From Pseudomonadota bacterium (lineage in GTDB: Bacteria; Pseudomonadota; Gammaproteobacteria; Pseudomonadales; Moraxellaceae), in assembly GCA_021804565.1 (NCBI GenBank), contig JAJZHK010000007.1, forward strand, positions 1 to 64,000: a stretch of 64,000 nucleotides of DNA. Reading direction: 5' to 3'. The position numbers and the translations under genes were made by a program. This document shows, one piece after another, positions 1-64,000 of this stretch; within the stretch, counting starts at the first letter, position 1; every line of letters begins with the position of its first letter. The notes under the pieces are model-generated. The model searched no databases, was not told where the DNA came from, and saw only the letters and a list, made by a program, of their open reading frames with translations.

Positions 1-76
1 CCGAACTCAGAAGTGAAACCGCGTCGCGCCGATGGTAGTGTGGCCTTCAGCCATGCGAGAGTAGGTCATCGCCAAG
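1..76 (+). rRNA. rrf: 5S ribosomal RNA, 3' part
   Basis: The first bases carry the conserved 3' half of bacterial 5S rRNA: the CCGAACTCAGAAGTGAAACC block, then GCGCCGATGGTAGTGTGG and ATGCGAGAGTAGGTCATCGCC. The 5' half lies outside the window. The end is set at about 76, where the closing-stem strand TCGCCAAG ends, and may be off by one or two bases. A strong hairpin terminator follows, so this is the end of an rRNA operon running rightward. Confidence 0.95.
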
Positions 77-90
77 TTTTATTCGGAAAA

Positions 91-114
91 CGCCCCAGGC
101 CTGCGCTTGGGGCG
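91..114 (+). terminator. Rho-independent terminator of the rRNA operon
   Basis: A roughly 10-bp stem (arms CGCCCCAGGC and GCTTGGGGCG, one G-T pair) closes a CTGC loop and is followed by TTTT at 115-118. AAAA precedes the stem at 87-90, so it may also work leftward. It lies about 15 bases after the 5S rRNA. Confidence 0.9.
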
Positions 115-162
115 TTTTGCTGTGCGCGGCGCACACCCTGTCAATCACAAGCTGCGCGGCGT

Positions 163-519
163 TCAAGGCGTGTAGGGAGAGGCTTGCTGGGGGATGTTCA
201 GCAGGTAGTGCTTGGACTCCGGGGCGCTCCAGAAGCTGTTCGGGGGCAGGGGGTTGCCGCTGGCGGCCATGCACTGCTCATAGGCGGCGTCATAGATAAA
301 CTGCTGCTTGTGCAGGCTGCGCGTTGCGTCTTGGCTGCTCAGGGTTTGCCGTGCGTAAGAACGGCAGGTCTGCTCTTCCTGGGCAAAATCCTGAGGGGAC
401 TTGCCGGCTGCCGGATAGATCACCACACTGGGCCCCTTGACGGCATGGGCACAGCCGAACAGCAGTAAACTGCCGCACAGGGCCGCGGTCCATACAGTGA
501 ACTTGAGCGCTTGCGCCAT
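163..519 (-). CDS. Small predicted lipoprotein of unknown function
   Basis: A 118-residue protein with a typical lipoprotein signal peptide: a hydrophobic stretch ending in the lipobox LLFGC near residue 23. The mature part has two further cysteines, in EEQTCRSYA and in YEQCMAASGN, the latter resembling the C-terminal end of some glycine-zipper lipoproteins, although no glycine zipper is present here. The ATG at 519 was chosen over longer reading because GAGG lies nine bases upstream and the signal peptide follows directly. It is transcribed leftward, toward the rRNA terminator. Function is not recognised. Confidence 0.7.
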   Translation of the reverse strand: MAQALKFTVWTAALCGSLLLFGCAHAVKGPSVVIYPAAGKSPQDFAQEEQTCRSYARQTLSSQDATRSLHKQQFIYDAAYEQCMAASGNPLPPNSFWSAPESKHYLLNIPQQASPYTP

Positions 520-596
520 GATGCTGGACCTCGAGTTTCTTTTAGTATCCAGCTTTGCCGCATGGCCCGCAAGGGGCTGCGCGGTGCAGACCAGGA

Positions 597-625
597 TGGG
601 CAAGCCGGGCAGGCTCCTTTACAAT
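597..625 (+). promoter_or_regulatory. Candidate promoter of livHMGF
   Basis: TGGGCA at 597-602 and TACAAT at 620-625 are separated by 17 bases, the usual sigma-70 spacing. The -10 box matches at five of six positions and the -35 at four. The livH start codon follows 25 bases later, behind the ribosome-binding site AAGGA. The call is from sequence only. Confidence 0.45.
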
Positions 626-650
626 ACCCCGAGATGAAAAAGGATGATCT

Positions 651-1574
651 ATGAGCGTCTTGCTGCAAGAAGGGATCAACGGCTTGGTGCTGGGTAGTGT
701 CTACGCCTTGATCGCCCTGGGTTATAGCATGGTCTACGGTATCGTCGGTCTGATCAATTTCGCGCATGGCGATGTGGTCATGGTCGGCGCCTTGTCGGCT
801 GCCAGCTGTCTGGCCGCGCTGCTCGGCCTGCATACCCCCTTGTGGCTGGCCCTGCCCCTGGCGGGCCTCGGTGCGCTGGTCGTCTGCATGAGCCTCGGCT
901 GGAGCATCGAGCGGCTGGCTTATCGGCCCTTGCGCCGGGCGCCCCGGCTGGCGCCGCTGATCACCGCCATCGGTGTTTCCATCCTCCTGCAAAACCTCGC
1001 CATCCTGATTTGGGGGCGCGGATTCATCGCCTTGCCGGTGATGTTCTCCAACCAGCCCTGGGTCTGGGCCGGCATACGCATGACGGTGGTGCAAATGGTG
1101 ATCCTTGGCCTCTGCCTGCTCCTGATGGTGGCGCTGTTGTTGCTGATCCACCGCAGCTCCTTCGGACGCATGATGCGGGCGGTGGCACAAAACCCTGAGG
1201 CGGCCCGTCTGATGGGCATCGATGTCGATAGAACCATCGCCCAAGCCTTTGTTCTGGGCTCGGCGCTGGCGGCGCTGGCCGGCTTTATGGTGATGGCCGA
1301 TTACGGCCAAGGTGACGCGAGCATGGGCTTCCGTCTGGGCTTGAAAGCCTTTTCAGCGGCGGTACTCGGCGGCATCGGCAATATCGGCGGGGCGGTGCTG
1401 GGCGGACTGCTTCTGGGCGTGATCGAGAGCGTGGGAGCGGCCTACTTGGCGCCTTTGAGCGGTGGCGTGCTGGGCAGCCAATACGAGGATGTCTTCGCTT
1501 TTATCGTGCTGATCGCCGTCCTCGTCTGGCGTCCCTCCGGCCTGCTGGGGCAGATGCAGGCTGATCGCGCATGA
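651..1574 (+). CDS. livH: Branched-chain amino acid ABC transporter permease LivH
   Basis: One of two inner-membrane permeases of a high-affinity leucine/isoleucine/valine-type ABC importer. The 307-residue protein is hydrophobic throughout, opens with the family-typical INGLVLGSVYALIALGYSMV, and ends in VLVWRPSGLLGQ. The ATG at 651 has AAGGA a suitable distance upstream. It overlaps livM by four bases (ATGA), so the two permeases are translationally coupled. LivH- and LivM-type permeases also serve urea and short-chain amide importers, so the substrate is inferred from family resemblance. No periplasmic binding-protein gene accompanies the operon. Confidence 0.9.
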   Translation: MSVLLQEGINGLVLGSVYALIALGYSMVYGIVGLINFAHGDVVMVGALSAASCLAALLGLHTPLWLALPLAGLGALVVCMSLGWSIERLAYRPLRRAPRLAPLITAIGVSILLQNLAILIWGRGFIALPVMFSNQPWVWAGIRMTVVQMVILGLCLLLMVALLLLIHRSSFGRMMRAVAQNPEAARLMGIDVDRTIAQAFVLGSALAALAGFMVMADYGQGDASMGFRLGLKAFSAAVLGGIGNIGGAVLGGLLLGVIESVGAAYLAPLSGGVLGSQYEDVFAFIVLIAVLVWRPSGLLGQMQADRA

Positions 1575-2587
1575 AGAGAGGACGGCTGTTCTGGGCAGGC
1601 CTGCTCCTGCTCCTTCCTTTTGTGGTCCATGCCCTGCTCGGACCGGCGTGGGTGAGAACGCTCGATTTTGCCCTGCTCTATGCCATGCTCGCCCTGGGCC
1701 TCAACATCGTCGTCGGTTTTGCCGGTCTTTTGGATCTCGGCTACATCGCCTTCTACGCGGTGGGGGCCTATACCTACGCCCTGCTCGATTCGCCGCAACT
1801 GGGCCTGCACTGGCCGAGCCTGTGCGTACTCGCCCTGTGTCCGCTGCTGGCCGCGGCGACGGGTATCGTGCTCGGGGCCCCCACCTTAAAGTTGCGCGGG
1901 GACTATCTGGCCATCGTCACCTTGGGCTTTGGCGAGATCGTGCGTCTGTTCATGAACAACCTCGACCGGCCGATCAACATCACCAATGGCCCCCAGGGCA
2001 TCAGCATGATCGATGCCTTGCATCTGGGCCGCTGGAGCCTGGACCAGGGCCTGAGGATAGGCCCCTGGTCTATCGACGCTGCCGTGGTTTTCTACGTCAT
2101 CGCCTTGCTGGTCTTGGCCCTGATGATCGGCGTGGCCTGGCGTCTGCAGCACTCCCGGCTGGGACGGGCCTGGGTGGCTTTACGCGAAGATGAAATGGCG
2201 GCGGCCGCCATGGGTGTGCCTCGACGTAACACCAAGTTGCTGGCTTTTGCCCTGGGCGCCAGTTTTGGCGGCCTCGCCGGCGGCCTGTTTGCGGCCTTCC
2301 AGGGCTTTGTCAGTCCGGAAAGCTTCTCTTTGATGGAGTCGATCATGGTCTTGTGCATGGTCGTCTTGGGTGGCATGGGACACATCGCCGGTGTCGTGAT
2401 GGGGGCGGTCCTGCTCACCCTGGTCCCCGAGGCCTTGCGTAGCCTGGCGCCGATGATGGGCAGCGCCGTGGCGCCCGAGAATCTGCGTATGCTGGTGTTT
2501 GGCGGCGCCTTGGTCCTGATGATGATCCTGCGACCGCAGGGCTTGTGGCCCTCGCGGCTACGGGCGCGGGAGTGGCGTCATGACTGA
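1571..2587 (+). CDS. livM: Branched-chain amino acid ABC transporter permease LivM
   Basis: Second permease of the Liv-type importer, 338 residues. The N-terminus has a membrane segment followed by LLYAMLALGLNIVVGFAGLL and GYIAFYAVGAYTYALL, the LivM family hallmark; the C-terminal half carries GGLAGGLFAAFQGFVSP and ends in LRPQGLWPSR. Length is typical of the shorter LivM proteins. The start ATG overlaps the livH stop, and the 3' end overlaps livG by eight bases, so the set is one transcript. With LivH it forms the membrane channel driven by LivG and LivF. Confidence 0.9.
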   Translation: MKRGRLFWAGLLLLLPFVVHALLGPAWVRTLDFALLYAMLALGLNIVVGFAGLLDLGYIAFYAVGAYTYALLDSPQLGLHWPSLCVLALCPLLAAATGIVLGAPTLKLRGDYLAIVTLGFGEIVRLFMNNLDRPINITNGPQGISMIDALHLGRWSLDQGLRIGPWSIDAAVVFYVIALLVLALMIGVAWRLQHSRLGRAWVALREDEMAAAAMGVPRRNTKLLAFALGASFGGLAGGLFAAFQGFVSPESFSLMESIMVLCMVVLGGMGHIAGVVMGAVLLTLVPEALRSLAPMMGSAVAPENLRMLVFGGALVLMMILRPQGLWPSRLRAREWRHD

Positions 2588-3347
2588 GGCGCTACGCCTG
2601 CACGGCATCGACAAGCATTTCGGTGGCATCCAGGCTTTGCGCCAGGTCAGCCTGAGCGTTGCGCCGGGCTCGCTCTATGGGATGATCGGCCCCAACGGCG
2701 CTGGCAAAACCACCTTGTTCAACATCATCACCGGTTTTTATCAGGCCGACGCCGGACACCTGCAGCTCTTTGGCCAGGACGTCCCGCTGCAGCAGGGGCC
2801 CGAGCAAAGAGTCGCCCTGGGGGTGGCCCGCACTTTCCAGAATATACGCCTGTTTGCGCAAATGAGCGTGCTCGACAACGTCCTCGTCGGCCGGCACCTG
2901 CACGCACGCACAGGGCTCTGGTCAGCGATCCTGCGTACCCGCGCCTGGCGGGACGACGAACGTCGCCAGCGGGACGTGGCGCAGGCCTGCCTGGCACGTG
3001 TCGGCCTCGCCGCCCGCGCCCAGGACACCGCCGCGGCGCTGTCCTATGGCGAGCAAAGACGCCTGGAGATCGCCCGTGCCTTGGCGACCGAGCCACGCAT
3101 CCTGGCGCTCGATGAGCCGGCTGCAGGCATGAACGAGCGCGAGCGTGAACAGCTGGCGGATCTGCTTTTGGGTTTGCGCCGGGAGGGCCTGACCCTGTTG
3201 CTGATCGAGCATGACATGTGCCTCATCGCCTCTTTGTGCGATCGCGTGCTGGCGCTGGATTTTGGCGAGGTGGTGATCGAAGCCGATCCTGCTAGCGTAC
3301 GCGCGCACCCCCGGGTGATCGCCGCCTATCTGGGGGAGGAGGCATGA
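2580..3347 (+). CDS. livG: Branched-chain amino acid ABC transporter ATPase LivG
   Basis: Cytoplasmic ATP-hydrolysing subunit of the Liv importer, 255 residues. The ABC landmarks are intact: Walker A GPNGAGKTT at 37-45, signature LSYGEQ at 154-159, Walker B ILALDEP at 174-180 and the switch histidine in IEHD at 211. The insert after Walker A with ARTFQNIRLF and the C-terminal HPRVIAAYLGEE are typical of LivG rather than LivF. It overlaps both neighbours (eight bases with livM, four with livF). Confidence 0.93.
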   Translation: MTEALRLHGIDKHFGGIQALRQVSLSVAPGSLYGMIGPNGAGKTTLFNIITGFYQADAGHLQLFGQDVPLQQGPEQRVALGVARTFQNIRLFAQMSVLDNVLVGRHLHARTGLWSAILRTRAWRDDERRQRDVAQACLARVGLAARAQDTAAALSYGEQRRLEIARALATEPRILALDEPAAGMNEREREQLADLLLGLRREGLTLLLIEHDMCLIASLCDRVLALDFGEVVIEADPASVRAHPRVIAAYLGEEA

Positions 3348-4054
3348 GCCTCTTGCAGGTGCAGGACCTGCAGGTGGCATACGGCGGGATAGCCGCGGTG
3401 CGCGGTGTCTCGTTCAGCCTGGCCGCCGGTGAAACACTGGCGCTCATCGGCGCCAATGGCGCGGGTAAAAGCTCTCTGCTCAAGGCCTTGGCCGGACTGA
3501 CGGCGGCCCGCGGGCAGGTGCTCTGGCAGTCCTGCGACTGGGCCGGCCAGCCCGCCCATCAGCGCAAACGGGCCGGACTGGCTCTGGTGCCGGAAGGCCG
3601 TGGCATCTTCGCCGACATGTCGGTGGCCGAGAACCTGCGCCTGGGCGCCTACGGGCGCAAGGACACAGCCGCTGTGGACGCGGAGATGGAGGCGCTGTGC
3701 CGGCGACTGCCGCGCCTGCGCGAGCGCTGGCGGCAACGCGCCGGAACCTTGTCCGGGGGTGAGCAGCAGATGCTGGCGATCGCGCGCGCCTTGCTCGGTC
3801 GGCCGCGCCTGCTCATGCTCGATGAACCGTCCATGGGTCTGGCGCCGATCATGGTGCAGCAGATCTACGAACTCATCGCCGACATCCAGCGCCAGGGGGT
3901 CGCCCTCTTGCTGGTCGAGCAGGCAGCGAGCAGGGCTTTGCGTATCGCGGCTCAGGCTCTGGTGCTGGAACAGGGACGTGTCGTCCTGTCCGGCACCGGT
4001 CTGGAACTGGCGGGTGACGAGCGGGTTCGCCAGGCCTACCTGGGTGGGGACTGA
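3344..4054 (+). CDS. livF: Branched-chain amino acid ABC transporter ATPase LivF
   Basis: Second ATPase of the Liv importer, 236 residues. Walker A is GANGAGKSS at 36-44, the signature LSGGEQ at 136-141 and Walker B LLMLDEP at 156-162. The LVPEGRGIFADMSVAENL segment and SMGLAPIMV after Walker B are hallmarks of LivF. It is the last gene of the operon and its start overlaps the livG stop by four bases. The importer would need a substrate-binding protein encoded elsewhere. Confidence 0.93.
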   Translation: MSLLQVQDLQVAYGGIAAVRGVSFSLAAGETLALIGANGAGKSSLLKALAGLTAARGQVLWQSCDWAGQPAHQRKRAGLALVPEGRGIFADMSVAENLRLGAYGRKDTAAVDAEMEALCRRLPRLRERWRQRAGTLSGGEQQMLAIARALLGRPRLLMLDEPSMGLAPIMVQQIYELIADIQRQGVALLLVEQAASRALRIAAQALVLEQGRVVLSGTGLELAGDERVRQAYLGGD

Positions 4055-4071
4055 TCTGGTGCGAGTCTGCG

Positions 4072-4080
4072 TGCTATCAT
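4072..4080 (+). promoter_or_regulatory. Candidate extended -10 promoter of the sugar-nucleotide cluster
   Basis: TGCTATCAT reads as an extended -10 element (TG, one base, then TATCAT, five of six matching TATAAT). It lies 34 bases before the chosen tviB start, between livF and tviB. No convincing -35 box is found 16-18 bases upstream, as allowed for extended -10 promoters. The same form appears at 43643, 43689 and, weaker, at 42178 and 59778. Confidence 0.4.
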
Positions 4081-4114
4081 GCCGCCCAAGTTATGCGATG
4101 AGCAGGAGTTCCTG

Positions 4115-5407
4115 ATGGATGGCACCTCGCCATGTGTTGGCGTCATAGGTCTGGGTTATGTCGGACTGCCTTTGGCCCTGGCTTTTGGTCGTGTTCTCGA
4201 GACGGTGGGTTTCGATATCAGTGCCAGCAAACTGGCCTCTTACCGGCAGGGTATCGATCCCACCGGAGAGATGAGCTGTGCCCAGATGCAGGCGGCGACA
4301 CGCCTGCGCTATAGCCATGACCCCAGCGCCCTGGCCGGCTGTGATTTCCTCGTGGTGGCGGTTCCCACCCCGGTCGATGCGGCGCATCAGCCGGATTTGA
4401 CCCCGGTGATCAAGGCCAGCGAGGCGATCGCCCCTTATCTCAAACCCGGTGTGGTCGTCATCTATGAGTCGACCGTCTACCCCGGGGTGACCGAAGACAT
4501 CTGCGTCCCGGTGCTCGAGCGTGGCTCTGGCAAGCGTCGTGGTCAGGACTTCTTCATGGGCTATTCGCCGGAGCGCATCAATCCTGGCGATCACGAGCAT
4601 AGGCTGGAGACCATCGTCAAGGTGGTCTCCGGGGAGGATGCGGCGACCCTCGACAAGGTCGCCTGGCTCTACAGTCAGGTGGTCAGCGCCGGCGTTTACC
4701 GGGCCTCCTCGATACGTGTCGCGGAAGCCGCCAAGGTCATCGAAAACACCCAGCGCGATGTCAATATCGCCTTGATCAATGAACTGGCGCTGATTTTTCA
4801 CAAGCTTGGCATCGATACCCGTGAGGTGCTGGATGCGGCGGCGACCAAGTGGAACTTTTTGCCCTTCAGCCCTGGTTTGGTGGGCGGCCACTGCATAGGC
4901 GTCGATCCCTACTATCTGACCTACAAGGCCCAGGAGGTGGGGTATCACCCGGAGGTGATCCTCGCCGGGCGGCGTATCAACGACGGTATGGGCGCCTACA
5001 TTGCCGAGCAGACGGTCAAGAAGATCATCCAGGCGGGCCTGCCGGTTAAGGATGCGCCTGTTCTGGTGATGGGGCTGACCTTCAAGGAAAACTGCGCCGA
5101 TACCCGCAACACCCGTGTCGTTGACATCGTCCGTGAACTGGCCGATTACGGCGCCCGCGTGCAGGTCTGGGACCCGGTGGCCGACCCTGAAGAGGTTCGC
5201 CATGAGTATGGGCTGGAGCTGCAGGACTGGCGTGGCACACAAGCTTATGTGGCGGTGGTGGCCGCGGTGGCGCACACCCAGGTGCGCGCTATCGATATCG
5301 ATGAGCTGGCGACGGCCAGTCATCGTGGCGCCCCTTTCATGGATGTGAAAGCGGCGTTCTCGGGTGAGCGCTTGAGCGCTGCCGGTTTTTCGCTATGGCG
5401 GCTTTGA
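4115..5407 (+). CDS. tviB: TviB/WbpA-like UDP-N-acetylhexosamine 6-dehydrogenase
   Basis: An NAD-dependent nucleotide-sugar dehydrogenase of 430 residues. It closely resembles TviB, which oxidises UDP-N-acetylglucosamine to UDP-N-acetylglucosaminuronic acid for Vi-type and O-antigen glycans. The NAD motif GLGYVG is at 12-17, and the catalytic cysteine is C260 in GGHCIGVDPYYL, with the TviB-type context YHPEVILAGRRIND after it. KVIENTQRDVNIALINELA is also conserved. The ATG at 4115 is preferred over a longer reading from 4079 because AGGAG precedes it by six bases. It heads a cluster with an epimerase, pgi and ugd. Exact substrate (GlcNAc or GalNAc form) is inferred. Confidence 0.88.
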   Translation: MDGTSPCVGVIGLGYVGLPLALAFGRVLETVGFDISASKLASYRQGIDPTGEMSCAQMQAATRLRYSHDPSALAGCDFLVVAVPTPVDAAHQPDLTPVIKASEAIAPYLKPGVVVIYESTVYPGVTEDICVPVLERGSGKRRGQDFFMGYSPERINPGDHEHRLETIVKVVSGEDAATLDKVAWLYSQVVSAGVYRASSIRVAEAAKVIENTQRDVNIALINELALIFHKLGIDTREVLDAAATKWNFLPFSPGLVGGHCIGVDPYYLTYKAQEVGYHPEVILAGRRINDGMGAYIAEQTVKKIIQAGLPVKDAPVLVMGLTFKENCADTRNTRVVDIVRELADYGARVQVWDPVADPEEVRHEYGLELQDWRGTQAYVAVVAAVAHTQVRAIDIDELATASHRGAPFMDVKAAFSGERLSAAGFSLWRL

Positions 5408-5443
5408 CGTGGATGAAGATCATCGCTTGGGGATGGTAGGCTT

Positions 5444-6451
5444 ATGAAAATACTGGTCACGGGTGCCGCAGGCTTCATAGGCTCGCATCTGGCTTTGCGT
5501 TTGCTGGCACGCGGCGATGAAGTCGTCGGCCTCGACAATATGAATGACTATTACGATGTCCGTCTCAAGCAGGCACGTCTGGACCGCCTGACACCGCAGA
5601 CCGGCTTTCGTTTTATCCATGCCGACATCGCTGACCGCGCCGGCATGGCGGCCCTGTTTGCGCGCGAAGGCTTTGACAAGGTGGTCAATCTGGCGGCGCA
5701 GGCCGGTGTGCGTTACTCCCTGCAGAACCCGCACGCTTACGTCGATAGCAATATCGTCGGGTTCGTCAATATTCTCGAAGGCTGCCGGCACCACGGTGTC
5801 CAGCATCTGGTCTATGCATCGAGCAGTTCGGTCTACGGGGCCAACGAAACCCTGCCATTTTCCGTGCATGACAATGTCGATCATCCGCTGTCGCTCTACG
5901 CTGCCAGCAAAAAAGCCAATGAGCTGATGGCCCACACCTACAGCCATCTCTACGGTTTGCCGACCACCGGGCTGCGCTTTTTTACCGTCTACGGGCCCTG
6001 GGGACGCCCCGACATGGCCCTGTTTTTGTTCACCAAGGCCATCCTCGCCGGTGAGACCATCGATGTCTTCAATCATGGTCATCACCGGCGTGACTTTACC
6101 TATGTCGATGACATCGTCGAGGGGGTCATACGCACCCTCGATCACGTGGCGCAGGGCAATCCGCAGTGGAGCGGTACCGCGCCAGATCCGGCCACCTCGC
6201 GGGCGCCCTGGCGGGTTTACAACATCGGCAACCATCGCCCTGTAGAGCTGCTCGAGTATATTCGCCTGATCGAGCAGGCCATCGGACGCCAGGCCAGCTT
6301 GCGCCTGCTGCCCTTGCAGCCTGGCGATGTTCCCGATACCCATGCCGATGTACAGGCACTCATGGATGATGTGGGCTATGTTCCGGCGACGCCGGTTGAG
6401 AAAGGAATCCAAAATTTTGTGGACTGGTACCGTGCCTACTATGGCGTATGA
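5444..6451 (+). CDS. UDP-glucuronate 4-epimerase family protein
   Basis: A short-chain dehydrogenase-type nucleotide-sugar epimerase of 335 residues. The Rossmann motif GAAGFIG is at 7-13 and the catalytic pair is Y152/K156 in YAASKK, with the serine-rich ASSSSVYG before it. [17 protein letters not shown] and [25 protein letters not shown] are typical of the CapI/LspL group that interconverts UDP-glucuronate and UDP-galacturonate. The neighbouring ugd would supply its substrate. The distinction from UDP-GlcNAc 4-epimerases rests on family resemblance. Its last 11 bases overlap pgi. Confidence 0.85.
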
Positions 6452-8084
6452 GAAGGCCCTGACGAGCCTGGGTCGTGAACGAGAGCGTTTGCGGGATTTT
6501 TCTATGCGCGCAGCCCTGGAGGACGATCCTCAGCGGGTGCAGCGTTATGCCCTGGAAGGCGCCGGCCTGTTCGCGGATTTTTCTCGACACCGGATCGATG
6601 ATCAGGTTCTGGCACAACTCGAGGCCTATGGCCGTGTCCGTGGTATGGCGCAAGCGCTCGATGACCTGCAGGCCGGACGGGTGGTCAATGCCAGCGAGCA
6701 TCAGGCGGCCCACCACCTGGCCTTGCGCGACCTCAGCGCGATGACCGCGGACGTCGAAGCGCGTGCGCAGGTTGTACGGCAGCGTCAGGCGATGTTCCGT
6801 CTGCTCGAGGATCTGCGTCAGGGGCAGCGGCGTGGCGCGCGTGGCGCCCGTATCGATACCCTGATCAATATCGGTGTCGGCGGCTCTGATCTGGGCGCGG
6901 CGATGGCGGTCGAGGCCTTACGGCGATTCGATACCGGCGATTTCAAGGTCCACTTCATCAGTTCTATCGATGGTGTGGCGGTGCGCGAACTGCTGCCGCG
7001 CCTGGATTTTGATCGCTGCCTGTTCATCATGGCCTCGAAGTCGTTTACGACCATCGACGCCTGGGCCAATCTGCAGCGTATCCGCGAGGCGATGCGCGCA
7101 GCCGGCTACCAGGACAGTGAAATGGCGCAGCACCTGGCGGGCATTTCGGCGCACCCCGAGCGCATGCAGGCCGCCGGCATTCCCGAGCCCTTGCAACTGC
7201 ATATCCTGCCGACCATCGGCGGTCGCTTCAGCATCGCCTCCAGCATGGGCCTGGTTCTTGCGGCGAGTCTCGGTGAACAAGGCTATATGCGGTTTTTGGC
7301 GGGCATGCACGCTATGGACCGGCATGTGCTCCACCACGCCGAGCGCAGCCTGGCCGGACGCATGGCCCTGCTGTCGTGGTGGTACGTCGAGTTCTGGCAA
7401 GCGCAGGCCCATGCCGTGCTGCCTTATCATCAAAGCCTGCAGCATTTCCCCAAATACCTGACCCAGCTGGAGATGGAAAGTCTCGGCAAGTCCTGTGATC
7501 CGCAGGGCCAGGCCATCGCCCATGCCGGTCAGGTGATCCTGGGGGATGTCGGTAGCAACGCTCAGCACGCTTTCATGCAGTTGCTGCATCAGGGCACACA
7601 CTGTATTCCTGCCGACATCATCGCTTGCGCGCGCATGCCCGAAGCCCATGCCCATCAGGCTGACCTCAACCTGGCCAATGCCCTGGCCCAGGGACGGGCT
7701 TTGGCCTTCGGCTACAGCCTGGAGGAAGCGCGGCGCGAGTTTCCTCATGAATCGGCCGCCTGCTGGCAGTGTCGGGTGCACCCGGGCAACCGTCCGAGCA
7801 CCACCCTGCTGCTGCCAGAACTGACCCCGGAGAGTCTGGGGGCCCTGATCGCGCTCTATGAGCACAAGACCTTTCTGCAGGCGCAGCTGTGGGGGGTCAA
7901 CCCCTTTGATCAAATGGGGGTCGAACTGGGCAAGCGACTGGCCAAACCGCTGGTGGGGATGCTGGCAGGTGAGGCGTCGATGACGACGTTGGATGCATCG
8001 ACCCGGACCTTGCTCGAGCACATCATTTGCCGTCGCCGCGCCGGGGACGCTCCACGGGATAAAGACTTTAAGGTAGGCCTATGA
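6441..8084 (+). CDS. pgi: Glucose-6-phosphate isomerase
   Basis: Interconverts glucose-6-phosphate and fructose-6-phosphate in the cytoplasm. The 547-residue length is that of standard Pgi. Conserved pieces include [49 protein letters not shown], the [11 protein letters not shown] segment and [12 protein letters not shown] near the C-terminus. The ATG at 6441 fits family length; it lies inside the epimerase gene, giving an 11-base overlap. The location between nucleotide-sugar genes suggests a role in feeding hexose phosphates into glycan precursors as well as glycolysis. The next gene starts within its stop codon. Confidence 0.95.
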
Positions 8085-9406
8085 AGCTGGTCGTGATTGG
8101 TACAGGCTATGTCGGCTTGGTGACGGGGGCCTGCTTTGCTGAAATGGGCAATGAAGTCGTCTGTGTCGACAAAGATGTCGCCAAGGTGAGCGCTCTACGA
8201 CAAGGCAAGATTCCCATCTATGAGCCCGGCCTGGAGACCATGGTGCGTGATAACGCCCAGGCCGGGCGCCTGAGTTTTGCCACGCAACTGGCCTCATCCT
8301 TGCCGGGTGCGAGCATGGCCTTCATCGCCGTCGGGACGCCCAGCGGCGCGGATGGTCGAGCCGATCTCAGCCAGGTGCTGGCGGTGGCCGCCGAGATCGG
8401 TCAGACCATGCAGGAAGCGCTGCTGGTGGTCAACAAGTCGACGGTGCCGGTGGGTACCGGCGACCAGGTCAGCGCTATTCTGGCCGAGGCGCTGCGCCGC
8501 CGTGGCCTGGATCTGCCGGTCGAGGTGGCGAGCAACCCTGAGTTCCTCAAAGAAGGCGCCGCCATCGATGACTTCATGCGTCCTGATCGCATCATCGTCG
8601 GGACCGAACAGCCGCGTGCACGTGCCCTGATGGAGACGCTTTATGCCCCGTTCATGCGCAATCATCACAAACTGATGTTCATGGGCCGGCGTGACGCCGA
8701 ACTATGCAAGTATGCGGCCAATGCCATGCTGGCGACGAAGATCTCGTTCATCAATGAGATGGCCCTGCTGGCCGAGTCCCTGGGCGCAGACATCGAGCAG
8801 GTGCGCCAGGGCATAGGCGCCGATCAGCGTATCGGTTACCACTTCATCTATCCTGGCTGCGGTTATGGCGGCTCCTGCTTCCCTAAAGACGTCAAGGCCA
8901 TCCTGGCGATGGCCAAGGACGCCGGCTTGCAGGCCAGCGTGATGGAGGCGGTCGAGGCGCGCAATCAGGCGCAGAAGGATCGCCTTTTTGAGAAATTGCA
9001 GGCGGTGCTCGGTGATCTGTCACAGCGGCGTATCGCGGTTTGGGGTTTGGCTTTCAAGCCGGGAACCGATGATATACGCGAAGCGCCGGCCAGCCGTCTT
9101 TTGCAGCAGTTGCTGCACGCTGGAGCGCAGGTCTTCGCCCATGATCCGGTGGCGATGGAAAACTCGGCCCAGGAGTTTTCTGCAGCCTGTGCGACGGGTC
9201 AGCTCAGCCATGTCGACGATCCTTACGCCGCGCTGGTCGACGCCGATGCTCTGGTGCTGGTGACCGAGTGGAAGCCTTATCGACAACCCGATTTTCTGCG
9301 CATACGTCAGCTTTTGCGTACGCCGCTGATCATCGATGGGCGTAATTTGTACCCTCCGGCCAGCTTGCGGGAGCAGGGCTTCATTTACCATGGCATAGGT
9401 CGCTGA
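8081..9406 (+). CDS. ugd: UDP-glucose 6-dehydrogenase
   Basis: Oxidises UDP-glucose to UDP-glucuronate using two NAD molecules. The 441-residue protein starts with the NAD motif GTGYVG at 7-12. It has the catalytic cysteine C266 in [13 protein letters not shown], the conserved [19 protein letters not shown] helix, and the UDP-binding C-terminal domain with [16 protein letters not shown]. The ATG overlaps the pgi stop (ATGA). Its product is the presumed substrate of the epimerase two genes upstream. Confidence 0.95.
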
Positions 9407-9435
9407 GCGGACCACGCGGCGATTTCGAGGATTTT

Positions 9436-10920
9436 ATGTCGACTTTACTGGCACTTGATCAAGGAACGACGAGCACGCGAGCCATGCTGTTCGACGCTCA
9501 GGGCCATAAACTGGCGCAGGCTCAGCGCGAGTTGCAGCAGTATTTTCCAGAAGACGGCTGGGTCGAGCACGACCCGGACGAGATATGGCAGTCCAGCCTG
9601 GCGGTGTGTCGCCAGGTCTTGCGTGAGTCAGGCGTTGCCGCCGCCGATGTGTGGGCGATGGGCATCACCAACCAGCGCGAGACGACGCTGCTCTGGGATC
9701 GCAGCAGCGGCCGTGCCCTGCACCCGGCCATCGTCTGGCAGGACCGGCGGACCGCGGCTAGGTGTGCTGAGCTCAAGGCGGCCGGCTGGGAGACCTTGGT
9801 GCAGGAACGCACCGGACTGTTGCTGGACCCTTATTTTTCGGCGACCAAGCTGGAGTGGCTGCTCGATCATGTGCCCGGGGCGCGGCAACGGGCGGAACGC
9901 GGAGAACTGGCCTTTGGCACGATAGACAGCTGGTTGTTGTGGCACCTGAGCGGCGGCCGCGTCCACGCGACGGACGCCAGCAATGCCTCGCGCACCTTGT
10001 TGTTCAATATAGACAGCCAGTCTTGGGACGCCGACCTGTTGCAGCTGTTTCGTATTCCGGCCGCGGTTTTGCCGCAGGTGGAGGACAGCAGCCATGTTTA
10101 TACCGAGAGCGAAGCTGGGCTGTTCGGTGCCGGTATCGCCATCGCCGGTATCGCCGGCGATCAGCAGGCAGCACTCTTCGGGCAGGCTTGCTTTGCACCG
10201 GGCATGGTCAAAAGCACCTATGGCACCGGCTGCTTCATGATGATGAACACCGGTGAGCAGCGTTTTCACTCGCACCATCGTCTGCTCAGCACGGTGGCTT
10301 ACCGTCTGCAGGGGCGTTGCACCTACGCCCTCGAGGGCAGCATCTTTGTCGCCGGTGCCGCGGTGCAGTGGCTGCGCGATGGTCTGCAATTGATCGCCCA
10401 CGCCAGCGAGACCGAACAGATCGCCGCACAGGCCGGCGACGCACAAGGGGTCTACCTGGTCCCGGCCTTTACCGGCCTCGGAGCTCCTTACTGGGACCCC
10501 CATGCACGCGGCGCTCTGCTAGGCTTGACGCGTGACACGGGGATAGGCGAGATCGTCAAGGCCGGACTGCAGTCGGTCGGCTTTCAGACGCGCGACCTGA
10601 TCGAGGCCATGCGCCGTGATGGCGTCGCCAATTTCACCGCCTTGCGTGTCGATGGCGGGATGGTGGTCAACAACTGGTTGCTGCAGTCGCTGGCCGACCT
10701 GACCGGGCTTCCTGTCGACAGACCGGAACTGACCGAGACGACGGCTTTAGGGGCGGCGTATCTGGCGGGTCTGGCGGTCGGGGTCTGGCCGGATACGGCG
10801 ACCTTGACGCAGCTGTGGCGTTGTGACAAGCACATCGAGCCGCAGATGCCGGCCGCTTCACGAGAGGCGCTCTATGCGGGTTGGATTGAGGCGGTGGGTC
10901 GTGTGGCCAGCCGTACATGA
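9436..10920 (+). CDS. glpK: Glycerol kinase
   Basis: Phosphorylates glycerol to glycerol-3-phosphate with ATP. The 494-residue FGGY-family protein carries the phosphate-binding [15 protein letters not shown] near the N-terminus, [23 protein letters not shown], the [15 protein letters not shown] loop and [11 protein letters not shown], all standard for GlpK. Start ATG at 9436 is preceded by the weak purine-rich stretch GAGGA. The usual partners glpF, glpD and glpR are not nearby; a small outer-membrane protein and an RDD protein follow on the same strand. Confidence 0.95.
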
Positions 10921-10932
10921 AGGAGCATATGC

Positions 10933-11487
10933 ATGAAAAAGACGAGTGGCGTGCTGCTGGCCCTCTTGCTGAGCCTGCCCGCCTGGGCTGACGACTTGCC
11001 CTTTCAGGCGGCCTTGTCGCTGTCTTCGGCACAGTTGCACCAGGATGCCGATACGGCCATCGCGCATCCGGCGCAGATCAATTTCAATATCGCCTACCAG
11101 CCGCTGCCTTATGCCGGTGTCGAGCTCGAAGGCAGCACCGGTGTCGCCGATGCCCAGGCCCAGGTCTGTGCTGCCACCTGCAATAGCATCGACTATAGCG
11201 AGCGCTCGGGGGTGCTGGCCCTGCTGCGCCTGTCCTGGCCGAGCGGGCGTCTGCGCCCCTATCTGCGCGTCGGTGCCGGCGACGAGCGCTGGCAGAGCAC
11301 CGTCAGCGGTGGCCAGCCGCAGCTGCAGGCTTGGCATGTGCATGGTGCTGGCGGTGGTCTGTCCTGGATGCTCGATGGTCGTAGCAGCCTGTTTGTCGAT
11401 GCGCTGCGCCTGCAGGCAGCGCAGGGCCATATCGATCTTTTCAGTGTCGGTTTTGCCCAGCGCTTTGACTTTAAAGGACCTTATTGA
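10933..11487 (+). CDS. Small outer-membrane beta-barrel-like protein
   Basis: 184 residues with a clear Sec signal peptide (KK, a leucine-rich core, cleavage after PAWA near residue 19). The mature part alternates polar and hydrophobic residues in short strands with paired glycines and ends in VGFAQRFDF, consistent with an eight-stranded barrel of the OmpA/OmpW-like kind. A disulfide is possible between the cysteines in QVCAATCN. AAGGAG before the ATG provides the ribosome-binding site. The gene sits 12 bases after glpK and abuts the RDD gene. Specific function is unknown. Confidence 0.7.
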   Translation: MKKTSGVLLALLLSLPAWADDLPFQAALSLSSAQLHQDADTAIAHPAQINFNIAYQPLPYAGVELEGSTGVADAQAQVCAATCNSIDYSERSGVLALLRLSWPSGRLRPYLRVGAGDERWQSTVSGGQPQLQAWHVHGAGGGLSWMLDGRSSLFVDALRLQAAQGHIDLFSVGFAQRFDFKGPY

Positions 11488-11946
11488 GTGAGCATGACCT
11501 TGCGTGAAGCCCATGCCGGCGAAAGGCTGATGGCCTTCATCGCTGACCTGATGCTGTGGATCAGCCTCGTGCTCCTGCTCGACTATGCCTGCGCACTGGT
11601 GCTGATGATCGAGGCGCCGACCTGGCGGGCTATTCCCGGCTTGGTGCTGCTCTGGCATCTGCTCTGGGCCTGGATCTATTGGACCTGGCCCTTGCTGTGG
11701 CCGATGCAGGCCAGTCTCGGTCAGTGGATGGTCGGCTTGCAGGTGGTTGACGCCGTCAGCGGCGAGCGTCTGCATCTGCGCCAAGCCACCCGGCGCTTTG
11801 TCTGGCAGCTGCTCGGGCAGCTGGCCCTGGGTTATGGCGCCTGGCCTTTGTTGCGCCGGCAAAAGCTCACCCGCTACGACCGTCAAAGCGGCAGCAAGGT
11901 GGTGTTGGCGGCTTCCCGGGTCGCTATCGATCAGGTCGACCGCTAG
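11488..11946 (+). CDS. RDD family membrane protein
   Basis: 152 residues matching the RDD domain: an N-terminal AGERLMAFIADLMLW with the arginine and aspartate that name the family, two or three membrane segments, then SLGQWMVGLQVVDAVSGERL. RDD proteins are inner-membrane proteins of mostly unknown function, sometimes linked to transport. The GTG at 11488 directly abuts the stop of the barrel-protein gene; an in-frame ATG two codons later is an alternative. Its TAG stop shares CTAG with the stop of the convergent response-regulator gene. Confidence 0.8.
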   Translation: MSMTLREAHAGERLMAFIADLMLWISLVLLLDYACALVLMIEAPTWRAIPGLVLLWHLLWAWIYWTWPLLWPMQASLGQWMVGLQVVDAVSGERLHLRQATRRFVWQLLGQLALGYGAWPLLRRQKLTRYDRQSGSKVVLAASRVAIDQVDR

Positions 11947-12740
11947 ATCTGTAGCATCCTGAGCAGGGTCTGGCGCAGCTCATCGCCGGCGAAGGGTTTG
12001 TCGCAGATGGCCGACACCCCGGCCTGATGCACCGCGGCGAGGCGCGATTCATTTTCCTCGCTGGTGATCATCAGGATGGGGATGGCGCGGGCGTTGTCCT
12101 GGCGTATATGACGGACCAGCTGCTCACCGTCCATGGCCGGCATATTGAGGTCGGTGACGATCAGGTCAAAGTCCTGTTGGTGCAGGCAGGCGAGGGCTTC
12201 TTCGCCGTTGCCAGCTTCGACGAAACGCTCGAGCCCCATCTGGTTCAGCAGTCGGCGCGTATGCCGGCGCGCCAGCGTGCTGTCGTCGACGATCAGCACC
12301 CGCAGGTCGCTGATATCGGCGCCATCGTCCAGGCTGATTTCCCCCTGGTTCATCTGCTGCAGGGCATGCTCCAGACCGAGCTGAAACTCATGGCTCGTGA
12401 ACGGTTTTTGCAGGATGGCGGTGACGCCGGCCTGACGCAGGGGATCGAGTTTGTCGAAGCGGGTTTCCGAGGACAGCAGAATGAAAGGCGTGGCAGCCAG
12501 GGCCGCTGTCGAGCGTATGCGGGTGAGCAGCTCGTCGGAGCTCATGTCCTCCAGATAAAGCGCGCTGATCACCACATCGGGCTGGCGTCTGGGCATCTCC
12601 GCCAGGGCCAGGCTCCCGTTTTCCATAAAATCAAGCTGGCTGATGCCGAGCTCTTGACAGTAACGGCTGATGAGCTTGCGTATCATGGACGAGGGCTCAA
12701 GCACGAGCAGAACAAGCTCAGCGTAACGGTTCTCAGGCAT
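11943..12740 (-). CDS. Tandem-receiver response regulator with a degenerate first domain
   Basis: 265 residues made of two CheY-like receiver domains (about 8-130 and 146-265) and no output domain. The second is complete: acidic pair D152/D153, phosphoacceptor D197 in VTDLNMP, lysine K248 in CDKPF. The first has lost the acidic pair (LEP at 14-16) and has alanine at position 60 where the phosphoacceptor should be, while keeping K112 in QKPF. It probably acts as a phosphate-responsive adaptor or sink. AGGAG stands ten bases before the ATG. Cognate kinase is not encoded nearby. Confidence 0.85.
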   Translation of the reverse strand: MPENRYAELVLLVLEPSSMIRKLISRYCQELGISQLDFMENGSLALAEMPRRQPDVVISALYLEDMSSDELLTRIRSTAALAATPFILLSSETRFDKLDPLRQAGVTAILQKPFTSHEFQLGLEHALQQMNQGEISLDDGADISDLRVLIVDDSTLARRHTRRLLNQMGLERFVEAGNGEEALACLHQQDFDLIVTDLNMPAMDGEQLVRHIRQDNARAIPILMITSEENESRLAAVHQAGVSAICDKPFAGDELRQTLLRMLQI

Positions 12741-12775
12741 AGTCAGGCTCTCCTGAGCCTCAGTATAGTTCAGCC

Positions 12776-13648
12776 TCAGCCCCTTGCAGCCTGTAGTCTC
12801 TGGGCACCGGCGTAGGCGCGCGCAAATTGCCAGGCGGTACGTCCGGAGCGGCTGCCGCGGCCCAGGGAAAAGCGCAGCGCCGCCTGTCGAGTGTCCTCAT
12901 CCCAGCGGCCACCGAGCCTGGACAGCCAGTGTTCGGCGCAACGCAGATAGAGGTCCTGATCCTGAGGGTAGAAGGTCAGGAGCAGACCGAAACGGTCGGA
13001 CAGCGAGATCTTTTCCTCGATACTGTCGGATGGGCGGACTTCCCCGTCATGGTGCTGGCTGTCCTCATTGTCCCGCATACGCTCGCTGACCAGATGGCGA
13101 CGATTGCTGGTGGCATAGATGAGGACATTGTCCGGCGGGGTATGCAAGGATCCATCCAGGGCGACTTTCAGGGCGCGATAGCCATGGTCGTTTTCGGCAA
13201 AGGACAGATCGTCACAAAAGAGGATGAAGCGTTCCGGACGCAGGGCGAGCAGGGGGGTGATATGCCAGAGGTCAGCCAGATCGGCCTTGTCGACTTCGAC
13301 GACACGCAGGCCTTGGTGCTGGTAGGTATGCAGTAGGGCGCGGATCAGCGAGGACTTGCCGGTGCCCCGGGCGCCGGTGAGCAGGACGTTGTTGGCGCTC
13401 AGGCCGGCCAGGAACTGTCGGGTGTTCTCGACCAGCGCCGCTTTTTGCCGGTCTATGCCCTGCAGGTCATCGAGCTCCAGCGTCGCAATCGGTGGCAAGG
13501 CTTGCAGATAAGCCTCGCGGGGAGGCCGGCTGACCCAGGCGTAGGCGCTCGCCGACCAGTCCAGCGGTTGCTGAAGCAGTCCCGCTTGGCGCTCGAGGGC
13601 ATGGGTGATGCGCTGCAGCAAGGGGTAAAGGTCGTGGGAACTGTTCAC
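12776..13648 (-). CDS. DUF815 family ATPase
   Basis: A 290-residue P-loop ATPase of the AAA type. Walker A is GARGTGKSS at 92-100, Walker B is in FILFCDDLSF near 141-150, and a sensor-like IYATSNRRHLVSERM follows, then DSIEEKISLSDRFGLLLTF, a strongly conserved DUF815 block. Members of this family are widespread in proteobacteria but have no established role. The start codon overlaps the stop of the acyl-CoA ligase gene by four bases, so both are read from one leftward transcript. Confidence 0.85.
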   Translation of the reverse strand: MNSSHDLYPLLQRITHALERQAGLLQQPLDWSASAYAWVSRPPREAYLQALPPIATLELDDLQGIDRQKAALVENTRQFLAGLSANNVLLTGARGTGKSSLIRALLHTYQHQGLRVVEVDKADLADLWHITPLLALRPERFILFCDDLSFAENDHGYRALKVALDGSLHTPPDNVLIYATSNRRHLVSERMRDNEDSQHHDGEVRPSDSIEEKISLSDRFGLLLTFYPQDQDLYLRCAEHWLSRLGGRWDEDTRQAALRFSLGRGSRSGRTAWQFARAYAGAQRLQAARG

Positions 13649-15261
13649 GGTGCGGGATCCATGTAGTGCTGGGCGTAGTGTTCACGTAGCGTCATCTTGG
13701 AGAGTTTGCCGGTGGCGGTGTGCGGCAACTCGTCGACGCGTAGAATATCATCGGGCAGCCACCAGCGCGCCACCTGGGCCTGCAGATGTTCGCGCAGGGC
13801 CTGCAGATCCAGGCCCGGATCGGTGCTGATCACCAGCATCAGCGGGCGTTCGTCCCAGCGTGGGTGGGCAATGCCGATGACGCAGGCCTCCTTGATGCCG
13901 GGGAAGTCCAGGGCGGCGTTTTCCAGCTCGATGGAGCTGATCCATTCGCCGCCGCTTTTGATGAGATCTTTGGCACGGTCGACGATGCGCATATAGCCCT
14001 GCGCATCAAGACTGGCGATGTCGCCGGTATCAAACCAGCCCTGCTCGATCGCGCTGGCTTCACTGCGAAAATACTGCGAGATGACCCAGGGACCGCGTAC
14101 CTTGAGGCGGCCGTAGGCTTTGCCATCATGGGGCAAGGCTTGCCCCTCGTCATCGAAGATCTCCATCTGGATGCCAAAAACGGGTCGACCCTGGCTGAGC
14201 TGGCGCTGGTAGCGTTGCTCCTTGGGCAGGGCAAGCAGTTCCGGCGTGGGTGTGTTGGTGCTGCCGAGCGGTGACAGTTCGGTCATGCCCCAGGCGTGCA
14301 TGACGAAAGCGCCATGCCGCTCATCGAACTCGCGGATCATCGCCAAAGGTGCGGCAGAGCCACCGACGATGACCCGCCGCATGCAGTCGATGACCTGGTT
14401 TTTTTGACGCAGATGCGCCAGCAGTCCCATCCATACCGTCGGTACGCCGAGCAGGACGTCGCATTGCTCGGTTTCGATGAGCTCGGCGAGTGAGGCCCCA
14501 TCCAGGGCGGCGCCGGGCAGGACCAGGCGTGACCCGGCCATCAGCGCGGCGTAGGGAACCCCCCAGGCACAGACATGAAACATCGGCACCACCGGTAGCA
14601 CGACAGAATCCGGGCCTAGGCCTATGGCGTCAGGGCGACAGGCGGCCATGGCATGCAGGAGGGTCGAGGCGTGCGAATAGAGGACGCCTTTCGGGTGACC
14701 GGTGGTGCCTGAGGTGTAGCACAGGGCCGAAGCGGTGCCGGTCGGAAATCGTGGCCAGTTGTAATGCGGTGGGTGTTCGCCCAGCAGGCTCTCGTAGCAC
14801 AGCCAGCGTTCGCCGGCGGGTTTGTCCTTCCAGTCGGTCATGGCGATGACGTGCTCGACGCTGGGCAGACGCGGCAAGAGTTGCTCAACCAGACCGATGA
14901 AGCTGGCGTCGACCAGGAGAATGCGGTCTTCCGCATGCTGGATGATGTACTCGATCTGTTGCGCAAACAGGCGAGGGTTGATGGTATGCACGATGGCGCC
15001 TATGCCGGAGATGGCGTAGTAGGCCTCCAGATGCCGATGCGTGTTCCAGGCCAGGGTGCCGATACGATCGCCAGGGCGGACTTGCAGGGCGTGCAGCGCA
15101 TGCGCCAGCTGACGGCTGCGTTGCGCAATTTCTTCGTAGCGATGGCGCACGATACGACCATCGAGCCTACGGCTGATGACGAGTTGTTGGCCATAACAAG
15201 TGACGGCGTGTTCAAGCAAATCACTGATCAGAAGATCGTTGTGCATCATCAGGCCTTGCAT
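13645..15261 (-). CDS. AlkK-like medium- or long-chain acyl-CoA ligase
   Basis: Activates fatty acids to acyl-CoA through an acyl-adenylate. The 538-residue protein has the AMP-binding P-loop [11 protein letters not shown] at 182-192, [10 protein letters not shown], the hinge region GWFDTGDIA and [15 protein letters not shown]. Its N-terminus ([19 protein letters not shown]) and [13 protein letters not shown] resemble AlkK, the medium-chain ligase of alkane degraders. The ATG at 15261 was chosen because AGGAG precedes it by six bases and the start then matches AlkK. Chain-length preference cannot be read from the sequence. Confidence 0.88.
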
Positions 15262-15378
15262 GAAGGGCTCCTGTGAATATTGTCCGTCGGCAGTTGTAGC
15301 AGTATACGACGGGCTTGCAAGTGTTGCGTGCATTGATGCGGAGCCTGCACTAGAATGCGCGCAAGGGGGGAGGGCAGG

Positions 15379-16119
15379 ATGCATCTTGAATCGTGGCAGG
15401 CATCGAGCCGGCGCCGGCGGCGCTCACCGCAGTGGATGGCGGCGTTCACGCTATGTTCGGTGCTTGAGGTCGGGGCAGGCGGTTTTGATGAGGGCATGCA
15501 GGCCTATGAACGGCAGGATTATGCGCAGGCCATGGCCTTGCTGACCCCTTTGGCCGAGGCCGGCCAGGGCGATGCCGAGGACATCCTCGGCGCCTGCTAC
15601 GAAGAGGGGCAGGGTGATTTTGTGCGTGCCGCGCAGTGGTATCAGAAAGCGGCCAGCGCCGGCAATGCCGATGCCATGACCCGCCTGGCCGAGCTCTATG
15701 AGGATGGTGATGGCTTGCCGCAAGATACCCAGCAGGCACTCGCCTGGCTGGAGAAAGCGGCAGCCTTGCACGATATCGACGCGCAAACCGACTTGGGCGA
15801 GCTCTGGGCCAATGTGCTCGGCGACAATGGCAAGGCAGCACAATGGTTCAGTCAGGCGGCTGAAGCCGGCGATGCGCAGGCGCAGTATCGACTCGGTCTG
15901 CTCCTGCTCGGCGGCGACGATGTCGCGCGTGATGTCGCGCGCGCCTGGGTGTACCTCAGCCTGGCCGCTCATGACATCGATGACGCTGCGCAGTCACGCG
16001 ATGTGCTCGAGCTGGAGATGAGCCCCGTCGAGCTGCAGCATGCGCGGGGCCTGCTTGCCGACTGGCAAAAAAGTCACCAGCTCAACGCTGCTCCAGCTTC
16101 TCCTTCAGCACCGCGTTGA
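15379..16119 (+). CDS. Sel1-like repeat protein, probably exported
   Basis: 246 residues containing about four Sel1/TPR-like repeats, recognisable as [41 protein letters not shown] and [19 protein letters not shown]. Such repeats form alpha-alpha scaffolds for protein contacts. The N-terminus has an arginine cluster and a short hydrophobic stretch, so it may carry a signal peptide or anchor, but this is weak. The start at 15379 is chosen for its strong GGGGGGAGGG ribosome-binding site; an upstream ATG at 15355 lacks one. Its 3' end overlaps gatB on the opposite strand by 38 bases. Confidence 0.75.
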
Positions 16120-17518
16120 CCGTCGCCGGGTTGGCTTTGCCGCGCGAGCGTTTCATGATTTCTCCGACGAAAAAGCCAAAGAGCTTGTCCTTGCCGGCGC
16201 GATAAGCCGCCACCTGTTCAGGATGAGCGCTCATCACCTCGTCGATCAAGCCCACGATCAAGCTGCTGTCATTCTCCTGACGCAGCCCCTGGCTGCTGAT
16301 CAGGCTGTCGACGTCCGCGCCGGTGGTGGTCCACAAGGTGGCGAACAGCTGTTTGCCGATCTTGCCGGAGATGGTGCCGTCCTGGATGCGGACGATCAGC
16401 CGGCCCAGCTGCTGGGGGGCTAGCGGGCAAGCGCTGATCTCCTTGTCTTCGCGGTTGAGGGCGGCCAGCAGTTCCCCCATGATCCAGTTGGCGCTCTGTT
16501 TGGCTTGCCCCTCACTGGCGACCACCGTGGCCTCGAAGTAGTCGGCGAGCTCGCGGCTACCGACCAGGATGGCGGCGTCGTAGGCACTGAGCCCATAGTG
16601 ATCCATGAAGCGCTGTTTTTTCGCCTGCGGCAGTTCGGGCAGACGCGCCCGCTCACGTTCGAGCATTTCGGCGCTGATATGCACGGGCAGCAGGTCAGGG
16701 TCGGGGAAGTAGCGATAATCGTTGGCTTCCTCCTTGCTGCGCATCGAGCGCGTCTCATTGCGTTCGGCGTCGTAGAGCCGGGTCTCCTGGCGTACCTGAG
16801 CACCGTCCTCGATCAGCTCGATCTGTCTTTGGATTTCGTGCTGTATGGCTTTTTCCACAAAACGGAAGGAGTTGACGTTCTTGATCTCGCAGCGTGTGCC
16901 GAGGGCCGCCCCAGGTCGACGCACCGAGACGTTGCAGTCGCAACGCATCGAGCCTTCAGCCATATTGCCGTCGGAGATGTCCAGGTAACGGATCAGGGCG
17001 TGGATGGCGCGCAAATAGGCCACCGCCTCTTGTGCGCTCGACATATCCGGCGCCGAGACGATTTCCAGCAGCGGGGTGCCGGCACGATTGAGGTCGATGC
17101 CGGTCATGCCGGCGATGTCCGCGTGCAGGCTTTTGCCAGCGTCTTCCTCGAGATGGGCGCGCACGATGCGTATGCGTTTGCTGCCTTCGGGCAGGTCGAT
17201 ATCGAGGTAGCCGGCGCCGACGATAGGTTCATCCATCTGCGAGATCTGGTAGCCCTTGGGCAGGTCCGGATAGAAGTAGTTCTTCCGCGCAAACACCGAG
17301 CGTGCTGGAATCTCGGCCTCGATACCGAGGCCAAAGCGCAAGGCGGCGGCCACGGCAGCGGCATTGAGGACCGGCAAGGTGCCAGGCATGCCGAGATCGA
17401 TCAGGCTGGCCTGCGAGTTGGCAGCCGCACCAAAACGGGTGTCACTGCCCGAGAAGATCTTGGACAGGGTGTTGAGCTGAACATGGACTTCCAGGCCGAT
17501 GACGGCTTCCCAGGTCAT
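16082..17518 (-). CDS. gatB: Asp-tRNA(Asn)/Glu-tRNA(Gln) amidotransferase subunit B
   Basis: Binds the misacylated tRNA and activates its Glu or Asp side chain for amidation within the GatCAB complex. The 478-residue protein begins with [15 protein letters not shown] and contains [17 protein letters not shown], the [10 protein letters not shown] segment and the C-terminal YqeY-like tail domain ending in [11 protein letters not shown]. It is the last gene of a leftward gatC-gatA-gatB operon, ten bases after gatA. Confidence 0.95.
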
Positions 17519-17528
17519 GGTAAGTACC

Positions 17529-18983
17529 TCAAGCGTAAGCAGGCGGCACCTGGCGATGCCAGGGGCAGGCGAGTTGATAGCGATGCGCTACCTGCAGCAG
17601 GCGCTCCTCGCTCCAATAAGGTCCTATCAGCTGCATCCCCACCGGCAGGCCATCAGCCTGCCCGCACGGCAGGCTGATGGCTGGAATGCCGGCGAGGTTG
17701 ACGGCGATGGTGTAGATGTCGGACAGATACATCGCCACAGGATCGTTTTGATGTGCCTGCAGGGCGAACGCGGTGCTCGGCGTGGTCGGGCCGGCGATGA
17801 TGTCGCACTGGGTAAAAGCGCGCTCGAAGTCCTCGGCGATGAGGCGGCGGATCTTCTGCGCCTGCCGGTAGTAGGCGTCGTAATAACCTGCCGAGAGGGC
17901 GTAGGTGCCTATCATGATGCGGCGCTTGACCTCGGCACCGAAGCCCTCCGACCGGCTGCGTGTGTAGAGGTCGGTCAGGTCGACGGGTTGCTCGCAGCGA
18001 TGGCCAAAACGCACGCCGTCGTAGCGGGACAGATTGCTCGAGGCCTCCGCCGGTGCGATGACGTAATAGGCGGGGACGGACAGCTCCATGTGCGGCAGGT
18101 CGATGTCCACCGTGCGGGCGCCCTGGGCCACCAGTTCGGCGATGGCGGCATCGACGAGAGCCGCCACCGCCGGGGTCAGGCCTGGGCCGCGGAAGGCCCT
18201 GGGCAGGCCGATGCGCAGGCCTTGCAGGGGGCGATCCAGACCGGCGCTGTAGTCGGGCACGGCCCGGTCGATGCTGGTCGAGTCGCGGCGGTCATGGCCG
18301 GCCATGGCTTGCAGGAGCAGCGCCGCGTCTTCGGCGGTTTGCGTCATCGGACCGGCCTGATCGAGGCTGGATGCAAAGGCGATCATGCCCCAGCGCGAGA
18401 CCCGACCGTAGCTGGGCTTGAGCCCGGTCAGCTGGCACAGGGCCGCCGGTTGTCGTATCGAGCCGCCGGTGTCGGTGCCGGTGGCGGCGGGGGCCAGGCG
18501 AGCGGCAACGGCTGCGGCTGAACCACCGCTGGAGCCACCGGGCACCCGCTGCAGGTTCCAGGGATTGTGCACGGGTCCATAAAAGCTGGTTTCATTGGAT
18601 GAACCCATGGCAAATTCATCCATATTGGTCTTGCCGAGCATGACCATGCCTGCCGCCTGCAGACGCTCGACCACAGCGGCGTCATAGGGGGCGATGAAAT
18701 TGTCCAGCATGCGCGAGGCGCAGCTGGTGCGTACACCCTGCGTGCAAAAGATGTCCTTGTGCGCGATAGGGAGGCCGGTCAGCGGTCCCGCCTCGCCGCG
18801 CTGGCGGCGCCGATCCGCGGCGGCCGCCTGCGCCAGTGCCTGTTCTGCGGTGACGCTGATGAAACTGTTGAGGGCCGGGTCGTGACGGGCGATGCGCTCG
18901 AGAAAGTGGCGGGTCAGCTCAAGGCTGCTGTAGTCGCCGGCAGCGAGTCCCCGGGAGAGTTCGGCGAGGGTATGCTGGTGCAT
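17529..18983 (-). CDS. gatA: Asp-tRNA(Asn)/Glu-tRNA(Gln) amidotransferase subunit A
   Basis: Amidase subunit that releases ammonia from glutamine for the tRNA-dependent reaction. The 484 residues include the Ser-cisSer-Lys catalytic set of amidase-signature enzymes: K76 in AHKDIF, the serine pair in GGSSGGS at 151-152, and nucleophile S175 in [10 protein letters not shown]. All expected catalytic residues are present. It sits between gatC and gatB with nine- and ten-base gaps. Confidence 0.96.
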
Positions 18984-18992
18984 GAGGATGTC

Positions 18993-19280
18993 CTATTCGA
19001 TGACGCGCGGAACGAGATAAAGGCCAGCCTCCACAGCGGGGGCCAGGCGCTGGTAGTCCTGGTGGTGATCCTGTTCGGTGACCTCGTCCGGGCGTAGCGA
19101 CTGCGTGACCGCCAGGGGATGCGCCATGGCTTCGATATTTTGCGTATCGACCGACTGCAGCTGGTCCACGAGGCCGAGTATGGCGTTCAAGCTGTGCTCA
19201 TAAGCGGCCAGTTCCTCTTCGCTCACGCGCAGTCGGGCAAGATGAGCGACCCGCATCAGGGTGTCGGCGTCAAGAGCCAT
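18993..19280 (-). CDS. gatC: Asp-tRNA(Asn)/Glu-tRNA(Gln) amidotransferase subunit C
   Basis: Small 95-residue subunit that tethers GatA to GatB. It has the typical N-terminus VAHLARLRVSEEEL and the C-terminal LRPDEV segment. The ATG at 19280 gives the family length and follows GAGGG; longer reading adds unrelated residues. First gene of the leftward gat operon, divergent from mreB, an arrangement also known in Pseudomonas. Confidence 0.93.
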   Translation of the reverse strand: MALDADTLMRVAHLARLRVSEEELAAYEHSLNAILGLVDQLQSVDTQNIEAMAHPLAVTQSLRPDEVTEQDHHQDYQRLAPAVEAGLYLVPRVIE

Positions 19281-19341
19281 GCTGTCCCTCGCATATTCGT
19301 GAAAGGATGGTTGAAGGGCGCACCTTATCACATTTGCTAGC

Positions 19342-20485
<1,144 letters not shown>

Positions 20486-20519
20486 GCGGGCGGGAGACTG
20501 GGCGAGAGGGAACGTGCTC

Positions 20520-21371
20520 ATGGACACAGGTCTCTTTGCGCGTCGCAGAAGCTCCCTGCTGGTATGGGTGCTGGCCCTGCTGCTCGCGCTGGGTTTGATG
20601 GTGCTGGACAGCTACTGGCCGCCGATGCGGCCGCTGCGCCTGCAAATCGATCGCGCACTGCAGCCGGTCTATGCCTTGATCGAGGTGCCGACGGCCTTGT
20701 CGAACTGGGAGCAGGAAGACAGCCTGTCGAGTTCGCAGCTGCGCCGTGACAACGCCATGCTGCGGCAGAGCATGCTGGTTTTGCAGGTGCGCTTGCAGCG
20801 CTTCGCGGCCATCGCCGCCGAAAACGTGCGTCTGCGTGGTCTGATGAATTCGACGGTGGTCGTCGATGGTCGGGTATTGCTGACCGAGATCATCGGCCTG
20901 GATCCTGATCCTGCCCGACGCGTGATGCTGATCAACAAGGGGCATGACGAAGGCGTCTATGTCGGTCAGACGGTTCTCGACGCGCAAGGCGTGATGGGGC
21001 AGGTGATCAATGTCGGTGCATCGACGGCGCATGTCATGCTTATCGCTGACGGCCAGGCGCAGGTGCCGGTTTTGTTCAACCGCAGCGGGGTGCGTGCCAT
21101 CGTCAGCGGCTACGGCTCCCTCGACCGCCTGAAAGTGCTCTACGTGCCACCTTCGGCTGACGTCCGTCCCGGTGATTTGCTGGTCACCTCCGGTCTGGGT
21201 CTGAACTATCCTTTTGGCTATCCGGTCGCTCGTGTCCTCCGCGTCAACCGCAAATCCGGTGGCGATTTTGCCGACGTTCTGGCGGTTCCGGTGGCGGCTC
21301 TCGATCGCAGTGCACATCTGCTCCTGCTGTTCAGCCGTCCCCAGGCGGTGCATGATGAGGGTGGCGCATGA
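20520..21371 (+). CDS. mreC: Rod shape-determining protein MreC
   Basis: Bitopic inner-membrane protein linking MreB to the periplasmic elongation machinery. The 284 residues have one membrane helix at about 13-30, a coiled-coil region (about 65-105) and a beta-rich periplasmic domain with GLDPDPARRVMLINKG and GDLLVTSGLGLNYPFGYPVARV. The ATG at 20520 has GAGAGGG nine bases upstream; a GTG two codons earlier is too close to that site. Its stop overlaps mreD (ATGA). Confidence 0.93.
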   Translation: MDTGLFARRRSSLLVWVLALLLALGLMVLDSYWPPMRPLRLQIDRALQPVYALIEVPTALSNWEQEDSLSSSQLRRDNAMLRQSMLVLQVRLQRFAAIAAENVRLRGLMNSTVVVDGRVLLTEIIGLDPDPARRVMLINKGHDEGVYVGQTVLDAQGVMGQVINVGASTAHVMLIADGQAQVPVLFNRSGVRAIVSGYGSLDRLKVLYVPPSADVRPGDLLVTSGLGLNYPFGYPVARVLRVNRKSGGDFADVLAVPVAALDRSAHLLLLFSRPQAVHDEGGA

Positions 21372-21838
21372 AACTGAAACCGACCCTGTGGGTCTTGCCG
21401 GCTTCCCTGTTCGTCGCCATGGTCTTCGCCTTGTGGCCCCTGCCGAGCCTGCTGGCGGTCTGGCGCCCTGACTGGGTGGCCCTGGTGCTGCTCTACTGGG
21501 CCCTGGCCTCGGGGCGAGGCATGGGGCCGTTGCTGCCTTTTGTCATGGGCGTGCTGGTCGATGTGCAGACGACCAGCCGTCTCGGTTTGCATGCCCTCGG
21601 CTTTTGCCTGATCATCGCCCTGGCGGAACTGATGAGCCGTCGTCTGAAGATTTTCTCATTATGGCAAACCGGGATGGCGGTGGCGGTCCTGCTGCTGATC
21701 TTGCGCCTGGTGCTGGTGGGCGGCGGACGCCTGCTGGGCGGCCCTGCCCCGGGCTTGAGCACCTTCCTGCCGGTGCTCAGTGCTGCCCTGGTCTGGCCGC
21801 TGCTGGTCGCACTCCTGCGCCGTTCACGAGGGTATTGA
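21368..21838 (+). CDS. mreD: Rod shape-determining protein MreD
   Basis: A 156-residue integral membrane protein with about five helices, third member of the MreBCD set. RPDWVALVLLYWALA and GVLVDVQTTSRLGLHALGF are typical of the family. Start ATG overlaps the mreC stop by four bases, and maf starts one base after its stop. Confidence 0.9.
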   Translation: MKLKPTLWVLPASLFVAMVFALWPLPSLLAVWRPDWVALVLLYWALASGRGMGPLLPFVMGVLVDVQTTSRLGLHALGFCLIIALAELMSRRLKIFSLWQTGMAVAVLLLILRLVLVGGGRLLGGPAPGLSTFLPVLSAALVWPLLVALLRRSRGY

Positions 21839-21839
21839 G

Positions 21840-22418
21840 ATGATCGTTCTGGCCTCTGCGTCGCCGCGTCGCCGTGAACTGCTACGGCCCTACATCCCTG
21901 AACTGTGTGTGTGCCCTGCCGATATCGATGAGCGGCTGCGCGAAGGCGAAGCCGTCGAGGCTTATGTGCGGCGCCTGGCCTATGAGAAAAATGCCCGTGT
22001 GCGGGCCGATCGCTCGGACCAGGACTGGGTGATCGCGGCGGACACCAGTGTCGCCGTCGGTACACGCATCCTCGGCAAACCGGAGAACTTCGCCCACGCG
22101 GCCCAGATGTGGGACGCCTTGCAGGGGCGCTGGCACCAGGTCTGGACCGGGGTTTGTGTCGCACAGGCCGACCAGGTGCTGCAGGTGCAGGTGGTGACCG
22201 AGGTCTGGCTGGACACCATGGATGAGCAGGCGCGTCAGCGCTACTGGCACAGTGGTGAGCCGCAGGACAAGGCTGGCGCCTATGCCATACAGGGCTGCGG
22301 CGGCATGTTCGTGCGTGCCATCCGCGGCAGTTACAGCAATGTCGTCGGCTTGCCCCTGCTGGAGACGGCAGAGCTGCTCCAGCACCTGGGCTATCGCTTG
22401 TGGGAGGCGAGCGCATGA
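21840..22418 (+). CDS. maf: Maf-like nucleotide pyrophosphatase (YhdE type)
   Basis: House-cleaning enzyme that hydrolyses dTTP/UTP-type or modified nucleotides to monophosphates. The 192 residues begin with IVLASASPRRRELL, the phosphate-binding signature, and have VIAADTSVAVG, LGKPENFAHAAQMW and GAYAIQGCGGMFV. Location directly after mreD is typical of the YhdE subgroup. The ATG at 21840 matches the family N-terminus. Overlaps rng by four bases. Confidence 0.92.
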   Translation: MIVLASASPRRRELLRPYIPELCVCPADIDERLREGEAVEAYVRRLAYEKNARVRADRSDQDWVIAADTSVAVGTRILGKPENFAHAAQMWDALQGRWHQVWTGVCVAQADQVLQVQVVTEVWLDTMDEQARQRYWHSGEPQDKAGAYAIQGCGGMFVRAIRGSYSNVVGLPLLETAELLQHLGYRLWEASA

Positions 22419-23887
22419 TGCAGGTCAGCCCGAGCAATGATGAGATCCTGATCAATGTCACCCCCATGGAGACGCGTATCGCGCTGATCGAGAATGGCGT
22501 CGTCCATGAGCTTTATATCGAGCGCAGTTCGCGCCGTGGCCTGGTCGGCAACATCTATCAGGGGCGTGTGGTTCGTGTCCTACCGGGCATGCAGGCGGCT
22601 TTTGTTGACGTCGGCCTGGCGCGTACCGCTTTTATCCATGCCAATGACCTGCAAAGCGGCGAAGGCGGCAAGCCGATCCAGGAGCTTTTGCACGAGGGAC
22701 AGGTTTTGACCGTGCAGGTCGTCAAGGACATGCTCGGCAGCAAGGGTGCCCGTCTCAGCGCCGATCTCTCGATCGCTTCCCGTTATCTGGTGTTTATGCC
22801 TTACGCCAATAGCGCCGGCGTGTCACAGCGTATCGAAGACGAGCAGGAGCGCCTGCGTCTGCGCACCATCCTGAACGATCTGCAGGCTGAACTCGGCTGC
22901 GAGCAGGGCCAGTTCATCGTGCGTACCGCTGCAGAAGGCATCGCTGATGTCGATGAACTGCGACGTGACATGACCTATCTGCTCAAGCTGTGGGAGCAGA
23001 TCGCCCAGGATGCGGCGGTGCAGACCGCTCCGGCCTGCATTTATGAGGACCTGCCCCTGTTTTGTCGGGCGGTTCGCGATCTGGACCGTGACAGCATCGC
23101 GCGCATACGTGTGGACTCGCGCGAGACCTATGTGCGTCTGCGCCAGTTTGCCCAGTCTTTGGTGCCCAGCGCAGCGGACAAGCTCGAGCATTATCCTGGC
23201 GAGCGGCCCATTTTTGAGCTGCATGACGTCGAGGATGATCTGCAAAAGGCCCTGTCACGCAAGGTGCAGCTGAAATCCGGGGGCTATCTGATCATCGATC
23301 AGACGGAAGCGATGACCACCATAGACGTCAATACCGGCTCTTTTGTCGGACATCGTTCGCTCGAGGACACGGTGTTCAAAACCAATCTTGAAGCCACCCA
23401 GGTCATCGCCAGGCAATTGCGCCTGCGCAACCTCGGCGGCATCATCATCATCGATTTCATCGATATGCAGGACCCCTCGCATCGCTCGCACGTCCTGCGT
23501 ATGCTCGAACGCATGCTCGAACGCGATCATGCCAAGACCAAACTGACCCAGGTCTCGGATCTCGGCCTGGTCGAGATGACCCGTAAACGCAGTCGCGAGT
23601 CGTTGGAGCATGTGCTGTGCGAAAGCTGTCCAACCTGTGACGGGCGGGGTAGCATCAAAAGCGCCGAGACCGTGTGCAACGACATCTTTCGCGAGATCAT
23701 GCGGGAAGCACGTGCCTATGACGCCGCCAATGCCTTTCTGGTGATCGCAAGTCAGCGGGTGATCGACCGCTTGCTCGATGAGGAGTCGGCGGCGGTGGCC
23801 GATCTTGAGGCCTTCATACGCAAGCCGATCAGGTTCCAGGTGGAGGCGATGTATGCGCAGGAGCATTATGACGTCGTGTTGGTGTGA
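22415..23887 (+). CDS. rng: Ribonuclease G
   Basis: Endoribonuclease of the RNase E/G family that matures 16S rRNA 5' ends and turns over mRNAs. The 490 residues match RNase G length (no long RNase E tail). The N-terminal S1 domain has GNIYQGRVVRVLPGMQAAFVDVG; the metal-binding aspartates are in TTIDVNTGSFVG and IIIDFIDM; the zinc-link cysteines are in CESCPTCDGRG. The ATG at 22415 forms ATGA with the maf stop and has GGGAGG upstream; a second ATG follows directly. Confidence 0.95.
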   Translation: MMQVSPSNDEILINVTPMETRIALIENGVVHELYIERSSRRGLVGNIYQGRVVRVLPGMQAAFVDVGLARTAFIHANDLQSGEGGKPIQELLHEGQVLTVQVVKDMLGSKGARLSADLSIASRYLVFMPYANSAGVSQRIEDEQERLRLRTILNDLQAELGCEQGQFIVRTAAEGIADVDELRRDMTYLLKLWEQIAQDAAVQTAPACIYEDLPLFCRAVRDLDRDSIARIRVDSRETYVRLRQFAQSLVPSAADKLEHYPGERPIFELHDVEDDLQKALSRKVQLKSGGYLIIDQTEAMTTIDVNTGSFVGHRSLEDTVFKTNLEATQVIARQLRLRNLGGIIIIDFIDMQDPSHRSHVLRMLERMLERDHAKTKLTQVSDLGLVEMTRKRSRESLEHVLCESCPTCDGRGSIKSAETVCNDIFREIMREARAYDAANAFLVIASQRVIDRLLDEESAAVADLEAFIRKPIRFQVEAMYAQEHYDVVLV

Positions 23888-23893
23888 GCCGGC

Positions 23894-26800
23894 ATGACAC
23901 GATCTGCGCTGAGCAAATTCCTGCATGGCTGCTGGCACCATCTGACCCAGCTGGCCCTGCTGGTGCTCATCCTGGTGGCGGCCTACGTGGCTTTGGGGCG
24001 ACAGATCAGCGCCCATATCGCAGAGCACAAGGACGAACTGGCCCGGCTGCTGTCCTGGCAGCTGGGTATGCAGGTGCACATTGCCGAGATGGAGGGTGGC
24101 TGGCAGGGGATCAATGCCGACTGGCGTCTGCATGATGTGACCCTGGCCCTGCCAGGGCGGCATTGGCGCTATGTCATGCCTGAGATCGAGGTCGAGCCAC
24201 AAATGCTCGATTCCCTGCTGCACCTGGAGCCCAGGCTGCTTGTGCAGGTGCGGGGTGTCGACCTGCACCTGCGTCAGGCCGACGACGGCAGCTGGCGTGT
24301 GGACGAATTTGCCGCCATGCCCGCCAGCGATCCGCGCCGTCTGCGTCAGCTGCTCAACTGGTTGTCGCGCCAGCCGCAGCTGGCCCTCGATGGCCGCCTG
24401 CAGCTGGCGCCGCGGCAAGGGCCCCCTTTGTCCTTGTCGGCCCTGCAAGTCCGCTTCTACGCTGCCGGTCTGCACCATGCCCTGCACCTGCAGGCGCAGG
24501 TGCGGGCGAGAGGCCTGCATGGCGACCTCGACCTGCGCCTGCATCTGCGTGGAGCGCTGGGTTCTGCGCAGACGGCGACGCAGCTGTATCTACAGCTGCC
24601 GGCAGGGGATCTGGCGCCGTGGTGGCCACAACAGCTCTATCCGGCGCTGCGCGTCGACAGCCTGCGCAGTTCGGGTCTGCGCTTGTGGTGGCAGCATGCG
24701 CGTGCAGGCCAGGATGAGGTGCGTGTCGAGGCACAAAGCGTTGCCCTCAACGCCAGCTACGCCGGTTGTCCGCAGACCCAGCTGCTGAGCACCCGGCTGC
24801 ATCTCGACTGGCAAGCCCAGGGCGACTGGCAAGCTCTGGGTTGGGGCGGCGGCCAGGTGCGCTGGGCGCACCATGTGTTGCTGGCCGGACCGACACAAGT
24901 GCAATGGCAGGGCGCGAGGTGGCGGCTGAGCACCGGACACATCGCGCTGGCACCCCTGTTGGCGGCCTGGCGCGAGGTGTCCGGGCAGGAACTGCCGCTC
25001 GATCTGGCGGCTTTGGCGCCGCAGGGCTGGATCGATGCCCTGAGCGCGGTCTTTGAGGCCCGGCAGCTTTTGGGTTTGCGTGCGCGCGCGCACGGGCTGT
25101 CGTGGCAGACGCAAGGCGCTCTCCCGGGTCTGCAGGGCTTGTCCGTGGAGCTGGCCGCCGATGCCCGCGAGTTCGAAGCCAGGCTGCATCTGGAGCGCGG
25201 CATCTACACCGATCCACAGCGTTTTGCGCAAGCCCTGTCGGTCGAGCATGGCCAGGCCTGGGTGCATGGCTGGCGTGATGCAGACCTGGGCTGGCAGCTC
25301 GATATCCGCCATCTCTGGCTGCAAAACCAGGATCTTGCCCTGGGTGGCCAGGTTTACATCGACACCGGCCCTGCGCAAAGGCTGTCTTTGCAGCTCGGTT
25401 TGCAGCGCGCCTCCGCAGCCGCGGCCTGGAAGTATTTGCCGCGCGATACCCTGGGACAGTCGACCCTGGACTGGACACGCGCGGCTCTTCAGGCCGGCCA
25501 GGTCATGCATGGTTCGGCCGCTTATGAGGGCTCCTGGGCCACCAGTGTGCACGGTCATCTGCAAATCGCCATGCAGCTGGCGCAGATCCGCCTGCATTAC
25601 GATCCGGCCTGGCCGGCCCTCGACGACCTGCAGGCAGAGCTGCGCATCGATGACGACCAGGTCGACATCGAGCATGTCCAGGCGCATTGCGTCGGCAACC
25701 GTATCGAAGAGGCCTCCGCGCATATCGATGCCCACGGCAGCGAAGCCTGGCTGCATGTGCAGGCCCCTATACTCAGCCGCGTCCAGGCCGCTTTGTACTT
25801 GGTCAGGAACAGCCCCCTGCAGAGCAGCCTGGCGACGGTTGTGCACACCTTCAACGGCCATGGTCCACTGCGCGCGCAGCTGCAGCTGGATCTTCCCCTG
25901 CGTCGTCTGCAGCCGAAAGTAGCTGTGCAGTTGCAATTGCCGGGCGACGATCTGACACTACCGGCCTTGCACTTGCCCATGCAGCAGGTGCAAGGGCAAC
26001 TGCTCTACGACAGCGTCGCCGGTCTCAGTGGTCAGTTGCAGGGCCGTGTTTTTGAGCAAACCGTGCATGCGCAGTTGAGCACCCAGCTGCAGGCGCACCG
26101 CCAGCAGGTCTTTCATATCGCCCTGAGCTCGCATACCCCGGTGCGCGCCCTGGCCAAATGGTGGCCCAGCCCCCTGTGGGAATCTTTGAACGGTAGCATC
26201 CCCTGGCAAGCTCAACTGCTGATCTGGCCGGGTAGCAGTCACGCCGATACGCTGCAATGGCAAAGCAGCCTGCAAGGCCTGGCCTCGCACCTGCCGGTCC
26301 CTCTGGACAAGGCAGCGGCGGAGGTTCTGCCTTTGCACTTTGACAGCTCCTTGAGTCTGCGTCGTGGCTTTATGAGCCTCAGTCTTGGCCAGCGCATGGC
26401 CTTGGCCATGGTCGAAGAGGGCGGACAGATCAAGCGCGCTGCCATCCAGCTGGGTGGGGCCAATGTGGGCTGGCCGGTGATGAACGGCATTTATATTCGT
26501 GGCCATGTCGCGCACCTGGACATGGATGCCTGGTCGGCGCTCTGGCATCGTCTGCAGTCGCCCGTGGCGGCCGGGGCAGGATCGGGGCTGCTGCTGCAGC
26601 GGGCCATGATCGATAGCGACAGCCTGCTTTATCAGGGCTACGAGCTCAAGCATGTGCGTGCCCGTCTCGACCGGATCGCGCATGCCTGGGACCTGCAGAT
26701 GAACTCTGATCGCCTGACCGGTGACCTGCAGATTCCCGACGCCAGCAGTGATCAGCAGCCATGGCTTTTGCACCTGCGCCGTTTGTTCCTGCCGCTGCCG

Positions 26801-27682
26801 CACGTCGCTACAGCCAGTGTCTTGACGCCGTCGGTGACGATGCCGCCACTGCTCGTCGATATCGATGCTTTGCAGCTGCGTGGCTACCCGGACTCGAGCG
26901 TGCATGCCCGTCTGCATCTGTCGCCGGGCTTGTGGCGAGCCGATGAGCTGCGCTGGACCCTGCCGGGTTTGCGTCTGAGCGCGCAGATGAGCTGGGTGCC
27001 GGGTCAGACCAGTACGCTGATCGGTCATCTGGAAAGCGACGACCTGTCCCAGGTGTTCGCGCTCCTCGATAGCCCGCCCACCCTGGATGCGCAAAAAGCG
27101 GTGCTCGATTTTGATCTCGCCTGGCCGGGGGCTCCCTGGGATGGACGGCTGGTCGACCTGCAGGGCAAAGCACAGCTGCTGATCACGCAAGGGCGCATCC
27201 TCTCGGTCAGCCGGACGGCATCGGTGTCGCGTGTCGTCGGGCTGTTCAGCTTTGCCGATCTGGGCCGGCGTCTGAAGCTCGACTTTAGCGATCTCACTGA
27301 AAAAGGGGTGGCTTTCGACCGTTTCGATGCCAGTTTCCATCTCGCCCAGCATCGCGCCCATGTCGATGGCTTCCATTTCAAGGGACCGGCGGTCAGTGCT
27401 GAAGGTTCCGGGGTGCTGGGCTTGGCGGACCATAGTGTCGATATGCAGATGGTGGTGACGGTGCCCGTCACGCGTGTCCTGCCGCTGGCAGCTGCCGTGG
27501 TGGCCGGCCCACTCATCGGCGGTGCCGTATGGGCGGCGCAGGCGGTGCTCAGCCATCCTTTGGCCAAGCTGACCTCGGTGCACTACCATCTGGGCGGCAG
27601 CTGGAGCGACCCGCAGGTCAAGTTGGTGGGCGAGGGGATCAAGTGGCCGACCATGCCGGATAGCGGGCCGCAGACACCATGA
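23894..27682 (+). CDS. yhdP: YhdP family AsmA-like lipid-transport protein
   Basis: A giant protein of 1262 residues with one N-terminal membrane helix (about 14-33: LALLVLILVAAYVAL) and a very long beta-rich periplasmic body, as in YhdP, TamB and AsmA-like proteins that bridge the envelope and move phospholipids to the outer membrane. The C-terminal part with KLDFSDLTEKGVAFDRF and GLADHSVDMQMVVTVP is well conserved in YhdP. It follows rng by six bases, the usual order, but tldD does not follow; tadA does, overlapping by four bases. Confidence 0.9.
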   Translation: MTRSALSKFLHGCWHHLTQLALLVLILVAAYVALGRQISAHIAEHKDELARLLSWQLGMQVHIAEMEGGWQGINADWRLHDVTLALPGRHWRYVMPEIEVEPQMLDSLLHLEPRLLVQVRGVDLHLRQADDGSWRVDEFAAMPASDPRRLRQLLNWLSRQPQLALDGRLQLAPRQGPPLSLSALQVRFYAAGLHHALHLQAQVRARGLHGDLDLRLHLRGALGSAQTATQLYLQLPAGDLAPWWPQQLYPALRVDSLRSSGLRLWWQHARAGQDEVRVEAQSVALNASYAGCPQTQLLSTRLHLDWQAQGDWQALGWGGGQVRWAHHVLLAGPTQVQWQGARWRLSTGHIALAPLLAAWREVSGQELPLDLAALAPQGWIDALSAVFEARQLLGLRARAHGLSWQTQGALPGLQGLSVELAADAREFEARLHLERGIYTDPQRFAQALSVEHGQAWVHGWRDADLGWQLDIRHLWLQNQDLALGGQVYIDTGPAQRLSLQLGLQRASAAAAWKYLPRDTLGQSTLDWTRAALQAGQVMHGSAAYEGSWATSVHGHLQIAMQLAQIRLHYDPAWPALDDLQAELRIDDDQVDIEHVQAHCVGNRIEEASAHIDAHGSEAWLHVQAPILSRVQAALYLVRNSPLQSSLATVVHTFNGHGPLRAQLQLDLPLRRLQPKVAVQLQLPGDDLTLPALHLPMQQVQGQLLYDSVAGLSGQLQGRVFEQTVHAQLSTQLQAHRQQVFHIALSSHTPVRALAKWWPSPLWESLNGSIPWQAQLLIWPGSSHADTLQWQSSLQGLASHLPVPLDKAAAEVLPLHFDSSLSLRRGFMSLSLGQRMALAMVEEGGQIKRAAIQLGGANVGWPVMNGIYIRGHVAHLDMDAWSALWHRLQSPVAAGAGSGLLLQRAMIDSDSLLYQGYELKHVRARLDRIAHAWDLQMNSDRLTGDLQIPDASSDQQPWLLHLRRLFLPLPHVATASVLTPSVTMPPLLVDIDALQLRGYPDSSVHARLHLSPGLWRADELRWTLPGLRLSAQMSWVPGQTSTLIGHLESDDLSQVFALLDSPPTLDAQKAVLDFDLAWPGAPWDGRLVDLQGKAQLLITQGRILSVSRTASVSRVVGLFSFADLGRRLKLDFSDLTEKGVAFDRFDASFHLAQHRAHVDGFHFKGPAVSAEGSGVLGLADHSVDMQMVVTVPVTRVLPLAAAVVAGPLIGGAVWAAQAVLSHPLAKLTSVHYHLGGSWSDPQVKLVGEGIKWPTMPDSGPQTP

Positions 27683-28140
27683 GCGACTGGGACACGCAGG
27701 ATGAGCACTGGATGCAGCTGGCCCTGGAGCAGGCGCGTCGGGCCGCGGCGCAGGGTGAGGTGCCGGTGGGGGCGGTTATCGTGCGTGAGGGGCTTTTGCT
27801 GGGGGTGGGCAGCAACAGTCCGCTGCATCGTCATGACGCCAGCGCCCACGCCGAGATCATGGCCTTGCGCGATGCCGGCTCAAGGCTGGGTAATTATCGA
27901 CTGAGCGGGGCCCGCATCTACGTCACGCTGGAGCCCTGTACGATGTGTGTCGGCGCGCTCATCCATGCGCGTATCGCCGATCTGGTCTACGCCGCCGAGG
28001 AGCCACGCGCCGGCTCGCTGGTCAGCGCGCGCGCCTTGCTCGACAGCGGCTACTACAATCACCGGTTCAGCTTTCGTGGCGGCTTGCTCGCCACCGAGAG
28101 CCGGGATCTTCTGCAAAGCTTTTTCCGTCAGCGACGCTAG
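27679..28140 (+). CDS. tadA: tRNA-specific adenosine deaminase TadA
   Basis: Converts adenosine-34 of tRNA-Arg(ACG) to inosine. The 153-residue enzyme has the zinc and catalytic motif HAE at 57-59 and PCTMC at 86-90, plus VPVGAVIV and MCVGALIHARI. Length fits the family. The start overlaps the yhdP stop, and the stop lies eight bases from the convergent mltF stop, with no obvious terminator between them. Confidence 0.95.
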   Translation: MSDWDTQDEHWMQLALEQARRAAAQGEVPVGAVIVREGLLLGVGSNSPLHRHDASAHAEIMALRDAGSRLGNYRLSGARIYVTLEPCTMCVGALIHARIADLVYAAEEPRAGSLVSARALLDSGYYNHRFSFRGGLLATESRDLLQSFFRQRR

Positions 28141-28147
28141 CCCTGTT

Positions 28148-29557
28148 TTAGCGCATGGCTACACTGCGCAGGCGGTCGGCATCCGGATGCGCCAGCAGCA
28201 GCGTGTCGTAATAGCGGCGGACTTCACTGACATAAGCCAGGGCCTGCCGGCTGTTGGGCGTGTAACCGTGCGCCAGGTGACGGTACCAGCGTGGTTGGGA
28301 CAGCAGGGGCAACTGCTCACGTACGTCCGCCCACAGATTGGGATTTTTGCCCAGCCGCGCGGTCAGCCGGCGAGCGTCCTCAAGGTGACCGGGCCCCATA
28401 TTGTAGGCGGCCAGTGCCATCCAGGTACGATCCGGTTCGGCGATTTGCGGCGGCAAGGCGTCCACCAAGTCACGAAAATAGTCACTGCCGGCGCGTATGC
28501 TCTGGTGGGTGCTGTGTCGGTCATCGACGCCTAAGTCGGCGGCGGTTGAGGCACTCAGCATCATGATACCGGTGACCCCGGTCGGCGAGACCGCCTGGTT
28601 GTTCCAGTGCGACTCCTGGTAGGCGATGGCCGCCAGCATGCGCCAGTCCAGATGGTTGAGGTCGGCGTAGCGCTTGAATACCGGCTCCAGCTGCGGCAAG
28701 CGCTGGCTCATATCGCGCCGGAAGTCGATCGCTCCGCGTTCATCGAAGTGCGGTTGCGGACCGTAGAGCGCGATCATGCGCTGCAGGCTGCCATCGTGCA
28801 CATGTCGGGCAAGGAAGGACTGTGCCTGCATGTAAAGACTGCTGTCGCCACCGGGAAAAGCCCAGGCCAAGTGCAGGCCCTGGCTAAGATCGAGCGCCAC
28901 TTGCAGGTGTGGATGCAGGGTGTGGTGACTGTCGAAATCGATAGCATCGACCAGCACGTAGCGATCCTGCATCTGTTCGGCGGTGAGCAGCAGATCATCG
29001 GTACGCGACCATTCGCTGGCCCGCTGCACGTGCAGATCCGGGTTCATCGCCTGCAGCAGGGCAGCGGTTTCCGCTTCAGGAGAGTTGGCGCGGACCACGA
29101 TCGTGATGGGGCCGAGATGGGCGGGCTGCAGCAGGTGCTTGCCCATCCCGACCAGTTCGAGATGGGTGTCCATATAGGGGCGGCTGACGCGCACGGCGCG
29201 GGTTTTTTCTTCTCCCGCCGGCAGGCGCGTCAAGGCCAGCTGTGCCTCATGACTCTGCAGCATGCGCAGGGCCTGGCTGGTATCGCGGGCCCACAGATAA
29301 TGAACCTGCAGACCCAGATCGCGAGCCCACAGCTGGGTGATTTCACCCGCGAAGCTCTGTTCAAGGTCTTTTTGTGAGTCGGGGCCGTCACAAGCGATGG
29401 CTACGACATCAATGACTCCGCGATGACGCACATCCTCAAGCTGGGTGCTCAAAGGGCGTAAAGCGAAGAGGGAACCACAGCACAAGATCGCCACTGCAAA
29501 GCGCACCGTCATACGTGCGCACAGTCGCGACAGGCGTAAGGAGTCGCATCGAGACAT
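28148..29557 (-). CDS. mltF: Membrane-bound lytic murein transglycosylase F
   Basis: Cleaves peptidoglycan with formation of anhydro-muramic ends. The 469-residue protein has an N-terminal hydrophobic segment (about 17-33), a periplasmic solute-binding-like domain (about 45-260: VDVVAIACDGPDSQKDLEQSF through the binding fold) and a C-terminal SLT lysozyme-like domain. Catalytic E315 is in AYQESHWNNQAVSPTGVTG, with MMLSASTAADLGV and ALAAYNMGPGHLEDAR following. The start at 29557 has AGAGGA upstream; an ATG 15 codons in is possible. purL is encoded close by, on the other strand, as in Pseudomonas. Confidence 0.93.
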   Translation of the reverse strand: MSRCDSLRLSRLCARMTVRFAVAILCCGSLFALRPLSTQLEDVRHRGVIDVVAIACDGPDSQKDLEQSFAGEITQLWARDLGLQVHYLWARDTSQALRMLQSHEAQLALTRLPAGEEKTRAVRVSRPYMDTHLELVGMGKHLLQPAHLGPITIVVRANSPEAETAALLQAMNPDLHVQRASEWSRTDDLLLTAEQMQDRYVLVDAIDFDSHHTLHPHLQVALDLSQGLHLAWAFPGGDSSLYMQAQSFLARHVHDGSLQRMIALYGPQPHFDERGAIDFRRDMSQRLPQLEPVFKRYADLNHLDWRMLAAIAYQESHWNNQAVSPTGVTGIMMLSASTAADLGVDDRHSTHQSIRAGSDYFRDLVDALPPQIAEPDRTWMALAAYNMGPGHLEDARRLTARLGKNPNLWADVREQLPLLSQPRWYRHLAHGYTPNSRQALAYVSEVRRYYDTLLLAHPDADRLRSVAMR

Positions 29558-29744
29558 CCTTCTCTTCCTCTCTAGGTTTACCGTTTATCAACGAAAGTGC
29601 CATACCAGCCACGGTCGCCGTTTTACCGTTGGACCAAAGGGGTCGTTCGGAGCAGGTGCAGCTGCCACCACGGCCTATACGTGGCGGCGAGTGTCAATCT
29701 ACCGGGCTCGACCCATAAAGTCCAGTTTTCCCGACGAAAAGTTG

Positions 29745-29780
29745 GCACGATCGTGCATGTTTGAAAATATCAAACTCATG
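29745..29780. promoter_or_regulatory. Two adjacent palindromes upstream of the chemotaxis gene
   Basis: GCACGATCGTGC at 29745-29756 is a perfect 12-bp palindrome. Immediately after it, GTTTGA and TCAAAC (29759-29764 and 29770-29775) flank five bases and lie within wider CATG arms. Both sit in the 275-base gap between divergent mltF and the methyl-accepting gene, about 55-85 bases before the latter. They could be an operator pair or an RNA hairpin. The rest of the gap holds no gene I can support and no strong promoter. Confidence 0.4.
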
Positions 29781-29832
29781 AACTAGGGTTATTGGGAGAT
29801 GTTTGGCTGGACCGGATACGAGGAAGCAACTT

Positions 29833-30963
29833 ATGTCAGTGCGTCTGCAAATGACCGTCGTTACGGCGGTGTTCCTGCTGGCGGGAGTCATGGTGACGGC
29901 CTGGGCTGGAGCGGGAGCCATGCTGCCGATTTTGGTCAATATGGGGCTGGCCATTATCGGCATCGCCGTCTTCCAGGCGCTGTGGTCGGCGTCTCTGGCC
30001 TCGCCCATGCAGTTGATGGTGGACAAGGCGATACAAGGCCGGCTCGATGATCTGCCCGAGCACAGCTTGGCGATGGACTTTGTGCCCTTGCTGCGGGCGC
30101 TGAAACAGGGCCAGGAGCAGAGCGAGCAGCGTGACGCGGCCCTGCTCGATGCCGGCGATAGGATCAGCGTCCTGGCAGGAGAGTTGGTAGGCAGCACGGA
30201 CGAGTCGTCGCGGGGTTCGGAGCATCAGCGCCAGGAGGCCGATGCGGTGGCTCAGGTGATCAGCCAGATGGCCGACACCATGCATCGTGTCACCAGCAAT
30301 GCCAGCAGTGCCGCCGACGCGGCACGACGGGCCAACCAGGAAGCCCTGCAGGGGCAACAGGTGGTCAATGGTGTGACCACTTCGATCCATGCCCTGGCCT
30401 CGGAAGTCGAACGCGCTGCCAGCGCCATGCAGACCCTGGAAGCCGATACCGGCTCCATCGGTGCCATCCTTGAGGTCATCCGCGGTATCGCCGATCAGAC
30501 CAATCTGCTCGCCCTGAATGCGGCTATCGAAGCTGCGCGTGCCGGCGAGCAGGGTAGAGGCTTCGCCGTGGTGGCGGATGAAGTGCGTACTCTGGCGCAG
30601 AGGACGCAGCAGGCGACCCAGGAGATCCATGAGATGATCGCGCGGCTGCAGACCGGATCCAGCAATGCCGTCAAGGTGATGGAAGAGGGACGGCGCCAGG
30701 CTGAGTTGAGCGTGAGTGAAGCCAATCGTGCGGGTGACTCGCTCAATACCATCACCCAGGCCATCGACTCAATCAGCCGCATGAATGACGAGATCGCCGA
30801 AGCGGTCAAGGCGCAGTCCAGTTCGGCCGATGTGGTCAATGGCCGCCTGGGCCGTATCGTGCAGTTGGCCGATGAGGCGGGCCAGCGTACCCAGCAGCGC
30901 CAGCAGCTGTCCAATGCCCTGGCACAGACGGTGGCCGACCTGTCGCGCTCGCTCAAGACGTGA
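29833..30963 (+). CDS. Methyl-accepting chemotaxis-type signalling protein without a sensory domain
   Basis: 376 residues. The first 50 hold two close hydrophobic stretches with almost no loop between, so no periplasmic ligand domain is present, and no HAMP domain is evident. The rest is a methyl-accepting coiled coil; the CheA/CheW-binding tip is intact ([20 protein letters not shown] then [18 protein letters not shown], about residues 220-260). The ATG at 29833 has AGGA eight bases upstream; longer readings lack a site. It is a single-gene unit closed by a terminator. It may sense internal or membrane state, or pair with other receptors. Confidence 0.9.
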
Positions 30964-30987
30964 GTCTGGCGGGCGATCATCCGTCTC

Positions 30988-31017
30988 GAGACCCTGCACT
31001 TGCAGGGTCTCTTGCTT
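30988..31017 (+). terminator. Rho-independent terminator after the chemotaxis gene
   Basis: A perfect 11-bp inverted repeat (GAGACCCTGCA at 30988-30998, TGCAGGGTCTC at 31001-31011) with a minimal loop, followed by TTGCTTT. It lies 25 bases after the stop codon. A TATGAT at 31018-31023 directly behind it could be the -10 box of purL. Confidence 0.88.
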
Positions 31018-31054
31018 TATGATGTCGTTTTGTTGGCTCAGTGGTGAGATTTTT

Positions 31055-34000
31055 ATGTTGATACACAAAGGCGGGCGAGCACTTTCCCCATTCCGTCAGG
31101 CTAAATTGCTGCGTCAGCTGCAGGCGATCGACGCTGGTGTGCAGGAACTGCAAGCACGTTTTTGGCACTTCATCGATGCTGATGGGGTCGAGCTGGACGA
31201 CAGGCTGCAGAGCTTGCTGCACTACGGTGACGAGTTTTCAGGCGCCGAGCAGGGCGAGCTTTTTCTGGTGACGCCACGGCCTGGAACCATTTCGCCCTGG
31301 TCCTCAAAAGCCAGTGAAATTGTTCGTCTATCCGGTTTTGAGCAGATCTCGCGCATCGAACGCGGGGTGGCCTACTGGCTGCGTGTCGACGCTGGCATGA
31401 CGATGACGCGACGGCGTCAGCTGGCCCAGGTACTCCATGACCGTATGACCCAGGCGGTTCTCTCGGACCTTGCCCAGGCCGAGGCCCTGTTCTCTCATCA
31501 GGCGCCGCGGCCCCTGACCCGCGTGGATGTCCTCGGGCAGGGGCGTGCGGCTTTGGAGCGCGCCAATCTGGACCAGGGCTACGCGCTCAGTGAAGAAGAG
31601 ATCGATTATCTCCTGGCCAGTTATATCCAGCTGGGGCGCAATCCCTCGGACGCTGAGCTGATGATGTTTGCGCAGGCCAATTCCGAGCACTGCCGTCACA
31701 AAATCTTCAATGCCAGCTGGCGTATCGATGGCGAGCTGATGCCGCGCTCACTTTTTGCCATGATCCGCCATACCCACGAGCAGGCACCTGAGGGCGTCCT
31801 GTCGGCCTATAGCGACAATGCTGCCGTCATCGCCGGTCCGCTCAGCGAACGCTGGGTGCGCCATGCCGGGCAGGCTTATGCCTACCATCGCGAACCTGTC
31901 CATATCTTGATGAAGGTGGAAACGCACAACCATCCTACCGCCATTGCCCCGTTTGCCGGGGCGGCCACCGGTGCCGGCGGCGAGATACGTGATGAGGGGG
32001 CGACGGGGCGGGGGGGCCGTCCGAAAGCCGGTCTGACCGGGTTTACCGTCTCTAATTTGCGCATCCCGCAAGCCCTGCAGCCTTGGGAGGGTGAGGAAGA
32101 CAAGCCAGGGCGCATCGCCTCGCCGCTGGAGATCATGATCCAGGGCCCTTTGGGCGGTGCGGCTTTCAACAATGAATTCGGTCGGCCCAACCTTTGCGGT
32201 TATTTTCGCAGCTACGAACAGCGCGTCCAGATGGATGGCCGCGAGCAGCACCTGGGCTACCACAAGCCGATCATGATTGCCGGCGGTTACGGCAACATCC
32301 GCGCCGAGCATGTGCGCAAACAGACCATCAAGCCGGGTGCGCTGCTCATCGTGCTCGGTGGGCCGGCCTTGTTGATCGGGCTCGGTGGGGGCGCCGCCTC
32401 CTCCATGAACTCCGGGAGCAGCGCCGAGGAGATGGACTTCGCCTCGGTACAGCGCGACAACGCCGAGATGGAGCGGCGCGCGCAAGAGGTGATCGACGCC
32501 TGTTGGGCTTTGGGGGAGGCCAATCCCATCGTTTCCATCCATGATGTCGGTGCCGGGGGCTTGTCCAACGCCATGCCGGAACTGGTGCATGAGCATGGTC
32601 TGGGGGCGCGACTGCAGCTGCGCCAGATCCCTCTCGGCGAGTCTGGGCTTTCACCCCTGGAAATCTGGTGCAATGAGGCGCAGGAGCGCTACGTCCTCGC
32701 CTTGCAGCCGGAGAGCCTGGCCTTGTTCGCGTCTTTATGCCAGCGTGAGCGCTGTCCCTACGCGGTGCTCGGAGAGGCCACGCAAACACAGCAGCTGATC
32801 GTCGAGGACCGCCATTTTGGCGAGGCGGCCGTCGATATGCCCATGCAGGTCCTGCTCGGCAAAGCGCCGCGCATGCAGCGTGAGTTCGCCCGTCAGGCGC
32901 ACGTCCTGCCGCCTTTGCAACTGGATCATGTGGATCTGGGCGAGGCCCTTGAACGTGTCCTGCATCTGCCGACGGTGGCCAGCAAGTCCTTTCTGATCAC
33001 CATCGGTGACCGTTCTGTGGGGGGGCTGGTGGCGCGCGAGCAGATGGTCGGCCCCTGGCAGGTGCCTGTTGCTGACTGTGCGGTGACGGCCAGTTCTTTT
33101 CGCGATGTGGTCGGTGAGGCCATGGCCATGGGTGAGCGTACACCGGTGGCGGCTATCGACGCTCCGCGCAGTGCGCGTCTGGCGGTGGCTGAAGCGATCA
33201 CCAATATCATGGCAGCGGATGTCCGTGAGCTGGGGGATATACGCTTGTCGGCCAACTGGATGGCGGCCGCCGGTCATCCTGGAGAAGACGAGAAGCTCTA
33301 CGCTGCCGTGCAGGCCCTGGGCATGGAGTTTTGCCCGCAGTTGGGCCTGTGCATCCCGGTCGGCAAGGACTCCCTGTCGATGCGAACACAATGGCAAAAA
33401 GACGGTCATGTGCATCGGGTGAGTTCGCCGGTGTCGCTGATCATCAGCGCCTTTGCTCCGGTCGCCGATGTCGGCAAGACCTGGACGCCACAACTGCGTC
33501 TCGATCGTGGCGACAGCGAACTGTTGTTGCTCGATCTCTGTCATGGCCAAGGTCATTTGGGGGCCTCCTGTCTGGCGCAGGTCTATGCTCAGCTCGGTGA
33601 TCAGGCGCCGGACGTGGACCCTGCTGACTTGAAGGCTTTTGTCCAGTTCATGCGTGATCTGCACGACCGCGACTGGGTCCAGGCCTACCATGACCGTTCC
33701 GATGGCGGCCTGTGGGTGGCGGCTTTGGAGATGGCTTTTGCCGGGCGAGCCGGCTTGCGCCTGGTCCTCGATGAACTGCCGGCAGGAAGCACCCTGGAGC
33801 GACTCTTTCACGAAGGTCCGGGTGTACTCATCCAGGTGCGTAGCGCCGATCTGGCCGCGTTCCAGGCGCTCAGCCGCCAGTACGGCCTGGCATCGCGCCT
33901 GCATCGGCTGGCCCAGGTCTGTGCCGATGATGCTATCGAGATTGAGGAAGCCGGACGTGTGCTCTTTCAGGGCTCCCGCTCTCGGCTGCAGCGGGCCTGG

Positions 34001-34918
34001 AGCTCGACCAGCTTCCACCTGCAATCCCTGCGTGACCATGCTGACTGTGCCCAGCAAGAGTACGACAAGCTGCTCCTTGTCGAGGATCCCGGTCTGCATG
34101 CCGAGCTCAGCTTTGCGCTCGATGAGGATATCGCGGCGCCTTATATCGCGCGAGGCAGCCGGCCGCAGGTGGCCATCTTGCGTGAGCAGGGGGTCAACGG
34201 CTATATGGAAATGGCAGCAGCCTTCGACCGGGCGGGTTTCAGCGCGGTTGATGTGCATATGAGCGACATCCTTGCCGGTCGCGAGCTCGCCGACTTCAAG
34301 GTGCTCGCCGCCTGTGGCGGGTTTTCCTACGGTGACGTGCTCGGCGCCGGTGGCGGCTGGGCGCGTGCTGTGCTCTTTCATGAACGGGCGCGGCAGACCT
34401 TCGTCGACTTCTTCTCCCGTGCGGACACCTTGACCCTCGGCGTGTGCAACGGCTGCCAGATGCTGTCGCAGCTGCGCGACCTGATCCCTGGCGCGCAGTT
34501 GTGGCCGCGCTTTGAGCGTAATCTGAGTGAGCAGTTCGAGGCGCGTACCGTCATGGTGGAGGTGCAGGACAGCCCTTCGATTTTTCTGCGCGGGATGCAA
34601 GGCTCACGGATGCCGGTTGCCGTCGCGCACGGTGAGGGACGGGTGATGGGCGATGTGGCGGCTTTGACGGCTGCCGGCCTTGTCGGATTGCGCTATGTGG
34701 ATGGCGCTGGCCGTGCTAGCGAGCGTTATCCCGACAACCCGAACGGCTCCCCGCAGGGGGTCACGGCGGTGACCAGCCAGGATGGTCGGGCGACGATCAT
34801 GATGCCTCATCCTGAGCGCGTCTTCCGTACCTTGCAGCATGCCTGGGCGCCTGCCGGCTGGGGTGAGGATGCCCCCTGGATGCGGATGTTTCGCAATGCG
34901 CGGGTTTTTGTGGGATGA
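31055..34918 (+). CDS. purL: Phosphoribosylformylglycinamidine synthase
   Basis: Fourth step of purine synthesis: converts FGAR to FGAM with glutamine and ATP. It is the large single-chain form of 1287 residues, as usual in gammaproteobacteria. Seen are the FGAM-synthase core ([38 protein letters not shown]) and the C-terminal glutaminase domain with nucleophile C1131 in GVCNGCQML and the histidine/glutamate pair in [10 protein letters not shown]. The ATG at 31055 follows GGTGAG; upstream reading frame is a shadow of the chemotaxis gene. Overlaps the next gene by four bases. Confidence 0.97.
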
Positions 34919-35250
34919 AGTCGTATAAGCTGGTCGTCTTTGTCCCTGCAGAGGCCGGGCCGGCTTTGCGCTCGGCTTTGTTTGCCGCCGGGGCGGGTGC
35001 GCAGGGGGCTTACCGGGAGTGCGCCTGGTGGGTGGAGGGAACCGGTCAGTTTCGTCCCCTGCCTGGGGCGCAGCCTGCCCTGGGGCAGGTCGGTGCGGTG
35101 GAACAGGTGCGCGAATGGCGTCTGGAGCTTTTGCTGGAGGAGAAGGTGCTGGCGGCGGTCTTGCAGGCCTTGCACCGCCATCATCCCTACGAAGAGCCGG
35201 CCTATGATCTCTTTGAACGACTGGATCCTCGCCCCTGGCGAGGGAGCTAG
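34915..35250 (+). CDS. Stand-alone NIF3/YqfO-type domain protein
   Basis: 111 residues resembling the PII/CutA-like domain that is inserted in the longer NIF3-like (YqfO) proteins, here alone: [24 protein letters not shown], a central [25 protein letters not shown] and the C-terminal [15 protein letters not shown]. The metal-binding halves of full NIF3 are missing, as in other short gammaproteobacterial members. It is translationally coupled to purL (ATGA). Function is unknown. Confidence 0.82.
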
Positions 35251-35267
35251 AGCCTTAGGAAGCAAGC

Positions 35268-36275
35268 ATGCGGGAACTGACGGATTCAGGGGTGTTGTTA
35301 CGACTGGCTTATCAGGCTCTGCGCAAAGCGGGTGTCGATGCCGATGCGGTTCTGAGCCGTTGCGGGGCTGATCTTCTGGCCTTGGAGGACCCACGACTGC
35401 GTACCCCGGTGGCCGCCCAGGAGGCTTTCTGGCATGCCGTCCGCGAGGTGTCCGGGGACCCTCATATCGGCCTGCGCCTGGCGCGCCATCTGCCGCGTTT
35501 TCGCGGGCAGGTCATCGAATACCTTTTTTCCAGCAGCGCCACGTTTGGTGACGGCTTGCGCCGGGCCTTGCAGTACCAGCGACTGCTCAGTGACGCCATA
35601 TCAGGGCGTTTCGAGCAGGAAGGCGAGTTCAGCTATCTGGTCAGTGGCCACCAACTGCGTGAGCCTGAGCCGCTGGCGGTATGCATGATGGCCGGCATCA
35701 TTCAGTTTTTCGCGCAAGTGACCGACGGCGAGTTTCGCCCTAGCGAGGTCTGGCTCAGGCATCCCGCCGGTGCTGATCCTGCCGAGTACGAGCAGCTGTA
35801 CAACTGCCCGGTTCGCTTTGATCAGGCAGAAAACCGCCTGTATTTTGCCAGCAGCATCCTCGATAAAACTTTCTGGCACGCCGAGCCTGAGCTGCTCAAA
35901 CTGCATATGCAGGTGGCTACCGAGAAACTGGCCGAGCTCGAGCGTATGGATCTGGTCGCTGATGTGCGTCGTGTGATCGCCCAAATTCTTGAGAGCGGTG
36001 ATGTTTCACTGGAGGCTGTCGCCGGTCTGCTCGAGCTCAAACCGCGCGCACTGCGCAGTCGTCTGTCGGAGGTGGGCACCAGTTTCAATCACATCCTTAA
36101 CGACTATCGCAGCCGTTTGGCGCGACGTTTGCTGGCCAAGACCGATGAGAGCATCGACCAGATCGTCTATCTGACCGGGTTTTCCGAGCCCAGTACCTTC
36201 TATCGGGCCTTTCGGCGGTGGACGCAAGAGACCCCGATCGAGTACCGCAAGCGCAAGCGTGACAAAACGCTGTAA
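35268..36275 (+). CDS. AraC family transcriptional regulator (OruR-like domain)
   Basis: 335 residues: an N-terminal ligand-type domain (about 10-210) of the arabinose-binding/OruR kind with GDPHIGLRLARHLP and ISGRFEQEGEFSYLV, and a C-terminal double helix-turn-helix with VAGLLELKPRALRSRLSEVG and IVYLTGFSEPSTFYRAFRRW, then TPIEYRKR. The ATG follows AGGAAG by a few bases. It converges on the acyl-CoA dehydrogenase pair, and regulators of this type often control fatty-acid or amino-acid catabolism, so it could control them; this is inference from position. Confidence 0.9.
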   Translation: MRELTDSGVLLRLAYQALRKAGVDADAVLSRCGADLLALEDPRLRTPVAAQEAFWHAVREVSGDPHIGLRLARHLPRFRGQVIEYLFSSSATFGDGLRRALQYQRLLSDAISGRFEQEGEFSYLVSGHQLREPEPLAVCMMAGIIQFFAQVTDGEFRPSEVWLRHPAGADPAEYEQLYNCPVRFDQAENRLYFASSILDKTFWHAEPELLKLHMQVATEKLAELERMDLVADVRRVIAQILESGDVSLEAVAGLLELKPRALRSRLSEVGTSFNHILNDYRSRLARRLLAKTDESIDQIVYLTGFSEPSTFYRAFRRWTQETPIEYRKRKRDKTL

Positions 36276-36291
36276 ACCGGACGCCGCAGCA

Positions 36292-36316
36292 AAAAAAACC
36301 TGCCCAGAGGGCAGGT
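36292..36316 (-). terminator. Terminator of the acyl-CoA dehydrogenase operon
   Basis: Arms CCTGCCC (36300-36306) and GGGCAGG (36310-36316) flank a three-base loop. On the leftward strand the stem is followed by eight Us (A-run at 36292-36299). It lies about 50 bases beyond the dehydrogenase stop. The rightward AraC gene ends only a few bases before it. Confidence 0.88.
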
Positions 36317-36365
36317 GGCTCAGTTGGGGCAATTCGAGCACCAAGGCATGAACGGTGTGGCCGGA

Positions 36366-37568
36366 CTACTTCAGCTCGGCTGAGCTCTTGCCGAGCAGGC
36401 GGCGGGCGATGATCAGCAGCTGGATCTGTTGTGTGCCTTCGAAGATATCGAGAATCTTCGAGTCACGTGCCCATTTTTCCAGCAATTCGTCCTCGCTGTA
36501 GCCGATTGCTCCCGCAATGGCGACACACTGCAGGGTAATTTCATTGCCGACACGACCGGCCTGCGCCTTGGCCATGGACGCCTCTTTCGAGTTGGGGATG
36601 CGGTTGTCCGCCATCCACGCCGCGCGCAGGGTCAACAGGCGGGCCGCCTCCCATTCCGCCTCCATACGGTACAGGCTGGCCTCCGCCTGACTCAGCAACA
36701 GCGGCGGCCGGGCATAGTCAGCGCCGATGCGGCCGCGCAAGAGTTCACGGGTCCGTTCAAGAGCCGCCGACGCCACGCCGACGGCCATGGCGGCGACCAG
36801 CGGGCGGGTGTTGTCGAAGGTCTCCATGACGCCGGCAAAGCCCTTTTTGACGTCGATGTCCGGGTTGCCGAGCAGATTGCTGGCCGGTACCCGGCAGTCG
36901 CTGAAGCTGATCGCCGCGGTGTCCGAGGCTTTGATGCCCAGCTTTTTCTCGAGGCGGGTCACGCTCATCCCCGGGGTGCCCTTTTCGACGACGAAGGATT
37001 TGATCGCCGCACGTCCCAAGCTGGGGTCGAGGCTGGCCCAGACCACCACGCTATCGGCACGATCACCTGAGGTGACGTAGATCTTTTCGCCATTGAGGAT
37101 GTAGTCATCGCCATCACGACGGGCGGTGGTGCGTATCGCCGCCGAGTCTGAGCCACAGCCGGGCTCGGTGATCGCCATGGCCGCCCAGCGGCCTTTGAAG
37201 CGCGCCAGTTGCTCCTCATTGGCGACGGCGGCTATGGCGGCATTGCCGAGTCCCTGCCTGGGCATGGCCAGGAGCAGGCCGACATCCCCGCGACACAGCT
37301 CCATGATGCCTAGACAGGTCGATATATTGCTGCCATTGCGTACCGCGGAGCCATCCTGGCCCTGGCGCTTGCTGGCGGTGCTGGCGCCGGCGGCCTCTGG
37401 CGCACCGTCGTTCATGCCGTCGAGCAGAGAGGCGAGCATGCGCAGTTCCTTGGGCTCGGCGTGCTCTGCCTTGTCATACTTGCGCGATATGGGGCGGAAA
37501 ACCTGGTCAGCGACATCACGAGCCTGCGCCACCAGGGTGGCAAATTTCTTGGGTGTTTCAAGATTCAT
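36366..37568 (-). CDS. Acyl-CoA dehydrogenase, catalytic-type subunit
   Basis: FAD enzyme that introduces the alpha-beta double bond in acyl-CoA. 400 residues, normal for the family. MAITEPGCGSDSAAIRTTA is the FAD/substrate signature, NGEKIYVTSGDRAD follows, and FDNTRPLVAAMAVG holds the conserved TRP. The base E377 is in IFEGTQQIQ near the C-terminus, so the enzyme looks active. The ATG at 37568 has AAGGAGA upstream. It lies 17 bases after a second, divergent-sequence dehydrogenase and is followed by a terminator. Substrate chain length is unknown. Confidence 0.92.
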   Translation of the reverse strand: MNLETPKKFATLVAQARDVADQVFRPISRKYDKAEHAEPKELRMLASLLDGMNDGAPEAAGASTASKRQGQDGSAVRNGSNISTCLGIMELCRGDVGLLLAMPRQGLGNAAIAAVANEEQLARFKGRWAAMAITEPGCGSDSAAIRTTARRDGDDYILNGEKIYVTSGDRADSVVVWASLDPSLGRAAIKSFVVEKGTPGMSVTRLEKKLGIKASDTAAISFSDCRVPASNLLGNPDIDVKKGFAGVMETFDNTRPLVAAMAVGVASAALERTRELLRGRIGADYARPPLLLSQAEASLYRMEAEWEAARLLTLRAAWMADNRIPNSKEASMAKAQAGRVGNEITLQCVAIAGAIGYSEDELLEKWARDSKILDIFEGTQQIQLLIIARRLLGKSSAELK

Positions 37569-37585
37569 GGCGCTCTCCTTGGGCT

Positions 37586-38887
37586 TTACAGATGCATGGC
37601 GCCGTGCATGAGTGCGATGGCGCGCAGGTCGCGATACCAGCGCTCGACGGGGTGCTCCTGGGTGTAGCCATGGCCGCCCAGCAATTGGACACCATGGGTT
37701 CCGATCTGCATGGCTTTTTCGCTGCACAGCAGCCGGGCCAGGTAGGCTTCCCTATGAAAGTCGAGGCCCTGTTCGGCACGGCTGGCCGCGCGCCAGGTGA
37801 GCAGGCGCATGGCGTCGAGGTCGATCGCCATCTGCGCGATCATGAACGCGACGCTTTGCCGGTGGCTGATCGGTTCGCCGAAGGCGGAGCGCTCGTTGCA
37901 GTAGGGAATGACGTAATCGAGCACGGCCTGTGCGCAACCCTGAGCCAGGGCACACCAGCCGAGGCTGGAGAGATCGATAAAGGCGCGATAGTCAAAGTCT
38001 TCGCCGCCCAGCTTTTGACGGGCCGGGATGAGGACATTGTCGAGTTGCAGGTCGACGAGGGCGCAGGCGTGTAAGCCCATGGCCGCTCCCTCACGCAGCT
38101 GCAGACCTGGCGTGCCGCGTTCGACGATGAAGACGGCAGGACCCTGTTCGGTTTGCGCGGCGATGAGCAGGACCTCGGCTTGTGCACCGCGCAGCACCAG
38201 ACTCTTGCGGCCATCCAGTCGATAGTCCTGGCCTTGCCGCCGGGCTTGTGTGCTCAGCCGGGCAGGATCAAACAGCGGTTCTGGCTCGACGATGGCGATG
38301 CTGGCGATCAGGGCCTGCTGTTCGTCGAGAAAGGCCGGCAGATAGGTGGCCTGCTGTTCGCCCAGGCCCCAGCGGGAGATCGCATTGGCGGCTCCGACCG
38401 GGGTGAGGAGGGCGGCGGCCAGGCTGAGGTCGCCCTGGGCCAAGGTTTCGGCGATCAGGGCCTGGGTCAGCTGGGCATGGTCCTGTGCCATGCCTCCATG
38501 GGCCTCGGGCAGTGCGTAGGCGAGCAGACCGAGTTCGCCGGCCGCCTTTTCCAGACCATCGGGCAGGATGGTCTGGCTGTCGGCCAGATGGGCACGTGGA
38601 TAGAGCTCGTCGCGTGCGAAGCGCTTGAGGCTGTCACGGATTTGTTCCTGCTCATCACTCAGGCTAAGGTCAAAAAGATCGCTTCTCGAGCCGGGGCGCA
38701 GCACCGCGCGCGCCCCGGCCTGGGGTTTGAAGCGGCGCGTGACCTGGGTGGCCAGGCGAAAGCCTTGACGGCTACTTTGGTAGAGTACATTTTCCATAGG
38801 GCGCCGTAAGTGCAACCGGTCGGGCCACTCTGCTTGCGCGATACGGTTGAGAATATTAAGGCCCAAGCCTTGCAGGCTCATGCTCAT
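37586..38887 (-). CDS. Acyl-CoA dehydrogenase-like protein lacking the catalytic glutamate
   Basis: 433 residues with the acyl-CoA dehydrogenase fold: helical N-terminal domain (LSDEQEQIRDSLKRFARDELYP), middle domain and C-terminal helices (FGEPISHRQSVAFMIAQMA, HGVQLLGGHGYTQEHPVERWYRD). The usual ending with EGT is replaced by LRAIALMHGAMHL, giving histidine 428 where glutamate is expected, and the terminal helix is absent. The alternative base position in DLSSLGW also lacks glutamate. It may be a structural partner of the adjacent dehydrogenase. ATG at 38887 chosen for the AGGAGG before it; a GTG two codons earlier overlaps that site. Confidence 0.88.
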   Translation of the reverse strand: MSMSLQGLGLNILNRIAQAEWPDRLHLRRPMENVLYQSSRQGFRLATQVTRRFKPQAGARAVLRPGSRSDLFDLSLSDEQEQIRDSLKRFARDELYPRAHLADSQTILPDGLEKAAGELGLLAYALPEAHGGMAQDHAQLTQALIAETLAQGDLSLAAALLTPVGAANAISRWGLGEQQATYLPAFLDEQQALIASIAIVEPEPLFDPARLSTQARRQGQDYRLDGRKSLVLRGAQAEVLLIAAQTEQGPAVFIVERGTPGLQLREGAAMGLHACALVDLQLDNVLIPARQKLGGEDFDYRAFIDLSSLGWCALAQGCAQAVLDYVIPYCNERSAFGEPISHRQSVAFMIAQMAIDLDAMRLLTWRAASRAEQGLDFHREAYLARLLCSEKAMQIGTHGVQLLGGHGYTQEHPVERWYRDLRAIALMHGAMHL

Positions 38888-38979
38888 ACCCACCTCCTGA
38901 TGTGAGACTCAGTGCACTCTGCCGCAGTGGGTGTCAGCTTGTGAATGGCCGTGCAGACAGCGGCCTCTTGCCAGTGGGG

Positions 38980-39537
38980 TCAGTGCGGCCCGGGCCGCTC
39001 CCATGAGGTGGGCTGCAGCAGCTGGCTATGCAAAGGAAACTGGCCGTGCACACGGTCGGCCACAAAGTGGCGTAAGGTGTGCGTGATCGAGGGAAACGCC
39101 AGTTGATCCCAGGGCAGCTCCTCCTCACGGAAGAGTGCTGTTTCCAGGGACTCGGCGCCGACACCGAAACCGCCGTCGCGAAGTTGGCCGCGATACATCA
39201 GATGAATCTGATGGATGTGTGGAATATCGAAAAGGCAGTAGAGCTGCAGACCTTCCACCTGGGCCTGCGCTTCTTCCCAGGTTTCGCGCTGCGCCCCTTC
39301 GGCGCAGCTTTCGCCATTTTCCATAAAACCGGCCGGCAGGGTCCAAAAACCGTAGCGTGGTTCTATCGCCCGGCGACAGAGCAGGATGCGGTCCTGCCAG
39401 GTGGCGATGCAGCCGCAGATGACCTTGGGATTTTGGTAGTGAATGGTGCGACAGTTTTCACAGACGTAGCGTGGACGGCTATCCTCGGCGGGGATTTTAT
39501 AGACGAGGGTGTGTCCGCAGGCGCTGCAAAATTTCAT
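38980..39537 (-). CDS. Nudix hydrolase with N-terminal zinc ribbon
   Basis: 185 residues. CSACG and CENC (about residues 4-29) form a four-cysteine zinc ribbon. A Nudix domain follows with the box GFMENGESCAEGAQRETWEE, in which the catalytic glutamates are present but the last glycine of the consensus is glutamine. The group includes NADH- and ADP-ribose-type pyrophosphatases; the substrate is not certain. It stands upstream of nothing on its strand except the dehydrogenases' 92-base leader to the right, and may be co-transcribed with them. Confidence 0.88.
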   Translation of the reverse strand: MKFCSACGHTLVYKIPAEDSRPRYVCENCRTIHYQNPKVICGCIATWQDRILLCRRAIEPRYGFWTLPAGFMENGESCAEGAQRETWEEAQAQVEGLQLYCLFDIPHIHQIHLMYRGQLRDGGFGVGAESLETALFREEELPWDQLAFPSITHTLRHFVADRVHGQFPLHSQLLQPTSWERPGPH

Positions 39538-39651
39538 GGCGACTCCGCATCATGATCGTTATCGAGCAGTCTACCGGGTCTGCTCGGAGCTGTCTTGTCG
39601 GGACGCATGGGGTACACTGATGGCCGTGGTTTATAGGTGGATGGAGACGTC

Positions 39652-40275
39652 ATGGGGCAAGGGGCAGTGGCGGCTAGAGATCAGCGCGTGATCGATATCA
39701 AACGGGTGCTGGAGCAGACACCGATGCCGCAGGGTGAGGTCGATGCCGCCGTTCTCATCGCGCTGACTGCAGAGCCTGCCACCAAGGTCTTGCTGACCCG
39801 GCGCGCATCGAGTCTTTCCGCGCACGCCGGGGAGGTGGCCTTTCCCGGGGGCAAGTGTGATCAGCAGGATGGCAGTGCGGTGGTGACGGCTTTGCGGGAA
39901 AGCCAGGAAGAGGTGGGCTTGGCGCCACAGGACGTCGAAGTTCTCGGTGCCTTCGGCGACTTTGTTTCGCGTGCAGGTCTGCGGGTGCGTGCCGTCGTTG
40001 GGATCGTGCCGGCTACGCTGACCCTGGCGCCGAGTCCGCATGAAATCGACAGTATTTTTTGTGTGCCGCTGTCCTTTTTCCTGTCGCAGCCACCGGCACT
40101 GGATCATCAGGTACACTTCATGGGCACAGACTATCTGATGCCTTGCTATCGGTATCAGGGCTATGTGATCTGGGGCTTGACCGCCTATATGCTGGTTGAG
40201 TTGTTGAATCGTACTTTGGCGGCTGGCATCGAGTTTCCTATGCCTGGCCTGCGCCGTCTGGAGGAGGGAGCGTGA
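39652..40275 (+). CDS. nudL: CoA pyrophosphatase-type Nudix hydrolase
   Basis: 207 residues of the NudL group that splits coenzyme A or its thioesters into 4'-phosphopantetheine and ADP. The family signature [13 protein letters not shown] precedes the Nudix box ([20 protein letters not shown] then EEVGL). The C-terminal [12 protein letters not shown] is also typical. ATG at 39652 is preferred because GGAG lies five bases before it; a GTG five codons upstream is possible. The stop overlaps the next gene (GTGA). Divergent from the zinc-ribbon Nudix gene. Confidence 0.87.
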
Positions 40276-40799
40276 TCTATCATTTGGGTGATAAAGTCCT
40301 GCACACGGCCGGCGAGCATTTCATCGCCCCCAGCGCCGACATCATCGGTGATGTGCGCCTGGGTGAGCGGGCGAGTGTCTGGTTTGCTGCGGTCTTGCGT
40401 GGCGATAATGAGGCCATCGTCATCGGTGATGACAGCAATATTCAAGACGGCAGCGTCCTGCACACGGATATGGGGGCGCCCCTGCTCGTCGGCCGGCAGG
40501 TGACGGTAGGTCATCAGGTGATGCTGCACGGCTGCACGATAGGCGAAGGCTCCCTGATCGGTATCAAGGCGGTCATCCTCAACCATGCCCGCATCGGTCG
40601 TGGCTGCATCATCGGTGCCGGTTCCCTGATCCCTGAGGGCAAGGAGATACCGGACCATTCCCTGGTGATGGGCAGTCCTGGGCGGGTGGTGCGGCAAGTC
40701 AGTGAGGCGGAGTTGCAGATGCTGCAGGCCAGCGCCATCCATTATGTCGAAAACTATCGCCGCTACTTGCGCGAACTACGCTCGGAGCTCAGGGCATGA
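40272..40799 (+). CDS. Gamma-carbonic anhydrase family protein
   Basis: 175 residues folding as a left-handed beta-helix of hexapeptide repeats ([40 protein letters not shown]). The three histidines expected to bind zinc are in [15 protein letters not shown], as in YrdA/CaiE/PaaY relatives. Whether it has carbonic anhydrase activity is unknown for most such proteins. It starts with GTG overlapping the nudL stop and ends overlapping purT by four bases, so the three genes are coupled. Confidence 0.9.
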
Positions 40800-41977
40800 G
40801 TACACTGGGGACGCCGCTGACGGCGCAGGCGCGTCGGGTCATGCTGCTAGGCGCAGGGGAACTGGGTAAAGAAGTCTGTATCGAATTGCAGCGTCTCGGC
40901 TGCGAGACCATCGCCGTCGATCGTTATGCCGGGGCTCCGGCGATGCAGCTTGCGCATCGGGCGCATGTTCTGCCCATGCAGGACGAGAATGCCTTGCGCC
41001 GTGTCATCGCCCAGGAAAATCCGCACATCATCGTCCCTGAGATCGAGGCGATTGCCACGACGGTTTTGCTGGAAGAGGAAGCGCGTGGGCGGCAGGTGGT
41101 GCCTTCGGCGCGGGCGGCGCATCTGACCATGAACCGCGAGGGTATTCGTACGCTGGCAGCCCAGGACCTGGGGCTGGCCTGTTCAGACTACCGTTTTGCC
41201 GACGACCTTGCCGGTCTGCAGGATGCTGCGCAGGCCCTTGGTTACCCCTGTCTGGTCAAGCCGGTGATGTCCTCCAGTGGCAAGGGGCAAAGTCTGGTGC
41301 GCAGCCAGGATGAACTGGCGGCGGCCTGGTCTTACGCCCAGGCCGGTGCTCGGGTGGGCCTGGGACGGGTCATCGTTGAGGCGCATATCGATTTTGATTA
41401 CGAGATCACCCTGCTCACGGTGCGGCACCGGCACGGCGTGGTTTTTTGTGAGCCGATAGGCCATCGTCAGGAGGCGGGTGACTATCGTGAGTCCTGGCAG
41501 CCCCAACGTATGGAGCCGGAGGCCCTGGAACAGGCCCGGCGCATGGCGGCCCAGGTGACCGAGGCCTTGGGGGGCTGGGGGGTGTTCGGTGTCGAGTTTT
41601 TTGTGCGGGGCACACAAGTCTGGTTCAGCGAGGTGTCGCCACGTCCGCATGACACGGGTTTGGTGACCCTGATCTCGCAGTCTCTGTCAGAGTTCGCTTT
41701 GCATGTGCGCGCCATGCTCGGCCTGCCGATTCCCAATCTGCGCAGCTATGGACCGGCGGCCTCTGCAGCCTTGATCGCGCAAGGGCATAGCGAGCACTTG
41801 CAGTTCCACCATCTCGATCAGGCGCTGGCGGCCCCCGACACCGATCTTCGCCTGTTCGGCAAGCCGGCGGTGGACGGTTACCGGCGTATGGGGGTGGGTT
41901 TGGCGCTGGGTGATTCTATCGAGTCGGCGCGCAGCAAGGCGCGCTCGGTGACCGCAGCCATAGGCCTGGAGTTTTGA
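40796..41977 (+). CDS. purT: Formate-dependent phosphoribosylglycinamide formyltransferase
   Basis: Third step of purine synthesis using formate and ATP instead of formyl-folate. 393 residues of the ATP-grasp type: [20 protein letters not shown] at the N-terminus, [26 protein letters not shown] as the glycine-rich ATP loop and GVEFFVRG / [14 protein letters not shown] near the C-terminus. Coupled to the upstream gene by ATGA. It complements purL and guaB found in the same window. Confidence 0.96.
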
Positions 41978-42177
41978 GAACAGCGCGCTGCCCATCAATC
42001 GACGCCGTCTCTTGGGGCGCAAGCGGTCTTAGGCCCAGAAAGCAGCCCTGATCTTGCGGGCATGGATCGGGGGCCTTGCTCACCTGGGGCTTGGCCCTCT
42101 CCCCATCGAAGCGGGGGTGCTGTCCCGTATCAGCCGGCGGATGTTCAGGGTTTTTTAATTCGCCGGGCCTGCGCTTA

Positions 42178-42186
42178 TGCTATTTT
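42178..42186 (+). promoter_or_regulatory. Candidate extended -10 element before the SmpA-like gene
   Basis: TGCTATTTT reads as an extended -10 (TG, one base, TATTTT), 74 bases before the lipoprotein start. It lies in the 283-base gap 41978-42260 after purT. That gap otherwise shows only a T-run (GGGTTTTTTAA near 42149) that might be a weak terminator tail; I see no gene in it. Confidence 0.3.
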
Positions 42187-42260
42187 TCCCGCTGGCGGGC
42201 TCGGTGCTGGCCCAAGCCCGTCATCATGGGGCCGCACTCGGAAATCCGGAGATTTGATTG

Positions 42261-42635
42261 ATGAGGATGTTTTCATTTTTTCTATGTTTTGTGATGCTCA
42301 CCCTGGCAGGGTGCACGTCGATCAGTACGGGTAATGAGCGGCTCAAGTCCTTTTCTGCCAGAGACCTCCATCAAGAAATCGTCGAGGGGCTCACCACCCA
42401 GGATCAAATCAGGTCGATGCTGGGGGGGCCGGATCAGGCCTCATTCACGGACAGCGGGCTCGCCGTCTGGATGTATGATTTTGAGTCGATGTCGCAAAGC
42501 GCGCCGTTTACACCAAGGTTCAAAGGAACAAAAACGCTGCTCATCATCTTGTTTAACAAGAATGATCGTGTCCAGAAATTTACCTATGAAAAGTCTGAGA
42601 TCAGCCGGAATGTGTCCTGGTCCTTAGGCATATAG
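42261..42635 (+). CDS. SmpA/OmlA (BamE-like) domain lipoprotein
   Basis: 124 residues with a lipoprotein signal (hydrophobic FFLCFVMLTLAGC, lipid cysteine at about 17). The mature part has VEGLTTQDQIRSMLGGPDQ and a WMYDF strand, the pattern of SmpA/OmlA/BamE domains, which are small outer-membrane-facing lipoproteins. Start ATG 42261 has CGGAGA upstream. The gene uses more A/T-rich codons than its neighbours, especially in the signal peptide and the LLIILFNKNDRVQKF region. Not bamE itself by context. A 168-base stretch after it (42636-42803) holds nothing I can name. Confidence 0.78.
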   Translation: MRMFSFFLCFVMLTLAGCTSISTGNERLKSFSARDLHQEIVEGLTTQDQIRSMLGGPDQASFTDSGLAVWMYDFESMSQSAPFTPRFKGTKTLLIILFNKNDRVQKFTYEKSEISRNVSWSLGI

Positions 42636-42803
42636 CCGCTGGTCGTATGATTTTGCCCCACGGCCGCGTGCCGCAGGACCGCACCGATGAGCGCCTGTCT
42701 GCGCCAGGCTGACGCCTAGGGCTTAAACCAGGGGGGCGTCTAGGCACTCCATCGGACAAGGCGGCGCCGGGCCTGACGCTCAGCTCCGCATCGCGCTGGA
42801 GGC

Positions 42804-43610
42804 TTACAGGCGTATGTCCTTGCCATGGATCAGGTTGAGCAGGCTTTTGACCACTTTGCTATGGCCGGCGACGATGCGTCCGCTTTTCAGGTAGTCATGC
42901 CCCCCCTGAAAGTCGGTGACCAGACCACCGGCTTCGCGGATCAGCAGGTCACCGGCCGCCATGTCCCACAGGGCAAGACCGTTTTCCCAGAAACCATTGA
43001 GGCGACCGGCAGCCACGTAGGCCAGGTCGAGCGATGCTGCGCCAGCTCGGCGTATGCCGGCACTGCGCTCGGCGACTTGCCGGAAGACCTGCAAATAGTC
43101 CTCCATATCGGCCATCTGGTCTGGCCGGAAGGGAAAGCCTGTGCCGATGAGGGCGTCATCCAGCCCCTTGCAGACCGGTACGCGCAGACGATGACTGCCC
43201 AGACGGGCGCCGCCACCACGCAAGGCGGTAAACTCTTCCCGGCGTAGCGGGTCGTAGACGATGCCGATCTCGGTATGGCCGCGAACCTGCAAGGCCAGGC
43301 TGATGGCAAACTGAGGGAAGCCATGGATGAAATTGGTGGTACCGTCGATGGGATCGAGTATCCATACCGATTCGCGTTCAAGGCCATCACTGCCCAATTC
43401 TTCACCGATGAAGCCATGGTCCGGGTAGATGGCGCTCAACTGCTCACGGATGAACTGTTCGACCTTGCGGTCGGTGGCGGTGACGTAGTCGTGCACGCCC
43501 TTGCTCTGGACATCGGCGTGGTCGCGGCGCTCGTAAGCACGGTAGATCATTTCTCCGGCAGAGCGCACGGCGCGTAGCGCCATGTTGAGGGTCGGCTGCA
43601 TCGTCGACAT
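42804..43610 (-). CDS. suhB: Inositol-1-monophosphatase family protein SuhB
   Basis: 268 residues of the lithium-sensitive phosphatase fold. Metal-binding motifs are GEELG, WILDPIDGTTNFIHG and WDMAAGDLLIREAGG. In enterobacteria SuhB also joins the rRNA antitermination complex; the same role here is inference. ATG at 43610 follows AGGTGA; a second ATG three codons later is possible. It is divergent from trmJ, as known in Pseudomonas and Escherichia-like orders. Confidence 0.94.
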   Translation of the reverse strand: MSTMQPTLNMALRAVRSAGEMIYRAYERRDHADVQSKGVHDYVTATDRKVEQFIREQLSAIYPDHGFIGEELGSDGLERESVWILDPIDGTTNFIHGFPQFAISLALQVRGHTEIGIVYDPLRREEFTALRGGGARLGSHRLRVPVCKGLDDALIGTGFPFRPDQMADMEDYLQVFRQVAERSAGIRRAGAASLDLAYVAAGRLNGFWENGLALWDMAAGDLLIREAGGLVTDFQGGHDYLKSGRIVAGHSKVVKSLLNLIHGKDIRL

Positions 43611-43642
43611 GGTGTCACCTGATCAAAAGCATAGAGCGCGAT

Positions 43643-43651
43643 ATGATAACA
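43643..43651 (-). promoter_or_regulatory. Extended -10 promoter element of suhB
   Basis: On the leftward strand this reads TGTTATCAT: TG, one base, then TATCAT, an extended -10. It is 33 bases before the suhB start. It is the exact mirror image of the element at 43689 that faces trmJ. Confidence 0.5.
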
Positions 43652-43688
43652 GAGTTTGCCGGGTATCGTGCGCTGAGCTGAGGGCCGG

Positions 43689-43697
43689 TGTTATCAT
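43689..43697 (+). promoter_or_regulatory. Extended -10 promoter element of trmJ
   Basis: TGTTATCAT in the rightward direction, 23 bases before the trmJ start, leaving a short leader that includes the GGGGAAG ribosome-binding site. It mirrors the suhB element 37 bases away. No clear -35 box at 16-18 bases upstream. Confidence 0.5.
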
Positions 43698-43720
43698 GTT
43701 TTTTTTCGGGGAAGACGCTG

Positions 43721-44491
43721 ATGGCTCTCGATGACATCCGGGTGGTGATGGTGCAGACCACCCATCCTGGCAATATCGGTGCCGCTGCACGCGCGATGAA
43801 GACGATGGGTCTGCGTCGTCTGGTGTTGGTGGCGCCCTTGCATTTTCCTCATGCCGAAGCGACGGCGATGGCTTCCGGAGCGGCTGATATCCTCGCCCAG
43901 GCGCAGTGTGTCGATACTTTGGCGGAGGCGATTGCGGACGTCGGCCTGGCGGTGGCGACGAGTGGGCGTGCCCGGCATCTGCCCTGGCCGCATGTCGATG
44001 CGCGCGAGGGGGGGCGGCAACTCCTGCTCGAGTCGGATCGGCATCCCGTGGCCCTGGTGTTTGGGCGCGAAGATCGCGGTTTGACCAATGAGGAACTGCA
44101 GTCCTGCCACCTGCATGTCGGTATTCCCAGTGACCCAACCTATGGCGTCTTGAATGTGGCGGCAGCCATACAGGTGCTGGCCTATGAGTTGCGCATGGCC
44201 TGGCTGGAGCAGACGGCCGCACCGGCGCCGGCCACCCCGCGCATGCCTTTGCTGAATGTGCCCTGGGATGAGGAGTTGGCCAGCGTCGGCGAGATGGAGC
44301 AGTTTTTTCGCCAGTTTGAGCAGGTCCTGGCGGAGGTGGGTTTTCTTTCGGTGCAAAACCCGCGGCCGATGCTCCTGCGCCTGCGTCGCATGTTTTTGCG
44401 TATACGCCCGGATCGACTCGAGCACAATCTTTTGCGTGGGCTGCTCAAGGACGTCGCCAAGGCCGTGCGCTTCGCCAAGGAGCAAGACTGA
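43721..44491 (+). CDS. trmJ: tRNA (cytidine/uridine-32-2'-O)-methyltransferase TrmJ
   Basis: SPOUT methyltransferase that 2'-O-methylates position 32 of the anticodon loop. 256 residues; the N-terminal SPOUT domain has [37 protein letters not shown] and [14 protein letters not shown]. The ATG at 43721 gives the conserved start; longer reading begins in the promoter. Its stop shares one base with the cysE start (TGATG). First gene of the trmJ-cysE-isc stretch. Confidence 0.94.
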
Positions 44492-45273
44492 TGGGCTGGT
44501 TTAAAGACCTTAAAGAAGATGTGGCGGCCGTCTTTGAGCGCGATCCGGCGGCACGTACGACGCTGGAGGTGGTGCTCACCTATCCGGGTGTGCACGCCCT
44601 GATCTGGCACCGTCTGGCGCACGCCTTGTGGGTGCGCCGGTGGCGATTCATGGCGCGCCTGATCTCGGCGTCTTCACGCTTTTTGACCGGGATAGAGATC
44701 CATCCTGGGGCGTGCATAGGTCGGCGTTTCTTCATCGACCATGGCATGGGCGTGGTGATCGGAGAGACCGCCGAGATTGGTGATGACGTCACCCTCTACC
44801 ATGGTGTCACCCTGGGTGGTACGTCCTGGAAACCCGGCAAGCGCCATCCGAGTCTGGGCAAGGGGGTGGTGGTCGGCGCCGGGGCCAAGGTGCTGGGGCC
44901 CATCCATGTCGGTGATGGCGCCAAGATTGGCTCCAATGCGGTGGTGGTCAAGCCGGTGCCCGCTGCGGCGACCGTGGTCGGCAATCCGGGTCGCATCATC
45001 AATCGTGACGGTGATCCGCATAAAGAGCGCATCGCTTATGCACAGAGTCTGGGTTTTCATGCCTATGGCATGGATAGCGCCGACCCTGATCCGGTGGCTT
45101 TGGCGATACGCTCCTTGCTCGATCACATGCAGGCGGTCGACCGCCGTATGGACGTATTCTGTCAGGCGATGAAGGCGGGCGGCATCGATCTTTGTGACAC
45201 GACGGTGCCGGTCCTGAAGGACGAAGACTTTGCCGGGGTAAAAGATGAGGGCGGGGATGTCAATGTTGACTAA
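44491..45273 (+). CDS. cysE: Serine O-acetyltransferase
   Basis: Makes O-acetylserine, the direct precursor of cysteine. 260 residues: helical N-terminal part ([34 protein letters not shown]) and a left-handed beta-helix with [27 protein letters not shown], where the active-site histidines lie, then [10 protein letters not shown]. It belongs to the short CysE group found beside isc operons. Coupled to trmJ; the last bases overlap the IscR operator. Confidence 0.95.
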
Positions 45274-45286
45274 AATAGTAGGAAAT
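45262..45286 (+). promoter_or_regulatory. IscR type 1 binding site and iscR promoter
   Basis: The 25 bases beginning AATGTTGACTAAAATAGT match the known type 1 IscR site (ATASYYGACTRWWWYAGTCRRSTAT) at about 20 positions, including the two half-sites GACT and AGT. It contains a -35-like TTGACT at 45266-45271; GACAAT 17 bases on (45289-45294) could be the -10. The site overlaps the TAA stop of cysE and lies 40 bases before the iscR start. It indicates repression of the operon by [2Fe-2S] IscR. Confidence 0.75.
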
Positions 45287-45326
45287 GAGACAATCTCTGC
45301 CAGATGATGCTCGGGATGGAGATGCC

Positions 45327-45803
45327 ATGCGTCTGACAACCAAAGGTCGCTATGCGGTGACGGCGATGCTCGATTTGGCCTTGCATGCCAGTGCCGGACC
45401 GGTGAGCCTGGCCGATATTTCCGAGCGGCAGTCGATATCGGTGTCGTATCTGGAGCAGCTTTTTGCCAAGCTGCGACGTTCCGAACTGGTCAAGAGCGTG
45501 CGTGGGCCAGGTGGTGGCTACTATCTGGCGCGCCCCGGCGCCGAGATTTTTGTTGCCGAGATCATCGATGCTGTGGATGAGTCGGTCGATGCCACACGCT
45601 GTGCCGGTCAAGGCGACTGCCAGCAGGGCCTGACCTGTTTGACCCACGAGCTGTGGTCCGATCTGAGCGACAAGATCCACAACTTTCTGGCGGCGATCAG
45701 TCTGCAGCAATTGACCGATGCGCAAGGCATTCAGGCCGTCGCGCAGCGCCAGATGGCCACGCAGCAGCGGCATCAAGGGCGCTTGAACGTTCTGCAAAAT
45801 TAA
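45327..45803 (+). CDS. iscR: Iron-sulfur cluster regulator IscR
   Basis: Rrf2-type repressor carrying a [2Fe-2S] cluster that senses Fe-S supply. 158 residues with N-terminal winged helix ([47 protein letters not shown] split by the recognition helix). The cluster ligands C92, C98, C104 and H107 fall at the same positions as in Escherichia coli. The ATG at 45327 gives the conserved N-terminus. First gene of the isc operon. Confidence 0.97.
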
Positions 45804-45839
45804 GTGCATGTGCCTGTGTGGCGCATAAGTGAGGAAGCC

Positions 45840-47063
45840 ATGGCGGTTAAAAAACCTGTGTATCTGGACTATGCCGCGACGACGCCGGTCGATCCGCGGG
45901 TTGCCGAAAAGATGATGCAATGCTTGACCATGGACGGCAACTTTGGCAACGCGGCGTCGCGCTCGCATGTCTTTGGCTGGCGCGCTGAGGCAGCGGTCGA
46001 GGAGGCCAGAGAGCAGGTGGCGGCGCTGGTCGGTGCCGATCCGCGCGAGATCGTCTGGACCTCCGGCGCCACCGAGTCGAATAATCTCGCGCTGAAAGGC
46101 GCTGCCCATTTCTATCAGAGCAAGGGGCGTCATCTGATCACCTCGCGGATCGAGCACAAGGCGGTGCTGGACACCTGCCGGCAACTCGAGCGCGAGGGTT
46201 TTGAGCTGACTTATCTGGATCCCGAGCCGGGGACCGGCCTCATCCATCCTGAACAGGTCGAGCAGGCCTTGCGCCCGGACACCATGCTGGTCTCCTTGAT
46301 GCATGTCAACAACGAGATCGGTACTTTGACCGATATTGCTGCCATCGGTGAGCTGACACGCTCACGGGGCATCTTGCTGCACGTCGACGCGGCACAGTCG
46401 GCCGGCAAGACCGAGATCGATCTGGCGCATACCCAGGTTGACTTGATGAGTTTTTCCGGCCACAAGCTGTACGGGCCCAAGGGCATCGGTGCGCTTTATG
46501 TTCGCCGCAAGCCGCGTGTTCGTCTCGAGGCGCAGATGCACGGCGGCGGTCACGAGCGTGGTATGCGCTCGGGCACCCTGCCTACGCATCAGATCGTCGG
46601 CATGGGCGAAGCTTTTCGTCTGGCGGCTTTGGAGATGGGGGCAGAGCGGGAGCGCCTGCTCGGCTTGCGTCAGCGTCTTTGGGCGGGGCTCAAAGACCTG
46701 CCCCAGGTTTTTCTCAATGGACATCCGAGTCAGCGTGTCGCCGGTCTGCTCAATGTCAGTTTCAATTTTGTGGAAGGGGAGTCCCTGATCATGGCGCTCA
46801 AGGACATGGCCGTTTCCTCGGGTTCGGCTTGTACATCGGCCAGCCTGGAACCCTCCTATGTCCTGCGCGCCCTGGGTTTGTCGGATGAATTGGCGCATAG
46901 CTCCCTGCGCTTTAGCCTGGGTCGCTACACGACGGAAGACGAGATTGATTTCGTCATCGCGCAGGTGGTGCATGCGGTGGACAAGTTACGGGCACTGTCC
47001 CCTCTTTGGGATATGTTCCAGGAAGGGGTTGATTTGAACAGCGTCGCCTGGTCGGCGCATTGA
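45840..47063 (+). CDS. iscS: Cysteine desulfurase IscS
   Basis: Pyridoxal-phosphate enzyme that removes sulfur from cysteine and passes it to IscU and other acceptors. 407 residues with [15 protein letters not shown], the PLP lysine K209 in [12 protein letters not shown] and the sulfur-carrying C331 in [23 protein letters not shown] precedes the ATG at 45840. Central enzyme of the operon. Confidence 0.97.
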
Positions 47064-47081
47064 GGAACGAGGAGTAAGATC

Positions 47082-47474
47082 ATGGCATACAGTGACAAGG
47101 TTCTCGATCATTATGAAAATCCCCGCAATGTCGGGTCACTGGCCAAAGAAGACGCGTCGGTGGGAACCGGCATGGTCGGCGCCCCCGCTTGCGGCGACGT
47201 GATGCGCCTGCAGATCAAGGTCAATGCCGAGGGCGTGATTGAGGATGCCAAGTTCAAGACCTATGGGTGTGGTTCGGCGATCGCATCGAGTTCGCTGGTG
47301 ACCGAATGGGTCAAGGGCAAGAGCCTGGATGAAGCGCTCACCATACGTAACACCCATATCGCCGAGGAACTGGCTTTGCCGCCGGTCAAGATACACTGCT
47401 CGGTGCTGGCCGAGGATGCGATCAAGGCTGCGGTTGAGGATTATCGCAAGAAGCAGAGCGCCAGCGAGGTGTAA
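47082..47474 (+). CDS. iscU: Iron-sulfur cluster scaffold IscU
   Basis: Scaffold on which [2Fe-2S] clusters are assembled. 130 residues with the ligands C37 (GAPACGD, with D39), C63 (YGCGSA) and C106 ([10 protein letters not shown]), and the HscA-binding motif LPPVK at 99-103. All key residues are present at the Escherichia coli positions. Follows iscS by 18 bases behind GAGGAGTAAG. Confidence 0.97.
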
Positions 47475-47475
47475 G

Positions 47476-47799
47476 ATGGCAGTCAGCTTGAGTGCGTCGG
47501 CAGCACAACATGTGCAGGCCTCCCTGCAAGAGCGCGGTCATGGCCTCGGTTTGCGTTTGGGGGTGAAGACCTCGGGTTGCTCAGGCCTGGCCTACATCCT
47601 CGAATATGCGGATGCCGCGGGTGAGGGTGATCAGGTTTTTGACAGCCATGGTGTCAAGGTGGTCGTTGATGCCAAAAGCCTGGTCTACCTTGAGGGGACC
47701 GAGCTCGATTTCGTTCAGGAGGGCTTGAACTCGGGGTTCAAGTTCAATAACCCCAACAAGACGGGAGAGTGTGGCTGCGGCGAAAGCTTCACCGTCTGA
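47476..47799 (+). CDS. iscA: Iron-sulfur cluster assembly protein IscA
   Basis: A-type carrier of 107 residues that binds iron or Fe-S and delivers it to apoproteins, notably [4Fe-4S] targets. The three ligands are C35 (TSGCSGLAY), C99 and C101 (GECGCGESF). ATG at 47476 lies one base after the iscU stop. Confidence 0.96.
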
Positions 47800-47809
47800 A
47801 GGATGGGTC

Positions 47810-48319
47810 ATGCTCAACTACTTTCATCTGTTCAATGTGCCGCAGAGTTATTTTGTCGATGAAGTGGCGCTGCGCCAGGCTTATCAGCGCTTGCAGGCGC
47901 AATACCATCCCGATCGGCATGTGCGGGAGAGCGCTCAGGAACAGCATCGCATTCTTGCCTTGGCGGCTGATATCAATGCCGGCTGGCAGTGTCTGAGCTC
48001 GCCGGTGGCCCGCGCAGGCCATCTGCTCGAGTTGCGTGGTGTCGATGTGTCAACGCCGACCATGGCTCTCGATGAGGCTTTTCTTGAGCATCAGATCGCT
48101 TGGCGCGAGCGCATTGAAGAAGCGCAGTCCCTGGCTGATCTGGAGGCGCTCCGCGTTTTGCTACTCAAGGAAAGAGACGAAGAGGGCCAGGTCTTCGCAG
48201 CAGCACTCAGCCGTGATGATGTGCAGGCGGCGCGGCGCAGTCATGCGGCCCTGCAGTTTTTTGGTCGACTGCTCGATGAGCTGCGTCAGCACATCGATCA
48301 TCTCGACGCTGTGTTTTGA
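47810..48319 (+). CDS. hscB: Fe-S biogenesis co-chaperone HscB
   Basis: J-domain co-chaperone that brings IscU to HscA. 169 residues; the HPD motif is at 33-35 in QYHPDRHV, and the C-terminal helical IscU-binding domain follows (DEAFLEHQIAWRERIEEA). The ATG at 47810 starts the conserved NYFHLFNVP; a longer reading begins inside iscA. Confidence 0.95.
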   Translation: MLNYFHLFNVPQSYFVDEVALRQAYQRLQAQYHPDRHVRESAQEQHRILALAADINAGWQCLSSPVARAGHLLELRGVDVSTPTMALDEAFLEHQIAWRERIEEAQSLADLEALRVLLLKERDEEGQVFAAALSRDDVQAARRSHAALQFFGRLLDELRQHIDHLDAVF

Positions 48320-48349
48320 TAGACGACCTTCTAGGGCGGGGCCTTGAGT

Positions 48350-50209
48350 ATGGCATTGCTGCAAATTTCTGAACCTGGACGCGCCGCTGCAGGTGTCGAG
48401 TCGCGTCGCGCCCTGGGTATCGACCTGGGAACCACCCATTCGCTGGTGGCGACAGTCCGCCAGGGGCGCCCGCAAACCCTGCCTGATGCCGACGGTGAGC
48501 ACCTGCTGCCTTCGGTGGTGCATTACGGTCAGGACGGTCGCCCGTGGGTGGGCAAGGCGGCTCAGGCGGCATCTGTCGACGATCCCGGACAAGGGATAGC
48601 ATCGGTCAAGCGCTTGATGGGACGGACGCTCTCCGACGCCGAAGAGCAGGGGCGTTTTCTTCAGGAGCTCAAGGTCGAGGCGGGCAGTTTGCGTTTGTTG
48701 ACCGCGGCCGGCTGGGTCAGTCCGGTGCAGGTTTCCGCAGAGATTCTCAAGGCTTTGGCCGAGCGCGGCCGGCAGGCGCTGGGGGGCGATCCGGTGGGGG
48801 TGGTCATCACCGTGCCCGCCTACTTCGACGATGCCCAGCGCCAAGCCACCCGCGACGCCGCTCGCTTGGCCGGGCTCAAGGTGCTGCGCCTGCTCAACGA
48901 GCCGACGGCAGCGGCGGTTGCCTACGGTCTCGACCATGGTGCTGAAGGTTTGCACGTCGTCTATGACCTGGGGGGGGGCACTTTCGATGTTTCCGTCTTG
49001 CGCTTGCAGCGGGGCGTTTTTGAAGTGCTTGCCACCGGTGGCGATACCGCCCTGGGCGGGGATGACTTCGATCGTGCCATCGCCGACTGGATACTGGCCA
49101 AGGCCGCTTGGCCCTCGCCGGATCTGCGTCAGCGGCATGCGGCCTGGGTTCAGGCGCGTGAACTCAAGCATCGCTTGTCCGCGCAGGACCGGGTCACCGC
49201 GACTTGGCCGGGTGGAGAGGCGGTCCTTGAACGGGCCGAATTTGAGCAAATGATAGCGCCAGCCATCGAGCGTAGCCTGCGTATCGTGCGGCGTGCTCTG
49301 CGTGATGCAGGGGTGGCCATAGAAGATGTGCGTGAGGTGGTGATGGTGGGGGGGTCGACCCGCCTGCCTTTGGTGCGCCGCGAGGTTGAACGTCTTTTTG
49401 GGCGGCGTCCACTGACGCATATCGATCCGGATCGGGTGGTGGCCCTGGGCGCGGCCTTGCAGGCGGACATCCTGGTCGGCAATAAACCGGATGTGCAGAT
49501 GCTCTTGCTGGACGTCCTGCCTTTGTCCCTGGGCCTGGAGACCATGGGCGGACTGGTCGAAAAGATCCTGCCCCGCAACACCGTGTTGCCGGCCCGCCGG
49601 GAGCAGGAGTTCACCACCTTCAAGGATGGCCAGACGGCGATGGCTTTTCATGTCGTCCAGGGCGAGCGCGAACGTGTCGCCGACAACCGCTCTTTGGCCC
49701 ATTTCGAGCTGCGTGGCCTGCCGCCACGGGTGGCGGGATCGCTGAAGATACGGGTGACGTTTCAGGTTGACGCCGATGGCTTGCTCGCGGTCAGTGCCTT
49801 GGAGCCGGGCAGCGGTCTGCGCGCGGAGGTGGTGGTCAAGCCCTCCTATGGTCTGCGTGAAGAGGAGATCGCGGCGATGTTGCGGCAGGCCTTCGACCAG
49901 GCGGCCGATGACGTGGCGGCGCGCCGGCGCATCGAGGCTGAGGTTGAGGCCAGGCGCTTGCTCGAGTCCCTGCGTGCTGCTTTGCGTGAAGATGGTGCTG
50001 ATTTGCTCGTTGCCGAGGAAAGAGAGCGGCTCGATGGGCTGATCCAGGACCTGGAGCAAGCCTTGCAGGCCGATGATGAAAGCCTGGAGTCGGCACAGAA
50101 AAAACTGATGCAGGCGAGTGAGAGTTATGCGGCCCGGCGTATGGATAGAGGGGTTCGTGCCGCTCTTTCCGGTCGCCGTGTCGATGATCTGGAACCAGAA
50201 CAGGGCTGA
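48350..50209 (+). CDS. hscA: Fe-S biogenesis chaperone HscA
   Basis: Specialised Hsp70 that uses ATP to release clusters from IscU. 619 residues: ATPase domain with [31 protein letters not shown] and [14 protein letters not shown], then the substrate-binding part ([20 protein letters not shown]) and a helical lid. The ATG at 48350 is used; a TTG two codons earlier is an alternative. No strong ribosome-binding site, only a G-rich stretch. Confidence 0.95.
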
Positions 50210-50213
50210 ATGT

Positions 50214-50552
50214 ATGCCACAAATCATTATCCTGCCGCATGCGGAGATCTGCCCGCAGGGGGCGGTGTTGGAGGCCGAGTCCGGGGAGTCGATCTGTGAT
50301 GCCGCTTTGCGCGCTCACGTCGAGATCGAGCATGCCTGTGATCGTGCCTGTGCCTGCACCACCTGCCATGTCATCGTGCGTGAAGGCTATGACTCCTTGT
50401 CGGACATGGACGAGCTCGAGGCCGATCTTCTCGATCAGGCCTGGGGTCTGGAGCCTGACTCGCGCCTGTCTTGTCAGGCCAAGCTGGGTACGCAGGACCT
50501 GGTCGTGGAAATTCCGCGCTATAGTATCAACCATGCCAAAGAGCGTAGCTGA
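50214..50552 (+). CDS. fdx: ISC-type [2Fe-2S] ferredoxin
   Basis: Electron donor of the ISC machinery. 112 residues with cluster ligands C42, C48, C51 and C87 at the Escherichia coli Fdx positions (HACDRACACTTCHVIV and RLSCQAK). Starts four bases after the hscA stop. It is the last isc gene here: iscX, which normally follows, is absent, and ndk comes next after 110 bases. Confidence 0.95.
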   Translation: MPQIIILPHAEICPQGAVLEAESGESICDAALRAHVEIEHACDRACACTTCHVIVREGYDSLSDMDELEADLLDQAWGLEPDSRLSCQAKLGTQDLVVEIPRYSINHAKERS

Positions 50553-50586
50553 GCGCAGGATGGCCTGTCTTCCATCGGCAGGCATG

Positions 50587-50633
50587 AGGATTTTTGCATG
50601 AAGCATAGGATTTTTTGCAAACCTGCGTATAAT
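50587..50633 (+). promoter_or_regulatory. Candidate ndk promoter with an upstream direct repeat
   Basis: TATAAT at 50628-50633 is a consensus -10 box, 30 bases before the ndk start; the -35 region is poor. Just upstream, AGGATTTTTGCA (50587) recurs as AGGATTTTTTGCA (50607), 20 bases apart, i.e. on the same face of the helix, which may be a regulator site. An imperfect hairpin GCCTGTC/GGCAGGC at about 50563-50583 could end the isc transcript. Confidence 0.45.
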
Positions 50634-50662
50634 CGCGGCTTTCTCGAGCAGGAGTCCTTATC

Positions 50663-51094
50663 ATGGCGCTAGAACGTACTTTGTCTATCATCAAGCCCGA
50701 TGCCGTCGCCAAAAATGTCGTCGGCGACATCATCGGCCGCTTTGAAAAGGCCGGATTGCGTGTGGTGGCGGCTCGCATGATGCAGCTGTCGCGGGCCCAG
50801 GCGGAAGGTTTCTACGCCGAACATGCGGCGCGTCCCTTCTTTCCTGACCTGGTGGCTTTCATGATTTCAGGCCCGGTCTTGGTTCAGGTCCTGGAAGGTG
50901 AAGATGCGGTGGCCTGCAATCGTGATCTGATGGGCGCCACCGATCCTAAAAAAGCGGCGCCCGGCACGCTACGCGCTGATTTTGCTCAGAGCATCGATGA
51001 GAATGCTGTGCATGGCTCTGACTCACCGGCTTCTGCTGCACGTGAGATTGCCTATTTCTTCAGTGCTCTGGAGCTGTGTCCCCGCCTGCGTTAA
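50663..51094 (+). CDS. ndk: Nucleoside diphosphate kinase
   Basis: Balances nucleoside triphosphate pools by phosphate transfer through a histidine. 143 residues with [16 protein letters not shown] and the phosphorylated H117 in [14 protein letters not shown] precedes the ATG. Location between fdx and rlmN matches Pseudomonas, except for the missing iscX. Confidence 0.97.
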
Positions 51095-51120
51095 GGTCGG
51101 GTCTCAGGAGGTTCTGTGCG

Positions 51121-52260
51121 ATGGGCGATGATGCGGGTCGCAAGGTCAATCTGCTAGGTTTGACCCTGACCGAGCTCGAGAGTTTTTTTCTTGAGCTGGG
51201 TGAGGCCCGTTTTCGTGCCCAGCAGGTGATGAAATGGGTGCACCAACGCGGTGTCGACGACTTCGCTGCGATGACCGATATCGCCAAACCCTTGCGTCAG
51301 CGACTGGCGGCCGTGGCCGAGGTCAGGCTGCCGCACGTCGTCTACGAGCACACCGCCAGTGACGGTACGCGCAAATGGGTGTTGGAGTTGGCCGATGGTG
51401 CGCGTGTCGAGACCGTTCTCATCCCCGATGGGGAGCGGCGTACCCTTTGTGTGTCCTCGCAGGTCGGTTGCGCCCTGGACTGCAAGTTTTGCTCGACCGG
51501 CAAGCAGGGTTTTCAGCGTGACCTGAGCACCGCCGAGATCATCGGTCAGCTGGCCATCGCCAGCCGCAGTGATCCTATGGGAGCTGCGCGGGCGGTCAGC
51601 AATGTCGTCATGATGGGCATGGGCGAGCCACTGCTCAATTACGATCAGCTCCTGCCGGCTTTGCAGATCATGCTGGATGACTGGGCCTACGGTCTTTCCA
51701 AGCGCCGTGTCACGGTGTCGACCTCGGGGATCGTGCCGATGATAGACCGGCTCGGTGAAGATATCGATGTCGCCCTGGCCGTCTCCTTGCATGCCAGCAA
51801 TGACGAGCTGCGTGATCAGCTGGTGCCGGTCAATCGCAAATACCCCATGGCTGAGCTGGCGGCGGCCTGTCGACGTTATTTGGCGCGTCACCAGTCCAAT
51901 GAGCTGGGGCGTCGTCGGATCACCATGGAATATGTGATGCTGGCCGGCGTCAATGACCAGCCCGAGCACGCCCGGCAGTTGTTGCGCTATCTGGCCGCGG
52001 TGCCGAGCAAGGTGAATCTGATTCCCTTTAACCCTTTCCCGCACGCACCTTACGAGCGTTCTTCACGCTCAGCCATCCTGGCTTTTCAGAAAATACTGGT
52101 GGATGCCGGAATGATCTGCACGATACGCACCACCCGCGGCGATGATATCGATGCGGCGTGTGGGCAACTGGTCGGGCAGGTTGAAGACAGAACCCGGCGC
52201 TCTCAGCGCTGGGCACAGCAGATCCTTCAGGAACGCGAGATATTCAGGAGGTCCTCATGA
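51121..52260 (+). CDS. rlmN: 23S rRNA/tRNA adenine-C2 methyltransferase RlmN
   Basis: Radical-SAM enzyme that methylates A2503 of 23S rRNA and A37 of some tRNAs. 379 residues; the [4Fe-4S] cysteines are C117, C121 and C124 (CALDCKFC), and the methyl-carrying C347 is in [18 protein letters not shown] and [13 protein letters not shown] are also typical. AGGAGG is eight bases before the ATG. Overlaps pilF (ATGA), an established order. Confidence 0.96.
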
Positions 52261-53027
52261 AGCGTGTCTTGTTGTTGGTCGTGGCTATCGCGGGGCTGAG
52301 TGCCTGTGTCGTGCAGCCTTTGCCCTCGGATAAGACGAATTTCATGGAGGCGGCGCGTACGCGCAACGCCATCGCCCTGCAGTATCTGCAAATGGGCGAC
52401 CTGGCCAAGGCCGAAGGCGAACTCAATGCCGCCATCAAGCTCGATCCGCACCTGCCCCAGCTGTATAACAGTCTGGGTCTGATGTACGAGCAGGAGCATG
52501 ATCCGCACAACGCCGATAGGAATTATCGCCGCGCCCTGCGTATGGACAGCGATAATGGCCAGTTTCATGTCGATTACGGTGGATTTCTCTATCGTCAGGG
52601 GCACTTCAAGGCGGCGTGTGAGCATTTTCAGCAGGCCGCGGAGAATCTCGACTATGATCGCCGTGATGCCGCTTACGAAAACCTGGGTCTGTGCGATGAG
52701 CAGCTGCATGACAATGCGCTTGCCGGCCAGGCCTTCCAGCGTGCTTTGGCGCTGAACTCCAATTTGCCCATGGCCACCTTGGAATACGCCGATCTGCTTT
52801 TTGAGCAGGGCGACGTGGTGCGCGCTCAGCGGGGCTACGTGCACTTTCTCGAGCTGATCAAGAAACAGCCGCAAAGCGCCCGCAGCCTGTGGCTGGGGAT
52901 ACGACTGGCACGGCTGCGAGGCGATGCCCAGGCCGAGGCTGGGTATGCCCAGGCCCTGCAAAAGCAGTATCCGCAGAGTCCGGAGTATGCTCTTTATCAA
53001 CAATCAATCAACGCGCATCACCCTTAA
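52257..53027 (+). CDS. pilF: Type IV pilus biogenesis lipoprotein PilF (PilW)
   Basis: Pilotin needed for secretin (PilQ) assembly in the outer membrane. 256 residues: lipoprotein signal with LSAC (cysteine about 17) and six tetratricopeptide-like helices ([27 protein letters not shown] is the first repeat region, positions about 37-65). Translationally coupled to rlmN. Indicates that the organism makes type IV pili. Confidence 0.93.
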
Positions 53028-53043
53028 GGCTAGAGGTCGCGCC

Positions 53044-54042
53044 ATGGATACGCTCAATAGCAACGATACACAGCAACGTGATGAAGCCCAGTCCTTTCTC
53101 AATTTTTTGCCGGGACAAAGGCTTAAAAGAGCGCGTGAGCTGCATGGTCTGAGCATGGAAGAGGTGGCGCGCGCCCTCAATCTGTCTTTGCGCTTCATCG
53201 AGGCGATCGAGCAGGACCGCTATGACCTGCTGCCTGAACCGGTGTTCGTGCGTGGCTATATGCGTTCTTATGCGCGTCTGCTCAAGCTCGATGATGGCGA
53301 CGTGGCGGCCAAGTTTGATCAGGCCCTGGAGTCGCGTAAGGGGGTGCTGCAAGAAGGTGAGACGCCCGTCAAAAAGCCGATGATTCATCGTCAGCAGGTG
53401 TCGCGCATCGCCTGGTTGAGTTCCATCGCCCTGGTCGTGGCGATGTTGGCGGGTGGCTTCATCTGGTCCTTGCGTGAAGACGTCGATCACCCTGAGGTGG
53501 CCTTGCCGATGCCCCCTCATCCGGCTGCCCCGGTCAGCGCCGCCCCCGTACCGGTTCCGCTCAGCGCCACCCCGGTTCAAGCTGTGCTGGCGACGGTGAC
53601 GCCGCCGCAGGTGACGACGGCGGCCCCCCAGGCAGCCCCCCAGGCCCAGCCTGTGCTGCCTGCACCCGCATCGCCTGCCGTCACGCCGGCGCAGCAAGCG
53701 ATGACGCCACCTGCGCCACCTGCGCCACCGGCATCACCGGCATCACCGGCGCATGAGGTGGTGACGGCGTCCGCAGCGAGTGAGCCGCCGGCAGCCACGA
53801 CAGCATCCGCAGCACAGCTCAAGGTGAGTGCTGACGCCTGGGTACAGATCAAGGACGCCAACACCGGCAAAGTCCTGTTCAGCGGATTGCAGCATCCTGG
53901 TACCCTGGCTTTGCCGGGCTCGGGGCCCTGGCGTTTGCGTATAGGCAATGCGCAGGCGGTCAGCCTGTCGAAGGCGGGGCAGGCGATCGACATGACGCCC
54001 TATACCCGTGATCATGTGGCCACATTGACCCTGCAACCTTGA
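53044..54042 (+). CDS. rodZ: Cytoskeleton protein RodZ
   Basis: Links MreB filaments to the cell-wall machinery. 332 residues: an N-terminal cytoplasmic helix-turn-helix (about 20-85, RLKRARELHGLSMEEVARAL), one membrane helix at 122-143, a long proline/alanine-rich periplasmic linker (about 155-255), and a C-terminal DUF4115 beta domain (ADAWVQIKDANTGKVLFSG). The ATG at 53044 is the conserved start. The linker contains 9-base DNA repeats. Confidence 0.93.
   Translation: MDTLNSNDTQQRDEAQSFLNFLPGQRLKRARELHGLSMEEVARALNLSLRFIEAIEQDRYDLLPEPVFVRGYMRSYARLLKLDDGDVAAKFDQALESRKGVLQEGETPVKKPMIHRQQVSRIAWLSSIALVVAMLAGGFIWSLREDVDHPEVALPMPPHPAAPVSAAPVPVPLSATPVQAVLATVTPPQVTTAAPQAAPQAQPVLPAPASPAVTPAQQAMTPPAPPAPPASPASPAHEVVTASAASEPPAATTASAAQLKVSADAWVQIKDANTGKVLFSGLQHPGTLALPGSGPWRLRIGNAQAVSLSKAGQAIDMTPYTRDHVATLTLQP
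53707..53751 (+). repeat. Five imperfect 9-bp tandem repeats inside rodZ
   Basis: Five consecutive 9-base units (CCACCTGCG twice, CCACCGGCA, then TCACCGGCA and TCACCGGCG) encode PPA PPA PPA SPA SPA-type steps in the proline-rich linker. Length can change in frame by slippage without affecting folded domains. Confidence 0.75.
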
Positions 54043-54051
54043 GGAATGACC

Positions 54052-55157
54052 GTGCATCATCCCAGTCCTATCAGCCGACGGGTTACGCGTAAAATATGGG
54101 TCGGCAAGGTGGCGGTCGGCGGTGATGCGCCGATCAGCGTGCAGACCATGACCAATACCGACACCTGTGATGTCGCAGCGACGGTGGCGCAGATCCGCCG
54201 TTGTGTCGATGCCGGTGCCGATATGGTGCGTATCTCCGTGCCCAGCATGGCGGCGGCGGAGGCTTTTGCTCAGATACGTCGCGAGGTCGACGTGCCTTTG
54301 ATCGCTGACATCCATTTTGATCATCGTATTGCCCTGGCGGCGGCACGTGCGGGCGCCGATTGCCTGCGCATCAATCCCGGCAACATCGGCAGTGACGACA
54401 AGGTGCGCGAGGTCGTTGACTGCGCACGTGATCGCGGTATCCCCCTGCGCATAGGCGTCAATGCCGGATCGCTGGAGAAGGATCTGCAGAAAAAATACGG
54501 AGAGCCGACCGGTGCCGCTCTGGTCGAATCGGCCATGCGCCATATCGACATCCTCGATCGCATGAACTTTCCTGACTTCAAGGTCAGCGTCAAGGCTTCC
54601 AATGTGTTTTTGACGCTCGATGCCTATCGCCAGCTGTCGGCACAGATCGAACAGCCCTTGCATCTGGGGGTGACCGAGGCTGGCGTGTTTCGCTCAGGCA
54701 CGGTCAAGTCGGCGGTGGCCTTGGGGGCTTTGTTGCTCGAGGGCATCGGTGATACCTTGCGTATTTCCCTGGCCGCACCGCCTGAGGATGAGGTCAAGGT
54801 CGGTTTTGACCTGCTCAAGTCGTTGGGCCTGCGCTCGAAAGGGATCAACTTCATCGCTTGCCCGAGCTGCTCGCGTCAGGAGTTCGATGTCATCAAGGTG
54901 ATGAATGAGCTGGAGGCACGTCTTGAGGATGTGCGCGAGGCGATGGACGTCGCGGTGATCGGGTGCAAGGTCAATGGCCCGGGCGAAGCCAAGGAGGCCG
55001 ATATCGGTGTCTGTGGGGCGAGCCCACGCAGTCTCGTCTATAGTGGCGGGGAAAAAAGTCATCTGATCGATACAGCAGGTATCGTCGATGAGGTGGAGCG
55101 CATGGTGCGTGCGCGTCTGGCCGCCTCGTCACGGGTCATCCTGCGCACAGGAGCGTC

Positions 55158-55161
<4 letters not shown>
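54052..55161 (+). CDS. ispG: 4-hydroxy-3-methylbut-2-enyl diphosphate synthase IspG
   Basis: Penultimate step of the MEP isoprenoid pathway, a [4Fe-4S] reductase. With the GTG at 54052 the protein has 369 residues and the cluster cysteines fall at C270, C273 (CPSCSRQEF) and C305 ([10 protein letters not shown]), identical to Escherichia coli numbering. GAGGA lies six bases before this GTG but directly touches an ATG at 54046, so the GTG is preferred. Follows rodZ and overlaps hisS by four bases. Confidence 0.95.
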
Positions 55162-56435
<1,274 letters not shown>

Positions 56436-56486
56436 GCTGAGCTCGCGAGGACGGGGACGAAGTGAATTCTATGAGGAGAGTTGGTC

Positions 56487-57182
56487 GTGAGCCAGTATAG
56501 CGAAGAAGAACAGATCGAGACCTTGAAGCAGCTGTGGAATGACTATGGCAATGCCTTGCTGACGGTCCTGTTGGTCGCTGCTTTGGGATTTGCCGCTTGG
56601 CGACTCTGGCAGCGCCATGAAAATCAGCAGGCCCTGGAGGCGGCGACGCGTTATCAGCATGTGCTGATGGATGCCCAGGCCGCGCAACAGGCGCAAGGCG
56701 ATCAGAGCAAAGCGGCGAACACCTTGTTCCAGTCGGATGCACAGCAGCTGCTGACGGCGATGCCCGATAGCGCTTACGCGGCGCTCACCCGTCTGCTCCT
56801 GGCCCAGACAGCGGTCAGCCATGCCGACATGATCGAGGCCGACCGGCAGCTGACCCAGCTGCTTGAGCACCATCCGGCGGCGGATCTGGCGGCCATCGCC
56901 CGTCTGCGTCTGGCTCAGGTCAAACTGGCCGAGCAGCAGGTGCCGGCTGCCCTGAGCGTGCTTGATCAGGTCCAGGGTGCCGCATATGCGGCATCGGTGG
57001 CCGAGTTGCGTGGCGATGCTTATGTGCAGATGAACCGCAGTGATGACGCCCGGCGCGCCTATACCCAGGCCCGTGATCTGATCCATGCCGCTCATCAGAG
57101 CCCGCGTCCCTTGCTGGAGATGAAGATGGCTGACCTTGGCGTGCGCCCAGCACCCGTCGATGCGGGAGCTGTCACGCAGTGA
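56487..57182 (+). CDS. yfgM: YfgM family tetratricopeptide membrane protein
   Basis: 231 residues; one N-terminal membrane helix (about 22-42: NALLTVLLVAALGFAAWRLW) followed by a periplasmic TPR-like helical domain. YfgM associates with the SecYEG translocon and chaperones exported proteins, and sits before bamB in many gammaproteobacteria, as here. The GTG at 56487 is favoured by GAGGAGAG six bases upstream; a TTG two codons earlier is too close to it. Confidence 0.9.
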   Translation: MSQYSEEEQIETLKQLWNDYGNALLTVLLVAALGFAAWRLWQRHENQQALEAATRYQHVLMDAQAAQQAQGDQSKAANTLFQSDAQQLLTAMPDSAYAALTRLLLAQTAVSHADMIEADRQLTQLLEHHPAADLAAIARLRLAQVKLAEQQVPAALSVLDQVQGAAYAASVAELRGDAYVQMNRSDDARRAYTQARDLIHAAHQSPRPLLEMKMADLGVRPAPVDAGAVTQ

Positions 57183-58339
57183 TGTTTTTATCGCGTTTAC
57201 TGGCGCTGCTGCTGCTGGTGCTGCTGGCCGCCTGTAATTCAGAGCGCCCCAAAGAGGTGAAGGCCAGCCCTCTGCCGGCGGTGTCCCACCCGGCTTGGCG
57301 TATCGTCAAGGATCACTCGTTCAAAGTCGGGCAGGGCAGTGGCGAAGAGTTTGTGCTCCTGCGTCCGGCTTTCAGTGCCCGCTCGATGCTGGCGGCCTCG
57401 GCCGATGGCTGGGTGCAGTCCATGGACAGGCAAAGCGGTCGCCGGCAGTGGCGTCGGCAGATCAAGGCGCACTTGAGTGCCGGTGTCGCCGTCGGCTACG
57501 GGATCGTGGTCGTCGGATCGCGTGATGGATTTGTGTGGGCCTTGGCCGAAAGCGATGGGCACATCCTCTGGAAGACAGCACTGAGCTCAGCGCCGGTGTC
57601 CTTGCCGCAGCTGTCGGCGCAGCATCTTTTCGTGGCCGGCAACGACGGCAGCATCGTCGCTCTCGATCCGCAGACCGGCAAGCTTCAGTGGACCAGTTTG
57701 AGTGACGTGCCTTCGCTGACCCTGCGCGGCATGTCGACGCCTATCCTGCTTGATCATGAGCTCATCCAGGGTTTGGGCAATGGTCGTCTGCAGGCCCTCG
57801 ACCCAGAGACGGGCCAGCTGATCTGGGATACCCAGCTGGGCGATAACGAGGGGCGCACCGAGATACAGCGCATGAATGACGTCGACGGTGATCCGGCCTA
57901 TGACGCCGACACCTTGTACGCTGTGAGCTACCACGGCGGGCTCGCCGCGCTCGATCCGCAGACCGGCAAGCACCGCTGGGACTACAAGATCTCCTCGTGG
58001 CAGTCACTGGCCGTGGGGCTGGGTAATGTCTACGTGGTCACCGAAAACAGCAGCATCGAGGCGATCGATACGCAGACCGGCAAGTCGGTCTGGAAGCAGG
58101 CAGGCCTGCGTGGCCGGCATATCACCGCGGCGGTGGTCGTCAAGGGGGTCCTGGTCGTGGCCGATGATCAGGGCTGGATCTTTGCCCTATCGCAAGTCGA
58201 TGGACACTGGCTGGCACGCGAGCATTTTTATCGTACCGATGGCGCGCTGTCGCCTTTGGTGGTCGATAACGACGAAATACTTTGGCAGACCCGCTCCGGG
58301 CGCGTTCTCGCCCTCCATCTGCGGCAGGTGCAGCCATGA
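57182..58339 (+). CDS. bamB: Outer-membrane assembly lipoprotein BamB
   Basis: Lipoprotein of the BAM complex that inserts beta-barrel proteins. 385 residues: signal ending in the lipobox LLAAC (cysteine about 18) and an eight-bladed PQQ-type propeller with repeated blades such as [17 protein letters not shown] and [20 protein letters not shown] at 57182 shares one base with the yfgM stop; a GTG one codon earlier is possible. Overlaps der by four bases. Confidence 0.94.
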
Positions 58340-59724
58340 AGCCGGTGATCGCTCTTATCGGTCGTCCCAATGTCGGGAAATCAACCCTCTTCAATCAGAT
58401 GACGCGGACGCGTGATGCGCTGGTTGCCGACTTTCCCGGACTGACGCGGGACCGCAAGTATGGTCATGGGCAGCTCGATGAGCATGCTTACATCGTCATC
58501 GATACCGGTGGCCTCGGTGAGGGTGAGGTAGGCGTGGAAACCGGCATGGCCGAGCAGTCACGAGCGGCCATACGTGAAGCTGACATCCTGTTTTTCATGG
58601 TCGATGCCCGTGCCGGCCTGACGCCGGCAGATCTGGCCCTGGCCGAAGAGCTGCGCGCCGTGGAAAAGCGTGTGGTGCTGGTGGTCAACAAGACCGACGG
58701 CATGGACATCGACGCCGGTATGGCGGAGTTCTATGTTCTCGGCTTCAAGGACCAGTTCGCTATCGCTGCCAGTCATGGCCGGGGCGTGCATCATCTGCTC
58801 GAAAACGTTCTTGCCGGCCTGCCGCCGGAGACGGTAGCCGACGCCGAAAGCGCTCCAGGCATACGTATCGCTGTTGTTGGCCGACCCAATGTCGGCAAGT
58901 CGACCCTGGTCAATCGCCTGCTCGGTGAAGACCGGGTTGTGGTCTACGATATGCCAGGCACCACCCGGGACAGCATCTACATCCCCTTCGAACGGCGCGG
59001 CAAGACCTACACGCTCATCGATACCGCCGGGGTACGCCGACGTGGCCGAGTCGATGAGGTGGTCGAGAAGTTTTCGGTGGTCAAGACGCTGCAGGCGATC
59101 AAAGATGCCCACGTGGTGTTGATGGTGCTCGACGCGCGTGAGGGCATCGTTGACCAGGACCTGCATCTGCTCGGATACGCGCTGGAAGCTGGACGGGCCC
59201 TGGTGCTGGCCATCAACAAATGGGATGGCATGGAAGAGTACGACAAGCAGTTGGTGCATCTGGCCATGCAGAGGCGTCTGGGTTTTGTCGACTTTGTGCG
59301 CACGCACTTCATTTCCGCGCGTCATGGTACCGGGGTCGGTGACCTGTACGCGTCGATACATCGTGCTTATGACGCTGCGGCGGTGCGCGTCAGTGCCTCG
59401 CAGATCACCCAGCTTGTCGAGGATGCCATGGAAGCCCATCAACCGCCTCTGGTGCGGGGGCGTCGCATCAAGCTGCGCTATGGTCACATGGGCGGCAATT
59501 TCCCGCCGACGTTTGTCTTCCATGGCAACCAGACGGAAGCGATCCCGGCGGCCTATCGCCGCTATTTGGAAAATGTGTTCCGTAAGGCGCTGAAACTGGA
59601 GGGGACGCCTCTGCGCATGGAGTTCAAAACCGGCGACAACCCTTACAAGGACAAGGGTCAGCAGCTCAGCGAGCGGCAGATACAAAAGCGCAAGCGGCTC
59701 ATGCGTTATGTGAAGCGTGGATAG
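58336..59724 (+). CDS. der: Ribosome-assembly GTPase Der (EngA)
   Basis: Double GTPase needed for 50S ribosome maturation. 462 residues with two G domains, each with GRPNVGKST (first at 8-16, second near 180), DTGGLGEG and DTAGVRRRG switch regions, and NKTDG / NKWDG specificity motifs, then a KH-like C-terminal domain. The ATG at 58336 lies inside the bamB stop. Last gene of the long rightward stretch. Confidence 0.97.
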
Positions 59725-59777
59725 TCGCGCAGCATGTCGGAAACTTGATCTGTACACGTTAGATTTGAGCACTATCG

Positions 59778-59786
59778 TGCTATCTT
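59778..59786 (+). promoter_or_regulatory. Candidate extended -10 element before the DUF445 gene
   Basis: TGCTATCTT (TG, one base, TATCTT) lies 83 bases before the DUF445 start in the 144-base gap after der. AGCAC and GTGCT around it form a short inverted repeat that overlaps the element. Confidence 0.3.
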
Positions 59787-59868
59787 ACTGAGCTTTATCT
59801 GACAACGGCCTCAGGGAAGCCACGGGCCGTGTCTATCGACGATAAACCCGGATTAAAAATGGAGCGGC

Positions 59869-61125
59869 GTGGGGGCTATGATCTGGAACAGCCTGCTGGC
59901 ATTTGGCCAAAGCATCTATCATTCGCATCAGCGAGAATTTTGGGCCTTCGTCAGTATCCCTCTGGTGGCCGCCACGGTGACTTGGGTGCACGTCTGGTTC
60001 GCCATGAAGATGGTGTTCTATCCGCTGGAGTTTGTCGGCATCTGGAAGCCCTGGCTGGGCTGGCAGGGCATCGTTCCACGCAAGGCTGGCAAGATGGCCG
60101 CCATCACGGTGGACAACACCCTGGCCAAGCTCGGCAGTCTTGATGAGGTTTTCCGGGAGATGGAGCCGGAGCTGATCGCTCGCCATATCAGCCGTGAGAT
60201 GCTCGCCAATGTCGAAGACTTCATCGACGAGATCATGAGCGAGCAGAACCGGGTGCTCTGGGAAAATATGCCCAATGTCATCAAGCGCCGCGTCTACGCC
60301 CGGGTTCGTCGGCAACTGCCCGAGATCATGGATCATCTGGTCCGCGATATGAGTGATAATATCGAAGACCTCATGGACCTCAAGCACATGGTGGTCGCCC
60401 GACTTGAGCAGGATAAGGGCCTGATGGTGAGAACCTTCCAGGAGGTGGGCAGTCACGAGATCCGTTTTGTGGTCAACGCCTCGCTATGGATAGGTCTGTT
60501 TTTTGGTTGTGTGCAGATGGTCTGCTGGCATTTCTGGCCCTACCGCTGGGGCTTGCCCCTGTATGGTGCTGCCCTGGGCTATCTGACCAACTGGGTGGCG
60601 ATCAATATGGTCTTTCGGCCGCTCAATCCTGTCTATATCGGGCCATGGCGCCTGCAAGGTGTCTTTCTCAAGCGTCAAAACGAGGTGGCTGAGAAGTTTG
60701 CTCAGCTGTCCACGGAAGAGATGATGACCATAGGTCACATCATGACCGAAATGATGACCGGCAAGCGTTCGGACCGGACCCGTGCCATGATCAAACGCCA
60801 TCTGACGCCGCTGCTCGAGGGTGGCGTGGTGCGTACGGCGATACAGCTGACGGTCGGGCCGCAAGGCTATGCCGACCTCAAGCGCACCGTCGTTGAGATG
60901 GCAACCCGCAAGTCGCTCGAGCCCTTGCAGGACCCCCAGTTCAACAAGGATCGTGCTGCGGTCATCGCCAGGATCTTCTCTACGCGCATGCGCGCCATGA
61001 GCTCTGCCGAGTTCCAGGATCTCTTGCGTCCGGCCTTTCAGGAGGACGAGTGGATCATCGTCGTCCTCGGCGGCATCTTCGGCTTTCTGGCCGGCTGGAT
61101 ACAGTTCATCGTTGGTTTTCAGTGA
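59869..61125 (+). CDS. DUF445 family membrane protein
   Basis: 418 residues; membrane segments at about 26-50, 205-240 and the extreme C-terminus (IIVVLGGIFGFLAGWIQFIVG), with long helical soluble regions between. KMVFYPLEFVGIWKPWLGWQGIVPRKAGKMA and AALGYLTNWVAINMVFRPL are the two related DUF445 signatures. The function of the family is unknown. The start may be the GTG at 59869 (GGAG four bases upstream) or the ATG at 59878. Its 3' end overlaps the convergent M23 gene by seven bases. Confidence 0.88.
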   Translation: MGAMIWNSLLAFGQSIYHSHQREFWAFVSIPLVAATVTWVHVWFAMKMVFYPLEFVGIWKPWLGWQGIVPRKAGKMAAITVDNTLAKLGSLDEVFREMEPELIARHISREMLANVEDFIDEIMSEQNRVLWENMPNVIKRRVYARVRRQLPEIMDHLVRDMSDNIEDLMDLKHMVVARLEQDKGLMVRTFQEVGSHEIRFVVNASLWIGLFFGCVQMVCWHFWPYRWGLPLYGAALGYLTNWVAINMVFRPLNPVYIGPWRLQGVFLKRQNEVAEKFAQLSTEEMMTIGHIMTEMMTGKRSDRTRAMIKRHLTPLLEGGVVRTAIQLTVGPQGYADLKRTVVEMATRKSLEPLQDPQFNKDRAAVIARIFSTRMRAMSSAEFQDLLRPAFQEDEWIIVVLGGIFGFLAGWIQFIVGFQ

Positions 61126-61970
61126 TGTCCGGTCAGTTGCTGCCTTTGCCCGGCATCGAGCAGCAGGCTGGGATCGATACGGACATCGTTGAGGCTGACT
61201 GACCAGTGCAGGTGGGGGCCGGTGGCGCGGCCGGTATGACCGACACGCCCCAGTTCGGCGCCCGCGGCGAGATTCTGACCGGCTGCAACTTCGATACGGC
61301 TGAGGTGGCAGTACATGCTGATCAGGCCCTGGCCGTGGTCGATGATGACGGTACCCCCATTGAAATAGAGATCCCGGCTGAGCAGCACCCGTCCACCCAG
61401 GGGGGCGTAGACGGCTTGTCCTTCCTGGGCTTGCAGGTCGAGTCCGCTGTGTGGTGCACGCTCTTCTCCATTGAAGAAGCGGCGCAGGCCAAAAGCGCTG
61501 TCGAGGGCGGTCGGCTGCACCGGCAGGTGCATGTCTGCCAGTGCCGGCGTGCGGCCATCAAAGATGGCAAAGTCCTGCCTTTCTTCGCTCAGTTCCTGGT
61601 GGATCCGCTGCAGTTCTGCCGCGCTGGGGTTGACCATGTGCAGATTGCGCAAGGTGATGTGTTGCTCGGGATAGTCCTTGTGGCTGATGGTGAAGGCGAG
61701 CCTGGCCGCTTGCGGACTGCTGACCTCGAGGTACTCGGTGCCTGCCGGTCGATCGAGGGGGATGCCGACGATGGCCTGCCAGTGTGGCGACTGGCCTTCG
61801 ATCAAGACCGGGTGACCGAGATAGCTGGCCTGCGGTCGGCTGTCGCTGTCCGGTAGTGTCACCTGCGCGATGCCGCCATTGATAGGTGCAACGGTCCACG
61901 CTTGGCAGCTGAGGTTGAGCGCTGCGAGCGCCAGAAAAAGCGGCTTGATGTTCTGCGCCATGGTCTTCAT
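61119..61970 (-). CDS. M23 family metallopeptidase (LytM/peptidoglycan type)
   Basis: 283 residues with a signal peptide (hydrophobic IKPLFLALAALNLSCQAW). The C-terminal M23 domain keeps the zinc ligands: histidine and aspartate in APHSGLDLQA and HLH in GPHLHWSVSL. Such enzymes cut peptidoglycan peptides or act as regulators of amidases; the intact ligands suggest activity. The ATG at 61970 overlaps the xseA stop by one base (TGATG) with GGAGGAG upstream, which decides the start. Confidence 0.9.
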   Translation of the reverse strand: MKTMAQNIKPLFLALAALNLSCQAWTVAPINGGIAQVTLPDSDSRPQASYLGHPVLIEGQSPHWQAIVGIPLDRPAGTEYLEVSSPQAARLAFTISHKDYPEQHITLRNLHMVNPSAAELQRIHQELSEERQDFAIFDGRTPALADMHLPVQPTALDSAFGLRRFFNGEERAPHSGLDLQAQEGQAVYAPLGGRVLLSRDLYFNGGTVIIDHGQGLISMYCHLSRIEVAAGQNLAAGAELGRVGHTGRATGPHLHWSVSLNDVRIDPSLLLDAGQRQQLTGHH

Positions 61971-63394
61971 CAGCAAAGTTCTCCTCCTTGCGTTTCGCTG
62001 TCCTCGCCGACAGCCGGGTCGCTTTGCACGATCAGCTCGGCACTGCCGTGCTGCAGCCGTGCTTGCAGCTTTTGTCCGCGCCGCAAGCTGCGGCTGTCGC
62101 GCACGATGCTGCCTTGCTCATCAAACAAAATGCTGTATCCGCGCGCCAAAGTCGCCAAGGGGCTGGTCAGGTGAGCGCGTTGGGCCAGCTGCTGCAAACG
62201 CTCTTGCCGTCGCTGCAGCTGTGTCTGCAGTAAAGCGCTCAGGCGCTGATGCTGGTCGTTCAGAGTCCGCCTCAGCAGGCGCAGGTCCGGTGTCTGCGCC
62301 AGCAAGCGCTGACGCCCAAACTGTAGGCTTTGCTGGTGACGCTCGAGTTTGCGCTCGAGCTCCTGCTGCAGGCTTGTCTTGGCCTGCTGCAGTTGCAGCT
62401 GCTGCATCCGCAGACGCTCAGGCAAGGACAGCCGCATCAGCTGGCTATCGAGCAGGCGATGGCGCTGGGTGAGTCGGTGCAGATAAGCCTGTGCGGTCTG
62501 TTGCAGGCGCAGTTGCTGCTCATCCAGACGCTGCATGCTGCGCTCGAGGAGGGTGCGTGGTGCCAGCAGCCGCCCAGCGAGCTGATGCAGCCGCTGACGC
62601 CGGCGCACGGCACTTTCACTGACCAGCTCGGCGGCGGCAGAAGGTGTTGGCGCGCGCAGATCGGCGGCAAAATCGGCGATAGAAAAGTCGGTTTCATGGC
62701 CCACCGCACTGATCACCGGGAGCGGACAGGCGGCGATGGCGCGTGCCAGCTGCTCATCATTGAACGCCCACAGGTCCTCCATGGAGCCACCGCCGCGGCC
62801 GATGATGACGGCATCATGTTCCTGGCGTCGGCTGATGTCCGCGATGGCCTGGCGAAGCTGGAGAGCGGCGCCTTCGCCCTGTACGGCAACGGCGTAGAGA
62901 TCGATACGGATTTCCGGGGCGCGGCGCTGGAGTATGCTGAGCATGTCATGGATGACGGCGCCCTGACGCGAGGTCACCAGGGCGAGTTTGTGCAGATTGT
63001 CGGGGAGGGCGCGTTGCCGCGCAAACAGGCCTTCCTGCTGCAGGCGCAGCTTGAGCTCCATAAAGGCCTGGTGCAGGTCTCCAAGGCCAGCAGCCTGCAT
63101 CTGACTCACCAGAATCTGCATGTCCCCACGTGCCGGGTAGATGCTCAGCTGCCCCTCGGCGATGACCTTTTTGCCATTGCTCGGCTGCATGCGCAGTTGT
63201 GTGCGCCGGCCACGAAACATCACCGCTTTGATCTGTGCGCTGGCATCTTTGAGCGTAAAATAGAGGTGCCCTGAGCTGGCCTGGGTGAGGTTGGAGATCT
63301 CGCCTTCAACCCGGACCGAGGCAAAGTGATCCTCGATGAGGTCGCGCGCCAGGTGGTTGAGGGCGCTGATGCTTAGGATGGGGGATGTGCTCAT
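61970..63394 (-). CDS. xseA: Exodeoxyribonuclease VII large subunit
   Basis: Catalytic subunit of the single-strand exonuclease used in mismatch repair and damage processing. 474 residues: N-terminal OB fold (VRVEGEISNLTQASSGHLYFTLKD), catalytic core (VIIGRGGGSMEDLWAFNDEQLARAI, VGHETDFSIADFAADLRAPTPS split over the active site) and a long coiled-coil tail rich in leucine, arginine and glutamine. The ATG at 63394 follows GAGGA by seven bases. Divergent from guaB. Confidence 0.95.
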   Translation of the reverse strand: MSTSPILSISALNHLARDLIEDHFASVRVEGEISNLTQASSGHLYFTLKDASAQIKAVMFRGRRTQLRMQPSNGKKVIAEGQLSIYPARGDMQILVSQMQAAGLGDLHQAFMELKLRLQQEGLFARQRALPDNLHKLALVTSRQGAVIHDMLSILQRRAPEIRIDLYAVAVQGEGAALQLRQAIADISRRQEHDAVIIGRGGGSMEDLWAFNDEQLARAIAACPLPVISAVGHETDFSIADFAADLRAPTPSAAAELVSESAVRRRQRLHQLAGRLLAPRTLLERSMQRLDEQQLRLQQTAQAYLHRLTQRHRLLDSQLMRLSLPERLRMQQLQLQQAKTSLQQELERKLERHQQSLQFGRQRLLAQTPDLRLLRRTLNDQHQRLSALLQTQLQRRQERLQQLAQRAHLTSPLATLARGYSILFDEQGSIVRDSRSLRRGQKLQARLQHGSAELIVQSDPAVGEDSETQGGELC

Positions 63395-63448
63395 GAAAAT
63401 GTCCTCGCCCTGCATTATGACATAGGCCTGTCAACTTGCGCTGGCGCG

Positions 63449-63477
63449 TTGAGAGTATGAGCAGGATGGCGTATACT
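63449..63477 (+). promoter_or_regulatory. guaB promoter
   Basis: TTGAGA (63449-63454) and TATACT (63472-63477) are 17 bases apart, a good sigma-70 promoter. It lies in the 120-base gap between divergent xseA and guaB, with 37 bases to the guaB start. Confidence 0.6.
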
Positions 63478-63514
63478 TTCCCGCTTAGCTGTCCACCGCC
63501 CAGGGGGGATCCTC

Positions 63515-64000
63515 ATGCTCGAAATCGTTCAAGAAGCCCTGACCTTTGACGATGTTCTGCTCTTGCCGGACTACTCGGAAGTCTTGCCCAAGGATGTGTC
63601 CCTGCGCACCCGTCTGACGCGGTCCATCGACATCAATGCCCCCCTGGTCTCGGCCGCCATGGATACCGTCACCGCATCGGCCATGGCCATCGCCATGGCC
63701 CAGGAAGGTGGTATCGGTATCCTGCACAAGAATATGGACAAAGAGGCACAAGCCGCTGAAGTGCGGCGGGTCAAGAAGTTCGAGAGCGGGGTGGTGAAAG
63801 ATCCGATCACGGTGACTCCGGAAACCACCGTGGCGGAGCTGCAGGATTTGACCAAGGCCTATCGCATCTCCGGTGTTCCGGTGGTGTCTGGCGAAGATCT
63901 GGTAGGGATTGTGACCAGTCGTGACCTGCGATTTGTCACCCAGCCGGATCTGCCGGTTGCGCGTATCATGACCCCCAAGGATAAGCTGGTGACGGTGCGC
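63515..64000 (+). CDS. guaB: Inosine-5'-monophosphate dehydrogenase, 5' part
   Basis: First committed step of GMP synthesis: oxidises IMP to XMP with NAD. The window holds 162 codons and the gene continues past its end. The N-terminus [38 protein letters not shown] and the beginning of the CBS pair ([21 protein letters not shown]) are unmistakable. GGGGGGA precedes the ATG. guaA probably follows outside the window. Confidence 0.96.

Follow-up and report, generated by a model that had tools for sequence, protein, structure and literature searches.

Two acyl-CoA dehydrogenase (ACAD) genes lie side by side in a 64,000-nucleotide stretch of a Moraxellaceae genome (the window), and one of them encodes a protein without the usual catalytic glutamate. 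Annotation of one gene at a time would split the pair into separate dehydrogenases and call one inactive. The question raised by this locus is whether the two proteins are rather the subunits of a single enzyme, as a preliminary description of the DNA had suggested by analogy to the FadE pairs of steroid degradation.

Organization of the gene pair

All features of the pair described here are on the reverse strand. Gene A (37586–38887, 433 amino acids) starts at the ATG at 38887, an alternative GTG at 38893 adding two amino acids, and gene B (36366–37568, 400 amino acids) follows after a gap of 17 bases (37569–37585), the spacing given in the preliminary description. Shine-Dalgarno-like motifs can be read before both genes, GGAGG before A and AGGAG ahead of the ATG of B. 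Directly after B there is a terminator-like hairpin with a T-run (36298–36316), a weak signal with three such sites against 2.3 in shuffled sequences. Protein A matches the N-terminal, middle and C-terminal ACAD domains of Pfam (PF02771, PF02770 and PF00441; Acyl-CoA_dh_N, M and 1), and B matches the last two, with PF02771 at 20.9 bits, slightly below the cut-off of 22.9. AlphaFold2 monomer models (pLDDT 91.5 for A and a less certain 82.9 for B) reached best Z scores of 43.3 and 41.0, respectively, against solved ACADs. By domains and predicted fold, both proteins are members of the ACAD superfamily.

Protein A carries an N-terminal extension (residues 1–71, 38675–38887) with a net charge of +8 and two helices in the model, missing in three of its 109 relatives (L044, L045 and L046). 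The extension is cationic, but its reading as an amphipathic membrane anchor is not supported, since its best 18-residue moment does not surpass that of shuffled sequences (over 106 sequences, with 50 shuffles for each, the median shuffle fraction was 0.42).

The catalytic base

Human MCAD was used as the residue ruler for 109 distinct A and 107 distinct B sequences, left after merging identical proteins (from 112 and 110 rows) and leaving out L120, where B is cut by the contig end. B has its catalytic base, Glu377 (36438–36440), in the motif IFEGTQQIQ, and the glutamate is found in 106 of 107 relatives. In A, His428 (37604–37606) aligns with Glu376 of MCAD, and the protein ends in LMHGAMHL, five residues past this column, exactly as in all 109 sequences. 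Modelling agrees with this placement: in the comparison with MCAD (1egd), which gives range ends and not residue pairs, an aligned range of the A model ends at 429 opposite 377, consistent with 428 at 376. Neither is there a base at the alternative helix-G site, where A reads DLSSLGW (residues 305–311) and the column, in the 109 A sequences, is Gly in 61, Ser in 26, Ala in 18, Cys in two and Thr in two, never Glu or Asp. The CoA site of B, FDNTRP (residues 251–256, 36801–36818), is MCAD-like and also without the alternative base. The preliminary description had correctly read the base position of both proteins and the end and helix-G site of A, and the window holds two adjoining genes of which one partner bears the catalytic glutamate, as in heteromeric ACADs.

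The missing glutamate, on which that description laid its weight, is real in the window but is not the most general sign of the A family. Across the 109 relatives the base column holds Glu in 21, Asp in two and no acid in 86; the gammaproteobacterial proteins mostly have His, Ala, Gln, Phe or others. The 21 sequences with Glu are mostly actinobacterial and have lost the other own-site residues too, and the acidic residue, where it is kept (as Glu or Asp), may have another role. Moreover, in other ACADs of the same genome the Glu376 position is Gly (L001, L003 and L006) or Ala (L004), with L002, L009 and L014 left out of this comparison as wrong frames, so that an absent Glu376 alone is no proof of inactivity.

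Complementary halves of the FAD site

More telling than the lost base, judging from the aligned residues, is that A and B are degenerate in opposite halves of the FAD site. The own FAD loop of A, AIVEPEPLFD (residues 198–207, 38267–38296), has V200, L205 and F206 in place of T136, G141 and S142 of MCAD, and its flavin motif KSLVLRG (228–234, 38186–38206) has L232 in place of T168. The equivalent motifs of B, ITEPGCGSD (133–141, 37146–37172) and EKIYVT (161–166, 37071–37088, with T166), are intact. The own-site residues T136, G141, S142, T168 and T378 were all present in the 107 B sequences and in only 7, 3, 1, 0 and 0, respectively, of the 109 A sequences, some of which also still have Arg256 (24/109) and Gly377 (63/109).

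The contacts made with the FAD of a neighbouring subunit have the reverse pattern. A keeps them in RSAFGEPISHRQ (residues 333–344, 37856–37891; R333, F336, G337 and Q344) and QLLGG (401–405, 37673–37687; Q401, G404 and G405), and B has lost both motifs (280–293, 36690–36731, and CVAIAGAIGY, 348–357, 36498–36527). In MCAD numbering, R281, F284, G285, Q292, Q349, G352 and G353 are all kept in 109/109 A sequences and occur in 2, 1, 10, 0, 2, 60 and 2, respectively, of the 107 B sequences. Among these positions of A, we take F336, G337, Q344 and G404 to be FAD contacts. For the others, PMC13027082 describes the arginine, the glutamine and the last glycine of the set in human SCAD as touching the FAD from the adjacent monomer; the equivalence of SCAD positions to those of A and B is our own assignment.

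The same division appeared when invariance was analysed in 45 sequences of each protein for eight own and seven partner sites picked from known structures. The 28 invariant columns of A (of 433) include all seven partner-side residues (hypergeometric P = 2e-9) and the 68 of B (of 400) include six of the eight own-site residues (P = 4e-4); the tabulated own sites Y133, V135, W166, I167 and G377 and partner sites H291 and I350 had been set aside because they do not tell the two sets apart cleanly. At Y133, V135 and W166, for instance, B departs from MCAD. At the residue level, one subunit appears fitted for the isoalloxazine and the other for the ADP-ribose.

Distribution of the pair

At E <= 1e-70, A and B were found in exactly the same genomes, 29 of the 58 relatives and 7 of the 274 genomes of the class (both counts include this genome, and the sets overlap by few), and no genome of either set had one gene without the other. 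B was directly after A in 33/33 loci of one set and adjacent to it in 78/80 of another, the contig stopping about 230 bp past A in the remaining two. Assembly G094, in 540 contigs, has A and B on separate contigs. A single ordinary ACAD matched by both queries (L047) was dropped from every pair count, and L062, L063 and L084 appear to repeat the genomes of L035, L030 and L040. The pair was found in Pseudomonas, Acinetobacter, Alcanivorax, Marinobacter, Thalassolituus, actinobacteria and some Bacteroidota, and the 109 relatives of A span several phyla. Very probably, A and B function only as a mixed pair.

Relationship to known heteromeric dehydrogenases

In a Mycobacterium sp. MAG (L128), genes with PF00459 and PF04055 precede a relative of A (50%) and one of B (59%). 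This matches the order impC-pflA-fadE24-fadE23 described for M. tuberculosis (PMC2834668), identifying A and B as FadE24 and FadE23, respectively. The identity is set by this synteny and not by the Rv3139 and Rv3140 sequences. A FadE23-FadE24 (Rv3140-Rv3139) complex is named in mycobacteria (PMC11980559). The window has the same order, the FadE24-type gene first; it differs in that the gammaproteobacterial A proteins mostly lack the base Glu and in that impC-pflA do not adjoin the pair, the PF00459 gene of the window (42804–43610) being about 4 kb off, beyond other genes. The preliminary description had suggested a heteromeric enzyme with one deficient partner, comparable to FadE pairs; the loss of opposite half-sites, the co-occurrence, the adjacency and the synteny support it, and from these comparisons the pair appears to be a FadE23-FadE24 family member, beyond mere comparability.

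The division of labour is also the one described for ChsE4-ChsE5 (FadE26-27) and ChsE1-ChsE2 (FadE28-29), in which the isoalloxazine site and the Glu belong to the alpha subunit and the contacts to the ADP-ribose are made by beta (PMC11153573), although their substrates are cholesterol side chains. In CasC of Rhodococcus jostii RHA1 the Glu is on one half and the other half is required for FAD (PMC8399759), a similar division, but with the halves fused in a single protein and a bile-acid substrate. Proteobacterial heteromers have been proposed too, Scd1AB, Scd2AB and Scd3AB of Pseudomonas stutzeri Chol1 (PMC8399759) and ScdC1C2 of Comamonas (PMC6678751), but these act in bile-acid or steroid degradation; all these systems are likened here by their published descriptions. 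The enzyme of PMC6851490 is an unrelated homotetramer. An open-access search, outside which most subscription papers lie, found no paper recognizably about this pair in gammaproteobacteria. Alcanivorax ABO_1652/ABO_1653, which we had presumed to be a heteromeric pair, was ruled out, since the literature gives them as FadB2/FadA.

Taken as a whole, it is highly likely that A and B, orthologues of FadE24 and FadE23, together make up a single FAD-dependent acyl-CoA dehydrogenase as its two subunits, probably assembled as alpha2beta2 with one FAD site per A-B dimer. The assembly and stoichiometry are inferred from the known relatives. B would give the base Glu377 as well as the pockets for flavin and acyl-CoA, and A would give the adenosine and pyrophosphate contacts (R333, F336, Q344 and Q401-G405) over the dimer interface. 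The reverse site, with the pocket of A and the contacts of B, would be dead at both ends, so that a tetramer should bind two FAD and have as many active sites, and proper FAD binding is expected of neither protein by itself. The electron acceptor is presumably ETF, as in the known relatives.

Genomic context and alternative readings

The analogy to steroid FadE pairs drawn in the preliminary description held for the heteromeric design with a deficient partner and not for the substrate. That the pair is a ChsE/IpdE/Scd-type steroid side-chain dehydrogenase is very unlikely in our view, even though it would share their alpha2beta2 logic and the lowest rmsd of the A model among its 50 best listed matches was to 6wy8 (1.9 A over 342 residues, 26% identity), the entry titled Tcur3481-Tcur3483 steroid ACAD. 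By Z, 6wy8 ranks only 32nd for A (40.9 against 43.3 for the top), beneath many homotetramers, and it is not among the 50 best listed matches for B; we found no paper on Tcur3481/3483. The entry 4x28, which we take to be ChsE4-ChsE5, is absent among the matches listed for A or B, an absence that proves nothing. The 12 flanking ORFs (29.8–45.3 kb) have Pfam matches to chemotaxis, purine synthesis, Nudix, hexapeptide, AraC, inositol monophosphatase and SpoU methylase families, two having no match, and none belongs to a steroid-degradation-type family. A scores 31.2 bits with the NCBIfam IpdE2 model (cut-off 450), and TIGR03213 has no match in this 92%-complete genome, although this is a single marker with a positive control in 5/14 genomes and none above cut-off. 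Furthermore, the mycobacterial FadE23-FadE24 complex is cholesterol-repressed according to PMC11980559. Flanking genes differ between genera, so context gives no clue to the substrate. A conserved AraC regulator of the pair was also discarded, as the AraC protein of the window (35268–36275) has a 56–58% match near the pair in only 3/80 loci (L054, L063 and L072); the 26% match in L089 is probably a different protein.

Equally improbable is an A homotetramer with a non-dehydrogenase role, such as acyl-CoA binding or regulation, independent of B. The wide variation at the base position of A would fit such a role, as would the activity other than acyl-CoA dehydrogenation that PMC11980559 gives to the FadE23-FadE24 complex; against it are the co-occurrence and adjacency with B and the retention in A of precisely the residues that serve the FAD of a neighbour. 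This last feature also bears on A as a decaying duplicate heading to a pseudogene beside a B that is an ordinary active homotetramer. A has indeed lost its base and C-terminal tail along with most residues of its own flavin site, but its frame is open, the seven partner-side residues are kept in all relatives across several phyla, B has itself lost its partner-side residues and neither gene occurs alone at E <= 1e-70 in the 58 + 274 genomes, all of which makes decay slightly less probable still. Least credible of all is an A active through another acidic residue, at helix G as in isovaleryl- and long-chain enzymes, for which the Gly or Ala at the Glu376 position in other ACADs of the genome could speak, since helix G has no Glu or Asp in the 109 A sequences and the T136, G141, S142 and T168 positions are lost.

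Substrate and the link to lipid storage

For the FadE23-FadE24-type heteromer, we lean slightly towards a part in lipid turnover as the most likely role, the substrate being fatty acyl-CoA, either ordinary or branched, and not a steroid. In M. abscessus the FadE24 orthologue MAB_3486 is described on lipid inclusions, and the deletion strain has 57% less triacylglycerol and more free fatty acid (PMC11980559). Because of this location we examined the co-occurrence of the pair with WS/DGAT (PF03007). The family was present in 25/29 pair-positive and 19/29 pair-negative relatives (Fisher P = 0.12), and in the class sample in 5/7 against 13/267 genomes (P = 1e-5, confounded by kinship). An obligate link was rejected, since PF03007 is missing in 17 of another 49 genomes with the pair (the sources of 49 of the 80 loci, of unstated completeness), including 9/12 Pseudomonas, 3/3 Thalassolituus and 2/2 Chitinophagales. 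WS/DGAT was also more frequent with A proteins having the N-terminal extension (26/28 against 2/6 without it, P = 0.004), a contrast that weakened in the enlarged sample (58/77 against 2/6, P = 0.047) and is not relied on.

A possible general architecture

The design itself is already known in Mycobacterium, and heteromeric ACADs have been proposed in a gammaproteobacterium, P. stutzeri Chol1 (PMC8399759). What is new is the wide spread of the pair, the drift at the base position of A and two further complementary pairs, C17 and C61, in this 2.5-Mb genome. In a tree of degenerate and catalytic subunits, the clade of the window's A and the degenerate members of C17 and C61 are ungrouped, the latter two with very long branches (about 3.5 and 2.8, respectively). 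The genome thus carries three pairs, with no sign of steroid degradation so far. Tentatively, as a reading that we consider possible but somewhat short of probable, half-site-complementary heteromeric ACADs would be a general bacterial architecture, of multiple origins and no actinobacterial steroid speciality; the dead subunit of Pseudomonadales would have lost a vestigial Glu, its position drifting while the duty towards the FAD of the partner stays invariant. The poorly understood mycobacterial pair becomes open to study in harmless laboratory hosts, and the drifting base beside invariant partner contacts would be a natural demonstration of labour divided inside a single active site.

The two genes and the base position

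The gene for protein A (37586-38887, minus strand, 433 aa) is separated by 17 bases from that for protein B (36366-37568, minus strand, 400 aa). Pfam identifies both products as acyl-CoA dehydrogenases (ACADs), the N-terminal domain of B scoring slightly below the cut-off (20.9 against 22.9 bits), and among the NCBIfam models listed none was above its own cut-off for either protein. B contains Glu377 within the motif IFEGTQQIQ, and the equivalent site of A, in its C-terminal end LMHGAMHL, is occupied by His428. Re-reading of the ORFs and the sequence confirmed all the coordinates and residues of the preliminary description.

When 109 distinct A relatives were aligned using human MCAD as a ruler, His428 fell in the column of Glu376. 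The AlphaFold2 model of A (mean pLDDT 91.5, pTM 0.86) matched the MCAD structure 1egd with a Z of 43.1 and an rmsd of 2.3 over 354 residues, and the aligned range ended at residue 429, facing 377, which is consistent with His428 at the base position. The alternative site in helix G was Gly in 61 of the 109 sequences, Ser in 26, Ala in 18, Cys in two and Thr in two, never an acid. Both absences proposed for A, of Glu at the base and of Glu at the alternative site, are therefore upheld, and A of the window shows no acidic residue at the base position, the finding named beforehand as evidence against the idea.

The N-terminus of A (residues 1-71, 38675-38887) is a cationic extension of ~70 residues that 106 of the 109 A proteins share and that is missing from L044, L045 and L046; a function for this extension was looked for and none was found. 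An AraC regulator with an Arabinose_bd domain (35268-36275) is convergent to the pair, and of the 80 loci only 3 had a close match to it in the neighbourhood of the pair.

Complementary loss of the FAD half-sites

The FAD of human SCAD is described in PMC13027082 as lying at the dimer interface, bound by F152, L154, S155, T187, G160 and S161 of one monomer, while the neighbouring monomer supplies further contacts through R297, Q365 and G369. By our own equivalence, the last three correspond to MCAD R281, Q349 and G353, and S155, G160, S161 and T187 to MCAD T136, G141, S142 and T168. We take MCAD F284, G285, Q292 and G352 to act on the partner side as well, and R256, T378 and Q380 on the own side, on the basis of the known MCAD structures.

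The partner set (R281, F284, G285, Q292, Q349, G352 and G353) was complete in all 109 A proteins, and its residues were found, in the same order, in 2, 1, 10, 0, 2, 60 and 2 of the 107 B proteins. Conversely, T136, G141, S142, T168 and T378 of the own set were in every B protein and in only 7, 3, 1, 0 and 0 A proteins. R256 was present in 107/107 B and retained in 24/109 A, Q380 in 106/107 B versus 8/109 A, and Glu376 in 106/107 B (the sole exception being the most divergent, L046) and 21/109 A, with Asp in two more A proteins. Invariant columns numbered 28 out of 433 in A and 68 out of 400 in B (45 sequences per protein). Against this background, 7/7 partner positions were invariant in A (P = 2e-9) and 6/8 own positions in B (P = 4e-4); the reverse test gave 0/8 for the own set in A and 0/7 for the partner set in B. 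This complementary decay is stronger evidence for pairing than the missing base. Because of it, of the two possible dimer sites only the one combining the pocket of B with the contacts of A should be functional, and we infer that A and B assemble together.

Two further pairs of overlapping ACAD genes with a similar split were found in this genome, on contigs C17 (2840-4234 and 4225-5325, minus strand, ~10-base overlap) and C61 (2100-3608 and 3605-4660, plus strand, 502 and 351 aa, 4-base overlap). The C17 464-aa protein (start chosen by us) keeps the Glu and has no QxLGG, with AITEPGAGSD, CFISGG and IFEGTNQIN but LAILAEHG, and its 366-aa partner keeps LQVLGGSGY without the Glu or the flavin motifs. 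Similarly, the C61 catalytic protein has AITEPGAGTD, VFISNG and YEGSNQLN but LELMGADG, and the partner without Glu keeps IQLLGGNGY. R281, Q349 and G353, the partner positions backed by PMC13027082, follow the split in both pairs. However, none of the four proteins retains F284, and the distribution of Gln292, kept in both catalytic subunits and lost in their partners, goes against the split, so that complementarity is weaker in these single sequences than in A and B. A gene of the acetoacetate decarboxylase family adjoins each pair, the C61 pair coming directly after it and the C17 pair having also an AraC gene alongside. Relatives of the non-catalytic subunit (E <= 1e-25, own genome counted) were in 8 of 58 genomes for C17 and only 2 for C61.

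Distribution of the pair and drift of the base residue

At E <= 1e-70 the same 29 of the 58 relatives had both A and B; at 1e-40 A had matches in 34, the five extra ones at 31-35% identity, typical of ordinary ACADs. Among 274 genomes of the class, A and B were in the same seven, on separate contigs in one of them, an assembly of 540 contigs. Both counts include the genome studied here, and a few members are common to the two sets. In 33/33 loci (29 from the relatives and four plasmid-collection records) B was 3' of A in the same orientation, with a spacing of 10-160 bases. Two records entered as plasmids in the plasmid collection, NZ_CP104448.1 (4.1 Mb) and NZ_LN868939.1 (2.7 Mb), are chromosome-like in size and carry 37 and 2 annotated features, respectively. 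A genome collection yielded at least 576 stretches encoding some A relative, possibly of mixed types, and in the best 80 B came after A in 78 (gaps -4 to 160), whereas at L060 and L109 the contig stopped ~230 bases past A. Among the hosts are Pseudomonas, Acinetobacter, Alcanivorax, Marinobacter, Thalassolituus, Fontimonas, Aquabacterium, actinobacteria (14 tree rows) and two Chitinophagales. Since the flanking genes vary from genus to genus, A and B behave as a unit. In one class-sample genome (contig C22, 13218-16835) a single A gene precedes two tandem B-like genes (59% and 61% to B), which may encode alternative catalytic partners of the one A subunit. The pairs of the two Chitinophagales (Bacteroidota; L116 and L129) are nested among gammaproteobacterial sequences, with Phe in the base column, a pattern suggestive of horizontal transfer.

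A ends exactly five residues past the base column in 109/109 proteins and B 23 residues past it in 107/107. Glu at this column of A is restricted to one clade of 16 rows (14 actinobacterial) and five other rows; elsewhere the column varies, with His in 34 rows, Ala in 15, Gln in 14, Phe in 11, Trp in 4 and rarer residues in the remainder. A quick midpoint-rooted tree of A needed four changes for the base residue, with the non-acidic rows in one 89-row branch, mainly gammaproteobacterial (support 87, not starred), that includes also three Glu rows and two rows from Bacteroidota. We infer that Glu was ancestral in A and later lost. The actinobacterial Glu looks vestigial, as the flavin motifs are equally lost in the three actinobacterial A proteins compared (L049, L050 and L051), and this is the main refinement of the preliminary picture.

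Family identity and possible function

In a Mycobacterium MAG (L128) the relatives of A and B follow genes for a PF00459 inositol monophosphatase and a PF04055 radical-SAM protein, matching the M. tuberculosis order impC-pflA-fadE24-fadE23 (PMC2834668), so that by synteny A is assigned to the FadE24 type and B to the FadE23 type. PMC11980559 mentions a complex of FadE23 with FadE24, citing Wipperman 2013. Unlike in M. tuberculosis, the impC-pflA arrangement is absent from the window, where a PF00459 gene (42804-43610) lies ~4 kb from the pair with other genes between. Together with the complementary half-sites, co-occurrence and adjacency, the FadE24/FadE23 synteny of the mycobacterial locus supports the initial interpretation of a heteromeric enzyme with one deficient partner.

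A steroid substrate seems disfavoured by the absence of steroid-degradation-type genes among 12 flanking ORFs (Pfam, two without match), the IpdE2 model score of A (31 bits, cut-off 450) and the lack of a match to one marker, TIGR03213, in this 92% complete MAG. In PMC11980559 the FadE24 orthologue MAB_3486 is reported to co-localise with lipid inclusions, and its deletion to decrease triacylglycerol by 57% and increase free fatty acids. These data would favour a role of the pair in lipid turnover. The statement in the same article that the FadE23-FadE24 complex has a catalytic activity other than acyl-CoA dehydrogenation counts against reading A and B as an ACAD. An association of the pair with wax-ester/TAG synthases as such was tested and failed.

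In the open literature searched we found no description of this wide distribution for gammaproteobacteria. The pair belongs to an already known kind of enzyme.
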